Positions 1 to 64,000 of a stretch of DNA of 64,000 nucleotides are shown piece after piece. The notes under the pieces were generated by a model. The model was not told the origin of the DNA. It made no database searches and was given only the letters and a program-made list of their open reading frames with translations. The stretch comes from Pelagomonas calceolata. Its lineage: Eukaryota; Sar; Pelagophyceae; Pelagomonadales; Pelagomonadaceae. The stretch's first letter is position 1, and every line of letters starts with the position of its first letter. A program made the position numbers and the translations under genes. The stretch spans positions 186,001-250,000 of the forward strand of contig CAKKNE010000003.1 in assembly GCA_918797485.1 (NCBI GenBank), read 5' to 3'.

Positions 1-1953
1 TGGAGGAGGCCGTGCGCCAGGCGGAGTTGCACGCGGCGCGGCAGACCGCGCGCGCGACGGAGGCCGAGGCCAAGGCCGCGCGGCTCATCGAGGCACCGCC
101 GGCCTACGACACGGCCGAGGGCGAGCGGATATTGAAGGAGCGCCTCGACGAGCTGCGCCGCGGCACGCTGGACGCGCTGCGCGCGGCCGAGGCGAAGAAC
201 GAGCGCCTCGCGGCCGAAAAACGCCGCGGCGACGCAGGAACTCGCAGAGTGCCGCCGGAAGCTCGCCATGGACCACGTCGAGGCGGAGTCGAAGCTCGCG
301 GCGGAGCTCGACCGGCTCACGGCCGAGACCGTCGAGGCGAAGCGCCAGCTCAACGACCGCCGCCGGAAATTGGCCATCGAGAAGCGCCGCGCTGAGAACG
401 CTCCTCGGCGCGAGCGGGCGGCTGCAGCCGTCGCGTTGCGGGCCCAAAAGGCCGTCGTGGCGCTCAACGCCAAGTGCGACGACTTCTGCCGGAAGGTTCT
501 GTTAAAAGCGCACGACGACGTCGCGGGAGGCGCCGGGCGGCGGCTCCGCGACAACCGGCAGCCCCTCCTCGAGACGGCCGCGATCTACGCGGCGCGTCGG
601 CGGCCGTTCTCCGGGAAAAGCGTCGAGGAGCCCGCCGTCGATATAAATGAGCCCGTCCGGCGCATCCTCGACGTCGCCACGCGGCGCCAGCAGCTCCTCC
701 CGACGATCGCGCCCCTTGTCGAGGAGCGCGACGCCCGGGCGACGACGGGCTGCGACGCCGCATTGGGTGCTGTCATGGCCGTCGCCGCGCAGCGCAACGA
801 GGCGCGGTTAATACAGGCGCAGCAGCGGCTTGAGGCGCTGGCGACGGCCGCGGAGCGGGCCGCGGCCGGCGCGTCCGGCGCCGTCGGCGCCATCGCACAC
901 CCCGACATTCAACAAACCATCGCGGACGAAGGAGTCGAGACGGACCGCGGCCGTGAGCGAAGTTCGCGCGCAGCGCCGCGCCGTCGACGCGGAACTCGCC
1001 GACCTGCGGACGACGCGCGCGCGCGCGGTCGACTCGCTGCGGAAGGAGCGCGCCGATCGCGCGAAGACGGACACGCGCGGGAGGCGCGCTGGCGCGGCGG
1101 CGCCGGCATCGAGCCGCCTGACCGCGCGGCGCGTGGCCAAGGCCGTGCGCGAGACCGAGGACCGGGCCTTCTCGGCGCACGCGCTGGCCCTCGAGGACGC
1201 GGCGACGGCACAGCAACAGCGTCACCGCCAGGCTCTGGCCGGCGCCATCGCCGCCTGCGAGGCGCGCCACGCCGAGGCGCTGGACCAGCGCCGCCGCCGC
1301 GACGTCGCGCTCGCGGCCTCGCTGCGCGGCGCGAAGCAGCGCGCCAAGGGGCCGCAGCACGTCGCGGCCTGTGTGGAAATCAACCAGTGCGTCGGGTGCG
1401 ACAATTCTTCACTAAGTCATGTCTCGGCGATGGCGTGGCCGCGCTGGTTCCGTCGAGCGGCGAGGAATCGGCATCGCCAAGCCATCGAGCAGGCGTCGCG
1501 TCGATGGCGTGGAGGACGACGCGATGATTCAGCACGAACGCGCCGTAAAATTTTGATTTCCACACAGGTCGCGGCGGAGCGCGCCCGCGACTCGCTCGCC
1601 GAGGCCGCGGCGGCGGTCGACGTCCTCTACCAGCAAGAGGCCGCGCGCATCGACCGGCGGCCGCGGCGGCGCGAGGGCGCCGCGCGGCGGCGCCGGCGGC
1701 GCCGGCGCCATCGGACGCCGCCCTCCCGCCACCGCCGCCGCGCCGGGCGCCTCCGCCGCCGCCGACGCGCGCCTCGACGCGCGCTCGCGGCCGCCACGGG
1801 ACGCCTCGGCCGCCGCCGCCGCCGGCGTCGCGGCCCCGAAATCATCGCGTCGCGGCCCCGTTGAAGCTCGGCGCGTGGAACAAGACGACGCGCACGGAGC
1901 CGATGCCGTTCAAGCACAATTACACGGTTCCTGGGTCTGATGTGGCGTCGTAA
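1..1953 (+). CDS. Coiled-coil protein, 5' partial, with frame breaks
   Basis: The coding signal runs off the left edge, so the start is unknown. It encodes a long Ala/Arg/Glu-rich coiled coil with no recognisable catalytic domain. Reading begins in frame 3, moves to frame 1 near 215-225 at a run of five A, to frame 2 near 925-960, and back to frame 1 near 1650-1690 in a GC-rich repeat. Each side of every break looks coding (heptad-like Arg/Glu/Ala composition), so the breaks look like indels rather than gene ends. The intron at 1361-1567 joins GPQH to VAAERARDSL in frame. The C-terminus is Pro-rich and ends with a plausible tail reading AWNKTTRTEPMPFKHNY, with a stop at 1951-1953. Function is unknown. 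It could be a decaying gene, but assembly error is as likely. Confidence 0.55.
1361..1567 (+). mobile_element. Introner forming a complete spliceosomal intron
   Basis: The element at 1369-1567 has perfect 15-bp terminal inverted repeats, CTGTGTGGAAATCAA at the left and TTGATTTCCACACAG at the right. It is flanked by a perfect 8-bp duplication GTCGCGGC at 1361-1368 and 1568-1575. The intron starts at the GT of the left duplication and ends with the AG of the right inverted repeat, so splicing removes 207 bp and leaves one copy of the target. This matches the known introner mechanism of non-autonomous DNA transposons that take one splice site from the target duplication. The inside holds a core reading GCGTCGATGGCGTGG near 1499-1513. 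There is no transposase. Confidence 0.93.
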
Positions 1954-2258
1954 GCTTCATGAACTTGACTACTGTGTAACACACTAGATTTTCCAGCCCA
2001 GCGCCGCCGCGCAGCGTTTGTCAAAGCGGGCCGAGGGCCGGGAAAGAGGCTGCCGTACACAGACCCGGTCACGCCGGTCGCCGCGGACTGGGCAAGGCAA
2101 GACAAATAGAACCGGGGCCCCCGGTATAAGGCTGCCCGCACCTGAGCCCCGGGCGCGCCGGCCGCCGCAAGCGAAGAGGCAGCCCCACCCTAGAACCGGG
2201 GCCGCGCCGCAAGACTGCCCTCCTCGTGTTGGCTGAAGAGGCAGCCCCACCCTAAACG
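1954..2258. other. Intergenic region with short direct repeats
   Basis: No gene is seen. A 20-bp direct repeat, GAAGAGGCAGCCCCACCCTA, lies at 2173-2192 and 2235-2254, just before the MORN start codon. A looser repeat of GAACCGGGGCC sits near 2108 and 2194. The sequence GTGTAACACACTAG at 1974-1987 resembles half of the dispersed CTAGTGTCTTAC element described elsewhere in the window. Confidence 0.6.
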
Positions 2259-4878
2259 ATGCGCGTCGCCGTGGGCCGCACGCGGGAAGATCGCCTCGCC
2301 CGGCTCCGCGCCACCGAGACGCAGAAATGGATCGCCGAGCAGGCCGCCGGCGCCGAAAAGGCCAAGAACGAAAAGGCGGCGAACTCGAAGGAGCAGCGGC
2401 GCCAGGCGACGACGACGATCCAAGCGGGGCTTCGCGGCTTTCGCGGGCGCTACGAGACGAGATTTCTTAGGAAGCAGATCTGGGCGGGATTATTGGCACA
2501 ACGATTGTACAGAGGCTACCTCGGGCGACAAGCGGCCAAGTACAAAAGATGGCAGAAGGCTTCAGTGGTCAAGTCCATGCCCGCTTTGGAACGACTACAA
2601 GAGCGGTCGGAGGTCACCCATTCGCAAGGCGGGTGGGTCGAGTACTACGACCCGGAGACGCGGGCTCTGTGGTACCTCGAGACCGATACGTATAGGAGTA
2701 CCTGGGGCCGGCCCGAAGACCTAGATTTTGGTCTTAGGAGGAGGGCGCATCTACGACGCGCAACGGAAACGAGAACGGGATGAATTATTAGTCGGACCGC
2801 CCGAGGCGACGTGGCACAAGGGCTTTTATCTGTCAAGGAAGAAAGAAGAGGAGGAAGAAGATAAAGGCATCGTGATCACGGAGAGCGGGTTGGTGCTGGA
2901 GATTTCCGATGACGACGACATCAGCGAGTTTTCCTCGGACGAAGATCTGGACGATGAAACGACAGTAAAGAGGAGGACGGCGAAGATGGCGGCCAAGGCG
3001 AAGAGTTCCGGAGGCGACGGCCCCGACGGTCCCACGGACATTCCGGAGGACCAGATGGGCAAGGATGTGGGAGGCAAACAAAAAAAAGCGAAGGAGTTCG
3101 CGTCGCCCGAAGCTCGTCGATTAGCCAAGGCCCTCGAGAAGGAGGAAAAGCGCGTCAAGAAGCTGCGGGGCGACATGGGGATTAGTAGAGAACCGGTGGG
3201 AGACAACTTGGATGATTTTATTAAAAGAATATATCCAAAGAGGAAGGGTTTATCTTTGAAGCTCTTCCAGGGCGGGACGCGCGCCGAGGGGTACATGAAA
3301 GATGGTTTGTTTGAGGGCTTCGGGACCTGTGTCTGGCCGGCGGATCGAGGGAGGTACACGGGCGACTGGAAGAATGGTAAGAGGCATGGAGAAGGGATCT
3401 ACACGAAGCCCGATGGGACGGAGTATGTGGGAGAGTGGAAGGAAGGGCGGAGGGACGGCTGGGGCTGCCTCTTCCATCCCTGCGGCGAGATGTACGAGGG
3501 CGAGTGGCGCGCGGGGCGCATGCACGGTGTCGGAAGATTGACGTCGCTCAACGGCGACGCCTACGAGGGGACTTTTGTGGAGAACAAGCCGGAAGGCGTG
3601 GGTCGGTTCTCGAAGATGAATGGCGACGCCTACTTGGGGGAGATTAGGAGGGGCATGGCGAATGGCCGAGGTATACTTTCTTTCGCGACGGGCGAGGTGT
3701 ACCGAGGCGAGTTCTACGATGATCTGAGGCACGGTAGGGGCGCATGTAGATATGCGGACGGTGCGAGGTACGCAGGGAAATGGGTCAAGGGCCACCACGA
3801 GGGGTACGGCGTCTTCGTGTCCCCGGACGGTGAGAAGTACTGCGGGGAATGGGAGGATTCCCAGAAAAACGGAAGAGGTAGATATTTCTTCAAGAACGGG
3901 GACTTTTTTGATGGGACCTTCGTGAAAGGACTAGCGCAAGGCCACGGCGTCTACTGGTACAGAAACTGGGGCAACGCCTATAGTGGAAACTGGGTCGACG
4001 ACAAGAAATCAGGCAAGGGCACTTATGTCTTCGGTACTGGTTCGAGATATGACGGCTGGTGGCGGGAAAATGATATCGACGGGAAGGGCATTTTTCAGTA
4101 CAGGCAGGGCGACTCGTATCGGGGCGAGTTCCGGCGCAATCGCAAACATGGCCAGGGCATCTACAAGTGGTCGACCGGCAATGTCTACAAGGGCGGGTTC
4201 CGGGAAGATCGCATGCAGGGCGAGGGCGAGATGGTCTATGCGACCACAAATCATTATTATAAAGGGTGGTGGCGGGACAATAAGAAGCATGGTCATGGGT
4301 TCTTCCGGTTTGTCGATGGCAACACGTACGAGGGCGAGTATTGCGACGACATCCAGCACGGCAAGGGCAAATTGACCTATTCACCGGGCAATATTTTGGA
4401 GGAGAGCTACGACGGCGACTGGGTCGAAGGAAGGCGGCACGGTATTGGGTTGTACACATATAAATTCCAGGACCCCATCGAATCCTACGAGGGCGAATGG
4501 TGCGATAACCTAAGGCACGGCACGGGCAAATTAATATACAAGGACGGCGGCTACTACAAGGGCGACTTCTTGCGGGAGCGGATGACGGGCCGCGGTTTAT
4601 ATGTCTGGCCCGACGGCTCGCAGTACGAGGGCCAGTGGAAGGACAACCAGCGCCACGGCGAAGGTACCGAGTTGAGCGCATCCGGCACGGTTTTTAGGGG
4701 CCAGTACTGGCGGAACATGCGGCACGGGCCCGGCGAGCTGACGTACCTGAACGGGAACCGCTACGAGGGCGTCTGGGACCGGGACAAGATCGTGGGACGG
4801 GGCAAGTACAAGCTCCTCGTCGGCACGGGCAAGGGGGGCAAGGAGGACACGGTCGGGCTGCGCGTGTTCGGGTACTAA
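2259..4878 (+). CDS. IQ-WW-MORN repeat protein (one frame break)
   Basis: The predicted protein has about 872 residues. Two IQ-like calmodulin-binding motifs lie near residues 50-90 (TTIQAGLRGFRGRY, then AQRLYRGYLGRQ). A WW domain follows near 128-156, starting GGWVEYYDPET and ending STWGRP. Then come an acidic/basic linker and 22 MORN repeats of the type YEGEWxxGxxHGxG, filling the rest. The first 2259-2730 and the remainder are in frames offset by one base: the change falls around 2725-2745 and no plausible intron explains it, so one extra base is the simplest reading. MORN arrays bind membrane lipids or scaffold cytoskeletal structures. The IQ-WW-MORN order suggests a calcium-responsive scaffold, which is inference. 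The start ATG at 2259 follows the direct repeat. Confidence 0.85.
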
Positions 4879-4920
4879 CTGTTTTGTTTTTGTAGAGTTC
4901 CGTAATTCTGTGATCTAGGC

Positions 4921-5932
4921 TTAGGCCTCCGGGAGCGGGCGGCGGCGCGGCGGCCGCCGCGAGGCCTCCGGCGCGCCGCTCAGGGCCTCCTTCTTCTTGC
5001 CGAAGCCCTTGAACGGCGAGAAGCCCCTTCTTCTTGGGCGCGGCCTCCGCGACGGGCTTGACTTCCTCGGCGGCCGTCTCGACGGCTTGGGCGAGCTTGT
5101 CGGCCTCCTTGCGCACGGAAGACTCGGCCGCTGTCGCCTTCGGCGTCGAGTCGGCGCGCACGAGCTCCTTCATGGCCCCGAGCTTCGACTGGCGGTTCTC
5201 GAGGTAGCTGTCGAGCGCGTCCAGCAATAACGGAAGGAGCACGAGCATGAGGACGAGGGAGACGATCGTCGGGAACTGGGGCTCGAGTAAGGTAAACAGG
5301 AGGCTGCCGCAGGGGCGCGCCGCCGACGGGCGGCCGAACTTGGCGAGCGCCATATTCACCAGAATGCCGCCGAGCATCGGGCAGCCGACCATGATGCCGC
5401 ACGTCACCGTCACGCGGCCGGCGACGTCCTTGGACAGGATCTTCATGACGTCCTCGAACTGGTCCTGGTTGAGCTCCTTGCCCGACTTGTTGTCTTTCGC
5501 GTACTGCGCGAGGACCTCATCCACCGAATGGCGCTTCGGGGGCTTGACCGCGCCGATGACGCGGATGGCCTTATTCACCTGCGCCGGCGCACGAGTTAGT
5601 CTAGCGTTCGTGACCGCTTAAGTACTCTCCCTCACCTGGAGGTAGACGAGCAAGACGGCCGTGTAGAGCTCGTCGCTGTCGACGGTGCCGCCGTGGTCGT
5701 GGTCGACCTCCTCGAAGACGCTCTTGATCATGGCCTTGAACTTGGCCCGCGCGGAGCGCCGCGCCCAGGAGACGATGCAGTAGACGGTGATCGAGGCCAG
5801 TACCGCGGCGACGGCGCCCATGACCATGATCGTCTTCGTCGAGGGCTCGCCGTAGGCGCACTTGTTCATGATCTCCATCGGCACGCTCTCCTGGCGCTCC
5901 AGCGGCGCCGGGCCCATGGCGGTGTCGGCCAT
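4921..5932 (-). CDS. Multi-pass membrane protein with EF-hand-like segment
   Basis: The gene is spliced: exon 1 is 5636-5932, the intron is 5579-5635 (57 bp, GTGAGG to GCGCAG), and exon 2 is 4921-5578. The first in-frame ATG is at 5932; the frame is open further upstream but lacks an ATG. One TM helix lies near residues 35-57 (MVMGAVAAVLASITVYCIV). An EF-hand-like acidic segment DHDHGGTVDSDE follows, then two further hydrophobic stretches (TCGIMVGCPMLGGILVN and IVSLVLMLVLLPLLLDAL). The C-terminal frame needs one base fewer in a CCCC run near 5025-5028. The corrected tail reads FKGFGKKKEALSGAP and ends at 4921, which keeps it clear of the convergent MORN gene. The family is not recognised. A calcium-regulated membrane protein is a guess. 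Confidence 0.65.
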
Positions 5933-6470
5933 CGCGTCCCGAGTCCCGAGACCTGCGCGGCGGTTTCGCTCGTCATGAATCAGCGGCCGGTTGTCGTGTC
6001 CCTCCACTCCTTTCTCGTCGGTCGCGCGACGCGTGCGCCGCGATGGGAAAACAGGCTTCCTCCAGGATGTGGCTGTTTTTTGTCCTGCCGCGCGACGAGC
6101 GCCGAAATTCGTGCCCGTAGTATTCCGACGATGATACAGTACTGTTAAATCGCCTCAGAGCTCCCGCACAGGGCGTGAAGCTCGAGCTGTAGCCGAGTGG
6201 CTGTGGCCTAAAACCTGTTTTTCCACACGGTTGTTGCCCGTCTTTGGAGTGGGCCACGGAAACAGGACCCCTCCTCCTGTACTCTATACCACTCCACACG
6301 CCATCGACGCGACGCGGCATTCGACTCGCGGGCGCGACGTCGACGCGCGATCGACCGACGACGCTACCATGCTAATTACGCGATTGACCGAACGGCGGCG
6401 CGAACGATAAGTATCCAATATTAGTCACAGGGGGAGCAAGGTCGTCGCCGCTCGGGACCCATCCGCGAGC
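5933..6470. other. Intergenic region with an introner-like core
   Basis: No gene is seen. The sequence ACGCCATCGACGCGACG near 6299-6315 matches the core shared by the introns of this window, but no flanking inverted repeats or duplications are evident. An imperfect inverted pair, CCTGTTTTTCC and GGAAACAGG, lies near 6210-6268. Confidence 0.5.
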
Positions 6471-6881
6471 TTAGAAGAGGCCGAAGGCCTTCTTCTTCGG
6501 CGCCGCCGCGGAGCCGGCCTTGCCGCCGTAGCCCTTGTCGCGGCGGCCGTTCGCGACGTCGAAGGCGGCCTTGGAGGTGAACTTCTCCTTGGCGAACGTG
6601 TGGCCGGAGCCCGCGACCTGGTCGCCCTTGAAGGTCTGCTTGGCCTCCATCTCGACGAGCCAGTCGGCGACGTCCTTGACAAGGTTCTTGCCCTTGGGGA
6701 AGCGGGACTTGTTGGCCTGCTTCTTGCTCGCGTCGGCGGCCTTCTTCGCCGCGTACTCCGACGCCGAGAGGCCCTGGGGCACGTACGCCGAGAGCGCCGA
6801 GGCGCTGCGGGTCTGCGTCGCCGCCGGGGCGAACGCACCGGCGGAAGCGACGAGGGCGAGGGCGGTCAGGAGGCGGGCCAT
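6471..6881 (-). CDS. Small plastid-targeted protein, paralog of the gene at 8121
   Basis: The protein has 136 residues. It starts at the ATG at 6881 with a hydrophobic signal and an AGAFAPAA cleavage site, the bipartite presequence form used by algae with secondary red plastids. The mature part has the conserved blocks ANKSRFPKGKN, DWLVEMEAKQTFKGDQV and GSGHTFAKEKF, all shared with the gene at 8121-8456. The bases CGCGCAG directly upstream of GTCAACGATG look like a 3' splice site, so a 5'UTR intron is likely. The family is not recognised by name. From the presequence it acts in the plastid; its job is unknown. Confidence 0.8.
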   Translation of the reverse strand: MARLLTALALVASAGAFAPAATQTRSASALSAYVPQGLSASEYAAKKAADASKKQANKSRFPKGKNLVKDVADWLVEMEAKQTFKGDQVAGSGHTFAKEKFTSKAAFDVANGRRDKGYGGKAGSAAAPKKKAFGLF

Positions 6882-8120
6882 CGTTGACCTGCGCGCGAGC
6901 TCGTGAGATACGCGGCACGACATGACTTTTGTGCGAGCCTCGTGAGACGCGCGACATGCACATGACTTTTGTGTTGCGCTCCCCAAGCCCGGGCGCGCGG
7001 CACGACACGCGTCGCGAGTGCTTTCGTCTCGCAGCGGCGGCGCGACGCAGGGCTGGCGGCCCTCTGGGGCAGCGCCGGTGCGCGGCAGGGCGGAAACGGG
7101 TATTGAGCTTGCAAAATGCAAAGATGCAGCCGCGCAGCGCGGCATGGTGGCCGCGGTCACCGCGATCAGCCCATCCATGCTATATGTGCTGCTCTCGCGG
7201 GCTCTGTGCAGTTTTGCGTTGCCAGCTCAGGTTGCGCGTTCATCGCCATGTGCTCAATGCCACACCGCAGCATTCTGGATTCCGGCAGTTTGCGGCAAAC
7301 GCGCACTGCTGACCAATTGAGACACTGTGATTTGACGTGAGAGGTGAGTAAGACCGGTTTAATCGCGAGTAAGGCTGGGTGTGGCGCATGCCGTCTCAAC
7401 AAGCCACCGTGGCCAGCTGGGGCGCTGAGCCCTCCATCCAGCCCATACACGACTCGTGCAGCCATCCGTCCGGACCGCAGGCTCCAACCCAGCCATCCCT
7501 GGAGGTGCCAGTACGCGTCGGACGGACACGGAAGGAAAACCCTACTACGTACTCCAGACATCGCTAAACGCGTGGAACCGTCGGAAGCGTCCACGCAAAA
7601 TGTGAGCAAGGACTTCGTGTGATCGAGGGTGCGAGCTTTGCGTCCGCAAGCTAGCTTTTATTGTCTTATCTTCCTCCGGAACAGCATGAAGCTGACGGCT
7701 GCGGGTTGCCGGCGTCCAGCAGCGGTCAGAGACGGACGGACACCGCGGCGCGGTGCTGCGGCTCGCCGTATCCAGCCCAAAACCGGCAGCAAAAAAATGG
7801 GCTCTCAGAGCGCCGTCGCGTGCCCAGAGGTGACAGCGACGGCCGCACGGCCGAGCGCTGCTTCCAATGGGCGACGCTAGCCGGTCTGAGCTCTATAATC
7901 CAGGCTTAAGAGGCCCAAACGCAAAGCGCGCGCCCGGCCGCCCCGTTTGCCCATAGGAAGCAAGGTGTGCAAGCCTTCGCGGCCGGCCGCCGCTCACGAC
8001 GAGCGGCGCCGGCCGATGGAGCGCTCACATCCAAGCTTCGGAGCCCAAGTGCGCCCACTTGGTGATCCGCGCGACGCCGCCGCCTCACGTGCCCTCTCCT
8101 GACCGCAACACACAACGCAG
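6882..8120. other. Divergent intergenic region of the plastid paralog pair
   Basis: This is the shared upstream region of two divergent paralogs. Only short, poorly supported reading frames are present. A short direct repeat, CATGACTTTTGTG, lies near 6922 and 6962. The first exon of the right-hand gene must lie here, but no ATG could be assigned with confidence; one candidate is the ATG near 8016. Confidence 0.5.
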
Positions 8121-8456
8121 GTCCTCGCCCTCGCGCCGCTGGCGCTCGGCTTCGCGCCCGCCGCGCAGCAGCGCGCGCCGACGGCGCTCAACGGCTACGT
8201 GCCCAAGGGCCTGACCGAGGCGCAGTACAAGGCGGCGATGGCGGCCGACAAGAGCAAGGCGCAGGCCAACAAGTCCAAGTTCCCCAAGGGCAAGAAGACC
8301 CTCGACATCGCGGACTGGCTCGTGCAGATGGAGAAGAAGCAGACGCTCAAGGGCGACAAGGTCGTCGGCTCGGGCCACTCGTACGCGAAGCAGAAGTTCT
8401 CGACGAAGTCGGCGTTCGACAAGGTCTTCGGCACGAACAAGGAGATGTGGGAGTAG
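8121..8456 (+). CDS. Small plastid-targeted protein, last exon (paralog of 6471)
   Basis: This exon encodes 111 residues and a stop, beginning after a 3' splice site (CACAACGCAG) at 8120. It opens inside a hydrophobic presequence ending ALGFAPAAQQ, the FAP-type plastid cleavage site. It continues with YVPKGLTEAQYKAA, ANKSKFPKGKK, DWLVQMEKKQTLKGDKV and GSGHSYAKQKF. These align closely, block for block, with the protein at 6471-6881. The start codon lies in an upstream exon that was not identified. The pair is divergent, which suggests inverted duplication with possible co-regulation. The C-terminal tail is shorter than in the paralog and lacks its Gly/Ala/Lys extension. Confidence 0.75.
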   Translation, partial: VLALAPLALGFAPAAQQRAPTALNGYVPKGLTEAQYKAAMAADKSKAQANKSKFPKGKKTLDIADWLVQMEKKQTLKGDKVVGSGHSYAKQKFSTKSAFDKVFGTNKEMWE

Positions 8457-8633
8457 GCGCACGACTGCCCCCCCACCCTCTACCTGTAGCTAGGGCGCCG
8501 CCCCGGAACGTAAATATGAACTGAGTACTGCTCCCCCCTTGCCGTCGGTTCCGAGCTAACACTCGAGGCGGCGGGCGGGCACGTGCACGCGTGCGGTCAC
8601 GCTTTCCCCAAAGTCGGTCGAAAGCACACATTT

Positions 8634-9476
8634 TTAGCCGTTGGACGAAGACGACGACGAGTCGTCCGAGCTCGAGGCAGCGGCGGCCGCCGGCGCGGCG
8701 GCGTCGTCGTCGCTGCTCGACGAGTCGCCATCGCTGCTCGACGAGTCGTCGTCGCTCGATGAGTCGTCGTCGCCGCCGTCGCCGGTCGTCGCGTCCTTCG
8801 CCGGCGGCTTCTCGGCGACGCGCTTGATTTCCAGCCAGCGGGCGCCGTCGTCGAGCTTTGTCCCCGACAGCGCGACCGCCGCGTCGGCCGCTTCGGTAGT
8901 TTCAAACGTCGCGTAGGCCTGGCCCGTCTTCCGGCCGCCCTTTTCGAGCGCTGCGACGCGCGCCGGCGGCGCGACGTTGTGCGACTGGAAGAACTCAACC
9001 AAAAACTCGGCGGCCTTGGCCTTGAAGGGCATGCCAGACACAAAAACCTTGCGCTTCAGCTTCCGCCGCCGGTCGCGCTGGAGGTACCGCGTGTTCACGC
9101 GCTTCTTCGCCGGTGGTGCTGAAGAGGGCACGGCCGTCGCGACGGCGACGTTGAACTTGCACGGCTTCAAATTCTGGTCGCCTCTTTTAATTTTGTGCTT
9201 CTTGAGGCGGGCGCAGACCCAGCGCTGCTCGGGGGCCGCGGCGTCGGCCTTCCAGGACCGCCGCTTCATGGCCCGCAGGCCGCAGTGGCACTTGATGCGC
9301 GCCTCTTCCGTGGAGACGCAGGGGTTCGGCTTCGGCGGCGCCTTGGCGACCTTCGGCTTCTTGACGCACTGCGAGCACTCGTAGACCCAGTGGCCGGGCT
9401 CCTTGCAGAGCTTGCAGACGTAGCCGGCGGGCGGCGGGGCCTTGGCTTTGCGCTTCTTCGGGGGTGCGGTGGCCAT
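8634..9476 (-). CDS. Zinc-knuckle and RRM RNA-binding protein
   Basis: The protein has 280 residues from the ATG at 9476. A Lys-rich N-terminus leads to a CCHC zinc knuckle (CKLCKEPGHWVYEC, spacing C2C4H4C). A second Cys-rich block follows, IKCHCGL through RWVCA, resembling a GRF-type zinc finger. An RRM comes next, with RNP2-like KVFVSGMPF and RNP1-like TGQAYATFET. The last 60 or so residues are an Asp/Ser-rich acidic tail. The layout suggests nuclear or nucleolar RNA binding. The gene is divergent from the TPR gene at 9893. Confidence 0.8.
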   Translation of the reverse strand: MATAPPKKRKAKAPPPAGYVCKLCKEPGHWVYECSQCVKKPKVAKAPPKPNPCVSTEEARIKCHCGLRAMKRRSWKADAAAPEQRWVCARLKKHKIKRGDQNLKPCKFNVAVATAVPSSAPPAKKRVNTRYLQRDRRRKLKRKVFVSGMPFKAKAAEFLVEFFQSHNVAPPARVAALEKGGRKTGQAYATFETTEAADAAVALSGTKLDDGARWLEIKRVAEKPPAKDATTGDGGDDDSSSDDDSSSSDGDSSSSDDDAAAPAAAAASSSDDSSSSSSNG

Positions 9477-9892
9477 CGCGGATCGCTGCGGCGTCGTGTG
9501 CGCCTTGTGCAACGCAGTGCTGGCTGTCGCTCCTTCGCTGCGGCGGCGTGTGCAGCTGTGCAGTGCAGTGCTCTTTGTCGCTCCTTCCCGTGCGCGATGC
9601 GAGCGTTCTCGCTGCCTCGGCAGTGTTTTTATACGTCAAGACGTCTCTCTTTTTCGGTATGTCTCTACTTGATGTCCAGCACAGGTGGCGCTTCAGGCGA
9701 TGCAAGTCCAAGCTAGCTCTCCGGCAGCACAGGTTTTTGCCAGCCGCAAATCGCGACTCAAAGTCCTCATACGTGCGACTACGAGGCGGCACAGCAGCGC
9801 TCTGGCCGCCCCTGGGAGCTGCGCAACCGCAGCGCTCGTCTCCGCAGCGTGCGCCCACGCATAAAGCCAAAAATAGCATCACAAGCAGGAGG
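9477..9892. promoter_or_regulatory. Divergent promoter region with GCAGTGC repeats
   Basis: This is the shared upstream region of the zinc-knuckle gene and the TPR gene. It has an imperfect direct repeat of GCAGTGCT followed by TGTCGCTCCTTC at about 9514 and 9570. The GCAGTGC motif recurs upstream of several other genes in the window. The promoter role is inferred from position only. Confidence 0.4.
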
Positions 9893-10414
9893 ATGTTAAA
9901 TTGGCTGCGGCGGCCGGACGCCAAGGAGTTGGGCAACTCAGCGTTCAAAGAGAAGAACTTGGATGAAGCCGTACTCCAATACACGCGGGGTTTGGAACTC
10001 TGCCAGGGCACGGCGCAGACCGAGGAGCGCTCGAAACTGCTCGCGAACCGGTCGGCGGCACATGCGAAGCTCGGCGACTATGAAGCCGCCTTGGCCGACG
10101 CCGAGGAGGCGGCGAGACTGCAGCCGGACTGGCCCAAGGCCTGGGCGCGCAAGGGCAAGGCGCTGACCTGTTTGCAAAGGCATAAGGCCGCGGCATCGGC
10201 ATACGCGCGAGGATTGGAAATGGCCTTGACATTGATGCAAAAGAATGACGAGCGCCACGAGCGCGAGCTCGAAGCCCTACAAAAGCAGGCCAAGACCGCG
10301 TCGGACTCGTACATGGCGCTGCTCGGCGAGACCGAGACGCTCAAACGCCAGCTCGAGGACTACACGCTCATGTTCGGCGAGCGCGAGACCGGCGGCAAGG
10401 CCAAGGCGGGCTGA
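9893..10414 (+). CDS. TPR co-chaperone-like protein
   Basis: The protein has 173 residues from the ATG at 9893; upstream in-frame sequence is promoter-like and was rejected as coding. Three TPR units span residues 5-115. They keep the carboxylate-clamp pattern: AKELGNSAFKEKN, then LLANRSAAHAKLGDY, then PKAWARKGKAL. Clamp TPRs of this type hold the C-terminal EEVD peptide of Hsp70 or Hsp90. A short coiled coil follows. It is likely a soluble co-chaperone-like adaptor. Confidence 0.8.
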   Translation: MLNWLRRPDAKELGNSAFKEKNLDEAVLQYTRGLELCQGTAQTEERSKLLANRSAAHAKLGDYEAALADAEEAARLQPDWPKAWARKGKALTCLQRHKAAASAYARGLEMALTLMQKNDERHERELEALQKQAKTASDSYMALLGETETLKRQLEDYTLMFGERETGGKAKAG

Positions 10415-10429
10415 TCCCCCCGGACGGTG

Positions 10430-10470
10430 CGTCGATGGCGTTCGGGGGCGCCACCCCAACGCCATCGACG
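10430..10470. repeat. Perfect inverted repeat made of the introner core
   Basis: The arms CGTCGATGGCGTT (10430-10442) and AACGCCATCGACG (10458-10470) are perfect inverted copies around a 15-base GC-rich loop. They begin 15 bases after the TPR stop codon. The arm sequence is the same core found inside the window's introns. It may be an element remnant that now lies in the 3'UTR or forms an RNA hairpin. Confidence 0.8.
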
Positions 10471-10507
10471 ACGCGATGTGTGTAAAAATGTGTCTGTTAA
10501 GAGAAAC

Positions 10508-11830
10508 TTAGCTGATGCTCTGCACGGGCGGCCCGCCGTCCGTCACTCCTCTAGGCCCGCAGAACTTGGCGATGGGCGCCGGGTGATGATACGAAACGGT
10601 GGCGCGCAACCCCAAGACCTCGGCCGGTGTCAAAAAGGTGTTCACCTGCAGCGTGCGGAAGATCGCGTCGCCCATGCCGCCGCCGCCGCACCTCCCAGGT
10701 TTCGTCCGCCCCGGGAAGGCCTCGCAGAGGAAGGCGTGCGACCGCTCCGCGAGCAGGAAGAAGGCCCACTGCTCCGCCGTGCGGAACGCTTGGAGGTCCA
10801 CAACTTCAAAGTTGTTGTAGAACGACGGGCACCGCGGCGGGCCCGCGCCGCTGCTCTTGCAGAGGGGCACGGGCAGTTTGACGCCGTCGGGCTCTGCTGG
10901 AACGTCAAAGACACACCGCAGCGCGCAGGGCGCCGTCGCCTTGTGAGCTCTAGGCTGCGTCGCGGGGCAGGCCACGGCGTTCGCCGAGCAGCCCGCCGAC
11001 GTCCACAGGTCCGTCTTAACGTCGGGGTTCGTCTGAGCATAGAACCGCGGCAGCGCGACGGCGCTCCCCGCCGTCTCGCGGTAGCCTCCTCCTAAAGTAG
11101 CGTACTTGGCACCTTTCCGCTTCATGAGCTCGAAGGGGTCCTGCTTCACCGATTGTAGCCGCGAGTCGCCGTCAATTCTCAAATAGTAGTCCAGCTTCCG
11201 CGTGAGCGGCGCGTGGTGAATCAAACCAGCGTAAAAGCGGCACATGAGCATGTACCCGAACCCATGAATGTTGTTCCTCGTTTCTCTCCTTAAATCACCA
11301 TCCACATGCAACTGCTGCCAGCCGCTCACTGTCGCGTTGACGTTGTAGAGGTAAGGAGGCAGCGCCTCGGGCCCGAAGACGACGGGGTGCCACCAGCTTT
11401 TATATTTGCCATCATTCATATTCAAGCCGACGGCCGTCTCTAATTTAGTTTTGTCCTCGTCGCGCCAGTCCGCATGATAAAAAAGTAGGGGGTATTTCGG
11501 GAACTTCCCGAGCAGAGAATTCTTGTTCAGGACACTTCTAGCGGACCGGATGGCCTGGTCCAGATACGTGCACTTGCCCCACTTCTTGTTCTGGCGGTAG
11601 GGCTGTCCACTTATATCCCTCAGGTCCTTGAGGAGGAAGACGACGCCCGCCCTTAGTCCATCCCCAAAATATGCGTCCATCTCCCGTTCCGACCGTTGTG
11701 TCTCCTCGGTCTCGGGGAAGACGCGCCGGATCATGTCCCGTAGATGGGGGTGCGTCGCCTCCGTCGTCGCGGCGGCCGTGGCTAGAAGGGCCACTATGGC
11801 TGCCATCGTCGCGGGCGGGGCAGCCCGCAT
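10508..11830 (-). CDS. GT15-family alpha-1,2-mannosyltransferase-like protein
   Basis: The protein has 440 residues with an N-terminal signal (MAAIVALLATAAATTEA). It resembles the Kre2/Mnt1/Ktr family (GT15), Golgi enzymes that transfer mannose from GDP-mannose to glycoproteins. Supporting blocks are YYLRIDGDSRL, matching the family's DxD-type YYxRxxxD region; YNNFEVVDLQAFR, matching the NFEIADLxFxR block; and GMGDAIFRTL near the C-terminus. An insertion rich in Cys and Pro lies between the middle blocks. It is divergent from the FCP gene at 12409. Confidence 0.8.
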   Translation of the reverse strand: MRAAPPATMAAIVALLATAAATTEATHPHLRDMIRRVFPETEETQRSEREMDAYFGDGLRAGVVFLLKDLRDISGQPYRQNKKWGKCTYLDQAIRSARSVLNKNSLLGKFPKYPLLFYHADWRDEDKTKLETAVGLNMNDGKYKSWWHPVVFGPEALPPYLYNVNATVSGWQQLHVDGDLRRETRNNIHGFGYMLMCRFYAGLIHHAPLTRKLDYYLRIDGDSRLQSVKQDPFELMKRKGAKYATLGGGYRETAGSAVALPRFYAQTNPDVKTDLWTSAGCSANAVACPATQPRAHKATAPCALRCVFDVPAEPDGVKLPVPLCKSSGAGPPRCPSFYNNFEVVDLQAFRTAEQWAFFLLAERSHAFLCEAFPGRTKPGRCGGGGMGDAIFRTLQVNTFLTPAEVLGLRATVSYHHPAPIAKFCGPRGVTDGGPPVQSIS

Positions 11831-12408
11831 CGATGCGTGCCGACCGTCGGCTGCTCGCGGAGAGTGAGCTGTGCGTGTCGCTGCGACGGCGTGCAGCGAT
11901 TGCGCTGCGTGCGCTGTGCGGCTTTCCTGCTTTGCCCTGCCTTGGCCAATGGCTGAGCTCTAGGGTCGCCTGGTACTTAATCCATCCGTGGTGTGACTGG
12001 TTCTGAGCGGTAGGTGGGATTTGAGAGACTTTCATTTTGTTCGGGTTGCGTCTAGTGTCTTACATTTTGCAATTTACGCTAGCTAATCTGCGGATTTGGC
12101 ACAACTAGGACCTAAACGCAATAACCGGCGTACGTCAGGAGCTCAGAACTCGCGAGCGGTAGTTCAGTAACCTACTCGTGAAGGCCAGCTAGCCAGCTTC
12201 CTTCAAAATGACGCAGGCTTGCCGGAGAGATACGAGATGTGCTCGCGACCAGACTGGCCCAAAATGCGGCCCAGTATGCTCTGCCTTTCCGAAGAGATGG
12301 TGACACACGCTGCAGACGTGCCGCATATATTCGCCGTTCGGCATACGCCGCCTAAAAAACCGAAAAACCGCCGTTGCTGACCGCGCGCCGTTCCCGCAGG
12401 TGAAAAAC
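11831..12408. promoter_or_regulatory. Divergent promoter region with the CTAGTGTCTTAC element
   Basis: It lies between the GT15 gene and the FCP gene. CTAGTGTCTTAC at 12052-12063 is followed by ACGCTAGCTAA at 12076-12086, one of the clearest copies of a palindrome-like element seen in many divergent gaps of the window. The FCP ATG is preceded by CCCGCAG then GTGAAAAAC, a likely 3' splice site, so a 5'UTR intron may end at 12399. Confidence 0.5.
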
Positions 12409-13208
12409 ATGGCGCGCCTCCTCGCGGCCGTCGCGTTATTGGCGCCGGCGACGGGCTTCGTCGCGCCCGTCGCGCCGGCGTCGAGCAGCGCGCTGCGCGC
12501 CGACGCGTCCGGCATGGACGGCATCCAGGCGCCGACGGGCTTCTTCGACCCGCTCGGCCTCTCGAAGAGCGCGTCGGACGAGACGCTCGCGTGGTACCGC
12601 GCGGCCGAGATCAAGCACGGCCGCGTCGCCATGGCGGCCTTCCTCGGCTGCGTCGTCAACGGCCTCGGCCTCGAGTTCCCGGGCGCCATCGACGTCAACG
12701 GCGACTCCTTCGCGTCGCTCGGCACGACGAAGCTGCCGCTCGAGACGTGGGACTCCATCCCGGCGTCCGGCCGCATCCAGATCATCACGGCCATCGGCGG
12801 CATGGAGTGGGTCTTCGAGGCGCAGCAGCCCCACTACCTGCGCGGCGGCACGCCGGGCGCGATCCGGCTGACGCCGGGCACGGCGCCGTGGCACGCGTCC
12901 GGGTATGACCCCATGGGCAAGTACGACGCCGAGACGCGGCAGAAGAAGCGCAACATGGAGCTCGCGAACGGCCGCTTGGCGATGCTCGGCATGGCCGGCT
13001 TCGTCGCCGCCGAGAAAATCCCGGGCTCGGTGCCGATTTTGGCCAAGCTCGGCTTCGCGGGCGACTACGTTCGCACGCGGCGTCCGTTTCATATCGATCT
13101 CGATGCTATCGACGCGACGTCCGCGCCCTCACTGGTTACCACACGCAGGCCGGCACGATGCCGGGCAACCCGCTGCCCTCGACGATGGACCTGTCCATGG
13201 TATTTTAG
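12409..13208 (+). CDS. Fucoxanthin-chlorophyll a/c light-harvesting protein
   Basis: Exons are 12409-13068 and 13149-13208, giving 239 residues. The presequence ends ATGFVAP, the plastid type. The two chlorophyll-binding helices carry the family signatures AEIKHGRVAMAAFLG (helix 1) and MELANGRLAMLGMAGF (helix 3), with Glu and His ligands visible. Splicing the 80-bp intron joins GDY to AGTMPGNPLPSTMDLSMVF and stops. Reading through the intron instead would give an Arg-rich tail with no family likeness. The protein harvests light in the thylakoid membrane. Confidence 0.92.
13069..13148 (+). mobile_element. Decayed introner-type intron in the FCP gene
   Basis: This is an 80-bp intron from GTTCGC to CACGCAG. 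Its 3' end GGTTACCACACGCAG resembles the introner right end GATTTCCACACAG. The inside holds GCTATCGACGCGACGT, a mutated core. The 8 bases at the 5' splice site (GTTCGCAC) and the start of exon 2 (GCCGGCAC) agree at 5 of 8 positions, as expected for an old target duplication. Relic status is an inference. Confidence 0.6.
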
Positions 13209-13259
13209 ACGGCGGGCGAAAAGAGCCTCGGCCAGGGTGACGTAGACGGCGGGCGAAAA
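13206..13259. repeat. 17-bp direct repeat starting at the FCP stop codon
   Basis: TAGACGGCGGGCGAAAA occurs at 13206-13222, where its TAG is the FCP stop codon, and again at 13243-13259. An AT-rich run, TACTATATATATATAA, follows near 13285-13300, close to the convergent aminopeptidase gene end. Confidence 0.7.
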
Positions 13260-13316
13260 ATAGTAGACGACGTGCGTAAAGAATACTATATATATATAAC
13301 CCCCCAGCGTGTGGAC

Positions 13317-15947
13317 CTACTTGAGCGACCGCGTCGCGATCTCGAACGTGTCCTTCGACAGGCCCTCGGTCTTGACGATCTCCTCGAGGCACGCCTTCAT
13401 GAGCCCGCCGCGCTTCGCGTCGTACTTCTTCCACGTGCCGAACGACCCGCAGAGGCGCGCCGCCACTTGATTATTGGTCTTGTCCGTCTGGATGACCTCG
13501 TCGCGGATGAAGGCGTAGCCCGAGCCGTCCGCCGCGTGGAACGCTCTAGGATTGGCGCCCGCGAACGTATTGACCACGGCTCTATAACGGTTCGGGTTCG
13601 TGCGGCTGAAGGCCTCGTGCGCCACGAGCTTCTTGACCGTCTCAAGGGCGTCGTCGGCGTCGGCGGAAGCTTGCAGCGCGAACCACTTGTTGACGACTAA
13701 TTCATTTCCAGCGCTCTCGTAGAACTTGCCCAGCACTTCTTCCCGCTCTTTTGTAGCTTCGCCCGCCAACGCCACGGCGGCCGCGAGCTGGTCCGTCATG
13801 CACTGGGCGTCTTCATAATGTTTTACGGACTGCTGCTCGAAGCCGCCGGCCCGCGCGAGATTCGCGAGACACGCGTTTCTCAGTCTCCTGCGGCCGACGG
13901 ACGCCGCTTCGACGTCATAGGGCGCGTCCGAATATAAGGAAGCGTAGACCTCCTTCAATTCCGTGGAACAGGCCCTGGCAAGCGCCTTCTTGACACTAGA
14001 CAAAGCTTCACATAACTTGACGGGGTCGAAGCCGTCGTCGAGCTTCAGGCCGAGCTCCGAGAAGCCGGGCACGGCCAGATTCAAAGCTCTTAATGAGGGA
14101 TCGCCGCTCTTGTCGTTGAGAGCAGCTCGGAACGTCGCGACGGCCGCGTCAAGGGAATCGCCCTTCCCAGCATCACCGGTGAACTCGTCTAGAATAGCCC
14201 TCGTATAAATCTGTTGGGCGGCGTCCCAGCGGTTCAAGGAATCGTCGTCGTTCGACGCTAAAAATAACAGTTCATCCTGCGTCAATTCTTGTTTAGCCGT
14301 CACAGGAGCTGAAAATCCTCGCAATAACGACACGACGTAGTCGTCGGGCGATCCCGTCACTGTACCAGAGAAGCTGAATGTCTGGGAAGCTTCTCTTAGT
14401 TCAAACAACTGCTCGTCGACCTTCTTGCCCGTTTTTTTATCAAACAAAGCACAGCTCACGGGGATGTGGAACGGTTGCTTCTCCGAGGCAGGTTGATTCG
14501 GCGTGTCGGCGCACGACTGCGATAGTGTCAGTGAGAACGTTTCACCATCAATCTTCTTGTCTGATAAGGTAACAGTAGGCGTGCCGGCCTGCGTGTACCA
14601 CCGCTCGAATTGAGTTAAATCTACACTATTAGCGTCGGCCATGGCACTTCGAAAATCATCACACGTGACTGCGGTCCCATCATGTCTCTGAAAGTACAAA
14701 TCCATACCCTTGCGGAAGCCAGGCCACCCCAGCAGCGTAGCGTACATCCTAATAACTTCGGCACCCTTGTTGTAGACAGTCACGGTATAAAAGTTGTCCA
14801 TGGCCACGTACGACTCCGGTCGGATGGGGTGGGCCATGGGCCCCGCGTCCTGCGCGAACTGGGCACTTCTCATAACTCTTACATCATCAATGCGCTTCAC
14901 CGCTCGGCTGGTCTGATCTTCCGTGAAGGTCTGGTCCCGGTAGACCGTCAACCCTTCCTTCAACGTTAATTGGAACCAGTCCCGGCAGGTCACGCGGTTC
15001 CCACTCCAGTTGTGAAAGTACTCGTGGGCGACGACGCCCAACACGCGATCATAATCTCCATCCGTCGCCGTCTGCGGCGCCGCCAAGACGCAGGCCGTGT
15101 TGAAGACGTTCAGGCCCTTGTTCTCCATGGCACCCATGTTGAAATCTTCCACGGCCACGACGTGGTAGACGTCCAAATCGTACTCCAGCCCGTACGTCTC
15201 CTCGTCCCACTTCATCGCGCGCTTCAGCGACTCGAGGGACCAATCTAATTGATCACAATTCCGGTGCTCGCTCCAGATCCTCAAGTCGACATCTCTCCCG
15301 GACTTGGTGGTGAACTTGCCCTGGATGCCGCCTAGATCGCCCGCGACCAGCGCGAAGAGGTAAGAAGGCTTCTTGAACGGGTCCTCGAACGAGGCCCAGT
15401 GCCGATCTCCAGACTCGCCCCGTCCCACTTCATTACCATTCGACAACAAAATGGGAAACTTCTTCTTGTCGGCCTCCACTCTACAAGTAAAGGCCGACAT
15501 GCAGTCGGGCCGGTCGTAGAAGTACGTGATTCTCCTAAACCCCTCGGCCTCGCACTGCGTGCAGAGGTTTCCCGAACTTTCGTAGAGGCCCGACAGCTGC
15601 GTGTTTTTGGCCGGCTCGATGCCGACCACGGTCTTCAGCGTGAAAGGTGAGGAAGGCGGTTTGTGCAACGTGAACGTCTCCTCACCCAATTCATACGCGT
15701 CCTTGGGCAGCTCTTTGCCGTCGACCTCCGCGCTCACTAAGCGGAGGTCCTCGCCATCTAATACCAAAGGCCCGCCTCCTGTCGGCGTCAATTTGAGAGT
15801 GGACGTGACGAGGGTCTCGTCGGTCTGGACGTTAAAGTCCAGATCGACGGAATCGATGGAGTAAGGTAGAGCAGCATAATCCTTGCGGAACTTCTCGACG
15901 GGCGGCGCGGCCGCTGCAGAACCACCTTGGGCGCCGCCGTGGCCCAT
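13317..15947 (-). CDS. Aminopeptidase N, M1 zinc metallopeptidase
   Basis: The single open frame encodes 876 residues, the usual length for PepN-type M1 enzymes. The exopeptidase signature GAMENKG lies near residue 270. The zinc site HEYFHNW lies near 305, with the third ligand Glu 18 residues after the second His (LTLKEGLTVY). The substrate-binding Tyr region and the C-terminal helical domain are present. It removes N-terminal residues from peptides. There is no clear targeting signal, so it is probably cytosolic. No intron is seen. Confidence 0.95.
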   Translation of the reverse strand: MGHGGAQGGSAAAAPPVEKFRKDYAALPYSIDSVDLDFNVQTDETLVTSTLKLTPTGGGPLVLDGEDLRLVSAEVDGKELPKDAYELGEETFTLHKPPSSPFTLKTVVGIEPAKNTQLSGLYESSGNLCTQCEAEGFRRITYFYDRPDCMSAFTCRVEADKKKFPILLSNGNEVGRGESGDRHWASFEDPFKKPSYLFALVAGDLGGIQGKFTTKSGRDVDLRIWSEHRNCDQLDWSLESLKRAMKWDEETYGLEYDLDVYHVVAVEDFNMGAMENKGLNVFNTACVLAAPQTATDGDYDRVLGVVAHEYFHNWSGNRVTCRDWFQLTLKEGLTVYRDQTFTEDQTSRAVKRIDDVRVMRSAQFAQDAGPMAHPIRPESYVAMDNFYTVTVYNKGAEVIRMYATLLGWPGFRKGMDLYFQRHDGTAVTCDDFRSAMADANSVDLTQFERWYTQAGTPTVTLSDKKIDGETFSLTLSQSCADTPNQPASEKQPFHIPVSCALFDKKTGKKVDEQLFELREASQTFSFSGTVTGSPDDYVVSLLRGFSAPVTAKQELTQDELLFLASNDDDSLNRWDAAQQIYTRAILDEFTGDAGKGDSLDAAVATFRAALNDKSGDPSLRALNLAVPGFSELGLKLDDGFDPVKLCEALSSVKKALARACSTELKEVYASLYSDAPYDVEAASVGRRRLRNACLANLARAGGFEQQSVKHYEDAQCMTDQLAAAVALAGEATKEREEVLGKFYESAGNELVVNKWFALQASADADDALETVKKLVAHEAFSRTNPNRYRAVVNTFAGANPRAFHAADGSGYAFIRDEVIQTDKTNNQVAARLCGSFGTWKKYDAKRGGLMKACLEEIVKTEGLSKDTFEIATRSLK

Positions 15948-16455
15948 GGTGGCGAGGGCGTGGTAGAGGCGCGACGACGGGCCTGCGTGTGTGTCACCGC
16001 GTGAGTCGGAACAGAGGGGTGGGTGGCGTCAACGAGTGAGTCGGGCGCGCCGACGCGGCCGCGCCGGCTAAATATCGTGGCGCACGGCGGTAGAGCCCGT
16101 CGCGTCGACGCACAGCGCAGCGCTTCACGATTTTTAACCGTGCACAGCTTCGAAGGCGCCGCGGAATTTGTACTGCGCTGCTGCTCGCGAGGCTTTGGAG
16201 ATCGGCGGGGCGCAGCTCTAAGAGCAACGACCGACCCGACACACACCAGCGAACGGACGCGAGCGAGCATCCAGTGCAGTGGCTAGTCCGGCAGTGCAGC
16301 AATGCAAGTGCTACGCCAGCCCGAGCTTAATCAGACGCCGGAGCTCTTTGGCTTGCTAGTGTCTTATTTCGCTAGCTGAACGCGGGAATTCTTGGAGGCC
16401 CTCGCAGCCGCGAGGACTCGTAGAAACCCGAAAAACAGAAGAAGACTAAACGAAC
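15948..16455. other. Upstream region of the aminopeptidase gene
   Basis: No gene is seen. GCTTGCTAGTGTCTTATTTC followed by GCTAGCT at 16351-16377 is a copy of the dispersed divergent-promoter element, here about 400 bp upstream of the aminopeptidase start. GCAGTG motifs cluster near 16270-16305. Confidence 0.5.
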
Positions 16456-17685
16456 CTAGTTCTTCGCCCCGCGCAGCGCTCTGGCAGGAAAGAGCGGCGC
16501 GACGGAGCGCCTTCTCGGCGGCGGCGCCGGCGGCGGAGACAAACGACGACGGAGGGGCTCCATCCAGCGGCGCCGCGGCGGCGCCGGAGGTTTTGGAGAG
16601 AAGTCGAACCAGGACCGCCGCCGCGGCGGCGCCTCGGGCTTGACGAACAGCTTCCGGTAGAGGCCCGCGGCACCGAGGCCGCACCGTTTTAGGACAGCAA
16701 CGACGCCGGCGCGCGACGGGATCGGAACGGGCAATCCTAAAGCCCGCCCCACGAGCGCCAGCACCGCGAGACTCTTAGCGGCGTCCGTCGCGTAGCCCAA
16801 CCGGACGCGCCTAGCGCGGTACCGCGCGTACCTGGCCGACGCGTGCTCGACGAGCGGCTCCGTGTGTTCTGATAACAATAAATCCTTGAGCAAGGCGAAG
16901 TCACTATGAGCTGCAAACTGGAACTGCGACGTGCCCCAGGGGTAGTGGCCGTCTCTGGCAATAATACCCAGAGGTTCACCTCTCTCGCGCCCTCGGGCAA
17001 AGGCTCGTTTCTCAAGCAACTCGCTGCTCTTCTCCCCAAAGTCGTAGACCTGAATATTATTTTTCGTGAACTCGTCGCGCAGCATCGCTCTATATTCCGC
17101 AAGCTCTTCGTCAGTGAGCGTGTCGGTCTTCGCGATGACCGGTACTATCGCCAATTCCCGTTGCACATGTCGCAAGAAATGTCTATCTATTTCAAGGAAG
17201 CGATGCGGCGAGATGAAGTAGACACAAGCGTGCACCAGCCGATCGCCGTCGGCCTCGGTCTCCTTACGCGCACCCGTTTCTGCTCTAAATTGCTCATCTC
17301 TACATTTCCGGATGTACTTCGTGATGGGCCTTACGGCGTGCTTGTGGTCGATATTATTACCAAAACCCGGCGTGTCCACGACTCGCACTCGGAGAATCGT
17401 ATTCGTGCGCTTGTCGTACCGCTCGATCTTCCTGCTCACATCCACGTGCGGCGTCGCCCTCCTGATCTTCCTCTTTTCTTGTGACGGGGAGTTCCCCTGC
17501 CAGGCGTCGAAGAGCATGTTGCACGTGGTCGTCTTGCCCAATCCAGACAGGCCGGCGACCATGACGTTGAAACTCACAACTCTCGGTTTGAGTTTCAATG
17601 AGGCGTAGTCCTGCTCCTTGTTCGAGGAGTTGTCGTCGGCGGCGGCGTGCGCGGCGAGCCATAGCACTAGGAGGCGCGGCGTCAT
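16456..17685 (-). CDS. Septin GTPase with N-terminal signal peptide
   Basis: The protein has 409 residues from the ATG at 17685. The G1 loop AGLSGLGKT is at residues 44-52, G3 DTPGFG at 104-109 and G4 AKTD at 185-188; all are septin-type rather than Ras-type. Upstream of G1 is MTPRLLVLWLAAHAAADDN, which reads as a cleavable signal peptide, unusual for a septin. After the GTPase domain there is a hydrophobic stretch (AVLALVGRALGLPVPI) and a Pro/Arg-rich tail. Septins polymerise at membranes and division sites. The leader suggests delivery to the ER or plastid periphery. A longer in-frame start is possible upstream. Confidence 0.85.
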   Translation of the reverse strand: MTPRLLVLWLAAHAAADDNSSNKEQDYASLKLKPRVVSFNVMVAGLSGLGKTTTCNMLFDAWQGNSPSQEKRKIRRATPHVDVSRKIERYDKRTNTILRVRVVDTPGFGNNIDHKHAVRPITKYIRKCRDEQFRAETGARKETEADGDRLVHACVYFISPHRFLEIDRHFLRHVQRELAIVPVIAKTDTLTDEELAEYRAMLRDEFTKNNIQVYDFGEKSSELLEKRAFARGRERGEPLGIIARDGHYPWGTSQFQFAAHSDFALLKDLLLSEHTEPLVEHASARYARYRARRVRLGYATDAAKSLAVLALVGRALGLPVPIPSRAGVVAVLKRCGLGAAGLYRKLFVKPEAPPRRRSWFDFSPKPPAPPRRRWMEPLRRRLSPPPAPPPRRRSVAPLFPARALRGAKN

Positions 17686-18087
17686 GCTAATTGCTTTTTT
17701 TGCTCTGAGCTTGCAGGTCGCACAGCTGTGCAAGTCGGGGCTCGCACAGCAATTCGCGGCGTCTCCAGCCTTTCTGTTGTGTGATATCCGTCTCCTGCTG
17801 CGCTCCACAGCGCCCCAGAGGCCTCAAAAGTTGCAGCGGCAGCGCAAAAATCGGATTAGCTAGCGGTGAAAGACACTAGAAAGCAAGCGGGACGCGACGC
17901 GGCTGCTAAACAGGCTGCTGGCAGAAGCTACTCATCAGAAATAGAGCGCGTAAGCAACTCCTGGCTATCGCAAACACGCTGCGCGAGCCCTGCTGTCAGG
18001 CGAGCCGCAGCAGCAGACCCCTCACCCCCTCACGCCGTCGAGGCAGGCCGCGGCGCGCATTCGTGGCGCGAAGCCGTCTTAGCTAGC
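17686..18087. promoter_or_regulatory. Divergent promoter region, septin and FHA-SAP genes
   Basis: The minus-strand form of the dispersed element, AGCTAGCGGTGAAAGACACT, begins at 17858 and continues AGAAAGCAAGC. It lies midway between the two start codons. No gene is seen in the gap; an open frame continues upstream of 18088 but has no ATG. Confidence 0.45.
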
Positions 18088-19218
18088 ATGGCCACCTTCC
18101 GAGCCGCCTCCTTGGTGAGCGTGACGGAACTGGAAAAGCTCGTGAACCGCCTCACGGAGCAGTCGCAGATCGCCGAGAGCCAAAGAGCACAGTTAGCCAT
18201 GCGCCTCTCGGCGAACAACCGGGACGAGGAGACGCAACGATTGTTAGCGCGGACCGAGCTTGGGTTAAGGGACGTCAAGACCGCATTACGAGAACTTGAG
18301 GGAGAAAAAGAGAAATTAGTCGCAGCTAGGGAAGCGGCGAAACAAGCGAAAGAGGCAGATAGAAAGAGGAGAGCTCCCGCGCCGCCGACGCCCGCCGGGA
18401 CGAAGCTGGGGAAGTTTGTGGTCCCGGAGTGGATTAGTGGAAGGGCGCCGATGCTCCTCGAGGCGTCCAAGGACGGCAAAGCCTTGCAGACCATTGATTT
18501 GGCGAAGCGCGACTGTTTTATCTTGGGGAGGCAGCCGGAGTTGTGTCATGTCACGCTGGAGCACGCGTCCGTATCGCGGCAGCACGTGGCCATCCTGCAC
18601 GGCCAGCCTCCAGGACAAGCCCAGGGCTGGTTCTTAATTGATCTGGGCTCGGCCCACGGTACCGGTGCTTCTCCAGGCAAGGGACAGGCTTATGGGAGGG
18701 TGAAGAGCGACGCGCCGCCATTTGCTCTGGTGCCCGGGGCTTCGTTTCGCATCGGCAAGTCTAGTAGAGTCTACACGGTCAAGGAGGACGCGCGGCGCAG
18801 TCGCGGTTCTTCGTCGCGACCCGCTCCCACAGTACCGGAGCGGCCCCGCGACGACGACGACGACTCGGACGACGACGATGATGACGACATGATGCATCCC
18901 GACGACCGGGCGGCTGCTGCCGCACCGAAGCGCAAGCGCGAGGACGACGCTCCCGAAGCGCCGCCGCCCCCGAAGCGGCGCGAGGCCGCGCCGGCGCCGC
19001 CGCCCGCTTCGGAGCGGCCGCGGCCGCCGGCGCCTCCGCCTCCGCCCGCCCCAGAACCGGAGCCGGAGCCGGCGGCCGCGGCCGCTCCGAAGTGGACGAC
19101 GGCCGAGGTGAACAAGATGACTGTGCCCAAGCTGAAAGCTGCGCTGACGGAGCTCGGGCTGGCGACGGACGGTTTGAAGGCCGTGCTGAAGGCCAGATTG
19201 TTAGAGGCGCTCGAGTAA
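18088..19218 (+). CDS. FHA and SAP domain protein
   Basis: The protein has 376 residues from the ATG at 18088. Residues 5-95 form a coiled coil. An FHA domain spans about 125-230, with the phosphothreonine-binding pattern FILGRQPELCHV, SVSRQHVAI and LGSAHGTGAS. A Pro/Ala-rich acidic linker with a poly-Asp run and KRKRE-type basic patches follows. The C-terminus is a SAP helix pair, TVPKLKAALTELGLATDG, which binds DNA or RNA. This fits a nuclear protein reading phosphorylation at chromatin or on spliceosomal partners. It is convergent with the Dus gene, 15 bp apart. Confidence 0.85.
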   Translation: MATFRAASLVSVTELEKLVNRLTEQSQIAESQRAQLAMRLSANNRDEETQRLLARTELGLRDVKTALRELEGEKEKLVAAREAAKQAKEADRKRRAPAPPTPAGTKLGKFVVPEWISGRAPMLLEASKDGKALQTIDLAKRDCFILGRQPELCHVTLEHASVSRQHVAILHGQPPGQAQGWFLIDLGSAHGTGASPGKGQAYGRVKSDAPPFALVPGASFRIGKSSRVYTVKEDARRSRGSSSRPAPTVPERPRDDDDDSDDDDDDDMMHPDDRAAAAAPKRKREDDAPEAPPPPKRREAAPAPPPASERPRPPAPPPPPAPEPEPEPAAAAAPKWTTAEVNKMTVPKLKAALTELGLATDGLKAVLKARLLEALE

Positions 19219-19233
19219 GTAACAACAAAATTA

Positions 19234-20412
19234 TCAAAGCCGCTTGTCGCGCCAGACCTTCGTCCATCCATCTGCCGCAATAGGCGTCTCGCCGTCGAGA
19301 TCATCGTCCGCGTCGTCGTCGTCGGGCCGCGCGAGGAGCGCGTCGCGGATCGTGGAAAGCGTGGCCCGCGACCGGTCCGTCTCGGGCCCGGACACGTCCA
19401 GCGAGTCGATCAAATCGCGGAGGTCCCTGACCGCCGCCGGCGCCGTCAGCGCGAGCTTGCCGCACAAATGGGAGTGGGCCTGGCGCGGCGCGGCCCGCGT
19501 CGCCAGTGCGTGCGTGCAATACCGCGCCGCGACCTGGTTCCGCCCGCCGCGCGCGCCCGCGAAGACGAGGCGCGGCCGCCGCAACGCCCCCACCCCAGAC
19601 ATGATGCCGTCGCAGCCCGTCGCGGCAAAGCAATCGCGAACGTCCTCAGAATGCCGGATGTTCCCGTTCGAGATGCAGGGGATGCCGACGCTCTCCTTGA
19701 CGGCCCGGATCCAGGCCCAGTTCGCGAGCTGCGCCGCCGTCCGCCGGCCGCCGCCCGCGTGGCGCGTGCGGCCGTGGACCGTGATCATCTCGGCGCCGGC
19801 AGCCTCGAGCGCCTGGGCCAGCGCGACCGTCCGTGGCACGTCGTCAAAACAGCGGATCTTGACGACCGTAGCAACACGTGTCTGTGCAGACGCGTTGTGC
19901 GCGTCGACGGCGCTTCGCATGGCCGCGATGCAGCGCGTGGCCCGCGCCAGGTCCTCCATGAGAAAGGCACCGGAGCCGTTCTTCTTAGCGCATCGTTGCG
20001 GACAGCCCATATTTAGTTCCACCGCGTCGCAGAATGGCGCCACGAGCGCCGCCGCCGCCGCGAGCGACTCAGGTTCTGAGCCCCCCAACTGCGTCGTGAG
20101 TGGTCTATCTTCGCTCCCGCCCGTGAACGCGAATTCGTTTCGATACCTCTCGGACGCCACGTAGCCCGCCGCATCAATCATCGGCGTCGATGCTATGTCA
20201 GCGCCGTAGCTCCGACACAACAGCCGGAACGCCGGCTCGCTGTAGCCGACCAACGGTGCGACGAAGAGTTTTGGCGCCCCGATCGATTCGTACCATCTCC
20301 ATGCGACTTCATTGCGTTTTATTACAGGCGTGCGGCACAGCGGTGCATCATCCTTGCTTCTTTTGGTGCCCTCGAGATCGATGCGGCTTAGGTCCTGCAC
20401 CAATGCAGCCAT
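19234..20412 (-). CDS. tRNA-dihydrouridine synthase (Dus1-like)
   Basis: The protein has 392 residues from the first in-frame ATG at 20412; upstream coding potential to 20523 has no ATG. The FMN/TIM-barrel signatures of Dus enzymes are visible: APLVGYSEPAFR near the start, ELNMGCPQRCAKKNGSGAFL around residues 133-152, and ITVHGRTRHAGG and PCISNGNIRHSED further on. These enzymes reduce uridine in the tRNA D-loop using NADPH. The C-terminus has an acidic Asp-rich stretch followed by a short tail. Confidence 0.9.
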   Translation of the reverse strand: MAALVQDLSRIDLEGTKRSKDDAPLCRTPVIKRNEVAWRWYESIGAPKLFVAPLVGYSEPAFRLLCRSYGADIASTPMIDAAGYVASERYRNEFAFTGGSEDRPLTTQLGGSEPESLAAAAALVAPFCDAVELNMGCPQRCAKKNGSGAFLMEDLARATRCIAAMRSAVDAHNASAQTRVATVVKIRCFDDVPRTVALAQALEAAGAEMITVHGRTRHAGGGRRTAAQLANWAWIRAVKESVGIPCISNGNIRHSEDVRDCFAATGCDGIMSGVGALRRPRLVFAGARGGRNQVAARYCTHALATRAAPRQAHSHLCGKLALTAPAAVRDLRDLIDSLDVSGPETDRSRATLSTIRDALLARPDDDDADDDLDGETPIAADGWTKVWRDKRL

Positions 20413-20558
20413 GCTGCAGTGTGCAGCCAGCGGCAAATGGCCACAGTGCAGCGATGGCTTCGCAGCGGTGGTGACGATCGTCGGGACTGGAACAGCACTC
20501 GCCAGCAGCAGTGCAGCCACCAATTGCTAGGCTAGCGATGCCACCTCGCAAAAACAAG

Positions 20559-20587
20559 GCTTGCTAGTGTCTTACTACGCTAGTTAG
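20559..20587. promoter_or_regulatory. CTAGTGTCTTAC element between divergent genes
   Basis: GCTTGCTAGTGTCTTACTAC followed by GCTAGTTAG is the fullest copy of the dispersed element. It lies in the 239-bp gap between the Dus start at 20412 and the prolyl-hydroxylase start at 20652. The regulatory role is inferred from its recurrence in equivalent positions. Confidence 0.55.
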
Positions 20588-20651
20588 TTGCTGCCCTAAA
20601 GCAAAGAGAGAGAGTGGCACTGGGCTTCAACTGTTCAGGTCGGTGCGGAAA

Positions 20652-22040
20652 ATGCGCTCATTCATCCTCTTCCACTGCTGGGCCAGCGCTGCCGCCCTCA
20701 GCACCTCGACCAATGCGCTAAAGCAAGCCATAGACCTCGTGCACCGCAAGCATGATGCCGCGACGGCGCGCGCGGGGCAAGCGTTCCAGACCTGGTCCGC
20801 GGATGGTGCCGCGCCGGCCACCATAGACGTGCCAGTAGACGCGACGCCCTACGCCTACCCACCCAACTGCGCCGACGTGCCCGAGCTCTTCGCCGCGGCG
20901 CCGTGCTGCGCGGTCACGGCGGCGCCGCTCTTCAGCGCGGACGAGTGCGCCTTCATTATTGACGAGGCCGAGCGCAAGGATGGGTGGGTGCCCCAGGAGT
21001 TTCGGTACGCACGGGACGTCGTCCAGCAGTGCGAGGACCTCCCGGAGGTGAGAAGCTGGCTCGAGGCGGCCTGCCGCGACTCGCTGTTTCCGCTCCTGCA
21101 GCGGACGTTTCCTGAGGTCGTGGGCGACGGCGCCGCGGCGCGCGACGCGCTGCGCGTCTTCGATAGCAAGATACTGCGGTACGACTCGTCCAAGGGCGAG
21201 TCGCACCTGGGCGCGCACCGCGACGGCACGCTGCTGACGTGCGTCATCGCGCTGAATTCATTGGATGAGTACGAAGGCGGCGGCACGACGATGGAGCCAC
21301 TCGAACGGACTATAAGATACGACGTCGGGCGGGTATGTGTACATGCGGGAGAAGTGCGGCACGGCGGCGCGGCCGTATTGAAAGGTTGTCGCTACGCATT
21401 AGTGGTCTTCATTGACTCGGCGCTGGCCTTCGAGCCGGCGCGGGCGCTCGCCAACGAGGGCGACGCCCAGCGGTTGCGAGGCGACCTCGACGCGGCGGCC
21501 AAGCTCTACGACCACGCCATCGAGGCGGGGTCGAGGAATGAATTGCCGTGGTGCGGCAAGGGCCAGGTCGCCCTCGAGAAGGGGCAATTTTCCGAAGCCG
21601 CGGCCTGCTACGCAACTGCTGTCGATATTACTCCGACGCACGCTGTCGCCTGGACCAATCTAGGCGTCGCGCTGGCCAAGGTCGGCGCGCCCGCGGACGT
21701 GCCGGTCCTCAAAGAAGCGGCCACAGCGTTCCAGACGGCCGCGGCCCTCGACGAGCGCGAGCCGGCACCGCTCAACAACCTCGGCTTGCTCCTCGGCGAC
21801 CTGAACATCCACGACGCGGCCCGCGACGCGTTCCGCGAGGCGATCGCGCGCGCCGACGGCGTGCCGGCGCGCGAGCGCGCGGACCTCTACACGAACTTGG
21901 GATGTGCCCTCGTCGAGCTCGACGCCTTTGCGGAGGCGCTCGACGCGTTCCGGTCCGCGGTCGAGGCCGACCCGACCCACCAAAACGCGGCGAAGAACGT
22001 CCTCGCGATGCGGTCGTTCCTCGCTAGCAGTGCGGCTTAA
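20652..22040 (+). CDS. Prolyl 4-hydroxylase-like dioxygenase with TPR repeats
   Basis: The protein has 462 residues from the ATG at 20652 and an N-terminal signal-like segment (ILFHCWASAAALSTS). Residues about 80-260 are a 2-oxoglutarate/Fe(II) oxygenase of the P4H alpha type. The iron ligands are HRD in LGAHRDGTLL and the distal His in AGEVRHGG, with the 2OG-binding Lys in LKGCRYALVVF. The C-terminal 190 residues hold TPR-like helices (DALRRLRGDLDA-type units, AWTNLGVALAKVG, PLNNLGLLLGDL, LYTNLGCALVEL). It likely hydroxylates proline or a related residue in secretory-pathway proteins. Confidence 0.85.
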   Translation: MRSFILFHCWASAAALSTSTNALKQAIDLVHRKHDAATARAGQAFQTWSADGAAPATIDVPVDATPYAYPPNCADVPELFAAAPCCAVTAAPLFSADECAFIIDEAERKDGWVPQEFRYARDVVQQCEDLPEVRSWLEAACRDSLFPLLQRTFPEVVGDGAAARDALRVFDSKILRYDSSKGESHLGAHRDGTLLTCVIALNSLDEYEGGGTTMEPLERTIRYDVGRVCVHAGEVRHGGAAVLKGCRYALVVFIDSALAFEPARALANEGDAQRLRGDLDAAAKLYDHAIEAGSRNELPWCGKGQVALEKGQFSEAAACYATAVDITPTHAVAWTNLGVALAKVGAPADVPVLKEAATAFQTAAALDEREPAPLNNLGLLLGDLNIHDAARDAFREAIARADGVPARERADLYTNLGCALVELDAFAEALDAFRSAVEADPTHQNAAKNVLAMRSFLASSAA

Positions 22041-22050
22041 ATATTGTGTG

Positions 22051-24966
22051 TTACTTAGCACTCTTGCGCTTCTTCTTCGTCTTTTTCACGGGGGCAGTAG
22101 TCGGTAGTGACGCCGCGAACTGCGCCGCCAGGCCCCGGACGGCCTGGGACGGGTGGCCGTCGGCAAGCGCCGTGGCCGCCGCCGCGAAATCCGAAGCGTC
22201 CGCGCCGGGCCGCGCCTTGGCGAGCGCTTTTGCCGTCTCGAGCAGCGCGCGCGCGCGGTCGGCTTTCCGGAAGCGCTCGTCGCGCGCGAGACTCGCGAGC
22301 GCGGTGAACGCCGCCGCCGCGTGTTTTTCACTTGCACGCCCCGCCAGGGCATCCAGGAGCGCCAGCGCTTCGCCGGCGAGGAAGGGCGACGGCGCTTCTG
22401 CGGCCCAGCCGGGCAGTTTATCGAGGAAGGCCGCCGCGGCGATGTTGGGCGCCTTGGACGCGCAGTCTTTGAGGATTTTCGTCGGCACTTTAGCCTTCTT
22501 CGAGCCAAAGGCCTCGGTCGCGGCGCCCTCGTACGCGTTGGCCGCGGTCGCGTGCGCCTGCACGTCGGTACCGCGCCGCAGCACCGCCGCGCACGCATTG
22601 AGGGCGGCCTGCGCCGCATCGGCGAACGGGCCGCGCTTTCTGGATCGCAGCTCCGTCAACAAAACCGTGGTCGTCGCCGCGGCCGCGGCCGCGTCGTCGG
22701 CTTTTGACGCGGCCTTTCCGATCCGCCCCCGCAATAATGCCCCTAAGCGATTTGCGAGGTCGGCGGCTTCCGGTGCCGAGTCCGTCTCGAGCTCCGCGGC
22801 GAGCGATGATAATGGAGCGAGCGCCCGCAGCGCTTCATCTTCACCAGAACACCGCTCGAGTAGATCCAAGGCTCTCAACCGAAGCTGCAATTCCGCGCGC
22901 CGCGCGTCCGTGCGGCCTGCTTTTCTATGAGCGTCCCGTTCCTTGCGCGCGTCCTCGCCGTCGACCTCCTCCAACAAAGCCATGACGTCGTCGCCCTTGA
23001 CCTCGATGTCGTCGCCGTCCTCCAGCGGCACGTCGTCGCCCAACTCCGAGAACCCCACGGAGTCGCGGCCCGCCATCATTTCCGAATCGGACACGTCGCT
23101 CTCGTCCATCATCGACTCCTCCTCGTCGTCCTCCTCCTCGCTCTCGTCCTCCTCGTCGTCGTCGTCCTCCTCCTCACCCGTCACCGCACATAAAATAACA
23201 CGGTAGGCCGCAGCGGAGGGCGGCGCCTGGGCGCAGCTCAAGCCCCAGGCTCGTTTCACGAGCTCGCGCGCGAGGCGCGACGCGCCGTGCGCGTGCGCGC
23301 AGCCTAATAATGCTACGGCCGCGCGCGCGATGAGTAAAGATTCGCTGTCCGTGGCGTCGCCCGCGCGCCGCAACTCAAGCGCCTGCTCGAGGTCATCCAA
23401 CACAGCCTTGGCCGTCGCCGGGCGCTCGACGCCCTGTGGCGCGGTGTCGTCCAGCAGGCACACCGCTAATAGAGCTAGGGACCGCAGCACGACCGTCATG
23501 GCGTCGTCTTCATCAGAACCCGCGGGCGCGCTCCCCTCCAATCGCGGCGCGCGGCGTTCTAACCCCGTGCCGTCCAACTCTTGAACAATATCACAAAACG
23601 CCTCGAGCGGCGCGAGCGCCGCACCGCCGGCCTCGAGCGGCGCCGCCTTCAGGCGGTCGGCGAGCGCAGCATAGATTATGGACGCCGCGTTCCGTCGCGC
23701 ATCGTCGTCTGCCTCGCACTTCACTGTTGAGACCTCGTGGCCCTGGATAGGTGCCTCGCCGAAGAACGCGACGCGCGCCGCGCACGCGAGTAAAGCTTCA
23801 AAAGCCGCCGCGCCGCGCGGGCCCCGGGCCAGCGCCGCGAGCGCTGTCAGAGCGCTCGCGTCGCCCGCGGCCGCCGTCGCCGCGCGCTCCTTGACGTGCT
23901 TTGCGAAGTCCGCGTCGTCGCAGGCCTCGACGAGCGCCACGACGGCCTTGCCGCCGGCGCCCGATGAGGCGTGCGCGCCGCCGCGCGCCAATAGTAGAGT
24001 AGCGACCTCGAGCGGTTTGTCAGAAGCCGCACCTACGACGCGCTTGAGCGCCCGGCCGGCGACGGGCCCGAGCGCCGCGTCGCCGCGGGCCGCGGCACTC
24101 AATAATGAGGGAGCGACGGCGTCCGTCAGCACGATGGACGGGGAGACGCCCCTTTCCAGCGCCTGGGCCGCAACCAATAAAGCGGCGCCCCGCCGTTCCA
24201 CGGACGACGACTTCGCCAATTCGTCGACCACCGAAGCGACGCGCGCGTAGTCGTCCTCAATCAACAACTCCCAGGCCACGTGTAGGCGGGGAAAGAGCTG
24301 CGCCGCCGCGGCGCCCAGACACGTTAAATCTGTGTCCTCGACGGGCCGCTTCGCTGATAAAGCTAAGGCTAACAAATCGGCGTCCAGGCCGCTCGCGAGT
24401 AGTGCGTCCAGCCTTTGGTTTATATCTTTGTCGTCGTCGACGCGACGAATCAGCCCCGCGAAGACGCGCGCCGCGAGCTCCCGCAGCCACTTTCTTTTGA
24501 GGAGATCCAGAGCACGACCGCAGAAATACAAGGCCGTCGCCGCATCACAAGACCCGCTCCGACTGAGGCACTCCGCCGCTAGTAATTCCCCAAGATCCTG
24601 GGCGTTGGCGTCGCGCTTGTCCTGGCGCGACGAGCCGCCGCGCACGTACAAGGTTTGGCAGCCCTCCTTTACAGCATCGGCGGTGACGGCCTCGGACCGC
24701 AGCAATTGCGCGAGCGCGCACGCGCATCCCGCGCGCGCGCCGTCGCGCGGCGACGCGAGGCCGCCGAGGAGCCGCTTCAGCGCGTAGGGCGCCTTGGACG
24801 CGTCCTGTTGCAAGGCGTCGTCTAATGCTGCCGCGGCGGCGGTCCTCGCCTTCTTCGAGGCCGACGCGAGCTGCCAGAAGAGGTCTAGGAAAGCGCTGTC
24901 TAGTTTTTGCCGCTTTGGTTTTGTGGCGTCGGTGCTGGCTTTGCGCTTTTTTTTGTCTTGTGCCAT
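22051..24966 (-). CDS. MYBBP1A / Pol5-like nucleolar protein
   Basis: The protein has 971 residues from the ATG at 24966. The N-terminus matches the DNA polymerase phi/MYBBP1A family pattern: FLDLFWQLASASKKAR followed by ALKRLLGGLASPRDGARAG. The middle is an alpha-helical repeat region. A long acidic tract of Glu/Asp lies near residues 600-630, as in the yeast Pol5 family. The C-terminus ends in a Lys-rich KKTKKKRK signal. Family members sit in the nucleolus and support rDNA transcription and ribosome assembly; they are not true polymerases. The gene ends 10 bp from the convergent prolyl-hydroxylase gene. Confidence 0.85.
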   Translation of the reverse strand: MAQDKKKRKASTDATKPKRQKLDSAFLDLFWQLASASKKARTAAAAALDDALQQDASKAPYALKRLLGGLASPRDGARAGCACALAQLLRSEAVTADAVKEGCQTLYVRGGSSRQDKRDANAQDLGELLAAECLSRSGSCDAATALYFCGRALDLLKRKWLRELAARVFAGLIRRVDDDKDINQRLDALLASGLDADLLALALSAKRPVEDTDLTCLGAAAAQLFPRLHVAWELLIEDDYARVASVVDELAKSSSVERRGAALLVAAQALERGVSPSIVLTDAVAPSLLSAAARGDAALGPVAGRALKRVVGAASDKPLEVATLLLARGGAHASSGAGGKAVVALVEACDDADFAKHVKERAATAAAGDASALTALAALARGPRGAAAFEALLACAARVAFFGEAPIQGHEVSTVKCEADDDARRNAASIIYAALADRLKAAPLEAGGAALAPLEAFCDIVQELDGTGLERRAPRLEGSAPAGSDEDDAMTVVLRSLALLAVCLLDDTAPQGVERPATAKAVLDDLEQALELRRAGDATDSESLLIARAAVALLGCAHAHGASRLARELVKRAWGLSCAQAPPSAAAYRVILCAVTGEEEDDDDEEDESEEEDDEEESMMDESDVSDSEMMAGRDSVGFSELGDDVPLEDGDDIEVKGDDVMALLEEVDGEDARKERDAHRKAGRTDARRAELQLRLRALDLLERCSGEDEALRALAPLSSLAAELETDSAPEAADLANRLGALLRGRIGKAASKADDAAAAAATTTVLLTELRSRKRGPFADAAQAALNACAAVLRRGTDVQAHATAANAYEGAATEAFGSKKAKVPTKILKDCASKAPNIAAAAFLDKLPGWAAEAPSPFLAGEALALLDALAGRASEKHAAAAFTALASLARDERFRKADRARALLETAKALAKARPGADASDFAAAATALADGHPSQAVRGLAAQFAASLPTTAPVKKTKKKRKSAK

Positions 24967-25101
24967 TTTGTTGTCAGCTAGCAGCAGCACTGCGTAGCTA
25001 TCGTTTGCAGCTCACGGGCAACCTTTTCTTGCTTCCTATTGATACCGCTATCTGCCCTTAACGTGCTCGCAGCGCCGCGAGCTCGACGCCTCATCGCCAA
25101 G

Positions 25102-25120
25102 ACTAGCGTAAACACACTAG
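25102..25120. promoter_or_regulatory. CTAGTGTCTTAC-like element (minus orientation)
   Basis: ACTAGCGTAAACACACTAG is a compact copy, with a CTAG-containing end on each side, between the divergent genes at 24966 and 25240. Confidence 0.45.
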
Positions 25121-25239
25121 GAAAACAAAAAAACGATCAGATTCTGCCAGTTTTGGGCGCTGGCTGGGCTGCCTGAGCGCAGATAGATTGAAAGATCACA
25201 GAATTGAATGATTGGGCAGCCTCGACGGGCAGCACATCG

Positions 25240-26016
25240 ATGGCCGACTTTTACAACTTCCCCCGGGGCCCTGGTACCCAGAGGCCCGTCCTCGCGCGCG
25301 GCATGCTAATTAGGCTGCGGAGAGAAAATAACCACTTGAATGGCTGCCACTGTTGCGTGCTTGGAGACCCGCGGACCACTGACAGGGGCGAAGGCTTCGT
25401 GCCTGTGGCCGTCGCGCCCACGCAACCGACCGTGCCTTTGATGCAGTTTTACGTCGGGCCCGGGGATTACACCATGTGCGATGGACCGCCGGAGGCGCTG
25501 GCTAGTCTCTGGATGAATCTCGCGCTCGTCTACAAATCATCCACGATCAAGAACCGTTATGCCGAGGCGGCGGGCGCGTACGAGGAAGCACTCAAGTTTG
25601 TGCCTGGCATGCCGGCCGTACTGGACAACTATATCAAGCTATGCATGGTATGGGCAGCCGAGGGAGGCGACGGTCAGAAGCTGATGGATATCGCGAGGGC
25701 TTTGATGCAAGATCTTTTCCAGCCGATTTCGTCGCGGCCCGAGTTTCGCGGCCTCGACGCCTCGGCGGGCTACGACGTCGTACCCGGGTATGACCAGCGG
25801 ATGGTGCACTTCGGCGTTGTGGCGTCCGTCGACGGCGCGCCGGCGCGCACGAGGTTCTCGCGCCTGTGGGTCTTCGACCCGGACCGCGACGACCTGGTCG
25901 AGATCGACGCCGCGGCTATGGGCGCCGAAGCTCAGGAGGCGGTCCGACGAGGACCGGGCACGCTAGTCGCGACGGACTCCGCAGGGGCGCGCGTGAACTT
26001 GCCAGCCCAGACCTGA
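25240..26016 (+). CDS. Unrecognised protein with a TPR-like segment
   Basis: The protein has 258 residues from the ATG at 25240. A helical pair NRYAEAAGAYEEALKFVPGM resembles a TPR unit. A short Cys/His cluster, NGCHCCVLGD, occurs near residue 38. The C-terminal half contains a beta-rich stretch (MVHFGVVASVDG, RFSRLWVFDPD). The family is not recognised. It is convergent with the MYND/U-box/Sel1 gene; no shared function is implied by the sequence. Confidence 0.7.
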   Translation: MADFYNFPRGPGTQRPVLARGMLIRLRRENNHLNGCHCCVLGDPRTTDRGEGFVPVAVAPTQPTVPLMQFYVGPGDYTMCDGPPEALASLWMNLALVYKSSTIKNRYAEAAGAYEEALKFVPGMPAVLDNYIKLCMVWAAEGGDGQKLMDIARALMQDLFQPISSRPEFRGLDASAGYDVVPGYDQRMVHFGVVASVDGAPARTRFSRLWVFDPDRDDLVEIDAAAMGAEAQEAVRRGPGTLVATDSAGARVNLPAQT

Positions 26017-26083
26017 CGAGGAGGCGCCCAGTGACCGGGCGCCGCGGTCGCGGCCGTCGCGGATCGTGCGCCGCGCAGTAATG

Positions 26084-26100
26084 TGAACTACGAACTTATA
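26084..26100. repeat. 17-bp element near gene 3' ends, copy 1
   Basis: TGAACTACGAACTTATA is identical to 27404-27420. On the minus strand it reads TATAAGTTCGTAGTTCA and lies about 39 bases after the stop of the gene at 26139. The second copy lies about 30 bases after the stop of the next minus-strand gene. It is possibly a 3'-end signal. Confidence 0.6.
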
Positions 26101-26138
26101 TACCTACTAGGCTAGGTACTATATACTCGCGCGCGCCG

Positions 26139-27158
26139 TCACTGCCCCAGCTCCTGGAGCAATCCCTTCGCTTCCTCCCAGTCCGTCTTCTCCAACCAGA
26201 AGCGCGCGCGAACGGGGTCCTTCGACAAGCCGTACAGGCCCTTGGCGAACGCTTTACCGAGCAAGAGCTGACCGACATCGGAGCCGAGGTGCGCCGCCTC
26301 GGTCACATTTACGAGACCTAGCGCGTGGTCCTTGTGACAATCAATGCCATACAGGAGAAAGCAACCAAAATAAGCCAGACCTTTGGGGTGTCGGGCCGCC
26401 GCACTTTTCTCGTACCACACGCGGGCTTTCTCCGTATCCCTCTCGAGGCCGTGTTCTGCTTTATCGTACGCATACCCGAGGTCGAACATAGCTTCCACGT
26501 CGCCCGCCTCCGCCTTCGCGTGCAGTTCCTTCACAATCTTCTCGTCCTCGAGCTTCTGCCGCCACGCAGTGGCCAGCTCGCCATCGATGGCGCCGGACTT
26601 CACGAGCGCCTCGATCGCGTTCCGCGCCTGGGTGGCCGGGAGCAAATTCGTGCCCATGGCAGTGTTGGTGCTTGGGCTAATCGGGTCGCCATCTTCACCG
26701 TTTTTCTCGAACCACGCGAGGATGGCCTTTCGGTCGTAGATCCTGCCGTCTTCGGCGGTCACGGGCTCCGTCGGCAATTCGTGCGTGATCGGACATACGA
26801 ACTCCTTCGCGACCGAGTTGATAGTTTCTTCGAGACCGCTCTCCTTCGAGGGGCTCGCGTCAACTGTCTGACAGTAACGGTCAAAAACTATCTCGGGAGG
26901 CGAGCCGGGCGCCGCACAATCGGACTTGTGCCGGGGCCAGTGCGCGCGTTGGCAGTCCCTGCTGCAGTACAACACCTGGCGACACTGACCGCACTTCTGG
27001 AGCGTCACCCGATTTTCGACCGGGCCGACCGCGACCTCAACTTTGTGGCAGATCGCGCACGCGGGCTCCGCGGCCTGCTCCTCCATCACTAATTCCGGCT
27101 CGCTTCCGCCGGTCGTGCCGTTCGCATTCGCCGCCAAATTTAATTGTTGTGGAGGCAT
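26139..27158 (-). CDS. MYND zinc finger, U-box and Sel1-repeat protein
   Basis: The protein has 339 residues. A MYND finger spans residues 33-80, with CAICHK, CGQCRQVLYCSRDCQ and the His/Cys pair in HKSDC. A U-box follows at about 118-190 (FVCPITHELPTEPV, DGRIYDRKAILAWF), the fold that recruits E2 enzymes for ubiquitination. Sel1-type TPR repeats end the protein (AMFDLGYAYDKAEHG, ARVWYEKSAAARHPKG, ARFWLEKTDWEEAKGL). The combination suggests a ubiquitin ligase whose MYND and Sel1 modules choose partners; the substrate is unknown. Confidence 0.9.
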   Translation of the reverse strand: MPPQQLNLAANANGTTGGSEPELVMEEQAAEPACAICHKVEVAVGPVENRVTLQKCGQCRQVLYCSRDCQRAHWPRHKSDCAAPGSPPEIVFDRYCQTVDASPSKESGLEETINSVAKEFVCPITHELPTEPVTAEDGRIYDRKAILAWFEKNGEDGDPISPSTNTAMGTNLLPATQARNAIEALVKSGAIDGELATAWRQKLEDEKIVKELHAKAEAGDVEAMFDLGYAYDKAEHGLERDTEKARVWYEKSAAARHPKGLAYFGCFLLYGIDCHKDHALGLVNVTEAAHLGSDVGQLLLGKAFAKGLYGLSKDPVRARFWLEKTDWEEAKGLLQELGQ

Positions 27159-27449
27159 TTATTTTTGTCCTGTCTCAATTTGTCCAGAGCTCTTGAGCTT
27201 GAGTCCTTAGTCTCGGCGCCCGCGACTGTGTGTGATTTTTGTGATTTTTGAGCGTCGCGTCGGCTTGCGAGGCTCGGTAGGCGCGGCCTATATATTTCTC
27301 ATAGCGTAGAGGTAAAAACGCGTGATAACTTATCTCATGAGAATATACGTACATACTTGAGCGAGCCTCCACGCCATCGACGCGGCCTTCTTGGACACGA
27401 TTCTGAACTACGAACTTATAATATATACTACTTGCGAGACCGGGCCCAA
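27159..27449. other. Gap with introner core and second 3'-end element
   Basis: ACGCCATCGACGCGG at 27371-27385 is an introner-type core outside any intron. The second copy of the 17-bp element lies at 27404-27420, followed by AT-rich sequence just downstream of the transporter stop codon. Confidence 0.5.
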
Positions 27450-28586
27450 CTACTTCTTGAAATTCGCCATCGACCAGATCACGAGCGCCGCGCCCGCGCA
27501 GAAGGACGCAGGCGGAACGGTAGAAGAGTACACGGCCGACGCGAGGGCCGTCATGACGATGGACGTCGGCTTGGCGTAGAGGTAGACGAGGTTGCCCGCG
27601 TACTTCAGCGTCGCGGGGATGAGGATGCCGTTGAGCGACTTGAGCGCGACGACGAGCCAGACCGCCGGCGTCAGCCCTTCGAAAGAGCCAAACAACGCCC
27701 GCCCGAAGTTCGGCAGCGACGCGAACGGGTCGACGGCACCACTCAAACCCGCGCGCACGGCAGAGGCCGCAGTCCAGAGCTGCGACAGCGCGATCCACGA
27801 GAAGATCCAGACGGTGACCTGCACGTTGCGCGCCCACTCGTCCTCGCCCGGCGTCTTCAGCAGCTTCTCGTACCAGACGTTCGGGACCGCTGAGAGCAAG
27901 GCCCCGAGCACGGCGAAGCCGCCCCCCAGCAGTGCCTCGGCGCCGCCCTTGCCCGCGCCGGCGCCGGCCATCTCCGAGAGCTGCACGAGCGTCGAGCCGC
28001 CCAGCAGACAGACCAACGCGGCGATGTCGCGCTTCCTCAATTTTTCCTTGAGCATCGTCACGGCCAGGATCGCCGTGAAGATCATCTTGGACTGGCTCAG
28101 GACCTGGTACGACGCCGCCGATATGCGTCCCAAAGCCGCAAAGTACAGCACGTTCTGCGCCGCGTAGGCGCCGGCGATCCAGGCGATCTTGAAGGGCGTG
28201 TCGCTGTAGGCCCGCTTCACCGTCGGCCAGAGCCGCGACGGCCCGCCCGCAAACGCGCAGATCGCGGCCACCAACACCGGGAACTTGGCGACCTCGCTCA
28301 GCATGGAGACCGTGGCTCCGCTGTAGGCGCCCTGCCGCCGCGTGTAGTCCGTGACGACGTCTGCTAAAACTTTCTGCGACACGAGCGCGCCGAAGAGCAG
28401 GGGCGTTCTATTGGAAATGAACCAGGACTTGAAGCCGCCCCTTGGGACTTCTTCGACCGCGGCGGCCTCGTCGGCAGCTTTCAGGGCGCGCGCGGCGGCG
28501 CGGCCCTGGACGAGCTTCGTCGGCGACGCGAGCCGCGTCGCCGACCACGCCTGCGTCGTGGCGAGGAAGAGGAGGAGGGCGCGCAT
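27450..28586 (-). CDS. Nucleotide-sugar transporter family protein (SLC35A-like)
   Basis: The protein has 378 residues from the ATG at 28586. About ten hydrophobic helices are evident. The family block SQSKMIFTAILAVTMLKEKL and the later GILIPATLKYAGNLVYLYAK match CMP-sialate/UDP-galactose transporters. These exchange nucleotide sugars for nucleoside monophosphates across Golgi or ER membranes. The N-terminus MRALLLFLATTQAWSATR is signal-like and could instead begin a plastid presequence. Confidence 0.85.
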   Translation of the reverse strand: MRALLLFLATTQAWSATRLASPTKLVQGRAAARALKAADEAAAVEEVPRGGFKSWFISNRTPLLFGALVSQKVLADVVTDYTRRQGAYSGATVSMLSEVAKFPVLVAAICAFAGGPSRLWPTVKRAYSDTPFKIAWIAGAYAAQNVLYFAALGRISAASYQVLSQSKMIFTAILAVTMLKEKLRKRDIAALVCLLGGSTLVQLSEMAGAGAGKGGAEALLGGGFAVLGALLSAVPNVWYEKLLKTPGEDEWARNVQVTVWIFSWIALSQLWTAASAVRAGLSGAVDPFASLPNFGRALFGSFEGLTPAVWLVVALKSLNGILIPATLKYAGNLVYLYAKPTSIVMTALASAVYSSTVPPASFCAGAALVIWSMANFKK

Positions 28587-29314
28587 TGTTTTTTTCACTT
28601 GTTTGCTTGCAACGGTGCTCTTTTGCTGCAGAAATGCAGTGCTTGTTGCGCGTGCGGTGTTTTGAAGGTAGGTGCGTTTTTGGTGAAAGCAAGCCAAACA
28701 CGTGCGTTTCACTGTCTTTTTGCGTGCGAGCTCGCAGTGCTGACTCGTTCGCTTGCAGGACGTCTTGCAAATGCAATATGCTGCTATTTAGCCTGCTCTA
28801 TGCCCGGGTTCAGGCACGACCGCGACCGTGCGACAAAACTAGAGCCCCTGTGACTCTAGCTCACCGTGCGAAAGACGCGTCGCGTTAGCTACCGTCCACT
28901 CATCGCACTGACTACGACCCTTGGTGTAGTAGTACCGGGACCTCCCTGGCTGGCAAGGCACACTTGGCTGCACACTGGCTGTCATTGAATGCCACTGCGC
29001 CACGAGGCCGCTGATTGCGCAGGACTCGGCATTTTACAAAGCACCACTGCGACTTGCAAAATCCAGGTGTTTTGTCGGCGCAACGCATCTCTAAGCCCCA
29101 CTGGAGAGTACTGCTAAACACTGAGCACAGCAGCAGCACGCCGCCGACGCGTCCCGGCGAGCGCACGAATCTCCGTTAAGCAGTAGCAACGGAGAAGCGC
29201 CGGAGGACGCGCCGCGGGAAGCGGCGGCTGCGCCAGCTCGTCGCGTGCCTCGCCGTCGTCGCCTGCGCCGTGCCCTACTACCTGCTTGATAGTACGCACG
29301 TCCGACTCCCAGCC
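28587..29314. other. Divergent intergenic region
   Basis: No convincing gene is seen. Several TGCAGTGC-type motifs lie between 28625 and 28770. An open stretch from 29180 to 29314 continues the downstream gene's frame and encodes KRRLRQLVACLAVVACAVPY, a probable membrane anchor, but it has no ATG. The true 5' end of that gene may therefore be an unseen exon in this gap. Confidence 0.5.
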
Positions 29315-30315
29315 ATGGCCGAGGCACCAGCAACGACCTGCGCCTGCACGCGGATACATATCGGAGAGGCCTCGCGGCCGCCGGACGTCAATGCTTTACG
29401 AGCGTTCGTCGACCGCGTCGCGCCGCATGTGGATAGAGTGGCTATTGCTGTTGGTGCGCCGGGCATTGGGGACGCGGCCGAGCGCCTGCGGCAACTTTCG
29501 GACCTCGTCGCGCGCTGTCAAGCGGCGACGCGGGACGCTGAGACGATCGTGGACGTCATCCCCGTGGACCCCTGGGGCGCCTTCACGCCGGCGCTCAACG
29601 CCCTGGCGGCCCACGCGTCGAAACAAGGTTGTGGTCTTGCGCTCTTCGCGTCCGTCGAGACCACGTTTTCTTCGGAGACCGTCGCGGCGCTCCGGGAGCA
29701 ACTTGTGACGCACGACGCGCTCGTGGTCGGCGCGGCGCTGCCGGGCCACGACTTTCAGGCGGGGCGGCGGCCGCTGGGCGGGCGCACGGTGCCGTGGAAC
29801 ACGCTCGCTTTGTCTTTGTCTGTGTGGAAATCAAATTTCGGGCGCCCCCACGCCATCGTCGCCATGTTGTCTCCGTAGCTGTGTCTGCTCGATGGCGTGT
29901 AGTTCCACGCCATCGACGTGACGTTGTCGTAACAGCCTTGGCTCGATGGCGTGGAGGTTCAACAAGGTCCACGCAATATTTCTATAACCTAACTCACTGC
30001 TCGATGGCATACAGGTGGAGGCTGGACCGGCTCTGCCTCGTGGGCTTTCCGCTCGTCGCGGACGGCGTGCACGCCGGCGTCGCCGCGGGCGTCGAGGAGG
30101 TCGCCACGATACGAGCGGCGCACGCCCTCGATCCGAGTAGAGCGACGGCCGTATTACTGGCGGCGCCGGGCGTGGAGTGGGCGACGAGTTTTGATGATCC
30201 GGCGCGCGCCGACTGGCACGCGAGGAAGATGTCAAGCAAAGAAGCGCGGCCCGCGGTTCATTTAGAACTGATGGGCGGTACGAAGGGCGCGACGGTGCTC
30301 CACGTCTCTGCTTAA
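29315..30315 (+). CDS. Probable glycosyltransferase-like protein, spliced
   Basis: Exons are 29315-29811 and 30015-30315, giving 265 residues. In-frame sequence before the ATG encodes a basic-hydrophobic stretch typical of a type II membrane anchor, so the true start may be upstream. The body reads as an alternating beta/alpha fold (VDRVAIAVGAPG, AETIVDVIPVDPWG, GLALFASVETTFSS, DALVVGAALPGHDF). It includes GRTVPWNTLALWRLDRL, formed only by splicing, then GVEEVATI. The pattern resembles small nucleotide-diphospho-sugar folds, but no catalytic motif is certain. The function is a guess. Confidence 0.65.
29812..30014 (+). mobile_element. Introner-derived intron with several core copies
   Basis: This is a 203-bp intron. 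CTGTGTGGAAATCAA at 29820-29834 is a perfect introner end, placed 8 bases after the GT of the 5' splice site as in the copy at 1361. The right end is eroded (ATGGCATACAG). The inside holds at least five CGCCATCG or CGATGGCG cores in both orientations (29851, 29889, 29907, 29942 and 30001), which suggests internal duplication or nesting. The first 8 intron bases and the start of exon 2 no longer match. Confidence 0.75.
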
Positions 30316-30405
30316 TACGAATGTGTTTTTAGTACAGGGGCGGGGTACAAGGTGTGGTCGGCGGCTTGTGGCCAAGCGGCTGAGGACCTAGAGTTTCTTT
30401 CGCAT

Positions 30406-30854
30406 CTACCGCGCCGTCGACGTGAGGCGCCGCTGGAGCTGCGCGTGCTTGCTCGTCCGCTTCTGGAGGTGCGTCGCGCCGGACCACGCGCTCTGCTTGG
30501 TGTCGGTCTTGAGCGCGTACTCCTTGCAGGCGTCCTGTGTGGTCGTGGCGTCTGTTGGGCCGCTCTGGCGGCGTTTGGGCGTGTCTCGGAGCGAAAACTC
30601 TCGGAGAGCCTCGGGCGCTCTCGCGGCGTCACGTTTGGTTTCTTCTTCGTCGGGCGTCTACGGCCGGCGCCGCAGCGCGAGCGGCCTTTTGGCAGCCCTG
30701 GTGTGTGTTCAGAACCCCCGCGGCGACTAGCGGCCGCGTCACGACGCCGTGTTCTTGGTGGCTGGGGACTCCGAGATCTCGCAGGCAGCGCCTTAGGCTC
30801 CAGGACCTGAGCCAATCGTTTGCATTCCGCTTCAGAGATGGATTGGTTCGGCAT
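30406..30854 (-). CDS. Small basic protein, unrecognised, one frame break
   Basis: About 149 residues start at the ATG at 30854 (MPNQSISEAECKRLAQVLEP). They continue as an Arg/Pro-rich region to about 30620, then shift frame by one missing base into REFSLRDTPKRRQ and QDACKEYALKTDTKQSAWSG, ending with a TAG at 30406. The total length plus one base is a multiple of three. Both halves look protein-like and rival frames do not, but no family is recognised. The strongly basic composition would suit a nucleic-acid-binding or ribosomal role. Confidence 0.4.
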
Positions 30855-31239
30855 CTTAGCCAGGCGCGTCCCGAACAGCGGCTCGCGGATCTACTGGCGT
30901 CAAATCACGCTCTGAGGTCTGTTTTTGGGGCCGAGCGAAATGATAACCGAGACAGCTCGAGAGGTCTCTGTGGGGTCCCGGAGTCAATCCAAGCAACAGC
31001 TCCGCGCCGCGCACCTCAAAAAATCGAATGGACCTAGCGTCGTATAGGTGCTAGCAAGCAGCCAATTTGGCCGCGGCAGCGCGTGCGGCTCAAAACGCTG
31101 GTTATTTTAGGCGTGTGACATAGCCAACCAGTTATTCTTTTGACCGCAACAACGGAGAGCAGCTGGTCACACGTTGCTTCCGCGGCTGCAGCCTTTGCAT
31201 AAGCACACCCAACCGCATAACAAATAAAGCACTAATAAA
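30855..31239. promoter_or_regulatory. Divergent gap with the dispersed element
   Basis: CCTAGCGTCGTATAGGTGCT, continuing AGCAAGC, at 31033-31058 is a minus-orientation copy of the CTAGTGTCTTAC element. No gene is seen. The gap separates the small basic gene from the coiled-coil TM gene. Confidence 0.4.
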
Positions 31240-33312
31240 ATGGCCAGCGCTTTTGATCTCGGGACGCCTGAGGCATTAGCGCCCGGCGCGAAGACCGCGG
31301 GCATCACAGGCAGCACGCAGGACAAGCTCGCAGCCTTCCGGTCGCACGCCTCGGACGACGTCGTGAAGAAGATAAGAGAGGCCACGAAGCTGCTCGAGCA
31401 GCGCCAGGCGGCGCAGGCCGCCGCCCCGGAGCCGCCGGCCGAGGAGGACCACCCGAGCTACATGGAGGGCGCCGCGAAGGAAGTGAAGGCCCTGCCGGAG
31501 GCGCACGCGCCACCCGCCGAGGCCGCCGCGCCGGAGCCCGCCGCGCCCGCGCCGCCGGAGCCGCGGGCGCCGCCAGCGCCGCCCGCGCCAGAGCCCGCGC
31601 CGGCCGCCGACGCCGCCGAGGCCAAGCGCATCGCGGACGCCGAGGCGAAGGAAGGCGCAGCGGAGGAGATGATGGCGAAAGCCAAAGCCATGCTCGCCGC
31701 GGCCGAGAAGGCCGAGGCCGAGGCGAAGGCGCGCGCCGAGGCCGAGGAGACCGCGAGGCGCGAGGCCGAAGCCAAAGCGGCGCGTGACAAGGAGGCAGAA
31801 CTCGAGCGCGCTCGGGCCGAGGCCAAAGAGAAGGCCGAGGCGGACGAGCGCGCGCGCGAGGCGAAGAAGCTCGCGGAGGCCGAGGCCGCCGAGGCAGCGG
31901 CGGCGGCGCGGGAGAAGGAGGCGGAGGAGCGCAGGGCGGCCGAGGAGGAAGCCGCGAAGCGCAAAGCCGCCGCCGAGGAGGCCGAGGCCGCGAAGAAGGC
32001 CGAGGAGGAACGGGCGCGCGCCGAAAAACGCAAAGCCATCGAGGAAGCCGAGCGGAAGCGAGCCGAGGAGGAACGCGTCAGGGCCGCTGAAGAGGCGAAG
32101 GCGCGACGGGAGCAAGAGGAGGCCGAGCGGGAACGGGCCAACGAGGAGCGCCTCGCCGCCGCCGCGCGGGAGGCCGAGGAGCACGAGGAGGCCGCGCGGG
32201 AGCAAGAGGAGGCCGAGCGACGGGAGCACGAGGCGGCGGAGCAAGTCGAGCACGTCGACGAGAAGTTCCTCGAGCCGCCGCCGCCCCGGGACCCGGAGCC
32301 CGAGCCGGCGCCCGAGCCGGAGCCGGCGCCGCCGGTCCACCACGAACCCGAGCACCTGCCGCCCGTGCTGCCGCGGTCGACGACGGCGCCGGCGAAGCTG
32401 ACGGTCGCGACGCGCCTGCCGCAGCCGCCCAACGTCTTGATCATGGAGTACGCGAAGCTGGGCGTCGGCGGCCTGCTGGCGTGTATATTATTATGCGGCT
32501 GGCGCGCGTGCCGCCGCTGCCGGAGTAAACGAAGGCAGTCCGGCGAGATCACGATTACGAAGCGCGCGCCGTCGCCCGTTGTGAAGGAGGCGCGAGGATC
32601 GTCGCGCGCGAGGAAGCTGTCCAAGGCCGACGACGACGACTGGGACGACCTCGAGGGCGGCTGGGGCCCCGCGCCGGCGCCCGCGCCGCGCGCCGCGACG
32701 CCGCCGGCGCGCAAAGCTGTGAGACCTGCGCGCCAGCCCGCGCGGCAGCCGGCGCGGTCCGCGCGGCCGCAGTTGGGGGGAGGCGCGACGCCCGCGCGGT
32801 CCGCCGCGGCCGCGCCGCCCTCGCGGCCCGCGACGACGGCGACGCCGCCGCCGCGGCCCTCGGTGACGCGTGCGTTTCTTCCGCGTCCTTGTTACGCCAT
32901 CGATGCGACGTCGTTCCTGCGACGGCGTCGATGGCGTACCGTCGTGAATCCGCCAGAGAGAGACACACACATGACCTCATTGCTGCTCGGTCTCGCAGGC
33001 ACCGGCTCGCGCGGGGCCTCGGCCGCGCGGCCCGCGGCGCGGCGGCCGGCGGCGAAACCCAAGCCCGCGGCGACGCCCGCGCCGGCGCCGCGGGCGTCCT
33101 CCTTCGACGCGGGCGACGCCTGGGACGCGAACGACGACCTCGACGACATTTTGGGCGACGGCTGGGACGACGACTCGCCGACGTCAAAGAGCGTCTCGCC
33201 GCCGCCGCGGTCGCTGTCGTCTTTGAGTGGCGCCGTGTCGCCGGGCGAGGACTCCGACGACGACTTCTTCGCGAGCCTCGGGATGGAGTCGAAGCCCAAG
33301 TTTCGTAAGTAG
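31240..33312 (+). CDS. Coiled-coil single-pass membrane protein with acidic motifs
   Basis: Exons are 31240-32869 and 32999-33312, giving 647 residues. A Pro/Ala-rich N-terminal region is followed by a long Ala/Glu/Lys/Arg coiled coil (about residues 130-345). A Pro/Glu linker then leads to one TM helix, LGVGGLLACILLCGWRAC, followed by CRRCRSKRR. The C-terminal side carries repeated Asp/Trp motifs: DDDDWDDLEGGWG, DDLDDILGDGWDDD and DSDDDFFASLGM. They resemble the acidic-Trp tails used by trafficking adaptors to bind coat proteins. The role is inferred only. The topology would place the coiled coil on the opposite membrane face from the acidic motifs. Confidence 0.75.
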   Translation: MASAFDLGTPEALAPGAKTAGITGSTQDKLAAFRSHASDDVVKKIREATKLLEQRQAAQAAAPEPPAEEDHPSYMEGAAKEVKALPEAHAPPAEAAAPEPAAPAPPEPRAPPAPPAPEPAPAADAAEAKRIADAEAKEGAAEEMMAKAKAMLAAAEKAEAEAKARAEAEETARREAEAKAARDKEAELERARAEAKEKAEADERAREAKKLAEAEAAEAAAAAREKEAEERRAAEEEAAKRKAAAEEAEAAKKAEEERARAEKRKAIEEAERKRAEEERVRAAEEAKARREQEEAERERANEERLAAAAREAEEHEEAAREQEEAERREHEAAEQVEHVDEKFLEPPPPRDPEPEPAPEPEPAPPVHHEPEHLPPVLPRSTTAPAKLTVATRLPQPPNVLIMEYAKLGVGGLLACILLCGWRACRRCRSKRRQSGEITITKRAPSPVVKEARGSSRARKLSKADDDDWDDLEGGWGPAPAPAPRAATPPARKAVRPARQPARQPARSARPQLGGGATPARSAAAAPPSRPATTATPPPRPSVTRAFLPRPCYAIDATSFLRRRRWRTVVNPPERDTHMTSLLLGLAGTGSRGASAARPAARRPAAKPKPAATPAPAPRASSFDAGDAWDANDDLDDILGDGWDDDSPTSKSVSPPPRSLSSLSGAVSPGEDSDDDFFASLGMESKPKFRK
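32870..32998 (+). mobile_element. Introner-like intron with inverted core arms
   Basis: This is a 129-bp intron from GTGCGTTTC to GGTCTCGCAG. The arms TACGCCATCGA (32893-32903) and TCGATGGCGTA (32938-32948) are perfect inverted repeats. The intron length is a multiple of three with no stop, so retention would also be readable. No target duplication is visible. Confidence 0.6.
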
Positions 33313-33323
33313 GTTTAGTTGAT

Positions 33324-34010
33324 TTATTTCTCCCGCTCGAGGACGAGTAGCACCGTCCCCTCGTTCGACGTGATCTGCTCCATCACGGTCTCGAAGGGCT
33401 GCATGTCGCACGGAGCTAATGTCCGCCGCCACTTCGTGTTCGCGCCGTCGAGCGGGAACATGGCGTTGCCGTAGACGATCGTCGACGAAATCGCGGAGCA
33501 CGCGCGCAGGACGTCGCCCGGCCTTATATCCCTTTGTTCCCCCGAGCCTCCCGGCCTCACCTCCGCTACGACAATACTGCCGCCACCCCCTTCCTCGAGG
33601 ATGACGCCGAGCGGCAAAGTCAGTTCTCTTTGGAAGACGACCGACTTCCCGGCACCGTACCATGGCGACCACTCAGCTGGGGTCCTCCGCTTGGATCCGT
33701 CTTCCTGCACGAGTTCGATAGCCCCCGCGAACGCGGAGCCCGTCCACTCGAGGGCTTCCGAGGGAGAGACTCCCGCGACCGTTTTCGGTTTTGATTGCGC
33801 CGGCGGCTCCGGCGCGGGCGGCGGTGCGAGCTCCGCCTCCATGGCCGCCTCCATCGCGTTCGCCTCGCGGCGTAGTGCTGCCGCCTCCGCCAGGAGATCC
33901 TCTGATGTCGCTGCGGCTGCGCTTGATGCCCCCCGCAAACGCGGTCGTCGCAGGCTGGGGCGCAGCGAGGCTGCGTTCATGAAGAGCATCGCAATGCATG
34001 GCGACCGCAT
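33324..34010 (-). CDS. PDZ-domain protein, probably plastid
   Basis: The protein has 228 residues from the ATG at 34010. The N-terminus is Ser/Ala/Arg-rich (LRPSLRRPRLRGASSAAAAT), like a plastid or mitochondrial presequence. A short coiled coil follows (LLAEAAALRREANAMEA). The C-terminal half has a PDZ-like fold: LPLGVILEEGGGG, SIVVAEVRPGGSGEQ, and DIRPGDVLRACS, the usual PDZ glycine and acidic turn. The partner is unknown. It is convergent with the gene ending at 33312. Confidence 0.75.
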   Translation of the reverse strand: MRSPCIAMLFMNAASLRPSLRRPRLRGASSAAAATSEDLLAEAAALRREANAMEAAMEAELAPPPAPEPPAQSKPKTVAGVSPSEALEWTGSAFAGAIELVQEDGSKRRTPAEWSPWYGAGKSVVFQRELTLPLGVILEEGGGGSIVVAEVRPGGSGEQRDIRPGDVLRACSAISSTIVYGNAMFPLDGANTKWRRTLAPCDMQPFETVMEQITSNEGTVLLVLEREK

Positions 34011-34687
34011 GGTCTTCCAGGATTTATTGGGCTGCCCCAGTTTGGAAGAGGGAGATGATCGATGACAAGGCTAGAGCCGCGACGCGCGCCCCGCGAATGA
34101 ATCACCGTCATTGACGGCTCCGGCGTATCGGGAAGTGATGGCTCGCTTTGGGGCAGGCTCCGAGCTTGTTGCTTGCTCGCGACCGCGGCCGACGCGGCTC
34201 CCATCAGGAACCTTGGTACTCCTACTCGACGCGGTCTTTTCGAAAGGGCGCGTTTTTTGTGTGTTCTTGGGATCAAAGGCGGGCGTGTGGCGCCCGTGCC
34301 GCCGGGGAATATTCCAACGGGCCTAAAATTTGACCAAGGGCGCGAAGAGCTCGGCACGACGTTGGGCTGCTGCAGCCTCACATACATAACCACAGTACGT
34401 CTTCGTGTCCTCAAAGCTGCCTTTGACTGCCAGCTACCCGCTCGACACGAAAACGCGGCTCACGCGGGCGACGCGATCGGCTAAACAGCCATTTGTCTGC
34501 TGGCCGCTTCTTCTCTGATTTCGCGCACGACCGCGCTGCGGTAATACGTGAAAAGCAGCCAAGGATGCGCCGCGACCGTGCTGAGTAGCCTGGCAGCGGA
34601 AACCGGCCCGTCCGGCGCTCAGCCGATGAAAGCTGGTCGCGCCGAATTATCTCGACGACAGACTCGCCACGCAGGTCAACGAAAAGA
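34011..34687. other. Divergent intergenic region
   Basis: No gene is seen between the PDZ gene and the second LHC gene. A short perfect palindrome, CCGTCATTGACGG, lies near 34107. The dispersed CTAGTGTCTTAC element is not evident here. Confidence 0.5.
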
Positions 34688-35584
34688 ATGAAGCTCCACC
34701 TCAGCCTCCTCGCCCTGCCCGCCGCGACGCGGGCCCTCATCCCGACGGGCTCCAAGCCCGTGCCGCCGCCGATGCGCGTCGCGACGGCGGAGCTCTTCGA
34801 GTCCCAGGAGCCGCTCCTCGACACGCTGTCGAAGAAGCGCCGCCGCCGCCGCCGCGCGCCCGCCGCCGTCGACCTCGCGGGCGGCCTCGACGCGCTGCCC
34901 GCACGAAGCAGCGGCGAAGCATCATCGCGCCGCGGGCGCGCGCAGATGCAGCGCCGCGACGACGCGCCGCTCACGACGATGGGCCGCCGCGCGCGGCGCC
35001 TGCGTTTTGCTGGAGCCGCCCCGCTCCACGGCTGGGTGCCCGACGTGGCCCAGTTCTGCTACGGCTTACCTGGGGCCTTGGCGCCGATGGGCGACTTCGA
35101 TCCTCTGAAGTTATCGAAGCAGACGATAAGCACGGTGCGGCGCTACCGCGAGGCCGAGGTCATGCACGGCCGCGTGGCCATGGTGGCCTTCGTCGGCTTT
35201 TTAGTTGGGGAGCACGGCGCGCACCAGGTCCTGGACGTGGAACCCTCCCTGACGCACGACGCTCTGCTCCTGAAGACGCCCGGCCTCCTGCTCGGTGCGC
35301 TCGCAACAGTAGTAGGCGTCTGCGAGGCCTACCGCGCGGCGCGCGGCTGGGTGACGCCCGAGTCGCCGGAGCAGGTCTGGGAGATGCGCGACTCGTACTA
35401 CCCCGGCGACATCGGCTTCGATCCTCTCCGATTGGCGCCGGCCGACGCGTCGGGCTTCGCGACGATGGCGACGAGGGAATTGCAGCACGGGCGGCTCGCG
35501 ATGATCGCGTTCATGGGCCTCGTCGCGCAGGAGTACCAGACGCACGAGACCGTCTCGGACTCGCTCGCGAAGCTGCTCGCGTGA
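34688..35584 (+). CDS. Light-harvesting chlorophyll-binding protein with long basic leader
   Basis: The protein has 298 residues. The family block GLPGALAPMGDFDPLKLS precedes helix 1 (YREAEVMHGRVAMVAFVGF). Helix 3 is TRELQHGRLAMIAFMGLVAQ, with the Glu, His and Arg pattern of chlorophyll ligands. Between the N-terminal leader and the first block lie about 90 residues rich in Arg (KKRRRRRRAPAAVDL, RRARRLRFAGAAP). Typical FCPs have no such segment; it could be a real extension or an unrecognised intron. The protein binds pigment in the thylakoid membrane. Confidence 0.88.
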   Translation: MKLHLSLLALPAATRALIPTGSKPVPPPMRVATAELFESQEPLLDTLSKKRRRRRRAPAAVDLAGGLDALPARSSGEASSRRGRAQMQRRDDAPLTTMGRRARRLRFAGAAPLHGWVPDVAQFCYGLPGALAPMGDFDPLKLSKQTISTVRRYREAEVMHGRVAMVAFVGFLVGEHGAHQVLDVEPSLTHDALLLKTPGLLLGALATVVGVCEAYRAARGWVTPESPEQVWEMRDSYYPGDIGFDPLRLAPADASGFATMATRELQHGRLAMIAFMGLVAQEYQTHETVSDSLAKLLA

Positions 35585-36057
35585 GGGTCGTTTTCCTCCC
35601 GGTGCGTAAGAGTGCTTCCATAGTCTTTGTCGCGGCGGTGGGCGTCTCCAGGCTCGCGTCGGCTCGCGTCCATCGAACCCCGGATTCATCATCCTACGGG
35701 CACGTGGCCTGTTTTTTTCGACATGTACCGAGGCCTGCGGGTACGGGGACGCATCTGTGCTCAGGCTTGCTAGTGTGTTACGGCCGCTAGCTGCTTGTGA
35801 AGGACCGCCGCGACTGTTTGCGAGCCTCCGCGGCTGGCGTGACAAACCGCACGCAGCATCGGTCATCAGTTGCATCTGTGAAGCGCTCCCAGAAAGCTGT
35901 CGCCGCGTGGGGCGTCCACAGAGGTGCAGCAGCACACACTGCAAAGAGAGCATTTGCATCGCTGAGTGCCGTACGCGTTGAGCGCGGCCCTAAGACGTCG
36001 TCGGCGCGCGTAGAACAGGGCTGCAAAGCAGCACACTAGCCTACAAAGAAAGCAACG
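35585..36057. promoter_or_regulatory. Upstream region of UTP7 with the dispersed element
   Basis: GCTTGCTAGTGTGTTACGGC followed by CGCTAGC at 35765-35791 is a clear copy of the element, about 270 bp upstream of the start codon. No other feature is seen. Confidence 0.5.
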
Positions 36058-37616
36058 ATGATGCGCCGCCAGCGAAGGAGAGAACAGCACGTGCGCCAGA
36101 CCTACAACGACACCGCGGCGCGCTACGAGCAGACGGATGAAGGTTTGTTGGAGCCCGAGACGCCGACGGAGCGCACGCACAAGACGCAGCAGAAGGCTAT
36201 TGTCGAAGCGACGTCCGCGAACGCCGCGGCCAACGCCTGGCGCAAGGCCTTGCCGAAGGGGCCCTACGGTATTAACGTCGCGAGGACGGGGCGCCATGCC
36301 GTTTGTTATGGAGCGGGCGGCCGCGTGGAGGTCCTAGATTTACACAGAAACGTGCGCACGGCCGAGGTGCGCTGCGGCGAAGTTTGTCGAGCGGCGACGT
36401 TTTTGCATGATGAGACCATGGTCGCAGTAGCACAGAGGAAGTACGTCTACGTCTACGACCAGGACGGCGCCGAGGTCCATAGGATGGCGAAGCATCTCGA
36501 GCCGGAGCACTTGTCCTACCTCCCGTTCCACTTCTTATTGGCATCAGCGGGCCACGCGGGCTGGCTGAAATATAACGACGTCTCGACGGGCCAGTTCGTC
36601 GCCGAGCACAACACGAAAGCGGGCGCGCCGCGATCATTAGCGCAGAACCCCCAGACCGCCGTGTTATGTCTGGGCCACGGCAACGGCGTCTGCTCGCTCT
36701 GGTCGCCGGCGCAGTCCAAGCCGCTCGCGCGGTTGTTATGTCATCGCGGGGCGGTTTTGATCCAGTGTCCGTCCGTCCGAACGCCATCGACGCGGCGCCG
36801 CCTCGGCCGCGTCTGACGCCATCGATGCGACACTTCCACGCATAGGTCGACGCCGTCGCGTGCGCGTTCGACGGGACCTATCTAGCGACGGGCGGCATGG
36901 ATGGCTTTGTTAAAGTGTGGGACTGTCGAACATGGAGGGCCGTCAAGGAGCTGCGGTTGAGTGGACGCGCCCCGGTCTCCCTGGCGTTTTCGCAGACGGG
37001 CCGCATCGCCGTCACTTGTGCGAAATCGGTAGAAATCTACGAGTCCGCAAAGAAGCTCAAGGCCTTTCAACCTTATCTCTCACATAAACTAGATGGTTCC
37101 CACGCCACGAACTCAGTGTTTAGGCCGTTTGAGGACGTTCTGTTGGTTGGCCACGCCTTGGGCGTGGATTCCATCTTGGTGCCCGGTGCGGGCGAGGCGT
37201 CCTACGACGCTATAGATGGGGATGATCCATATAGATCAAAGAAAGGGCGGAAGACGGCCGTGGTAAGGGGTTTGCTCGACAAACTACCCATAGAGACTAT
37301 AACATTACAAGGAGCGGGCTTCGTCGGTACGGTGGAGCGCGACGCCGCCGCCGCCGACAAGGAGCGACGCGCCTTGGAGGAGGACGCGAATGCCGCCTTA
37401 TCAAAACGTATCAAGGAAAAGAAAAAGACGCGCGGCCGGTCGAAGCTCAAGGCCAAGCTCAAGAAGCGCATGAAGAACGTCGTCTCGAAGGAGACGCAAT
37501 TACTAAAGGAGAAGCTCGCCGCTCGTAAAAAGAAGCAGGCTGATTCTGTTGCGGTTCAGGAGGCGGCGCCGACGACGGCGCTCGATCGGTTGTTCGCGCG
37601 GAGTAGTCGACGGTAA
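36058..37616 (+). CDS. UTP7: UTP7/WDR46 (BING4), small-subunit processome WD40 protein
   Basis: Exons are 36058-36753 and 36846-37616, giving 488 residues. The N-terminal helix (HVRQTYNDTAARYEQTDEG) and the WD40 repeats match the UTP7/WDR46 family; YLATGGMDGFVKVWDCRTW is formed across exon 2. The C-terminal BING4CT region includes DDPYRSKKGRKTAVVRGLL and KLPIETITL, diagnostic for the family, then Lys-rich helices. It acts in the nucleolus in U3-dependent 18S rRNA processing. Splicing joins CHRGA to VDAVACAFDG in frame. Confidence 0.9.
36754..36845 (+). mobile_element. Introner-like intron with two direct cores
   Basis: This is a 92-bp intron from GTTTTGATCC to CGCATAG. Two direct copies of the core are present, ACGCCATCGACGCGGCG at 36781-36797 and ACGCCATCGATGCGAC at 36816-36831. 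The right end TTCCACGCATAG resembles the introner end TTCCACACAG. The target duplication is not recognisable. Confidence 0.65.
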
Positions 37617-37832
37617 GTGGTTTGTGCGTTAGTCCTCGGCCTTTTCATAGCGGGTCGCGGCGATGGCGTTGTGGGGGGTGTGGCCTTGGCTCACCTCTGT
37701 TACGGCGCTACTCCAGTAGGACTACTGGGCGGAGAACCGGGGGGCGACAGTGCGCGTCGCCGATTCATTGGCGGCGGGCGCGGGCTGCGTCGTTCATAAT
37801 AGCACACTTCTGTCCAAGGAGCACTGGGCCAG

Positions 37833-38375
37833 CACGGCTACTCGTTCACGACGACGGCCGAGCGCGAGATCGTCCGCGACATCAAGGAGAAGCTCACGTA
37901 CATCGCCCTCGACTTCGACCAGGAGATGAAGACGGCCGCCGAGTCCAGCGCCCTCGAGAAGTCCTACGAGCTCCCCGACGGCAACGTGATTGTGATCGGC
38001 AACGAGCGCTTCCGCTGCCCGGAAGTGCTCTTCCAGCCGTCCTTCATCGGCAAGGAGGCCTCCGGCGTCCACGACTGCACGTTCCAGACGATCATGAAGT
38101 GCGACGTCGACATCCGCAAGGACCTCTACGCGAACATCGTGCTCTCGGGCGGCACGACCATGTTCCCCGGCATCGGCGAGCGCATGACCAAGGAGCTCAC
38201 GGCGCTCGCGCCCTCGACGATGAAGATTAAAGTGGTGGCGCCTCCCGAGCGCAAGTACTCCGTCTGGATCGGCGGCTCCATCCTCTCGTCGCTCTCCACG
38301 TTCCAGTCGATGTGGATCTCCAAGGCCGAGTACGACGAGTCCGGCCCGGCCATCGTGCACCGCAAGTGCTTCTAA
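37833..38375 (+). pseudogene. Actin, 5'-truncated fragment (C-terminal half)
   Basis: The fragment has 180 residues from [20 protein letters not shown] to the standard end [10 protein letters not shown], a near-perfect actin C-terminal half. Actins are about 375 residues, so roughly the first 195 are missing. The homology begins right after CCAG at 37832, which could be a 3' splice site. No actin coding sequence lies in the 216 bp back to the UTP7 stop. Because the remaining half is perfectly conserved, the truncation is recent, or it is an assembly join, or an upstream exon is missing from this contig. It is unlikely to make working actin by itself. Confidence 0.8.
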
Positions 38376-38873
38376 GCACGCCGCGTCGTGGAGATAGGTT
38401 TGCATTAGGGTGAGCCCTCGCGGGCATCCCCGGCGGCCACACCCGCGACACCAACAAGCCTCTCGACGACGCGACCGCACGCAATAACGCGGGCGCTCTC
38501 GGGTTGTAAAAAAACATCTACTACTGATTCTTTTCTCATGTCGCGTCGATGGCGTAATCGCGTCGATGGCGTAAGTGCGGCCTCAGACACTAGCAGCCAG
38601 CAGCTCGGGCTGTGGCGCAGTTGAGCGCTTTTTAGGCCGCTCTGTCGCGCATCCAAGTGCGTCGAACCCTGGAGCAAAGCCCAAAGTGGTCACCCACTGC
38701 GCGGCCCGCAAAATAGAATACCTCGCACGGTGGTAGCACTGTTTGGAGTTTTTTGTCGTTGGTGCTGTCGGACAAATTTACCACCCGCGCGCGGCCTACC
38801 AGAGCCTAGCAAGCACCGTCAGAGTCGCACGCAGCTATAAACAGCGCACGGCGCACGTCGTCAACGCGGAACG
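38376..38873. other. Intergenic region with tandem introner cores
   Basis: Two 17-bp tandem units beginning CGCGTCGATGGCGTAA lie at 38542-38558 and 38559-38575. CAGACACTAGCAG at 38584-38596 is a partial copy of the dispersed promoter element. A stretch at 38608-38682 has weak tRNA-like pairing but is not accepted as a tRNA. Confidence 0.55.
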
Positions 38874-40760
38874 ATGGCCACGGCCGCCAGCGCCGACCCC
38901 GCGCCACCAAGCAGAAGCTACTACGAGGCCTACACGAAAAAGCAGAAGGCCGGCAACCGCTTCCAGGACGCCGTCTTCGTGGAAAGAGGCGCCCTGCGCG
39001 TCGCGCGCGACCAGAACAAGCCGCCGCTGCCGCACCTCCCGACCGAACGAAAAGCCATTGATAGAGACGAGTACGCGCGCTTCCTCGAGGCGCAGCTCGC
39101 GGCCGCCGGCGCCTTACTGGCGCGCTTCGAGCAGCGCGAGGAGCAAGTTCAGCAGTCTATAGACAATGCCGCGAGGACATGCGCCGAGGCGGCGGCCGGC
39201 GCGCGCGCCGAGGAGGCCGCGCGCATGGAGCGGCGCATCGTTGATTTGGAGGCGCGCCTGGCGGCCTCGGAGACGAATTTGCGCAAGGCCGAGGAGCGGA
39301 GCGCGAGTGCCGAAAGTAGAGTGGACGACGCGTGCGCTCTAGTCAGGGAGCTCTCGTCGGGGCCGCGCCTGCGCGCCGCCGAGGACCGCGCGTCGGCGGC
39401 CTGCGCTAGAGTTGCGGATGTAGAAAAAGCTTTACACGCGGCATTACGATCACTCGGCGAGAAGGGCTTGACGAACCTCCTGGAAGAAGAGGACGAGGAG
39501 GAAACGACGCCGCTGTCCGAGCGGCTAGCCGCGGCGGAGGTCGCCGTCGAGGCGGCCCAGGCCACGGCCCTCGGCGCGACGGCATTAGCTGAACGGTTGG
39601 CAAAGCGTCTAGAGGACGCCGAGCGGACCGCCAGAGAATTGGCGGAAAATGCGACGTCGCACGAGGACGCCACGGCGGATGCTGTTATCGAGGCCGTGGC
39701 CAACCTCGAAACCAAAACGAATGCGAGGTTGGAGGCGCTCGAGGCGTTCCAGAGGAGACCGCCGCCGTCGCCCGTCGCGCGGCCCGACTCTCCTGTCCTA
39801 CAGTCGACGCCCGCCGCCGCCCGGGCCGGCGAGCTCCTGAAGGAGCAGCTCGGGCTGTCTGAGGAAAACGCGGTCGACGAGGCCCCCTCGATTCATTCAT
39901 CAAATGCCTCAGACGGGACGACGAATGAAGATGACGACGACGCGATGGCGCGGGCGGGCCGCGACCTCGATGATGCGAGAGCTGTCGCCGAGGCCGTGGC
40001 GGACGAGGCCGTGTTGCGGGCCGAGTTCGCGGAGCAGGAAGCGGCGTTGCTGCGGGAGCGCGCGGGCGTTTTGGTGCAGAAATTGAGGGATGAACCGCCT
40101 CCAACGTATGACGAGCACACGACGCACCACGGCGGCGAGTTCGTGCTGGCGCCGCCGCAGTCGCCAGCGCGTCTGGACCACGCGTCGCCCGTCCGGAGGT
40201 CGGCGCCCTCCTCACCCTCGTCGTCGCGGCGGTCTGTTGATGAGCCTCCCAAGCCGAAGACGAAGAAGTCGCCCGCGCGGAAGAAGGTCGTCGTCAAGGC
40301 CGCGACGCCGCCGCGGAGCAAGGCGCGATCGTACGCGGAGTCGCCGCCGCCGCAGCTCGACGGCGACGACCCGCCACCTCTACCGCCGCACCTGCGCCAG
40401 TACGAAGCGTCGGACATCCTCCGAGCCGCGGGCGCCGACGTGCCCGAGGCACCTGCGCGCAAGACGGTCAAGAAGAAAAAGAAGGTTGTTAAAAAGAAGG
40501 TAGCGAGGCGGCCGCCCCAGATCGAGACGGGCGCCGAGACGGCGGCCGAGCGCGCGCGCCGGCGCGTCCTGGCTTCTAGAAGGACGGGCGTGACGCACCG
40601 CGGGCCCATCGGCGCGACGTGGCCGGACTCGGTCACGCACCCCCGCGTCGTCGCGCGCGTGCCGTCGGGCGCGGCCTGGGTCCCGGCCATGAAGGTCGGG
40701 ACTCCTAGATTACGGAGCGCGTCGCCGGCGCCGACGTCGGCGCCGAGTTCCGGCGTTTGA
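38874..40760 (+). CDS. Coiled-coil protein with basic C-terminal region, unrecognised
   Basis: The protein has 628 residues from the ATG at 38874. Residues 55-290 form a long coiled coil rich in Ala, Glu and Arg. An acidic patch follows (NEDDDDAMARAGRDLDD), then a second short coil. The C-terminal 200 residues are Pro/Ser-rich and basic, with KTVKKKKKVVKKKVARR near residue 535. There is no TM helix or catalytic motif. The layout suits a cytoskeletal or basal-body scaffold, which is only a guess. Confidence 0.75.
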   Translation: MATAASADPAPPSRSYYEAYTKKQKAGNRFQDAVFVERGALRVARDQNKPPLPHLPTERKAIDRDEYARFLEAQLAAAGALLARFEQREEQVQQSIDNAARTCAEAAAGARAEEAARMERRIVDLEARLAASETNLRKAEERSASAESRVDDACALVRELSSGPRLRAAEDRASAACARVADVEKALHAALRSLGEKGLTNLLEEEDEEETTPLSERLAAAEVAVEAAQATALGATALAERLAKRLEDAERTARELAENATSHEDATADAVIEAVANLETKTNARLEALEAFQRRPPPSPVARPDSPVLQSTPAAARAGELLKEQLGLSEENAVDEAPSIHSSNASDGTTNEDDDDAMARAGRDLDDARAVAEAVADEAVLRAEFAEQEAALLRERAGVLVQKLRDEPPPTYDEHTTHHGGEFVLAPPQSPARLDHASPVRRSAPSSPSSSRRSVDEPPKPKTKKSPARKKVVVKAATPPRSKARSYAESPPPQLDGDDPPPLPPHLRQYEASDILRAAGADVPEAPARKTVKKKKKVVKKKVARRPPQIETGAETAAERARRRVLASRRTGVTHRGPIGATWPDSVTHPRVVARVPSGAAWVPAMKVGTPRLRSASPAPTSAPSSGV

Positions 40761-40794
40761 TAAATTTACAACAGTATATATGACGGGGGGACTA

Positions 40795-40862
40795 GGCCTC
40801 GGGGGTCTCGGACCCTCTGCTAGCTTGGGCAGTGGGTCGTCACGGGCGGCCATCTATCCCTC
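40795..40862 (-). promoter_or_regulatory. SECIS-like RNA element after the GST stop codon
   Basis: On the minus strand the sequence has GTGA at 40843-40840, a 10-bp helix (GACCCACTGC pairing with GCAGAGGGTC, one A-A mismatch) and an apical loop containing AA at 40826-40825. CGAG follows at 40810-40807. The order GTGA, 13 bases, AA in the loop, then an NGAN 3' partner is the eukaryotic SECIS core. A lower stem with GGCC arms closes it. It lies about 21 bases after the GST stop, which is closer than usual. Pairing was done by eye. Confidence 0.7.
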
Positions 40863-40864
40863 TA

Positions 40865-41608
40865 TCACTTCGACGCGAACATTTTCATCATGCGCGTCAT
40901 CCCGGCCACGATGTCTTCGTCCGACGGGCGTGTGGAGGCGACGGACGGCCGCTCGAGAATGGCGGTGATTAGTTTATTCACCCTTGGGTGCCTTTTGCAG
41001 ATCTCCTTGACGTCGACGTCGCAGAAGTGCTTCAGGTTCGGTATACTACGCGCCACGAACGGAGCCATCATAGCTTCGCTGAAGCACATCTCCGTACCGC
41101 AGAGGAAGGGGCCCTCCGAGTCTTGGTGGATCTCGAGAAACGTCTCGAAGTTCTCCACGTCCTCCTCGAACTCGGCGACCTTCTTGGCGAGGGCGTCCTT
41201 GTCGTCCCGGACCTTGATGAATGCGAAGTAGTTCTGGAAGGGCTGGATCTCCGCCATCAATCTAGCGCTCGCCCTCTTTGCTGCGTCCGCAGGATAGAAA
41301 GGCGCACCGGCGCGTTCGGCCAAGTATTCGACCGTCACGCTACTTTCGACGAGCGTGTCGCCGTCGATCTCGAGCACCGGCACTTTGGCGCGACCGCCCG
41401 GATTTGCTTTTTTGTATACATTGATGAACTCCTCGCTCTTGTTCTGCAGGTCGCACTCCACTGTGTCGTGTTCGACACCGGTCTCCGCGAGAGAGATGCG
41501 GGTGCGTTGCGCGTAGGGTCAGGCGGCAGCACTCCATAGAGTGCAGCTCTTGGCCGACAGAGCTCGCGTGCTATGAAGCGCCACAGCTATCACGAGTGCA
41601 CGCTGCAT
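40865..41608 (-). CDS. Selenocysteine-containing glutathione transferase
   Basis: From the ATG at 41608 to 40865 the frame is open for 248 codons except one in-frame TGA at 41521-41519 (codon 30). That TGA sits exactly where GSTs of the omega/DHAR type have their catalytic Cys: the context reads SCTLWSAAA, TGA, PYAQRTRISLAE. The thioredoxin-like domain continues with NPGGRAKVPVLEIDGDTLVE, with the cis-Pro in KVPV and the ES glutathione-binding turn, and an all-helical C-terminal domain follows. Residues 1-19 look like a signal peptide. A SECIS-like hairpin follows the stop. The terminal stop is also TGA, directly followed by TAG. Starting at the later ECDL instead would lose the active site and first strand. 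Confidence 0.85.
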
Positions 41609-41942
41609 TTTGCTGAGCAGGCAAGTCGCAGTGCTGCTATGCCTTTGTAGAGCGCAGCACTGCTATGCAGTGAGACGGAGACGCGGCAATAGACGCAGCA
41701 CAGCAAGCGCAGCACTGTGCAGCTAGAAACTAGGACAGCAGGAAGCCTGCCGGGGCGTGGCAAAGCTTTTTTTGCGCGATGCGTCGGAGCTAGCGTCGTG
41801 TAAGACACTAGCCTGGACAGCCGCACACATGCTTTTGGCTTAAGCTCGGCCGCGTTAGCCGCCGCGGCTCTGCAGGACCCGGAAAAAAGGCACCCTGCCT
41901 CCAGAGCTCGCAACCCGCAGCGCTCCTGCTGTCAAAAAAACC
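41609..41942. promoter_or_regulatory. Divergent promoter region, Sec-GST and EMC10
   Basis: GCTAGCGTCGTGTAAGACAC, continuing TAGC, at 41789-41812 is a minus-orientation copy of the dispersed element. GCAGTGC and GCAGCACTG motifs cluster at 41627-41720. No gene is seen. Confidence 0.45.
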
Positions 41943-42653
41943 ATGCCGAATGCCCTGTACCTCCTCCTGGCAGCGACGGCCGCCGCGGCGCCATACAAGT
42001 GCGACGTAGAGCACGCCTTCGGCGCGACCGCGACCTACGCGCGGCGCGCGACGCTGACCGTCGACCCGGACCGCGCGAACCACAACAAGCTGAAATTCGC
42101 GCCGGACAGCCTGCCGCTCGTCGGCGCCAACGCGACCGCCTTCGCCGACCTCGCCAAGGCGGACGGCGTCTACCGAATTAGAGTAAGACGCGAGGGCGCG
42201 CGGGCCTGGGCGAGCGCCTCGATCCGGGCGTGCGACCTCGCGGCGTCAAATTATGAGGAGGATTTGAGCGTGGCACTCGACGCGCGCGGCGACGTGGTGG
42301 CGCTCGCCTACCGGAACGCGCGTTTGGAGGGATGCGACGCGGGCGCGCCAGGGGAGGACGCCGCGCTCACGTCTTCGGCCTCACCAGCGCTCGACGCCGT
42401 CGCCCAGGTGATCCCCGTCCAGGCCAAGGTCGCGCGGCCGCCCTCGGGCTTCGGGAGCGTGCTGCCGCGCGACGGCGGCGCGCGGCCGGGCGGCGCCACC
42501 CCGGGCGCCCCGGGTGCGGACGAGGAGCGGCCGCCCCCCACCTCTTTCTTCCGCAAATACTGGCACATCATCCTGCCGCTCGCTTTGCTCCTGCTGACGA
42601 CGGGCGAGCCCGAGCCCACGAAGGTGACGAAGGTCGCCGAGAAGTCCGACTAG
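41943..42653 (+). CDS. EMC10: ER membrane protein complex subunit 10
   Basis: The protein has 236 residues. A signal peptide (LYLLLAATAAAAPYKCD) leads into a lumenal beta domain with the EMC10 pattern: ATLTVDPDRANHN, YRIRVRREG and ASIRACDLAASNYEEDL. A Pro/Gly-rich linker follows. The C-terminal TM segment, FFRKYWHIILPLALLLLT, and a short tail match the family layout. EMC inserts tail-anchored and multi-pass proteins into the ER membrane. The gene is divergent from the Sec-GST. Confidence 0.85.
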   Translation: MPNALYLLLAATAAAAPYKCDVEHAFGATATYARRATLTVDPDRANHNKLKFAPDSLPLVGANATAFADLAKADGVYRIRVRREGARAWASASIRACDLAASNYEEDLSVALDARGDVVALAYRNARLEGCDAGAPGEDAALTSSASPALDAVAQVIPVQAKVARPPSGFGSVLPRDGGARPGGATPGAPGADEERPPPTSFFRKYWHIILPLALLLLTTGEPEPTKVTKVAEKSD

Positions 42654-42716
42654 TCTGTTCATAACTAACATTAACGGGATAGCTCGCCGGCGTTGGTGGA
42701 AGGGAGAGAGAGGAAG

Positions 42717-43440
42717 TCAGTCGAAGACGGAGCCGAGCACGGCGTCGACGGTGTCGCCGTCGCAGAGCAGGGAGTCGCGCTTCTCGCGCTCCTTCGGCGG
42801 CGTCGGCGGCGCCGGCTCCTTCCGCGAGGAGACCGCCGTGAAGGCCGAGGGCGAGCGGCGGCCGTCGAACGTCGCCAGCGACTCCAGGGTCTCGGTCGAC
42901 GGCAACGACGGGAACGCCGGCGCCGGCGCCGGGGCGGCACCGGCACCCGTCGCGTAGAAGGGCCCGTTCGGTTCGTATTGTTGCACGACGTGCGGTACGA
43001 GGACGTTGTTCACGAGGCCGACCGGAGCCGCTCGCAGGCCGCGTCGAAGTCGGCGCCGGGCGCGTCGCAGACGAGCACGATGGTGGCGGGCGGCGCGTGC
43101 TCGACCTGCGCGTTGGCATGTCTATTGGGGGCGGCTTGACTCTGACTTTTTGTCGACCCCGTTGAAGGTCCCGATTCCTGCGCGGAGCACGTACCGCCCA
43201 CAAAGCCGCCTCGAGCGCCGGCGACGCGTCGGCGGACAGGACTTGCACGTCTGGCGCCGTCAGTTGTACATCGGGCGCGAGGAGCGCCGAAAGTGCGGCC
43301 ACTGCATCACGATTGCCGTCCGGGTACACCACGCGCTCCCTGCGGGGAAAAGCGGTCAGCGCGCGTAGGCGAGGCGCCGGCGAGTCGTTTTCGCGGGGGA
43401 ACGCACCACAGGACAGTCGCGGATGGCGCCATGCCGACAT
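42717..43440 (-). CDS. Unrecognised spliced protein, one frame break
   Basis: Exon 1 is 43195-43440, the intron is 43106-43194 (GTACGTGC to ACGCGCAG), and exon 2 is 42717-43105. Splicing joins ALEAALWA to VEHAPPATIVLVCDAPGADF. Near 43015 the frame shifts by one missing base into VNNVLVPHVVQQYEPNGPFY; exon 2 plus one base is a multiple of three. The second half is Pro/Ala-rich and ends DTVDAVLGSVFD. About 210 residues in all. The core looks like a small alpha/beta domain, but no family is recognised. Confidence 0.55.
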
Positions 43441-43792
43441 TTAGCGCCGCAAGCCCGGAGATCACGCCGCATGAACCCGTTTTATCAACCGAAAAAACGA
43501 GATCCTCATACACACCAAACACGTGATATTTCCCTACCGAGGGATAGGTGGACTCAAAAACTTAGCGCACGGGTTCAGTGGCCCCATGTCACACTGATCA
43601 CAAGCCCATCATCACATCGCTGCCCAGGCAAGCGCAGCGCTCGCACACGGTAGCCCAGGAAGACTATCAGTCGAGCTGTGCAGCTTTTGCACGCACGGCT
43701 GCCGAGCGAGGCAGCCCACACAGTGCATACAAGGGCAGCATACGAGACGCAGCAAGCGAAGTCAGCCCCTCACACGAGCAGCCAAAAAACCG
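43441..43792. other. Divergent intergenic region
   Basis: No gene or clear element is seen. The AAAAAACCG-type sequence just before the channel ATG at 43793 is the only notable context. Confidence 0.4.
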
Positions 43793-46069
43793 ATGGCGGA
43801 CGACGCCGACGCCGCCCGCAAGGAGCGCATGGCCGACTACAGGGTCGGCGGCCGCCACCTCGTGCACCTCGGCCCGGACGTCCTTTCAAGAGATACGATG
43901 ACGAAGGAGCGCGCGCTCACGCCCCTCGGCGAGGAGCCAGCGCCGCGGGAGAGCGTCGCGTCGCCTGTGTCGCAGAAGAGCCCGCGGTCGTCGCTCACGA
44001 GCACGCCGCGCGCTTTAGTGAAGCGTGTCTCGAAGCGGCTGCAGCGCATGGGCAGCCGCGCATCTTCATTATTAGAAGTGGGCAAGCAGGAGCAGGATTT
44101 CTTTGATCTGGACGATAGCTATCTTGATAGTAGGAAGATGGACCATCGAACAGTTATCAGAGGCCACTATCCGCGCCGCGAAAAGTGGTATGCGGCACTC
44201 GACCCGGACGGTCCGAGAAGGCAGGGCTGGGACGGTCTCATGTTGGCGTTGGTTGTTTATGTGTTGTTCGTGACCCCTTACGAGCTCGCTTTCGTTGCTC
44301 ATGTAAAAAAAACATCAGCTTTATACATATGCAATACGATCGTCGATGTATGCTTCTGGTGCGACGTCCTCTTTCAATTCAACACGGGCTATTACCATGC
44401 TGATCAAGGAAGATGGATAACAGATAGAAAAGGTATCGCGTCTAGATACTTAAAGCTCTGGTTCTGGCTGGACATGGCTAGTCTATTACCTTTCGGTTTG
44501 ATGGTGCAACGGGAAGACGTGTCCATTCTGAGATTAATAAGATTGATTCGACTCTTTAAATTACTGCGGGTGGCGAAGGCGCCTCGACTCCTCGCGAACA
44601 TCCAAGTGATAGCCACCATGTCCTACAAGCAAAAGTGCGTCTGGAAATATCTACTAGTCTTATGTAGTATGTTGCATTTGATGGCCTGTGCCATCCGCAT
44701 GGCCCACGACTTTCAACGGGGGACGAAGACGCACTACGAGACCAATAGTTACTTAAGGTGGCGCGTTCTTGAGAGTAGAAGAAGTAGTTTCAGGGGCAAC
44801 GGCGCGTTGTACGTCGATTCCCTGGACTGGGCCGTGTCGGTCATGCTCGGGAACAGTGCTTATAGAACGACGGCCGAGGGCATCATCAGTATCCTAGGTA
44901 ATCTGTTCGGGGTCATGTTCGTGGCGTTTCTCTTTGGTGATTTGACGAATATCCTATGTAATTTAGATCCTGCTGCGAACGAATTTAAACAAACGGTAGA
45001 CAATTTGAACCGCTTCGCCTACGAGCAGCAGTTCCCGAAGGAGGTTCGGTCGGCCTTGCACGAATATTTACAACAGTCGGAGGGGTTATTTCGGTCGAAG
45101 TTCCACCACTCGCTACTCAATCAGTTGTCGCCCAATTTGCAGGAGTTGATTGCGCACTTTCAACTCGGCCACCGCGTCGTGCGGGCGCCCTTTGTGACGT
45201 ACGCGCGGCAGTGCACGCTTGGTTTAGTGGTCGGTCGCAGATTGGTCATCCGACCGCCGCGGGGCCACCAGCACACTTATCTCGACGACGAAACGATCGA
45301 CGAGGACGACCCCGACGACGACGAGTTGTACTCGAGAGCCTTTGCCAAGAAAGGTAGACGAGAAGCTGTGATTGTCAGGATCCACCCGGACATGCAGTAC
45401 GACGTGCGCTATTTGGACGACGCGACGATGGAGGAACGCGTGACCCACGACCGCATTAGTGTCAGAGACGAGTCGCAGCGGATCCAGAAGGCCGTGTCGC
45501 GGATGGAGTACGTCACGAAGCTACTGGTGACGCAGGTGGCCAAGGCGCTGGAGATGCATTTATTTATGGGCGGCGACTTCGTGATCCGGAAGGACATCAC
45601 TTTAAATAGAGCGATGTACATCGTTGATTCCGGAAAGGTTATGCTCCTTGGTTCCGATGTATTGAAGCCCTGGGGCATGTCCTTCTCCCCAGAAGGCGAG
45701 TGCTTCGGCGACCGGTCCATCGCGATGATCGTCGCCGGGCATGCACCAAGACCTTCCTGGTACAACGCGCGCGCGACGCAGATCTCACGATTACTAGTAC
45801 TGGACGCCGCGCAACTCGTCGAGATCATCACGGCGCCCGGCTTCGAGCAGTTCCACAAATTCATCCACCGTTTTGGGGTGTGGGCGTCGTTCAAGGTCGC
45901 GTTCGCGCGGGCCATGCGCGAGGGCGGCATCGCGCGCATCGCGGACGAGTGGCTCGCGCGCGAGCAGGCGGCCGCCGCTGCATCAGAAGAGGAGGTGCCC
46001 CTCGACCTGCGGCTCGACGCGCTAGAACAAAAACTCGACGCGCTCCTCGCGCGGACCTCGTCTGGTTAA
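43793..46069 (+). CDS. EAG/CNG-type voltage-gated cation channel with unusual pore
   Basis: The protein has 758 residues. S1-S6 helices span about 148-390. S4 reads LRLIRLIRLFKLLRVAK at 246-262, with regularly spaced Arg/Lys. The C-linker follows (NRFAYEQQFPKEVRSALHEY). The pore loop at 339-363 (SLDWAVSVMLGNSAYRTT) lacks the TVGYG or GFG filter of potassium channels. A cyclic-nucleotide-binding-like domain comes after S6, but it is split by about 100 residues that include a Tudor/SH3-like strand set (EAVIVRIHPDMQYDVRYLDD). The CNBD resumes at MYIVDSGKVMLLG and GECFGDRS. Ion selectivity cannot be predicted from the filter. No intron is seen. Confidence 0.85.
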   Translation: MADDADAARKERMADYRVGGRHLVHLGPDVLSRDTMTKERALTPLGEEPAPRESVASPVSQKSPRSSLTSTPRALVKRVSKRLQRMGSRASSLLEVGKQEQDFFDLDDSYLDSRKMDHRTVIRGHYPRREKWYAALDPDGPRRQGWDGLMLALVVYVLFVTPYELAFVAHVKKTSALYICNTIVDVCFWCDVLFQFNTGYYHADQGRWITDRKGIASRYLKLWFWLDMASLLPFGLMVQREDVSILRLIRLIRLFKLLRVAKAPRLLANIQVIATMSYKQKCVWKYLLVLCSMLHLMACAIRMAHDFQRGTKTHYETNSYLRWRVLESRRSSFRGNGALYVDSLDWAVSVMLGNSAYRTTAEGIISILGNLFGVMFVAFLFGDLTNILCNLDPAANEFKQTVDNLNRFAYEQQFPKEVRSALHEYLQQSEGLFRSKFHHSLLNQLSPNLQELIAHFQLGHRVVRAPFVTYARQCTLGLVVGRRLVIRPPRGHQHTYLDDETIDEDDPDDDELYSRAFAKKGRREAVIVRIHPDMQYDVRYLDDATMEERVTHDRISVRDESQRIQKAVSRMEYVTKLLVTQVAKALEMHLFMGGDFVIRKDITLNRAMYIVDSGKVMLLGSDVLKPWGMSFSPEGECFGDRSIAMIVAGHAPRPSWYNARATQISRLLVLDAAQLVEIITAPGFEQFHKFIHRFGVWASFKVAFARAMREGGIARIADEWLAREQAAAAASEEEVPLDLRLDALEQKLDALLARTSSG

Positions 46070-46132
46070 TTCTTAGTCTTTCTTGGCGCGACGTGAGACC
46101 TAGTCTGGTAATTTTTAGTCTTTCTTCGCGCG
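46059..46132. repeat. Duplicated 3'-end segment between convergent genes
   Basis: TCTGGTTAATTCTTAGTCTT (from 46061) and TCTGGTAATTTTTAGTCTTT (from 46104) are imperfect direct copies about 43 bp apart, each running on into TTC then GCGCG. The first carries the channel stop codon and the second the stop of the convergent gene, so a small tandem duplication shaped both gene ends. Confidence 0.7.
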
Positions 46133-46700
46133 GAGCACACGGATCCCGCCCGCCAATTTGGCGACGGCGCGGACGTGGCGCACGAGCTCGGCGCGCTTGC
46201 ACGGCTCGCCCTGGATGCAGATGTCGCTCGACACGCGCGTCGAGAATTTGTACCAGCGCGTCGGCGCGTGCAACCCCAGAAAGTCCTCGAACCGGTCGAG
46301 GGCCATGACGACGACGTCCGTCGGCGTCTTGTAGCGCTCCGCGGTCCGCACCCAGACCTGCGACCTGTGCGTAATCAACCGCGTTGACCAGCCCCTGGCA
46401 CGCGCCATCGACGAATCGACGACGATCGACGCGACATTGTGCGACTCTCTCGTCCTCGGCGCGGAGTCACTACGGTTATTTCCACACGACCCGTGACTCC
46501 GTCACCATTAGATCGTATTCGGGCACGTCCACACGGCTGTTACGGGGGTCCTTGTAGACGATTATTCCGATGCCGCGATTCGCGGGCTGAGTCAAGAAGA
46601 CCGGCTTGGCAAAATCCAAAACCACACGCGCGAGCTGCTTGCAGATCTCGGACTGCGATTCGTCGGGCGCGTCGCTCCGGCGTACCGGGGAGCCAGACAT
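46115..46700 (-). CDS. Unrecognised protein, two exons
   Basis: Exon 1 is 46498-46700, the intron is 46365-46497, and exon 2 is 46115-46364, giving 150 residues. The spliced junction reads YDLMVTESQVWVRTAERYKT, a continuous fold-like stretch. Other blocks are ICKQLARVVLDFAKPVFL, GIGIIVYKDPRN and VVVMALDRFEDFLGLHAP. The C-terminus is basic (RVLRAKKD). The alternating beta/alpha pattern suggests a small globular domain. No family is recognised. The splice choice is fixed by frame and by the introner boundary. Confidence 0.7.
46365..46497 (-). mobile_element. Older introner forming an intron
   Basis: The element at 46365-46489 has the ends CTGTGCGTAATCAACC and GGTTATTTCCACACGA, clear variants of the ends of the copy at 1369-1567 (CTGTGTGGAAATCAACC). 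The flanking 8-mers CCTGCGAC (46357-46364) and CCCGTGAC (46490-46497) match at 6 of 8 positions. On the coding strand the intron starts at the GT of the duplication and ends with the CAG of the element. This is the only choice that keeps exon 2 in frame. The inside holds CGCCATCGACGAATCGACG. Confidence 0.85.
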
Positions 46701-46721
46701 TATAAATCAATTATAAGGAAC

Positions 46722-46735
46722 TCAAAAATTTTTGA
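46722..46735. repeat. AT-rich perfect palindrome
   Basis: TCAAAAATTTTTGA is a 14-bp perfect palindrome in the 227-bp gap between divergent genes, next to GATCGATCAATC. It is possibly a promoter or binding site. Confidence 0.4.
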
Positions 46736-46927
46736 TCGATCAATCGGCTCCAGAGACGCTCACGAGTAACGCTCCAGGACGGCGCGACCGGCGCCGGACG
46801 CGACGTGCGCGAGTCACCCGTCGCCTCGAATCAATTGCGCTTCGCTGTCGGGCTGTGACGGCATTCAAAACCCGTTCAAAACCCGAAAAACGCTGTCGGA
46901 GGCGCTGCACGCAGCCGCCGCGACGCG

Positions 46928-47839
46928 ATGGCAGCCTGGCCGCCACCAGCGGCACCAGAACCATCTCCAGACGATGGCTTCCAATCGCTGCGCGCCAGAC
47001 TCACCGGTGCACAGACAAGGGCAGCGGGCGATTTGGCAGGCCAGCTCGTCTTCCGAATCCTGCCCGGCGGCACCTGCGAGCTCTGGCGCGGCAGCGGCGA
47101 GCACGTGAAGGACGTCGCCGAACTGTCCGTCGCGTCCGTGCTCGCGGCCGCGGCCGAGGACGCCGAGCGTACTGGGTATGCGCCGTCCGTGCTGCTCGTC
47201 GACCAGGCGCTCGTGCCAGCGCTGCGACGAGCGCTGTGCAACACGCCGACGACGGCGAGCGCGCTGCCCGCGGGGCGCGCCCACAACGACGCGGTGCTCT
47301 TCTCCCCGTCCCAGCCGGCGCGGCGCGTCGAGGTCCCGCGCGGCGCCGCCGTGAAGATCATAGGATTGCAGAACGCTGCGGATCTGAACGGTCGCGGTGC
47401 CAAAATCCAGCGCTTCGATCCAAAAGCGGGCCGCTACCGCGTGCAGCTCGACGGCGACGGCGACCGCTGCGCGCGCGTCAGGCCCGCGAATCTGCTACAA
47501 TTGATCGAGGTCATCCACGTCACGAGCGGGGCGTTCGGGAGGATCCGCGACAAGGCCGTGAACGGCGAGGGAAAAGCGCCGGGCGAGCGCGACGGCTACC
47601 TCGTCAACGGCGGGCCTCCCATCTTCGGGGCCACGGACATCAAGTCGTTCTGGGCCTGCGAGGACACGTGCGTGCCCGTGGGCACGTGCGTGCGGGTCGA
47701 GTACTCCGACCCCGCCTGGGACGCGCAGAACCAGGCGCTCGTCGAGCGCGTGGACCTCGGGAAGCGGTTATATATCGTGCGCGGCGGCGCCGACGCGGAG
47801 CGGAAGGTCGAGGTGGCGTTCGGGGCGGTGCGGGTCTAA
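46928..47839 (+). CDS. Unrecognised protein with an SH3-like GLQNAADLNG motif
   Basis: The protein has 303 residues. The middle has VKIIGLQNAADLNGRGAKI followed by GRYRVQLDGDGDRCARVRP and ANLL. This is a small SH3-like beta-barrel motif that recurs in algal and stramenopile proteins, often beside MYND or TPR domains. The second half repeats similar strand patterns (VPVGTCVRVEYSDPAW, GKRLYIVRGGADAE). There is no TM helix or catalytic motif. It is probably an adaptor; the partner is unknown. Confidence 0.65.
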   Translation: MAAWPPPAAPEPSPDDGFQSLRARLTGAQTRAAGDLAGQLVFRILPGGTCELWRGSGEHVKDVAELSVASVLAAAAEDAERTGYAPSVLLVDQALVPALRRALCNTPTTASALPAGRAHNDAVLFSPSQPARRVEVPRGAAVKIIGLQNAADLNGRGAKIQRFDPKAGRYRVQLDGDGDRCARVRPANLLQLIEVIHVTSGAFGRIRDKAVNGEGKAPGERDGYLVNGGPPIFGATDIKSFWACEDTCVPVGTCVRVEYSDPAWDAQNQALVERVDLGKRLYIVRGGADAERKVEVAFGAVRV

Positions 47840-47858
47840 TCTGTGATGTCTTACTGGT

Positions 47859-48661
47859 CTATTCATCCGCGCGGCACTGGCGGCGGCGGGCGCGCGTCGA
47901 TGGCGTGGCGGCGGGCTTCTCGCAGCGGCGCTTGCGCGATTTCCGTGGCGGCCCATGGCCGTCCGCCTTCTTGGTGCGCACGCGCGGAACGAGACGACCG
48001 TCGACGACCGGGTTCGTCTTGCGCCGGCCTTCTAACCCCGCTCGCCGGATCGCGGCGTTAACGGCGTGCGCGGCCTCCTCCTGCGTGTCGAAGTGGCCGA
48101 TGTGGCGCTCCTTGCCGTTCGCGTCTTTGTATCGCGCCTGCCACCGTCGTTGGCCCTTGTTCCAGGTCACGCCCCAGAACTTCGACGTCGTCGCCGACGG
48201 CGCGCGCGAGGGGTCCGGCGCGACGACGGCGGAGCGGTCGCGCACGTATTCGCGCGGCACCAGCGCGCCCGTCGCGTCGAACGCGTTCGTGCGCCGCTTG
48301 CCTGTGAGGCCCACGTCGCGAATCGCTTTATTGTAAGCGCGCGCCGCCTCCTCTTCGTCGTCGAACAGGCCGATGTGGCGCTGCTTGCCGTCCGCGTCTA
48401 TGTAGTACGCCTTCCACTTCTTGCTGCGCCGAACCAAGTCACGCCCCAGAACCGCGACGCCGTCCGCGCGCCGCCAGCATCGTCGGGCACGACGTCCTCG
48501 GAAAAGCTCGTGGCCGAGCTAGTGATGCCGAGGGCCTCCGACGATACCGACCGGTCGTCGTCGTCCACGGTCTCCAGGTCTCCGTTTATCGCGACGATCG
48601 ATTCTTGGCCAACGATGATGGCATCGAGCCGAGCGAGCACGTGCGGGGGCGGCAACTCCAT
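47859..48661 (-). CDS. Double AP2/ERF-domain protein (one frame break)
   Basis: The gene starts at the ATG at 48661. An acidic N-terminus leads into AP2 domain 1, SRFWGVTW in one frame then RRSKKWKAYYIDADGKQRHI in the next. A single missing base near 48435 explains the shift, since total length plus one is a multiple of three (267 residues). AP2 domain 2 is SKFWGVTWNKGQRRWQARY, then HIGHFDTQEEAAHAVNAAI. Both keep the Trp/Arg strand residues that contact DNA in plant AP2/ERF factors. The C-terminus is basic and runs through an introner-type core. Likely a DNA-binding transcription regulator. Confidence 0.75.
47891..47912. repeat. Introner-type core inside the AP2 gene end
   Basis: CGCGCGTCGATGGCGTGGCG matches the intron cores of this window but lies in the last codons of the AP2 gene as read here. 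Either the element supplies the protein's C-terminus or a terminal intron has been missed. Confidence 0.5.
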
Positions 48662-48934
48662 CTTGTTCAGTTTCAGCCTTCAAGAGAGCAAGAGGCTTAG
48701 AGAGCACTTGACTTGTCTCAGGGCTTTTCTAGGTTGGTCGGAAGTTAGCGGAAACGACGACCCCTTCGGCGGGTTGTATCAGCGCTTGATAACCCCGCTC
48801 CGCCTCTCTTGGCGCCCACTTCACAAGCTGATCATCAGCCTCGAAAACCTGTTTTACGGCGTCGACGCGAACGCGTCGAGAGGAAAGCCAAGCTATACAG
48901 ATAAATTTTAAAAAACCACACCGCCCCCCCCCCC

Positions 48935-49546
48935 TCACCACTGGTCCGCCAGGAACATTTGTAGTTCGCGCGCGAGGCGGTTGACCGGCAGGCCGACGAC
49001 GTTGTGGTAGCACCCGTCGATGCCCTCGACGAAACACCCCGCCCGCCCCTGAATCCCATAACCGCCGGCCTTGTCCAGGGGGTCGCCCGTCGCGACGTAG
49101 TCGTCGATGGCCGCGGCAGGTAACTTCGAGAACGTGACTTTTGTACAAGCGTGGAAGCCACAACTACGACCCTTGTGGAAGAGCGCGACGCCCGTGATCA
49201 CTTTGTGCGTCTTGCCCGAGAGTTTCGAGAGCATGTCGCGCGCGTGGTCGTCGTCGCGCGGCTTTTCTAGTATCTTATCTTTTCGCACGACGACGGTGTC
49301 CGCGCTGATCACCAACTCGTCCGGCGCGTTCCGTGCTTTCACTACACTTTCACCCTTCGCCGTCGCGGTCCGTAGCGCGTAGTCCGCGGCGTCCGTGTCC
49401 TTCGGGAGGTCCTCGGCGAAGTCGCTCGTCTGCACTTCGAAGCCGTACTCTTCCGGTAAGACCAGTCCTAACAGTTCCTTCCGCCGCGGCGAGCCGCTCG
49501 CGAGGACCACGGCTGAGACCGACGCAAGGGCTTCCTTTAGGAGCAT
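48935..49546 (-). CDS. Maf-family nucleoside triphosphate pyrophosphatase
   Basis: The protein has 203 residues from the ATG at 49546, the usual Maf length. The N-terminal signature VVLASGSPRRKELL is present, as are the catalytic block LVISADTVV and the later AGGYGIQGRAGCFVEGIDG and NVVGLPVNRL. Maf enzymes hydrolyse non-canonical or modified NTPs to monophosphates and pyrophosphate. An open frame continues upstream to 49753, but the conserved start is at 49546. Confidence 0.92.
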   Translation of the reverse strand: MLLKEALASVSAVVLASGSPRRKELLGLVLPEEYGFEVQTSDFAEDLPKDTDAADYALRTATAKGESVVKARNAPDELVISADTVVVRKDKILEKPRDDDHARDMLSKLSGKTHKVITGVALFHKGRSCGFHACTKVTFSKLPAAAIDDYVATGDPLDKAGGYGIQGRAGCFVEGIDGCYHNVVGLPVNRLARELQMFLADQW

Positions 49547-50071
49547 GGTGCTGTTTCTTTCAGTTCTTGCAGCTGCACAGTTGCTGGGCAACGCAGACAG
49601 CTGGCCAGAGACGACAGCAACTTGCGCAGGTGCAAGCACAACTACGAGAGGCACCGATGCACAATTTTGCGCGTCGCCAGGCAGCTGTAAGTCGACGTTT
49701 AGCGCGTTTTGGCTGAAAAAGCTCGAGGGCCTAAACCCGCACACAATGGCCAACCGCGAAACGCAGGCGTTGCCCGCAAAGAGGACTCGTCGCAGGCCCG
49801 AACAAGCTCGGTACGAGTCCCGCAGCGGGCGGGCCTCGGCTCAGCTTGCTTTGCCCAAGCTATCCCAAAGCCACTGCGCGTACGACGCGTACGACTCGAC
49901 GCCGCTGATAAGGACTCGTCGTAAGCCCTACCGCAGCGATCTGAATCCATTGCTGCGAAAAGAGGCGCCGCGCGCCGCGCATAGAGGGAGTACACAGAGC
50001 TCACCTCTCCCCAGAGGCACTGCAAGCAAAGCGCAGACGTCGTCGCCGACGCGTTGTAGCGTAGAGCAACG
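49547..50071. other. Divergent intergenic region
   Basis: No gene is supported. Open frames here are GC-driven, and one merely extends the Maf frame upstream. The dispersed element is not evident. Confidence 0.4.
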
Positions 50072-50677
50072 ATGATGCGCGCCGCCCTCGTCCTCGTATA
50101 CCTACAAACGACGACGCCGCTCCAATGCCCGCATGGCCGACGGATCATGACGCGACGACCAATGAGCCCGAACGACATCATGACCGCGACCGAGTGGGGC
50201 CGCCTCATGACCGACGCCTCCGCGGGTCTGGTGGGAGGGTCCATGGGCGTCATGGGCACTTTAGCTGTGTATGAAAATAACCGCTTCCACGCGAAGCAAC
50301 GAAGTATCTGCGCGTACTGCGAGGGCACGGGCTTCATCAAGGGCGCGTCCTACCAATCTTCATCAGGAGACTGGCTCCGCAAGGCCGACGGCGTCTGCAT
50401 CAACTGCGAGGGCACCGGGCTCAGCATCCCCGCGACGTTGGACCGGAAAGGAATTAAGCAACAAGACGACGAACTGGAAACGAAGCTCGACGAAATCGGC
50501 ATCGCCGCGCTCGCCGACGACATCGTCCGCGCGGAGAACAGTCCGGGCGACATGTTGGAAGTGACGCGCATGTTGCAACGAAGAGCATTGGCACGGGCGG
50601 GCCAGAAGAAGCCGATGACCGAGGCGGAGAAGTATGCTGCCAGCGTCCGTACGTATCTGTCGAGGGCGCGACGATGA
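50072..50677 (+). CDS. DnaJ-type zinc-finger protein, probably plastid
   Basis: The protein has 201 residues from the ATG at 50072. The N-terminus begins like a signal/transit sequence (MRAALVLVYLQTTTP). A hydrophobic Gly-rich helix (AGLVGGSMGVMGTLAVY) may be membrane-associated. Two CxxCxGxG repeats (CAYCEGTGFI and CINCEGTGLS) form one zinc site, as in DnaJ zinc-finger proteins and plastid assembly factors such as BSD2/PSA2 types. The C-terminal helices are basic. The likely role is a thiol-dependent chaperone, possibly for photosystem assembly. Confidence 0.75.
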   Translation: MMRAALVLVYLQTTTPLQCPHGRRIMTRRPMSPNDIMTATEWGRLMTDASAGLVGGSMGVMGTLAVYENNRFHAKQRSICAYCEGTGFIKGASYQSSSGDWLRKADGVCINCEGTGLSIPATLDRKGIKQQDDELETKLDEIGIAALADDIVRAENSPGDMLEVTRMLQRRALARAGQKKPMTEAEKYAASVRTYLSRARR

Positions 50678-51190
50678 AAGCCTTTTTCCCATAAACATTC
50701 GCAGTAAAAGCCGAGCGAGAGCACTGTCTCCGAATGGGGCAAAAGATGTTACTTCCTTGGATGTCTGAGCGCCGCTGTCGTGTCGCGAGAGTGCTGCGCC
50801 GCCGTCGCCGCCTTCTCACGCTTTTTGTCGCGCAGGCTCGCGCGGTCGCGAGCATCGAACCCGAAGACCGAAAAGGCGAAGGCGGAGCGCGTGGCGAACC
50901 CCCGGAAGTAATAAGACCAAAGAATACCTAGGCTATCCCTCGCGTCGTTGCGCTCGGGTTTAATCGTGCGTTTCGCGGAGATTGACCCAATATCTCAGAG
51001 TTGGAGTCAGGGCGCACGCCGAGCAACGACCCGCGTTAGCTAACGTGCACTGTCCGACTGCTCCTGTTCCCGAGGCGTTGTTCGCGCGGCGAGTCGCATC
51101 TCCTGCTGCAAAAACAACTTGAGGAGCAACCTCACACTTTTTGTGCTTGCAGACCTAAGGCCGGGTGTGACGAAAGAGAAACTTTGTTTG
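50678..51190. other. Intergenic region
   Basis: No gene is seen. The end of the interval, CTTTGTTTGCAG, looks like a 3' splice site feeding the Cys-rich exon at 51191. An open frame without ATG extends back to 51040. Confidence 0.4.
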
Positions 51191-51549
51191 CAGGAACATG
51201 CCGATCTAATGAATGGCTTGCGCACATTATTCGTTCCTCCAGAGACAGCGTTCAGAACGGGTGCAACGCAGTTGGTGACGCCCTCTTAAACTTTGACGAA
51301 TCTGATGGTTGCTACGCTAAATTGCCCGATGGCAGCCTTCGTTTCAACACTGGTTGTTCTGGAACTACGAGCGACAATTGCGTAACTCTCCTTCCAGACG
51401 AAGGCCAGCATAGTAATGCGAAATGCGTTTGGAGTCAGGCGAAGGAAGTAGTTTGTGCCGACGCTGCCTTCCACGACTCCGGTGATTCGTGCTTTGACAA
51501 CGAATTTGACTCTGACTCAGGGTATCTCTGGAATCAGTGTCGCGACTGA
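51191..51549 (+). CDS. Cysteine-rich orphan exon, 5' end missing
   Basis: The frame encodes about 118 residues to a TGA at 51547-51549. There are ten or so Cys in spaced pairs (NGCNAVGD, DGCYAKLPDG, NTGCSGTTSDNC, SNAKCVW, VVCADAAFHDSGDSCFD, NQCRD), as in a secreted disulfide-rich domain. Base composition is visibly more AT-rich than in neighbours and codon use differs. No ATG or upstream exon is found. It may be the last exon of a gene whose 5' part is missing here, a fragment left by rearrangement, or acquired DNA. Confidence 0.45.
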
Positions 51550-51894
51550 CGACGCAAGACGACCACCGTCGTGCATGACTGACCCCCACCGTTTTAACGG
51601 TACACGGGGTCACGACCAGACGACGCTCGTATCTAGCACCCGTCCCCGATCCTACCCCGCGTAATCTCATGACTTCGAACAACTACACTAAGAAAAGTAG
51701 CCCCATCGTCGCTACCGCTCTGCGGCCGCGGCCCGGGGCCACGTCCATACCAGCGTCGATGGCGTCTCAAAGCCGCCCCCCCCCCACTGGGCCCCAGGCT
51801 GTTGCGCCGACGGCGGAAGGGTCCCGGGCGCGTGCGAGGGGCCACTAAAAGCCCACAAGGAGCGCCTCGACGCAGACAAGTACAAAAGAGCCAC
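51550..51894. other. Intergenic region with introner core and poly-C
   Basis: CAGCGTCGATGGCGTCTC at 51751-51768 is another core copy outside an intron, followed by a run of about ten C at 51776-51785. No gene is seen. Confidence 0.5.
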
Positions 51895-54800
51895 TTACCC
51901 CCCCTTCTTCGCCTCGCCCGACGCGGCGTCCTGAGCCGTGGACTTCTCGAGGTACGCCAGCGTCTCTTCCCTACCTTTCCGCGCCTCGCCGGCGACGCGG
52001 CCCTGGAGCATGGCGGCGGCGCCGAAGCCGATGTCGGACCGAACCATGCGCTTCGCGGCCGTGCCGTGGGTCTCGGCGGTGGGCGGCATCATCTTGACGG
52101 CGTTCGAAGCTAAAGTACCGACCGTGAGCGCCGCCTTGTACTGCAGCTCCTCGTCCGTCGTGCGCTCTCTTCCGAGACGTAATAACGCCTGGATGCCGCC
52201 CTCCTGGGCGATGGCCACGTGGTTCTCGAAGTTGTCCGCGAGTTTGAGCAGGGCGAGGCCGGCGTAGTGCCGCGGCTCGGCCTGGATGGACATCATGGCG
52301 ACCAACGGTTTGAGCGCACCCAACGTCACGAGAGGTACCTGCAGGTCGCGGTCCGACGCCAGGTGCGCCAGAGCGAAGGCCGAAACCTCCTGGCACTCGA
52401 CGTCTTCCAGGGATGCGATCTGGATGATCTTGGCCAGCGCGCCGTCCTTGGCCAGCTTCGCGTGGCATTCGACGCTTTCTGCCAAGCGCGCGAAGTAGTA
52501 GGCCGCCGCGCGCTTGATCTCGAGGTTCGCGTCGCCCACCACAGCGACCAAAGCGGGAATCGACCCGAGGTCGACCAACTGGGCCTGGACCTCGGCATCT
52601 TCCGCCAAAGACCCAAGAATGTACGTCCCGGCAAACACGCACTCCTCGTCGTGGGACTTGAGCAGGTTCAGCAAGGGTTCTAGACCCTGTTCCCGCGAAA
52701 TGGCCATCTTCGTGATTTTTTGCGGTCCTAATGCGATCGCATTCAACGCTAAAGCGGCACATAATTGCATGCGCGCTTCCGGGAAGCGGCACATGTCCAC
52801 AAGAGGTCTGACAGCACCTTCTTCCACGATCCTTTCTTTGTTCGTGGCGTGGTCGCCGAGCGCCAATGCAGCCAAGGCGAGAGAAGCATACCTTTGAATT
52901 TCCATATCTGGAAACCGCGCGAGGAACATGAGCGGTCGAATGGCGCCAAATTCCACAACTTTCGCCTTGTGTTCGCCACACGAGACGTTGCATAGAGATA
53001 GAGTCGCATATCTCTGACAGGCGACGTCCAAGGACCGGGCGAGCTTGAACAATGCCGGTAGAGAGCCTCCCAATACCGCCCTTGCTCGGACCTCCTCGCT
53101 CTGGGTCAAGCACGCGAAGGCCCGCGCCGTGTCCCGCTGAACCCGCGCGTCGTCCATTTCGCCGACCTTGGCCAGCGTTTCTATCGCACCTTCCCGCACC
53201 AAATCGGACTGCAGATCTAAAGCGTCGGCCAAGTTGGCCAAAGCGAAGACGGCGTCGCGTACGACTTGTAGATCCTCGTACAAGCACAGCAATAATATAG
53301 TAGTAAGGCCACCCTGCCGTATCAGCGACGCCTTGTTCTCGACAGACAACGAGAAAGACGCCAAAGCAGCCGCAGCGGTCCGCTGGAACTCGAGCAACGG
53401 ACTCTGGGCCAATTGCAGGAAAGGAGCCACCATCTGCTCTTTCACGATGTAGACCCGGACTTCCGGGTGCGACGACAGGAACCGCAGGCCCATGGCCGCG
53501 TAGCGCTGGCAGACGTCCTCCTCGGAGTCGCACAAATGCACGAGAGCGTGGAGCGCACCCTGCCGGTAGGCCGTGACGTGGTTTTCTTCGTTGGAAGTGA
53601 CGTTCGCCATGGCCCGCCCCGAGTCCTGCTGGATCTCGTCGTTTTCTACTCTGGCCAGAGTTGCCAGTACCGGCACACAGCCGCCGTTCAGCAGTGAGAT
53701 CTGGTTCTCCGTCTCTTCGGACAGGTTAGCTAACAATCCAGCGATCTGGCACTGGAGATCTTCATTGGCTCTTGGAGCGTTTCTTACTAATGGTACGAGA
53801 CACCCGCCTTCCACCAAAGGTCGCTTCAGCTCGTCGTGCAAGGACAGATGGCGCATCGCCGCCGTCGCGAGGCACTGCAAGGACAACTCGCGACATTTAG
53901 ATAATTGAACCATGGCCTTGATGCCGCCCCGCGCCGCGTACACTAACTTCAGGTGCTCGTTCGCGGCCAAGTCCCTTAGTGCCGTCGCGGCCTGCCGGCG
54001 CGTCGGCACCTCTTTCGAATCCTTGATCTCGAGCAATTGGAAGAGGGCCTCCAACCCACCGTGCTCCATGATGCCTTCGTGCGCGTCGCGGTTCGGCGTG
54101 AGTTTTCGGAAACTGAGAGCAGCGTTGTACTGGCACTCCGCGTCGGGTCCCAGCGCTAGATGGACCAGCCCGGGCAATCCATCCGATATTATGGTAGCTT
54201 GGTGGTGGAAACTCGTCAATAGATTAGCTATGGCCCTTGAAGCTTCTCTGTGAATGTCGACCGCATCATGATCAACAAGAGCGACCATGCACCTTGCGCC
54301 TCCGTAGGCGGCCACATGGGTGTGGGTATGCATGTCTTCCGCTAGGTTGGCCAGCGACCCCATGGCCTGCCGAGCCGCTTCCCGGTCCCCACATTGCGCC
54401 AGATGGACCATGGCCGGCAGGCAGACTTTGGCCACATCCATCCTCACGGAAGGTTCGAGCGTAACGTTGCATAAACAGGCCGCGACCTCGCGCTGGATTT
54501 CTAGCTCTGCTGAGAGACCCGAGGAGGCCAACGAAGGCAACCCACCAGCTTGCACGAAGCGCCGTCTGTTTTCAGGCTCGTTGGTCAATCTCCGTAAAGC
54601 CGCAAAGGCCAGGCACTGCGAGTGGATGTTGTTCGACTGCGACAGGTAGACCAAAGGAGGCACACCACCGGCGCGGCCGATCTGCGCGAGCAAATCAGGA
54701 TCCGAGGCCAAGTTAGCGACGTTGAACGTGGCATATTCGCGCACCGCGGCATCTTGGGAGTCCGCCGCGAGGCGCATCAAGACCTTCAGGGTACCTTTCG

Positions 54801-57800
54801 ACATGACTGCTGGATGATTCGCTTCGTTCGACGTGACGTTCACGAGGCACATCAAAGCTTGTCGTTGGGAATCCACATCGTCATCATTGCACAAATCGAG
54901 CAAAGGTTGCAAGCCACCGTGGACGATGATCTGCACTTGCGTGACCGGGAAGTTCGCCATGTTGCCGAGGCAGATACAGGCGTACCGCCGAATGTCGACT
55001 TCAAAGTCCTTCAACAACCCAAGCGCCGCCTGCAGGCCGCCGCCCTTCGTCGCGACACTTCGGGTCTGGATGTTCGCCGCTAAATTGGATAGGGACATGA
55101 TCGCGAAGCGCTTGCAGTCCACGTCCACCGACCCGCATAACCGTATGAGCGCGGACGTCGCGTTGGCCTGGACCAGGGCCAATTGGTTCGCCGCGGCGCA
55201 GGAGATGTTGTACAAAGCTAATGCTGCTGAACGTTGGACCTCCAACTTGCCGTCTTCCCTAGATGCCATGGCGACCAGCGGTGGCAAAGCACCGGCCCTT
55301 ACCAAAGGTACCCTATTCATCCTATTGGACGCTAAATTACATAGGACGAAGCCCGCAAACCGCGCACATTCCGGGAAGGCCTCGGCGTCCATGGCCATTC
55401 GTATTAATGGGAGGACCGCACCATGTCGGACCACATGCTCCTGGTTCGATTTTTCATTGGTCAAGTTGGACAGGGCCATGGCCGCGTACCTGCGACACAG
55501 TTCCGAGTCCTTGTCGTCCAACATGTCTATCAAAGGTCGGATGCCGTCCAGCTTGACGACCTTGAGCTTATTAGCTTCGTGCACGCAGACGTTACACAGC
55601 GCCATCGACGCGAAGCGCCGCACTTCCGGCGCGCCCGATCGACACGCCTTGATCAACAACTGCAAACCGCCGGCGTCGACGACCTTGGGCTGGTTCGCCG
55701 TATGTGCGGACAGCCGACACAACGCTCGGGCACTGAACTGCTGGCACGAGTCGAACTGCGACTCGAGGAGCGCGATGAGCGGCCCTAATGCGCCTAATCG
55801 GACAATCGTGACCTGGTTCTTCGTGACGGTCGCTAGATTGCCCACAGCGATAGCGGCATCTCGTGCACAGTTCTCTTCCGGATTGGCCATCAAATCAAAT
55901 AAGGCTTGGAGCTCCTCCGGCCCAAACACTCCCACTTGGTTGTCGGGGTGGGCCGAAATACTACAAAGGGCTCGAGCGACGTCCATCTGGATGCCCGCGT
56001 GGGGGACCCTTGACAACCTTACGAGAGGCGCGAACGCGCCGTCTCGCACGAGCGCGAGCTGGTTGTGCGGGTCCTCTGCCAAGTTACCAAGTAAACCAGC
56101 ACACTGCGCCAGCAAGTCCAAGTCCAAACCCTCGTAGGTCCCGATGGTCATGTCCGCTACACTTGCATCAACATTAGCGGCGTCGGACCGGTCGCCCATC
56201 AGACACTCGTAGACCGGCCCCAGGCCGCCTTCCCGCACGATCGGTCGCTTGATTCTCGAAGATAGTGAGAGATGCCGCAACGCCGAGACACCGAGCACTC
56301 TCAACTGCAGATCTCGTTCGCGCGCGACCGCGATCATGCATCTTAACCCACCTTCCTCCGCAAAAGTGACCTTGTGGTCTCGGTTCGTAGCCAACTCCCG
56401 TAGAGCCGCCGCCGCCTGCCTTTGCGTGTCCACATCGGTCAGACCGACTAATCCAATGAGGGGTTGTAAGCCACCCTTCGCTATGATCGTATCGTGGTTG
56501 GCAAAGTTCGGGGTGAGTTTCCGGAAGCACAGCGCAGCATTATAGAGGCACTCCTGGTCCCGCGAGGCTGCTACACTGAATAGAGATCGTAAGCCGTCCT
56601 CCGCCAAGAATAAACTGTGAGACGCTTCCGACGTCAATAGATTGGAAACAGCTCGGGCCGCTTCCCTATGAACAGAGACGTGCCTCGACCGCATCAAATA
56701 GATCAGAATGTGCATGCCGTTCAGGTGGTGTCCTATCGCTCTATGGGTCATGGGGTCCTCGGCCACATTCGCGACCGCGCCGTTCGCGAAGCGGGCGACC
56801 TCCACGTCCGGCGACTGGGCCATTTCCAGTAAAGGTTGGGCTGCCCCCGACAGGATGATGTCGCTGCGATTATCGTCAGCTAGAGCTAAGTGACATAAGC
56901 AGGCCGCGACTTCCCGCTGCGTTTCGAGGTCCTTCACTAACGCAGCCGTTGCCAAGGGTACCAGAGCACCCTCGAGCACGATCTGCCTCCGAGACTCCGC
57001 ATGCGTCGACAGATGTCTGAGACAAGCACAGGCCTGGCACCGCGCGTGTTGATCTTCCTCGCCGCACAGCGCAACGAGAGGCTTGAGGATACCCCCCGAG
57101 ACCATGATTTCATGGTTGGAATTCCTGGTAGCCATCTTGTTGCACGCGTAGACGGCGTTGAACCTCGTTTCTAAGTCAAGATCGGCGTCCATGCTATCAA
57201 CTAATCGCGCCAACGCTCCCGCCGCGAGCACCTGGTCGTGGTTTTCATGCTGCGCCAGCAAATTACCTAGGGCCAAACACGCGTACCGCCGCGCTTCCAA
57301 ATCATAACCCATCTCGTCGACCAACTTCATCTCGTCCAGTGCCTCGTCATTCTCCGCGTGCTCGTCGTCACCGAGTAACGCGGCCGTCGTCTTCATCTGC
57401 GGGCCCGTGCCCGGCGCCGGCGCGGGCGCCGGTTCAATTTCCTTGGAGACGGAGGGCGCGCCATCTTCATCTACTCGAGTCCAAATTCTCTCACCACCGC
57501 CCGCCAGGTCCACCAACACGTCGACGCAGGCCTTGTCCTCCATGAGGCGAGCGTGGCACTTCGCGTTCGTCGCTAAGTTCAATAACCCAATGGTAGCGAA
57601 CCGAGCAACCACCGCATCATCCCGTTCGGCCGCTCTCACTAAAGCGACGCTACTATCAGAATCTAAAACAACATCATGCGTCGCGTGGTTCGCTGCTAGA
57701 TTCGACAAGCAGCGCGACACCTCGCGGACCATGCCCACGTCGCCGTTGTACAGCACGAGATCATTCAGGAACGCGACAGAAGCGTCGGCGATCCAGGGCT

Positions 57801-60800
57801 CGTCGTCGGTCTTCACCGTTTCGGTCAGGGACATGTCTCCCGCCGCGTTCGCCTGCTCCGCCAGGGCCTGGGGGTTCGTGCCGCCCGCGGCCAGGATGGG
57901 CATGTGCGTCTTCGTGCACTCTGACAAATTAGCTAGAGCGCCGCAGACTTGCCTCAATGTCGGAACGTCGTCGTCGCGCGCTAGGGCTACGAGCTGTGTG
58001 AGTGCATCAGACGTCGCCATGTCCACCTTGTTCAGGTCGTTCAAGGATAGTGAGTTGAGAGCGGCAGCCGCCTCGCGCCGCACCCAGACGTCCTCGTTCC
58101 TGGCGGCCAAGCCAAGAGCTTCGAGGGCGCCCGCGACGATGATCTGTCGTCTAGCTTTCGGCGACGAGGACAGCCCTCTCAATGTCGAAACGGCCGCTTT
58201 GACATCGGCGGCCTCCTCGGAGCAGGCCAAGGAAATGATGGGAGGCAGTCCGCCTTCGTCCACGATGGTCGGTCTCCGAGCTTCATCAACAGATAAGTTA
58301 CATAAAGCATAAGCGATGCACCGTTGGGTCTCCAAATCCGCAGCGTTGCCGACGGTCACCAAAGGTGCGAGCGCACCACCTTCCACAATTTCATCTTGTA
58401 GAGTCTCATCCGCAGCAACATTACCCAACGTAACGGCAGCAAACAATCTGTAAGTCGTATCCGCGGAACATAAGAAAGAAATCAACGTTTCCACATCCAG
58501 CGCGTCCATGAATTTCTTCGGCTGGTCGCCAATACACCCACAAAGCGACAGGTTACATAAGCACGCCAGGACTTCCATCTGAACTTCGACGTCCGTAGAC
58601 TTCGTGAGAGCGAGTAGCGGCTCCAAGGCGCCGCGCTGCACGATCTGCACGCGTAGCTCCGCATCGGTAGACAACCCTCGTAACGCCTGGACGCCCCTCA
58701 ATTGCGCTTGGGGATCAGGCGACGCCGCGAACCCGATCAATGGACCGAGGCAGTGCGCGTCCAAAATCTCTTCGTGGTTCGCCGGGTTCGCGCAGAGATT
58801 CGCAATCGCGAAGCACGCCGCGTTTCTTATTTGAGAATCCTCGTCATCGAGTAGAGCCGCCAATAACTCTATCAACGAAGCCTGGACCAATTGGGCATGG
58901 TTCGCCCTTGTAGCAGCCACATTGCACAAAGCGAACACCGCATACCTCTGCGAATCCAAATCACCGTTATCCCGCCGCGCCAACGATATAATAGGTTGTA
59001 AAGCCCCAGCTTGCATGATCTTTGGCTGATTGCCCATGTTCGTGGCCAAATTGGCGATGCCCATGGCCGCATATCGTTGGCAGAGGAAGTCCGGCGAGCT
59101 TAATGTGGGTACGAGCGGTAGCAACGCTCCTGCAGCCACAATGGCCGCGGTGTGCGAGTACTCCGCACTTAGGTTCCCGATAGCTCGTACGGCTTCCCTT
59201 TGCACATCGACGGACTTCGAACGAAGCACATATTTCAAATGTTGCAGCAACCCCGTCTCGATCATCGGGCCCTGGTTCTCCAACGCTTCGGCCAAGTTCG
59301 CGAGGACGCCGCACGACTGGTGAGCTATTTCGACGTCCAACGAATGGGCAAATTTGATCAATACGTCCATGCCGCCCTCGCGTACAATCGAAATCTTGTT
59401 CTGCTCCGATAAGGATAGGTTCCTTAAAGCTGCGGCCAATTCTCTTTGCACTTCTATGGAGTCGGAGTCTGCTAAAGCTAACAATGGCTGCAGGCCCTTC
59501 ATCTCGACGAACTGGAAGCGGCACTTCGGGGTTAGCGAGAGCTGCCGCACGGCCAAGCACGCTTGCAAGTGCGTGTCCTGGTCCTTGTCCTTGATGAGCG
59601 CGACTAACGGTCGGAGGACGCCCATCCGCTCCAGCACTCTATGATTCTTCTCGTTCGACGCCACATTATTCAGACCGAAGGCCGTGCACCGCCTCGTCTC
59701 CAAATCGTCGCAGACCGCCAGCGGCAGTAACGAGGCAATCGCGCCGCTGTCGAACAGCTCCTGGTGGTTCGCCGTGACAATCGCCAAATTGCCGATGCCC
59801 AGGCAGCCGAACCTCCTCGATACGGTGTCCTCGCCCCTTGCGAATTGCACTAAACATGGCACAGAACCAGCTCGCTGTAGAGCAGCATGCGAGTCGCGCT
59901 TCGCCGCGAATAAAGCCATGGCCCTCGCTACCTCCCTTCTTACCTCGGGATCTTCCGACGACGCGAGATTCAGTAAATACCGCAAGGACCCTTCGTCGAC
60001 CAGGCGCCGTTGCGTCCTGCCTTCGACCATCTCCGCGAGATTGGCCAAGCAGGCGCACGCGTGCGTCTCTCGCACCACATCTCTGGACTGCATCAGCGCT
60101 ATCAACGCACCGACGACGCCACTCCGGGCCATCGTCACCTTGTTTTCTTCGGCGAGTGCTAGATTACACAAAGCGGCAGCTACTTCGCGCTGCACTTCTA
60201 CACTTTCGGACTGCACCGCCAGAATCAGCGGTTCGAGGGCGCCCTCCCGCACCAGTTGCAATCTAATGGTCTGGTGCGTCCCCAATCCCCTAATGGCGGC
60301 AATGGCCTGGAACTGGACGTCGACGGCCGACGCGTCGGTCGACGGGAACGCGTACCTGATCAATGTTTTCAAACAACCTTCTCTCACGATGCCTTCCAGG
60401 TTTTCGGAGTTCGCACATAAATTACCGATCGCGAAGATCGAGTACTGCCGACACTTCACATCTCGGTGGGCGCCGAACTGCGCCAGTACCGGTAACGCCT
60501 CGGCCATCAACTGGGGGTGGTTCGTCTGGCACACCGCCAGATTCGCCAGAATCAGTAAACAGTAGCGCACACACTCGAAGTCCGACTTGGACTTGGCATC
60601 GAGCGCTAACGTCGCTTCACCCACGACCGGCTCGAGAATCCCGGCCGCGATCATCTTCGGCTGATTTTGTAAATTCGAGGCGAGGTTACATAAGGCCATG
60701 GCGGCCATGCGCTGGCACCGTTCCTCTTCGGACCGCAACATGATCATGAGGTAGCGCTGCGCTCCTGCCCTTAAGATTTCATCGCCGTACTCGATGTTCG

Positions 60801-63378
60801 CCGCGAGGTTGCCCATGGCCCGCGCCGCCTCGCACTGGACTAAGGGAGCATGGCCCACGAGCACCTCCATCAACGCCGGGACCGGGTTGTGGTCCATGAT
60901 CAAAGACGTGTTCTCCACGACCTCACAGAGATTGGCCAAAGCACAACAGGCCATCCTTGCGGTCTCGACATTCGCGTCGCGAATTGCAGCAATCACAGGA
61001 GGCAGTCCGCCATTCTTCGCGATGTCGACTTTATTTTCTTCCGCGAACGATAGCGTACAAATCGCGGGGATGACCTCGACCTGGATCTCGGGCTCATCTG
61101 TTCTAGCTAAGTAGAGTACAGGTTCCAAACCACCTTCATCAGTAACTTGTTTTCTCACGTCGGCATTTTGCGCGACCTTCACCAGGGCGTAGGCCGCATA
61201 TTGCCTCACTTCGGCGTCCGGCGCGTTCGACAATGAAATCAACAGAGGCAGCATGCCTTCCGACACGAAGGCGGCGTGGTTGTCTACGGTACTAGCCTGG
61301 TTCGCAATCGCTAACACGGCATACCTCTGGATTTCTAATTCTATATCTTCGGAGCGAGCTAACGTACAGAGCGGTTCGAGCACGCCAGAGTCCATGAGTG
61401 GTACCCGATGTCGTTCCTGCGTACATAAATTACCAATGCCCAACGCGCCGACGCGCTGACAAGCCGTATCTTGCGACAACAAGTAAGATATGAGTAGCTG
61501 GTGCCCGCCGCCCCTAACGATCATGTCAGAAGTTTCGCTATCCGAAGCACACAAGTTAGCTAACAACCGCCCGGCTTCCCGCTGCACCTCCACATACCGC
61601 GACCGCATGACCTGGATCGTCGGCCGCACGCCGCCCTCCCTGGCAATGATCTCCTGGTTTTCTGCCATTTCCGCTAAATTAGCTAAACACGCACACGCTT
61701 GCGCGGCGATGATCATGTCGTCGGATTGACTGTGGGTGATCAGGGGCGGCACGGCGCCACATTTCGCGATCTCGAACTTGTTCTCATCTCCTAGTGACAA
61801 GTTATTTAATCCCGCACACACTTCTCGGAGGATCTCCACGTCTTCCGACGCTAACAACCTAGTAAGCGGCTCCAAACCGCCCTCCTGCACGACCTTCATC
61901 TTGTTCTCCGTACTTACGGAGAGACCTCGCAAGGCCGCGGCCGCCTGCTGGTGGACGTCGGGGTCCGACGCGTACGCCAATGTGATCAGCGGCTGCAGGC
62001 CGCCCTGCTCGACCATGATGGCGTGGTTTCCTACCGCGCACGACAGATTCGCCAGAGCGCAGCCCACATAATACTGGGACATGACGTCGGCCGAGTTCGA
62101 CAAAGAAAATAAAGCGTGCAGCACGCCCTCCTCGATCATGACGGCGTGGTTTGCGACGGTCGCTGACAGATTGGCCAGTGCCAAGACGGCGTAGCGCCGC
62201 CCCTCGAGCTGGCCCGTCGGGTTGTGGGCTAGAGCGACTAACGGCCTAATAGCACCGGCCTGCACCACCTTAATCTGCGAGGCGATCGTCGTGGCCAGAT
62301 TCGCCAAACATAAAGCGGAGAAGCGTTGACAATTAATATCGTCGATCTCGAGGGCTTTGACCATCGGTAATAAGACACCTTCCTTGAGCAGAGTCTGCTG
62401 GACGTCGGCGTTGGCGGCTAAATTAGCGATGGCTCGACTCGCTTCGCCTTTGGTGTTCGTGTCCTCTGAGAGAGCTAAGGCGACGAGCGGGGCCAAGCCT
62501 CGCTCTTCTAGGAGTCTCCCGTGCAGTTCCGCGAGCTCCACCAAGTTCGCCACCGAGCAACACGCGTGCCGCTCCGTCTCGACGTCTCCCGACAAGAGCA
62601 TGGCGATGATCGTGGAGATGCTTCGATCGCAGATCTCCATCTTGTTCTCTTCTACGGAAGACAAACAGTTCAATGCCGCCGACACCTCTCGCAGCACCTC
62701 AATCTCGTCGGTTCGAGCCATCAACACAATAGGATCCAACACGCCCTCTTGCACGACGAGAGGTCTATAGTGGGGCGTGATACATAGACCTCGCAAGGCG
62801 CTCATGGCCTGGCGCTGCGCGTTCAGGTCCTCACAACAAGCTAAAGCCACGAGTGCGGCAGCGCCGCCCTCGTCGACGATCTGCTGTCTATGATTGGCGT
62901 TCGCCGCGAGATTTGATAATGCAAAGGCCGCGTACCTCCCTGATTCTATATCCTCCGTTTTCAAGAGGCACATGAGCGCGTTAATGCCTTCGCTCTTGAC
63001 GATTTCTTCGTGGTTCATCGGTTCCGCGGCTAAATTCCCAAGGGCCATGGCGCAATACTGCCGTCCTATCAGATCATTGCCTTCGGCCGCCGTATAGTCG
63101 ACTAGCGTCGTGAGACATCCCTCGGCGACGATCGCTAGGCGGTTGTACGACGCCGACGCGCAGTTCCCGATCGCCAGCGCCGCGAAGCGCTGGGCCTCGT
63201 TGTCCTGGGAACCGGCTAACAGGTTTACTAAAGATTTGATGCCGCCCTTTTTCACGATGCGCTCGTGTAACTCCGTATGCGTCGAGAGGTCGCACAACCC
63301 GAAGGCGACCTCCTTCTGCTCGCGCGGCCGTCGGACGCGGCGGCCCTTGGCGATGAGGGCCTCGAGGACCTTCGCCAT
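51895..63378 (-). CDS. Giant armadillo-repeat protein, 3,827 residues, intronless
   Basis: A single uninterrupted frame of 11.5 kb encodes almost nothing but ARM repeats, roughly 90 units of about 41 residues. The usual pattern is GGLxPLxxLA then CQRYAAMGxxNLA. Recurrent variants read REVAAALCNLSLxxENK and CACLANLAEMxEN. The variants come back at spacings near 250-300 residues in the N-terminal half, so short blocks of repeats were themselves duplicated. A break with an acidic, Pro/Ala-rich linker lies near residue 1985. The C-terminal 60 residues are non-repeat and basic. ARM superhelices bind extended partners. A cytoskeletal or flagellar scaffold is a guess. Confidence 0.9.
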   Translation of the reverse strand: MAKVLEALIAKGRRVRRPREQKEVAFGLCDLSTHTELHERIVKKGGIKSLVNLLAGSQDNEAQRFAALAIGNCASASYNRLAIVAEGCLTTLVDYTAAEGNDLIGRQYCAMALGNLAAEPMNHEEIVKSEGINALMCLLKTEDIESGRYAAFALSNLAANANHRQQIVDEGGAAALVALACCEDLNAQRQAMSALRGLCITPHYRPLVVQEGVLDPIVLMARTDEIEVLREVSAALNCLSSVEENKMEICDRSISTIIAMLLSGDVETERHACCSVANLVELAELHGRLLEERGLAPLVALALSEDTNTKGEASRAIANLAANADVQQTLLKEGVLLPMVKALEIDDINCQRFSALCLANLATTIASQIKVVQAGAIRPLVALAHNPTGQLEGRRYAVLALANLSATVANHAVMIEEGVLHALFSLSNSADVMSQYYVGCALANLSCAVGNHAIMVEQGGLQPLITLAYASDPDVHQQAAAALRGLSVSTENKMKVVQEGGLEPLTRLLASEDVEILREVCAGLNNLSLGDENKFEIAKCGAVPPLITHSQSDDMIIAAQACACLANLAEMAENQEIIAREGGVRPTIQVMRSRYVEVQREAGRLLANLCASDSETSDMIVRGGGHQLLISYLLSQDTACQRVGALGIGNLCTQERHRVPLMDSGVLEPLCTLARSEDIELEIQRYAVLAIANQASTVDNHAAFVSEGMLPLLISLSNAPDAEVRQYAAYALVKVAQNADVRKQVTDEGGLEPVLYLARTDEPEIQVEVIPAICTLSFAEENKVDIAKNGGLPPVIAAIRDANVETARMACCALANLCEVVENTSLIMDHNPVPALMEVLVGHAPLVQCEAARAMGNLAANIEYGDEILRAGAQRYLMIMLRSEEERCQRMAAMALCNLASNLQNQPKMIAAGILEPVVGEATLALDAKSKSDFECVRYCLLILANLAVCQTNHPQLMAEALPVLAQFGAHRDVKCRQYSIFAIGNLCANSENLEGIVREGCLKTLIRYAFPSTDASAVDVQFQAIAAIRGLGTHQTIRLQLVREGALEPLILAVQSESVEVQREVAAALCNLALAEENKVTMARSGVVGALIALMQSRDVVRETHACACLANLAEMVEGRTQRRLVDEGSLRYLLNLASSEDPEVRREVARAMALFAAKRDSHAALQRAGSVPCLVQFARGEDTVSRRFGCLGIGNLAIVTANHQELFDSGAIASLLPLAVCDDLETRRCTAFGLNNVASNEKNHRVLERMGVLRPLVALIKDKDQDTHLQACLAVRQLSLTPKCRFQFVEMKGLQPLLALADSDSIEVQRELAAALRNLSLSEQNKISIVREGGMDVLIKFAHSLDVEIAHQSCGVLANLAEALENQGPMIETGLLQHLKYVLRSKSVDVQREAVRAIGNLSAEYSHTAAIVAAGALLPLVPTLSSPDFLCQRYAAMGIANLATNMGNQPKIMQAGALQPIISLARRDNGDLDSQRYAVFALCNVAATRANHAQLVQASLIELLAALLDDEDSQIRNAACFAIANLCANPANHEEILDAHCLGPLIGFAASPDPQAQLRGVQALRGLSTDAELRVQIVQRGALEPLLALTKSTDVEVQMEVLACLCNLSLCGCIGDQPKKFMDALDVETLISFLCSADTTYRLFAAVTLGNVAADETLQDEIVEGGALAPLVTVGNAADLETQRCIAYALCNLSVDEARRPTIVDEGGLPPIISLACSEEAADVKAAVSTLRGLSSSPKARRQIIVAGALEALGLAARNEDVWVRREAAAALNSLSLNDLNKVDMATSDALTQLVALARDDDVPTLRQVCGALANLSECTKTHMPILAAGGTNPQALAEQANAAGDMSLTETVKTDDEPWIADASVAFLNDLVLYNGDVGMVREVSRCLSNLAANHATHDVVLDSDSSVALVRAAERDDAVVARFATIGLLNLATNAKCHARLMEDKACVDVLVDLAGGGERIWTRVDEDGAPSVSKEIEPAPAPAPGTGPQMKTTAALLGDDEHAENDEALDEMKLVDEMGYDLEARRYACLALGNLLAQHENHDQVLAAGALARLVDSMDADLDLETRFNAVYACNKMATRNSNHEIMVSGGILKPLVALCGEEDQHARCQACACLRHLSTHAESRRQIVLEGALVPLATAALVKDLETQREVAACLCHLALADDNRSDIILSGAAQPLLEMAQSPDVEVARFANGAVANVAEDPMTHRAIGHHLNGMHILIYLMRSRHVSVHREAARAVSNLLTSEASHSLFLAEDGLRSLFSVAASRDQECLYNAALCFRKLTPNFANHDTIIAKGGLQPLIGLVGLTDVDTQRQAAAALRELATNRDHKVTFAEEGGLRCMIAVARERDLQLRVLGVSALRHLSLSSRIKRPIVREGGLGPVYECLMGDRSDAANVDASVADMTIGTYEGLDLDLLAQCAGLLGNLAEDPHNQLALVRDGAFAPLVRLSRVPHAGIQMDVARALCSISAHPDNQVGVFGPEELQALFDLMANPEENCARDAAIAVGNLATVTKNQVTIVRLGALGPLIALLESQFDSCQQFSARALCRLSAHTANQPKVVDAGGLQLLIKACRSGAPEVRRFASMALCNVCVHEANKLKVVKLDGIRPLIDMLDDKDSELCRRYAAMALSNLTNEKSNQEHVVRHGAVLPLIRMAMDAEAFPECARFAGFVLCNLASNRMNRVPLVRAGALPPLVAMASREDGKLEVQRSAALALYNISCAAANQLALVQANATSALIRLCGSVDVDCKRFAIMSLSNLAANIQTRSVATKGGGLQAALGLLKDFEVDIRRYACICLGNMANFPVTQVQIIVHGGLQPLLDLCNDDDVDSQRQALMCLVNVTSNEANHPAVMSKGTLKVLMRLAADSQDAAVREYATFNVANLASDPDLLAQIGRAGGVPPLVYLSQSNNIHSQCLAFAALRRLTNEPENRRRFVQAGGLPSLASSGLSAELEIQREVAACLCNVTLEPSVRMDVAKVCLPAMVHLAQCGDREAARQAMGSLANLAEDMHTHTHVAAYGGARCMVALVDHDAVDIHREASRAIANLLTSFHHQATIISDGLPGLVHLALGPDAECQYNAALSFRKLTPNRDAHEGIMEHGGLEALFQLLEIKDSKEVPTRRQAATALRDLAANEHLKLVYAARGGIKAMVQLSKCRELSLQCLATAAMRHLSLHDELKRPLVEGGCLVPLVRNAPRANEDLQCQIAGLLANLSEETENQISLLNGGCVPVLATLARVENDEIQQDSGRAMANVTSNEENHVTAYRQGALHALVHLCDSEEDVCQRYAAMGLRFLSSHPEVRVYIVKEQMVAPFLQLAQSPLLEFQRTAAAALASFSLSVENKASLIRQGGLTTILLLCLYEDLQVVRDAVFALANLADALDLQSDLVREGAIETLAKVGEMDDARVQRDTARAFACLTQSEEVRARAVLGGSLPALFKLARSLDVACQRYATLSLCNVSCGEHKAKVVEFGAIRPLMFLARFPDMEIQRYASLALAALALGDHATNKERIVEEGAVRPLVDMCRFPEARMQLCAALALNAIALGPQKITKMAISREQGLEPLLNLLKSHDEECVFAGTYILGSLAEDAEVQAQLVDLGSIPALVAVVGDANLEIKRAAAYYFARLAESVECHAKLAKDGALAKIIQIASLEDVECQEVSAFALAHLASDRDLQVPLVTLGALKPLVAMMSIQAEPRHYAGLALLKLADNFENHVAIAQEGGIQALLRLGRERTTDEELQYKAALTVGTLASNAVKMMPPTAETHGTAAKRMVRSDIGFGAAAMLQGRVAGEARKGREETLAYLEKSTAQDAASGEAKKGG

Positions 63379-64000
63379 GGCGGCGCCTGCGCTTTGGTCC
63401 TACTACCGGCGCTGCCTAGTTTATGAAGTCTGGCGGCGCCGCACGGCTGCCCGTTCGTTTTTGTTGTATTGTAGCGCTCCTCAGGCGTCGCGGCTGCTCC
63501 CCTTAGCTGCCGTCGACGGCTGTGAGGCCCGGGCCGCGGCCAACGCCTGGTCTTGGCCTGCCGAGTTTGGGGCAGCCACTAGCGGCTACTAGCGCTCACC
63601 CCGCCCTGTCAACTTGCTCGGGGGGCGGTCCTCGAGGCGGTGCGCGCTTGTGGGCAGCCATTGTTGCGGCAAATCGCGTGTAAACCCGTTTTGATGCCTG
63701 TTTTGTGCCGGCGCCCCGCCGCAATTAAAATTTTAAGGCGCTAGCACCGCAGAGAGACGCCAAATATAGTGCGCGAGGCAGCAAATATATAGCATCACTG
63801 CGAGGTGTGCAAAGGGGTGCAAAAAAGGCCGCTCGCGCGGACAGCAGACAGCCATTTTTGCATTGCTTTGCTTAGAGCCAGGCCGCCTAGCCACCAAGCC
63901 GCCGCGGGGCCTGCTTGACCGCACTGCTTGATCGCGCAAAACATATTTTTGCTTTATCATTGCACAAGCACGAGTGCGCGGTCTCATCTAGTCATGAAAC
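63379..64000. other. Upstream region of the giant ARM gene
   Basis: No gene is seen. CCACTAGCGGCTACTAGCGC near 63578-63597 carries two CTAG-type motifs and may be a divergent form of the promoter element. The region continues past the right edge. Confidence 0.4.

Follow-up and report, generated by a model that had tools for sequence, protein, structure and literature searches.

A reading frame on the reverse strand of contig C3 (CAKKNE010000003.1) of the marine alga Pelagomonas calceolata poses the question of whether a TGA codon, placed where a glutathione transferase (GST) would hold its catalytic residue, ends translation or is read as selenocysteine (Sec). The frame lies within what is here called the window, i.e., the whole 64,000-nucleotide stretch that was analysed (C3:186001-250000; the genome totals 32,445,274 bases, spread over 8 contigs), and positions given below without a contig are those of the window. 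The published account of strain RCC100, in the parts available to us, describes six nuclear contigs totalling 32.4 Mb, a 90-kb plastid contig and a 39-kb mitochondrial contig (PMC9481584). We predict with high confidence, from the sequence comparisons that follow, that the locus is nuclear and intact and encodes a Sec-containing, omega/DHAR-like GST in which the UGA of codon 30 is read as Sec.

The initial annotation had described a frame running from an ATG at 41608 and broken only by a TGA at codon 30, and translation of the region agreed. The predicted coding sequence (40865..41608, minus strand) comprised 247 codons and closed with a terminal TGA (40865-40867), its sole internal stop was the TGA of codon 30 (41519..41521, minus strand; LWSAAA-U-PYAQR), and the 217 codons 3' of this TGA were all open. 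The terminal TGA was directly followed by a TAG (the two together at 40862..40867, minus strand). A terminal TGA at the first in-frame stop was also seen in 4 of the 13 other TGA-bearing genes considered below, with one of the four (L034) being doubtful. The residues at the start of the protein may form a signal or transit peptide, where the signal-peptide call was made by eye.

With codon 30 read as Cys, the Pfam matches were GST_N_3 (E 7e-15), GST_N_2 (2.5e-14), GST_N (8.2e-14) and GST_C_5 (6.1e-10), i.e., the thioredoxin-like N-terminal domain and the helical C-terminal domain of GSTs were both present. An AlphaFold2 model made from a 3-sequence alignment was set aside as support for these domains, its mean pLDDT of 50.8 being too poor. 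Searching the solved structures gave 81 PDB sequences at E <= 0.001; the best among the 60 listed was Leishmania thiol-dependent reductase 1 (TDR1; 1.1e-19), and human GST omega-1 (GSTO1) matched at 4.3e-13, a zeta-class maleylacetoacetate isomerase at 5.2e-12, and DHAR at 8.6e-10 and weaker. Omega/DHAR-like is the best, though provisional, class for the predicted protein, since matches also came from zeta-class GSTs and from other GSTs, some of them ranking above DHAR. In the three PDB alignments printed, codon 30 fell upon the Cys of the CP motif, which we take to be the catalytic Cys; other GST classes hold a Tyr or Ser instead of this Cys nucleophile, which is here predicted to be Sec. The placement of the TGA at the catalytic Cys of an omega/DHAR-type GST, as first proposed from the letters alone, was thus borne out by these alignments, and a Cys was present at this position both in the printed solved homologues and in one paralogue (L004, reading RMCPYAQR). 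TDR1 and GSTO1 accordingly resemble the window GST in being its best solved matches with an active-site Cys at codon 30, and differ in holding Cys where Sec is predicted here and in being distant in sequence; the plant and algal DHARs, while among the PDB matches, ranked below TDR1 and GSTO1 and also below some of the zeta-class and other GSTs, and presumably have Cys at the site of the predicted Sec. Among candidate relatives elsewhere, 1 of 57 prokaryotic stretches was confirmed (a weak locus matching residues 34-233), and none of 12 viral stretches was confirmed in the scan. Bacteria decode Sec with a SECIS of a different kind.

The codons 5' of the TGA contribute to the domain match. When the protein was begun directly after the TGA, so leaving out codons 1-30, the GST_N_3 score dropped from 55.6 to 47.9 bits and the Glutaredoxin score from 22.4 to 13.8 bits. 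The first in-frame ATG after that at 41608 was codon 118, with none in codons 2-117, and codon 118 lies beyond the N-terminal domain match, which ended at residue 103. Since the residues 5' of the TGA raise the domain score and the next in-frame ATG is this far downstream, we place the TGA, on the reading of the frame, inside the GST domain and not at a gene boundary, in keeping with the initial annotation. It is extremely unlikely that the protein begins elsewhere, or that an intron removes the TGA, such that Sec would not be needed. The third-position GC content was lower before the TGA (0.59 for codons 1-29 vs 0.80 for codons 31-247), which fits this alternative and leaves the exact start of the GST less certain than the remainder, and introns do exist in the genome (the paralogue L003 apparently has one); against these points, the next in-frame ATG comes as late as codon 118, the GST profile spans both sides of the TGA so that excision would remove part of the catalytic motif, and the SECIS hairpin described below would be without a role.

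A SECIS-like element was found on the sense strand in the 3' UTR of the GST, as drawn from the position of its stop. The core (40808..40843, minus strand; GTGACGACCCACTGCCCAAGCTAGCAGAGGGTCCGA) was recovered by the hairpin scans and by a strict descriptor; its start lies 21 nt beyond the stop and about 676 nt 3' of the codon-30 UGA, and it is made up of a GTGAC quartet side, a 9-pair helix II containing one A-A mismatch, the apical loop CCAAGCTA and a CCGA quartet side. With its lower helix, a short one of 4 pairs with another 2 further in, the element extends over 40792..40856 (minus strand). By hand count the core fits, with 13 and 15 nt, the first-step SECIS pattern NTGA-(10-13)-AA-(15-39)-GA given in the available text of PMC2375036, and it was the sole start of a match to this pattern in the 104 nt that follow the GST stop. 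A convergent open frame of 628 aa (38874-40760, plus strand) leaves just these 104 bases between its end and the GST stop, and the SECIS occupies much of this space. In the first scan the energy of the element was -23.0, close to the -21.8 of the best of 15 shuffles of the 1000-nt flank; in a relaxed scan it was second-best in the 3' flank at -23.3, with a stretch 968 nt downstream at -23.5.

The strict descriptor asked for RTGACG, at least 9 pairs, an energy of at most -12 kcal/mol and CCGA, with thresholds set when the GST element was already known. Searching both strands of the window with it returned one match, the GST element itself (mean for 60 shuffled windows, 0.18), and it was satisfied by none of 20,000 shuffles of the 104-nt stretch that separates the GST stop from that of the convergent frame; a loose descriptor was satisfied by 8 of the 20,000. 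The loose descriptor matched five times in the window, the GST element included, and gave two stray matches in the Sec loci. Across 48 loci without a Sec listing (310,894 bases, both strands, some overlapping) there were no strict and 10 loose matches.

Thirteen other genes of selenoprotein type served for comparison (L012-L015, L018, L019, L023, L024, L031-L034 and L037; GPx, SelW, SelT, MsrA and SelU/AhpC types), where the gene names SelW, SelT, SelU and PrxQ and the expected Sec sites are our own assignments from motifs. Of the GPx matches, 4 of 5 had a TGA at the expected Sec site, as did 2 of 3 Rdx (SelW plus SelT types) and 2 of 11 MsrA matches; for 5 of 9 AhpC-TSA_2 matches a TGA stood just upstream of the match. 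The first hairpin scan detected an element in the window GST and in four of six other Sec genes (not in L014 or L019). The scan rules were relaxed after this first pass and the 1500 nt after each match were scanned; under the relaxed rules the core RTGA...GA was present in all 13 genes, followed the first in-frame stop by 17-50 nt in 12 of them, and was the top-scoring structure in 12, being second in L015. The strict pattern RTGACG...CCGA was met with in 10 of the 13 and the loose one in 12. In the AhpC-like L034 the first in-frame stop was the TGA of the SECIS quartet itself (~2150-2215); as the in-frame reading runs into the SECIS this suggests an intron, or else the stop lies inside the SECIS. 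The hairpin 21 nt after the GST stop resembles the elements of these 13 TGA-bearing genes, which answers the proposal that the 3' flank be inspected for a SECIS.

An alignment of all 13 elements was dropped when SelT and GPx3 were seen by eye to be misaligned, and a covariance model with only 7 pairs was prepared instead from 9 of the 13 (omitting GPx3, SelT, MsrA1 and SelU2), the GST element being kept out of it. This model ranked the GST element first of 22 matches in the window (22.4 bits, E 0.039; the next at 19.2 bits, 0.14). Folding of 40792-40856 gave a minimum free energy of -22.1 kcal/mol (z -2.47), and 4 of 200 shuffles were as stable. The helix II of the GST element was the weakest among the strict matches (-14.2 vs -18.2 to -27.7 kcal/mol). 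The Rfam model SECIS_1 detected nothing in the gene region, and none was reported from the genome search, in which 132 of 249 candidates were scored. We take this silence to be a limit of the Rfam model or of its first look, because SECIS-like elements accompany 13 genes in which a TGA occupies a known Sec site.

The genome contained 28 matches to GST_N_3, and inspection by eye placed a TGA at the active site in two of them, i.e., in the window gene and in a second GST (L003/L049; C1:4601396-4601902, within the locus C1:4599896-4603402) reading NSGV-TGA-PFAQR. The product of this second gene carries an NAD(P)-binding domain N-terminal to the GST (PF13460, 6e-12), and the gene apparently, by eye, holds an intron. 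Its stop is a TAG, after which comes a shortened SECIS-like hairpin, GTGACGGAGCATGCGCTGCTTTTGAT enclosed by a 7-pair helix; a full SECIS was found in its 3' flank neither by the hairpin scans nor by the strict or loose descriptor. In a third GST match with a TGA (L055) the TGA appeared by eye to fall in an intron, and this match was set aside. Two GST loci on C3 and C6 (L041 and L042) had the same translation over the stretch printed. According to the parts of the genome paper at hand, a 192-kb duplication is shared between the ends of contigs 3 and 6 (PMC9481584); the L041/L042 pair is consistent with it.

These data bear upon whether the TGA of codon 30 is a true stop, the locus then being either a recent pseudogene or a Cys-type GST altered by a sequencing error. 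The codon is one base from TGC or TGT, and the SECIS-like element of the GST, as given above, is the weakest of the strict matches. Nevertheless, we consider this reading very unlikely: a SECIS of the type seen in this lineage lies in the 104 nt that precede the convergent frame's stop, all of the codons after the TGA have stayed open, and a second GST carries a TGA at the same codon. The window gene and L003 share 33% identity, and a TGA at one catalytic position in two paralogues this divergent argues against an error in either. Moreover, the published assembly was polished with both ONT and Illumina reads, as stated in the available portion of the paper (PMC9481584).

Reading of the UGA as Sec would further call for the decoding machinery, of which tRNA-Sec and SepSecS were found. 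A family search for tRNA-Sec (53 of 3333 candidates scored) gave five matches, of which two on C5 were above the cut-off at 62.5 bits each; ARAGORN called both as tRNA-Sec with the anticodon TCA, and a single match to SepSecS was obtained (E 1.6e-111). The two tRNA-Sec(TCA) genes (L007 and L008; C5:5024950-5025614) belonged to two tandem copies of a tRNA-Trp plus tRNA-Sec pair, the copies being 579 bases apart with a tRNA-Val between. The proposal that a Sec occupies the catalytic site, as first raised in the initial annotation, now draws support from the SECIS-like element, the Cys-containing homologues, the second TGA-bearing GST, tRNA-Sec and SepSecS.

On this basis, tRNA-Sec(UCA) would decode the codon-30 UGA as Sec under the direction of the SECIS hairpin, the Sec would take the place of the catalytic Cys of omega GSTs, and its selenol would act as the nucleophile. 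The class of the protein suggests that it might carry out glutathione-dependent thiol transfer, deglutathionylation or dehydroascorbate reduction. Sec insertion, the activity of the enzyme, its substrate and its location are what we infer for the window GST. A more elaborate proposal is that the cell has two divergent Sec-GSTs, where the UGA of L003 would serve as a selenium-dependent switch between the NAD(P)-binding protein alone and an NAD(P)-binding/Sec-GST fusion, and the window gene would supply a constitutive Sec form. The proposal of a switch arises from L003 having only the shortened SECIS-like hairpin, and we regard it as unlikely.

Selenocysteine-containing GSTs have been reported before in algae. 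The sections of a survey available to us list GST among the algal selenoprotein families, with cases in Mamiellales and Emiliania, including an Emiliania GST-MSRA fusion, and state that GSTs with Cys or other residues occur in nearly 90% of algal genomes, the majority of algal GSTs having Cys or a different residue at this site (PMC7539508). For Aureococcus, itself a pelagophyte, the available text names GST as a selenoprotein gene, with overexpression at the final three time points of a virus infection (PMC5917014). These algal Sec-GSTs are likened to the window GST by their description as GST selenoproteins in an alga, not by sequence, and come from other species. In the same way, the GOS survey of marine microbes includes the COG0625 GST in its selenoprotein table (PMC2398784, in the portion available), a likeness of listing and not of sequence, and one to marine microbes. 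GST was not mentioned in the available text of PMC2375036 (2007), and the other Sec-GST literature, so far as its text was available, dealt with a Sec-GST that had been engineered and produced in E. coli, and with glutathione peroxidase. The literature search returned no paper with both Pelagomonas calceolata and selenoprotein and no selenoprotein survey of this species, and the available text of its genome paper contained no word starting with "selen" (PMC9481584). The window GST is therefore very probably one more Sec-GST of a type known from other algae, among them the pelagophyte Aureococcus.

Automatic annotation would probably truncate such a gene at the UGA or begin it too late, and the catalytic site would be lost; what is at stake here is a redox enzyme of an abundant ocean alga. 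The genome's own SECIS consensus, which went undetected in the Rfam SECIS_1 search described above, would permit a survey of selenoproteins in P. calceolata. The finding of a predicted Sec-GST is consistent with a wide use of selenium by pelagophytes and leaves that picture unchanged.
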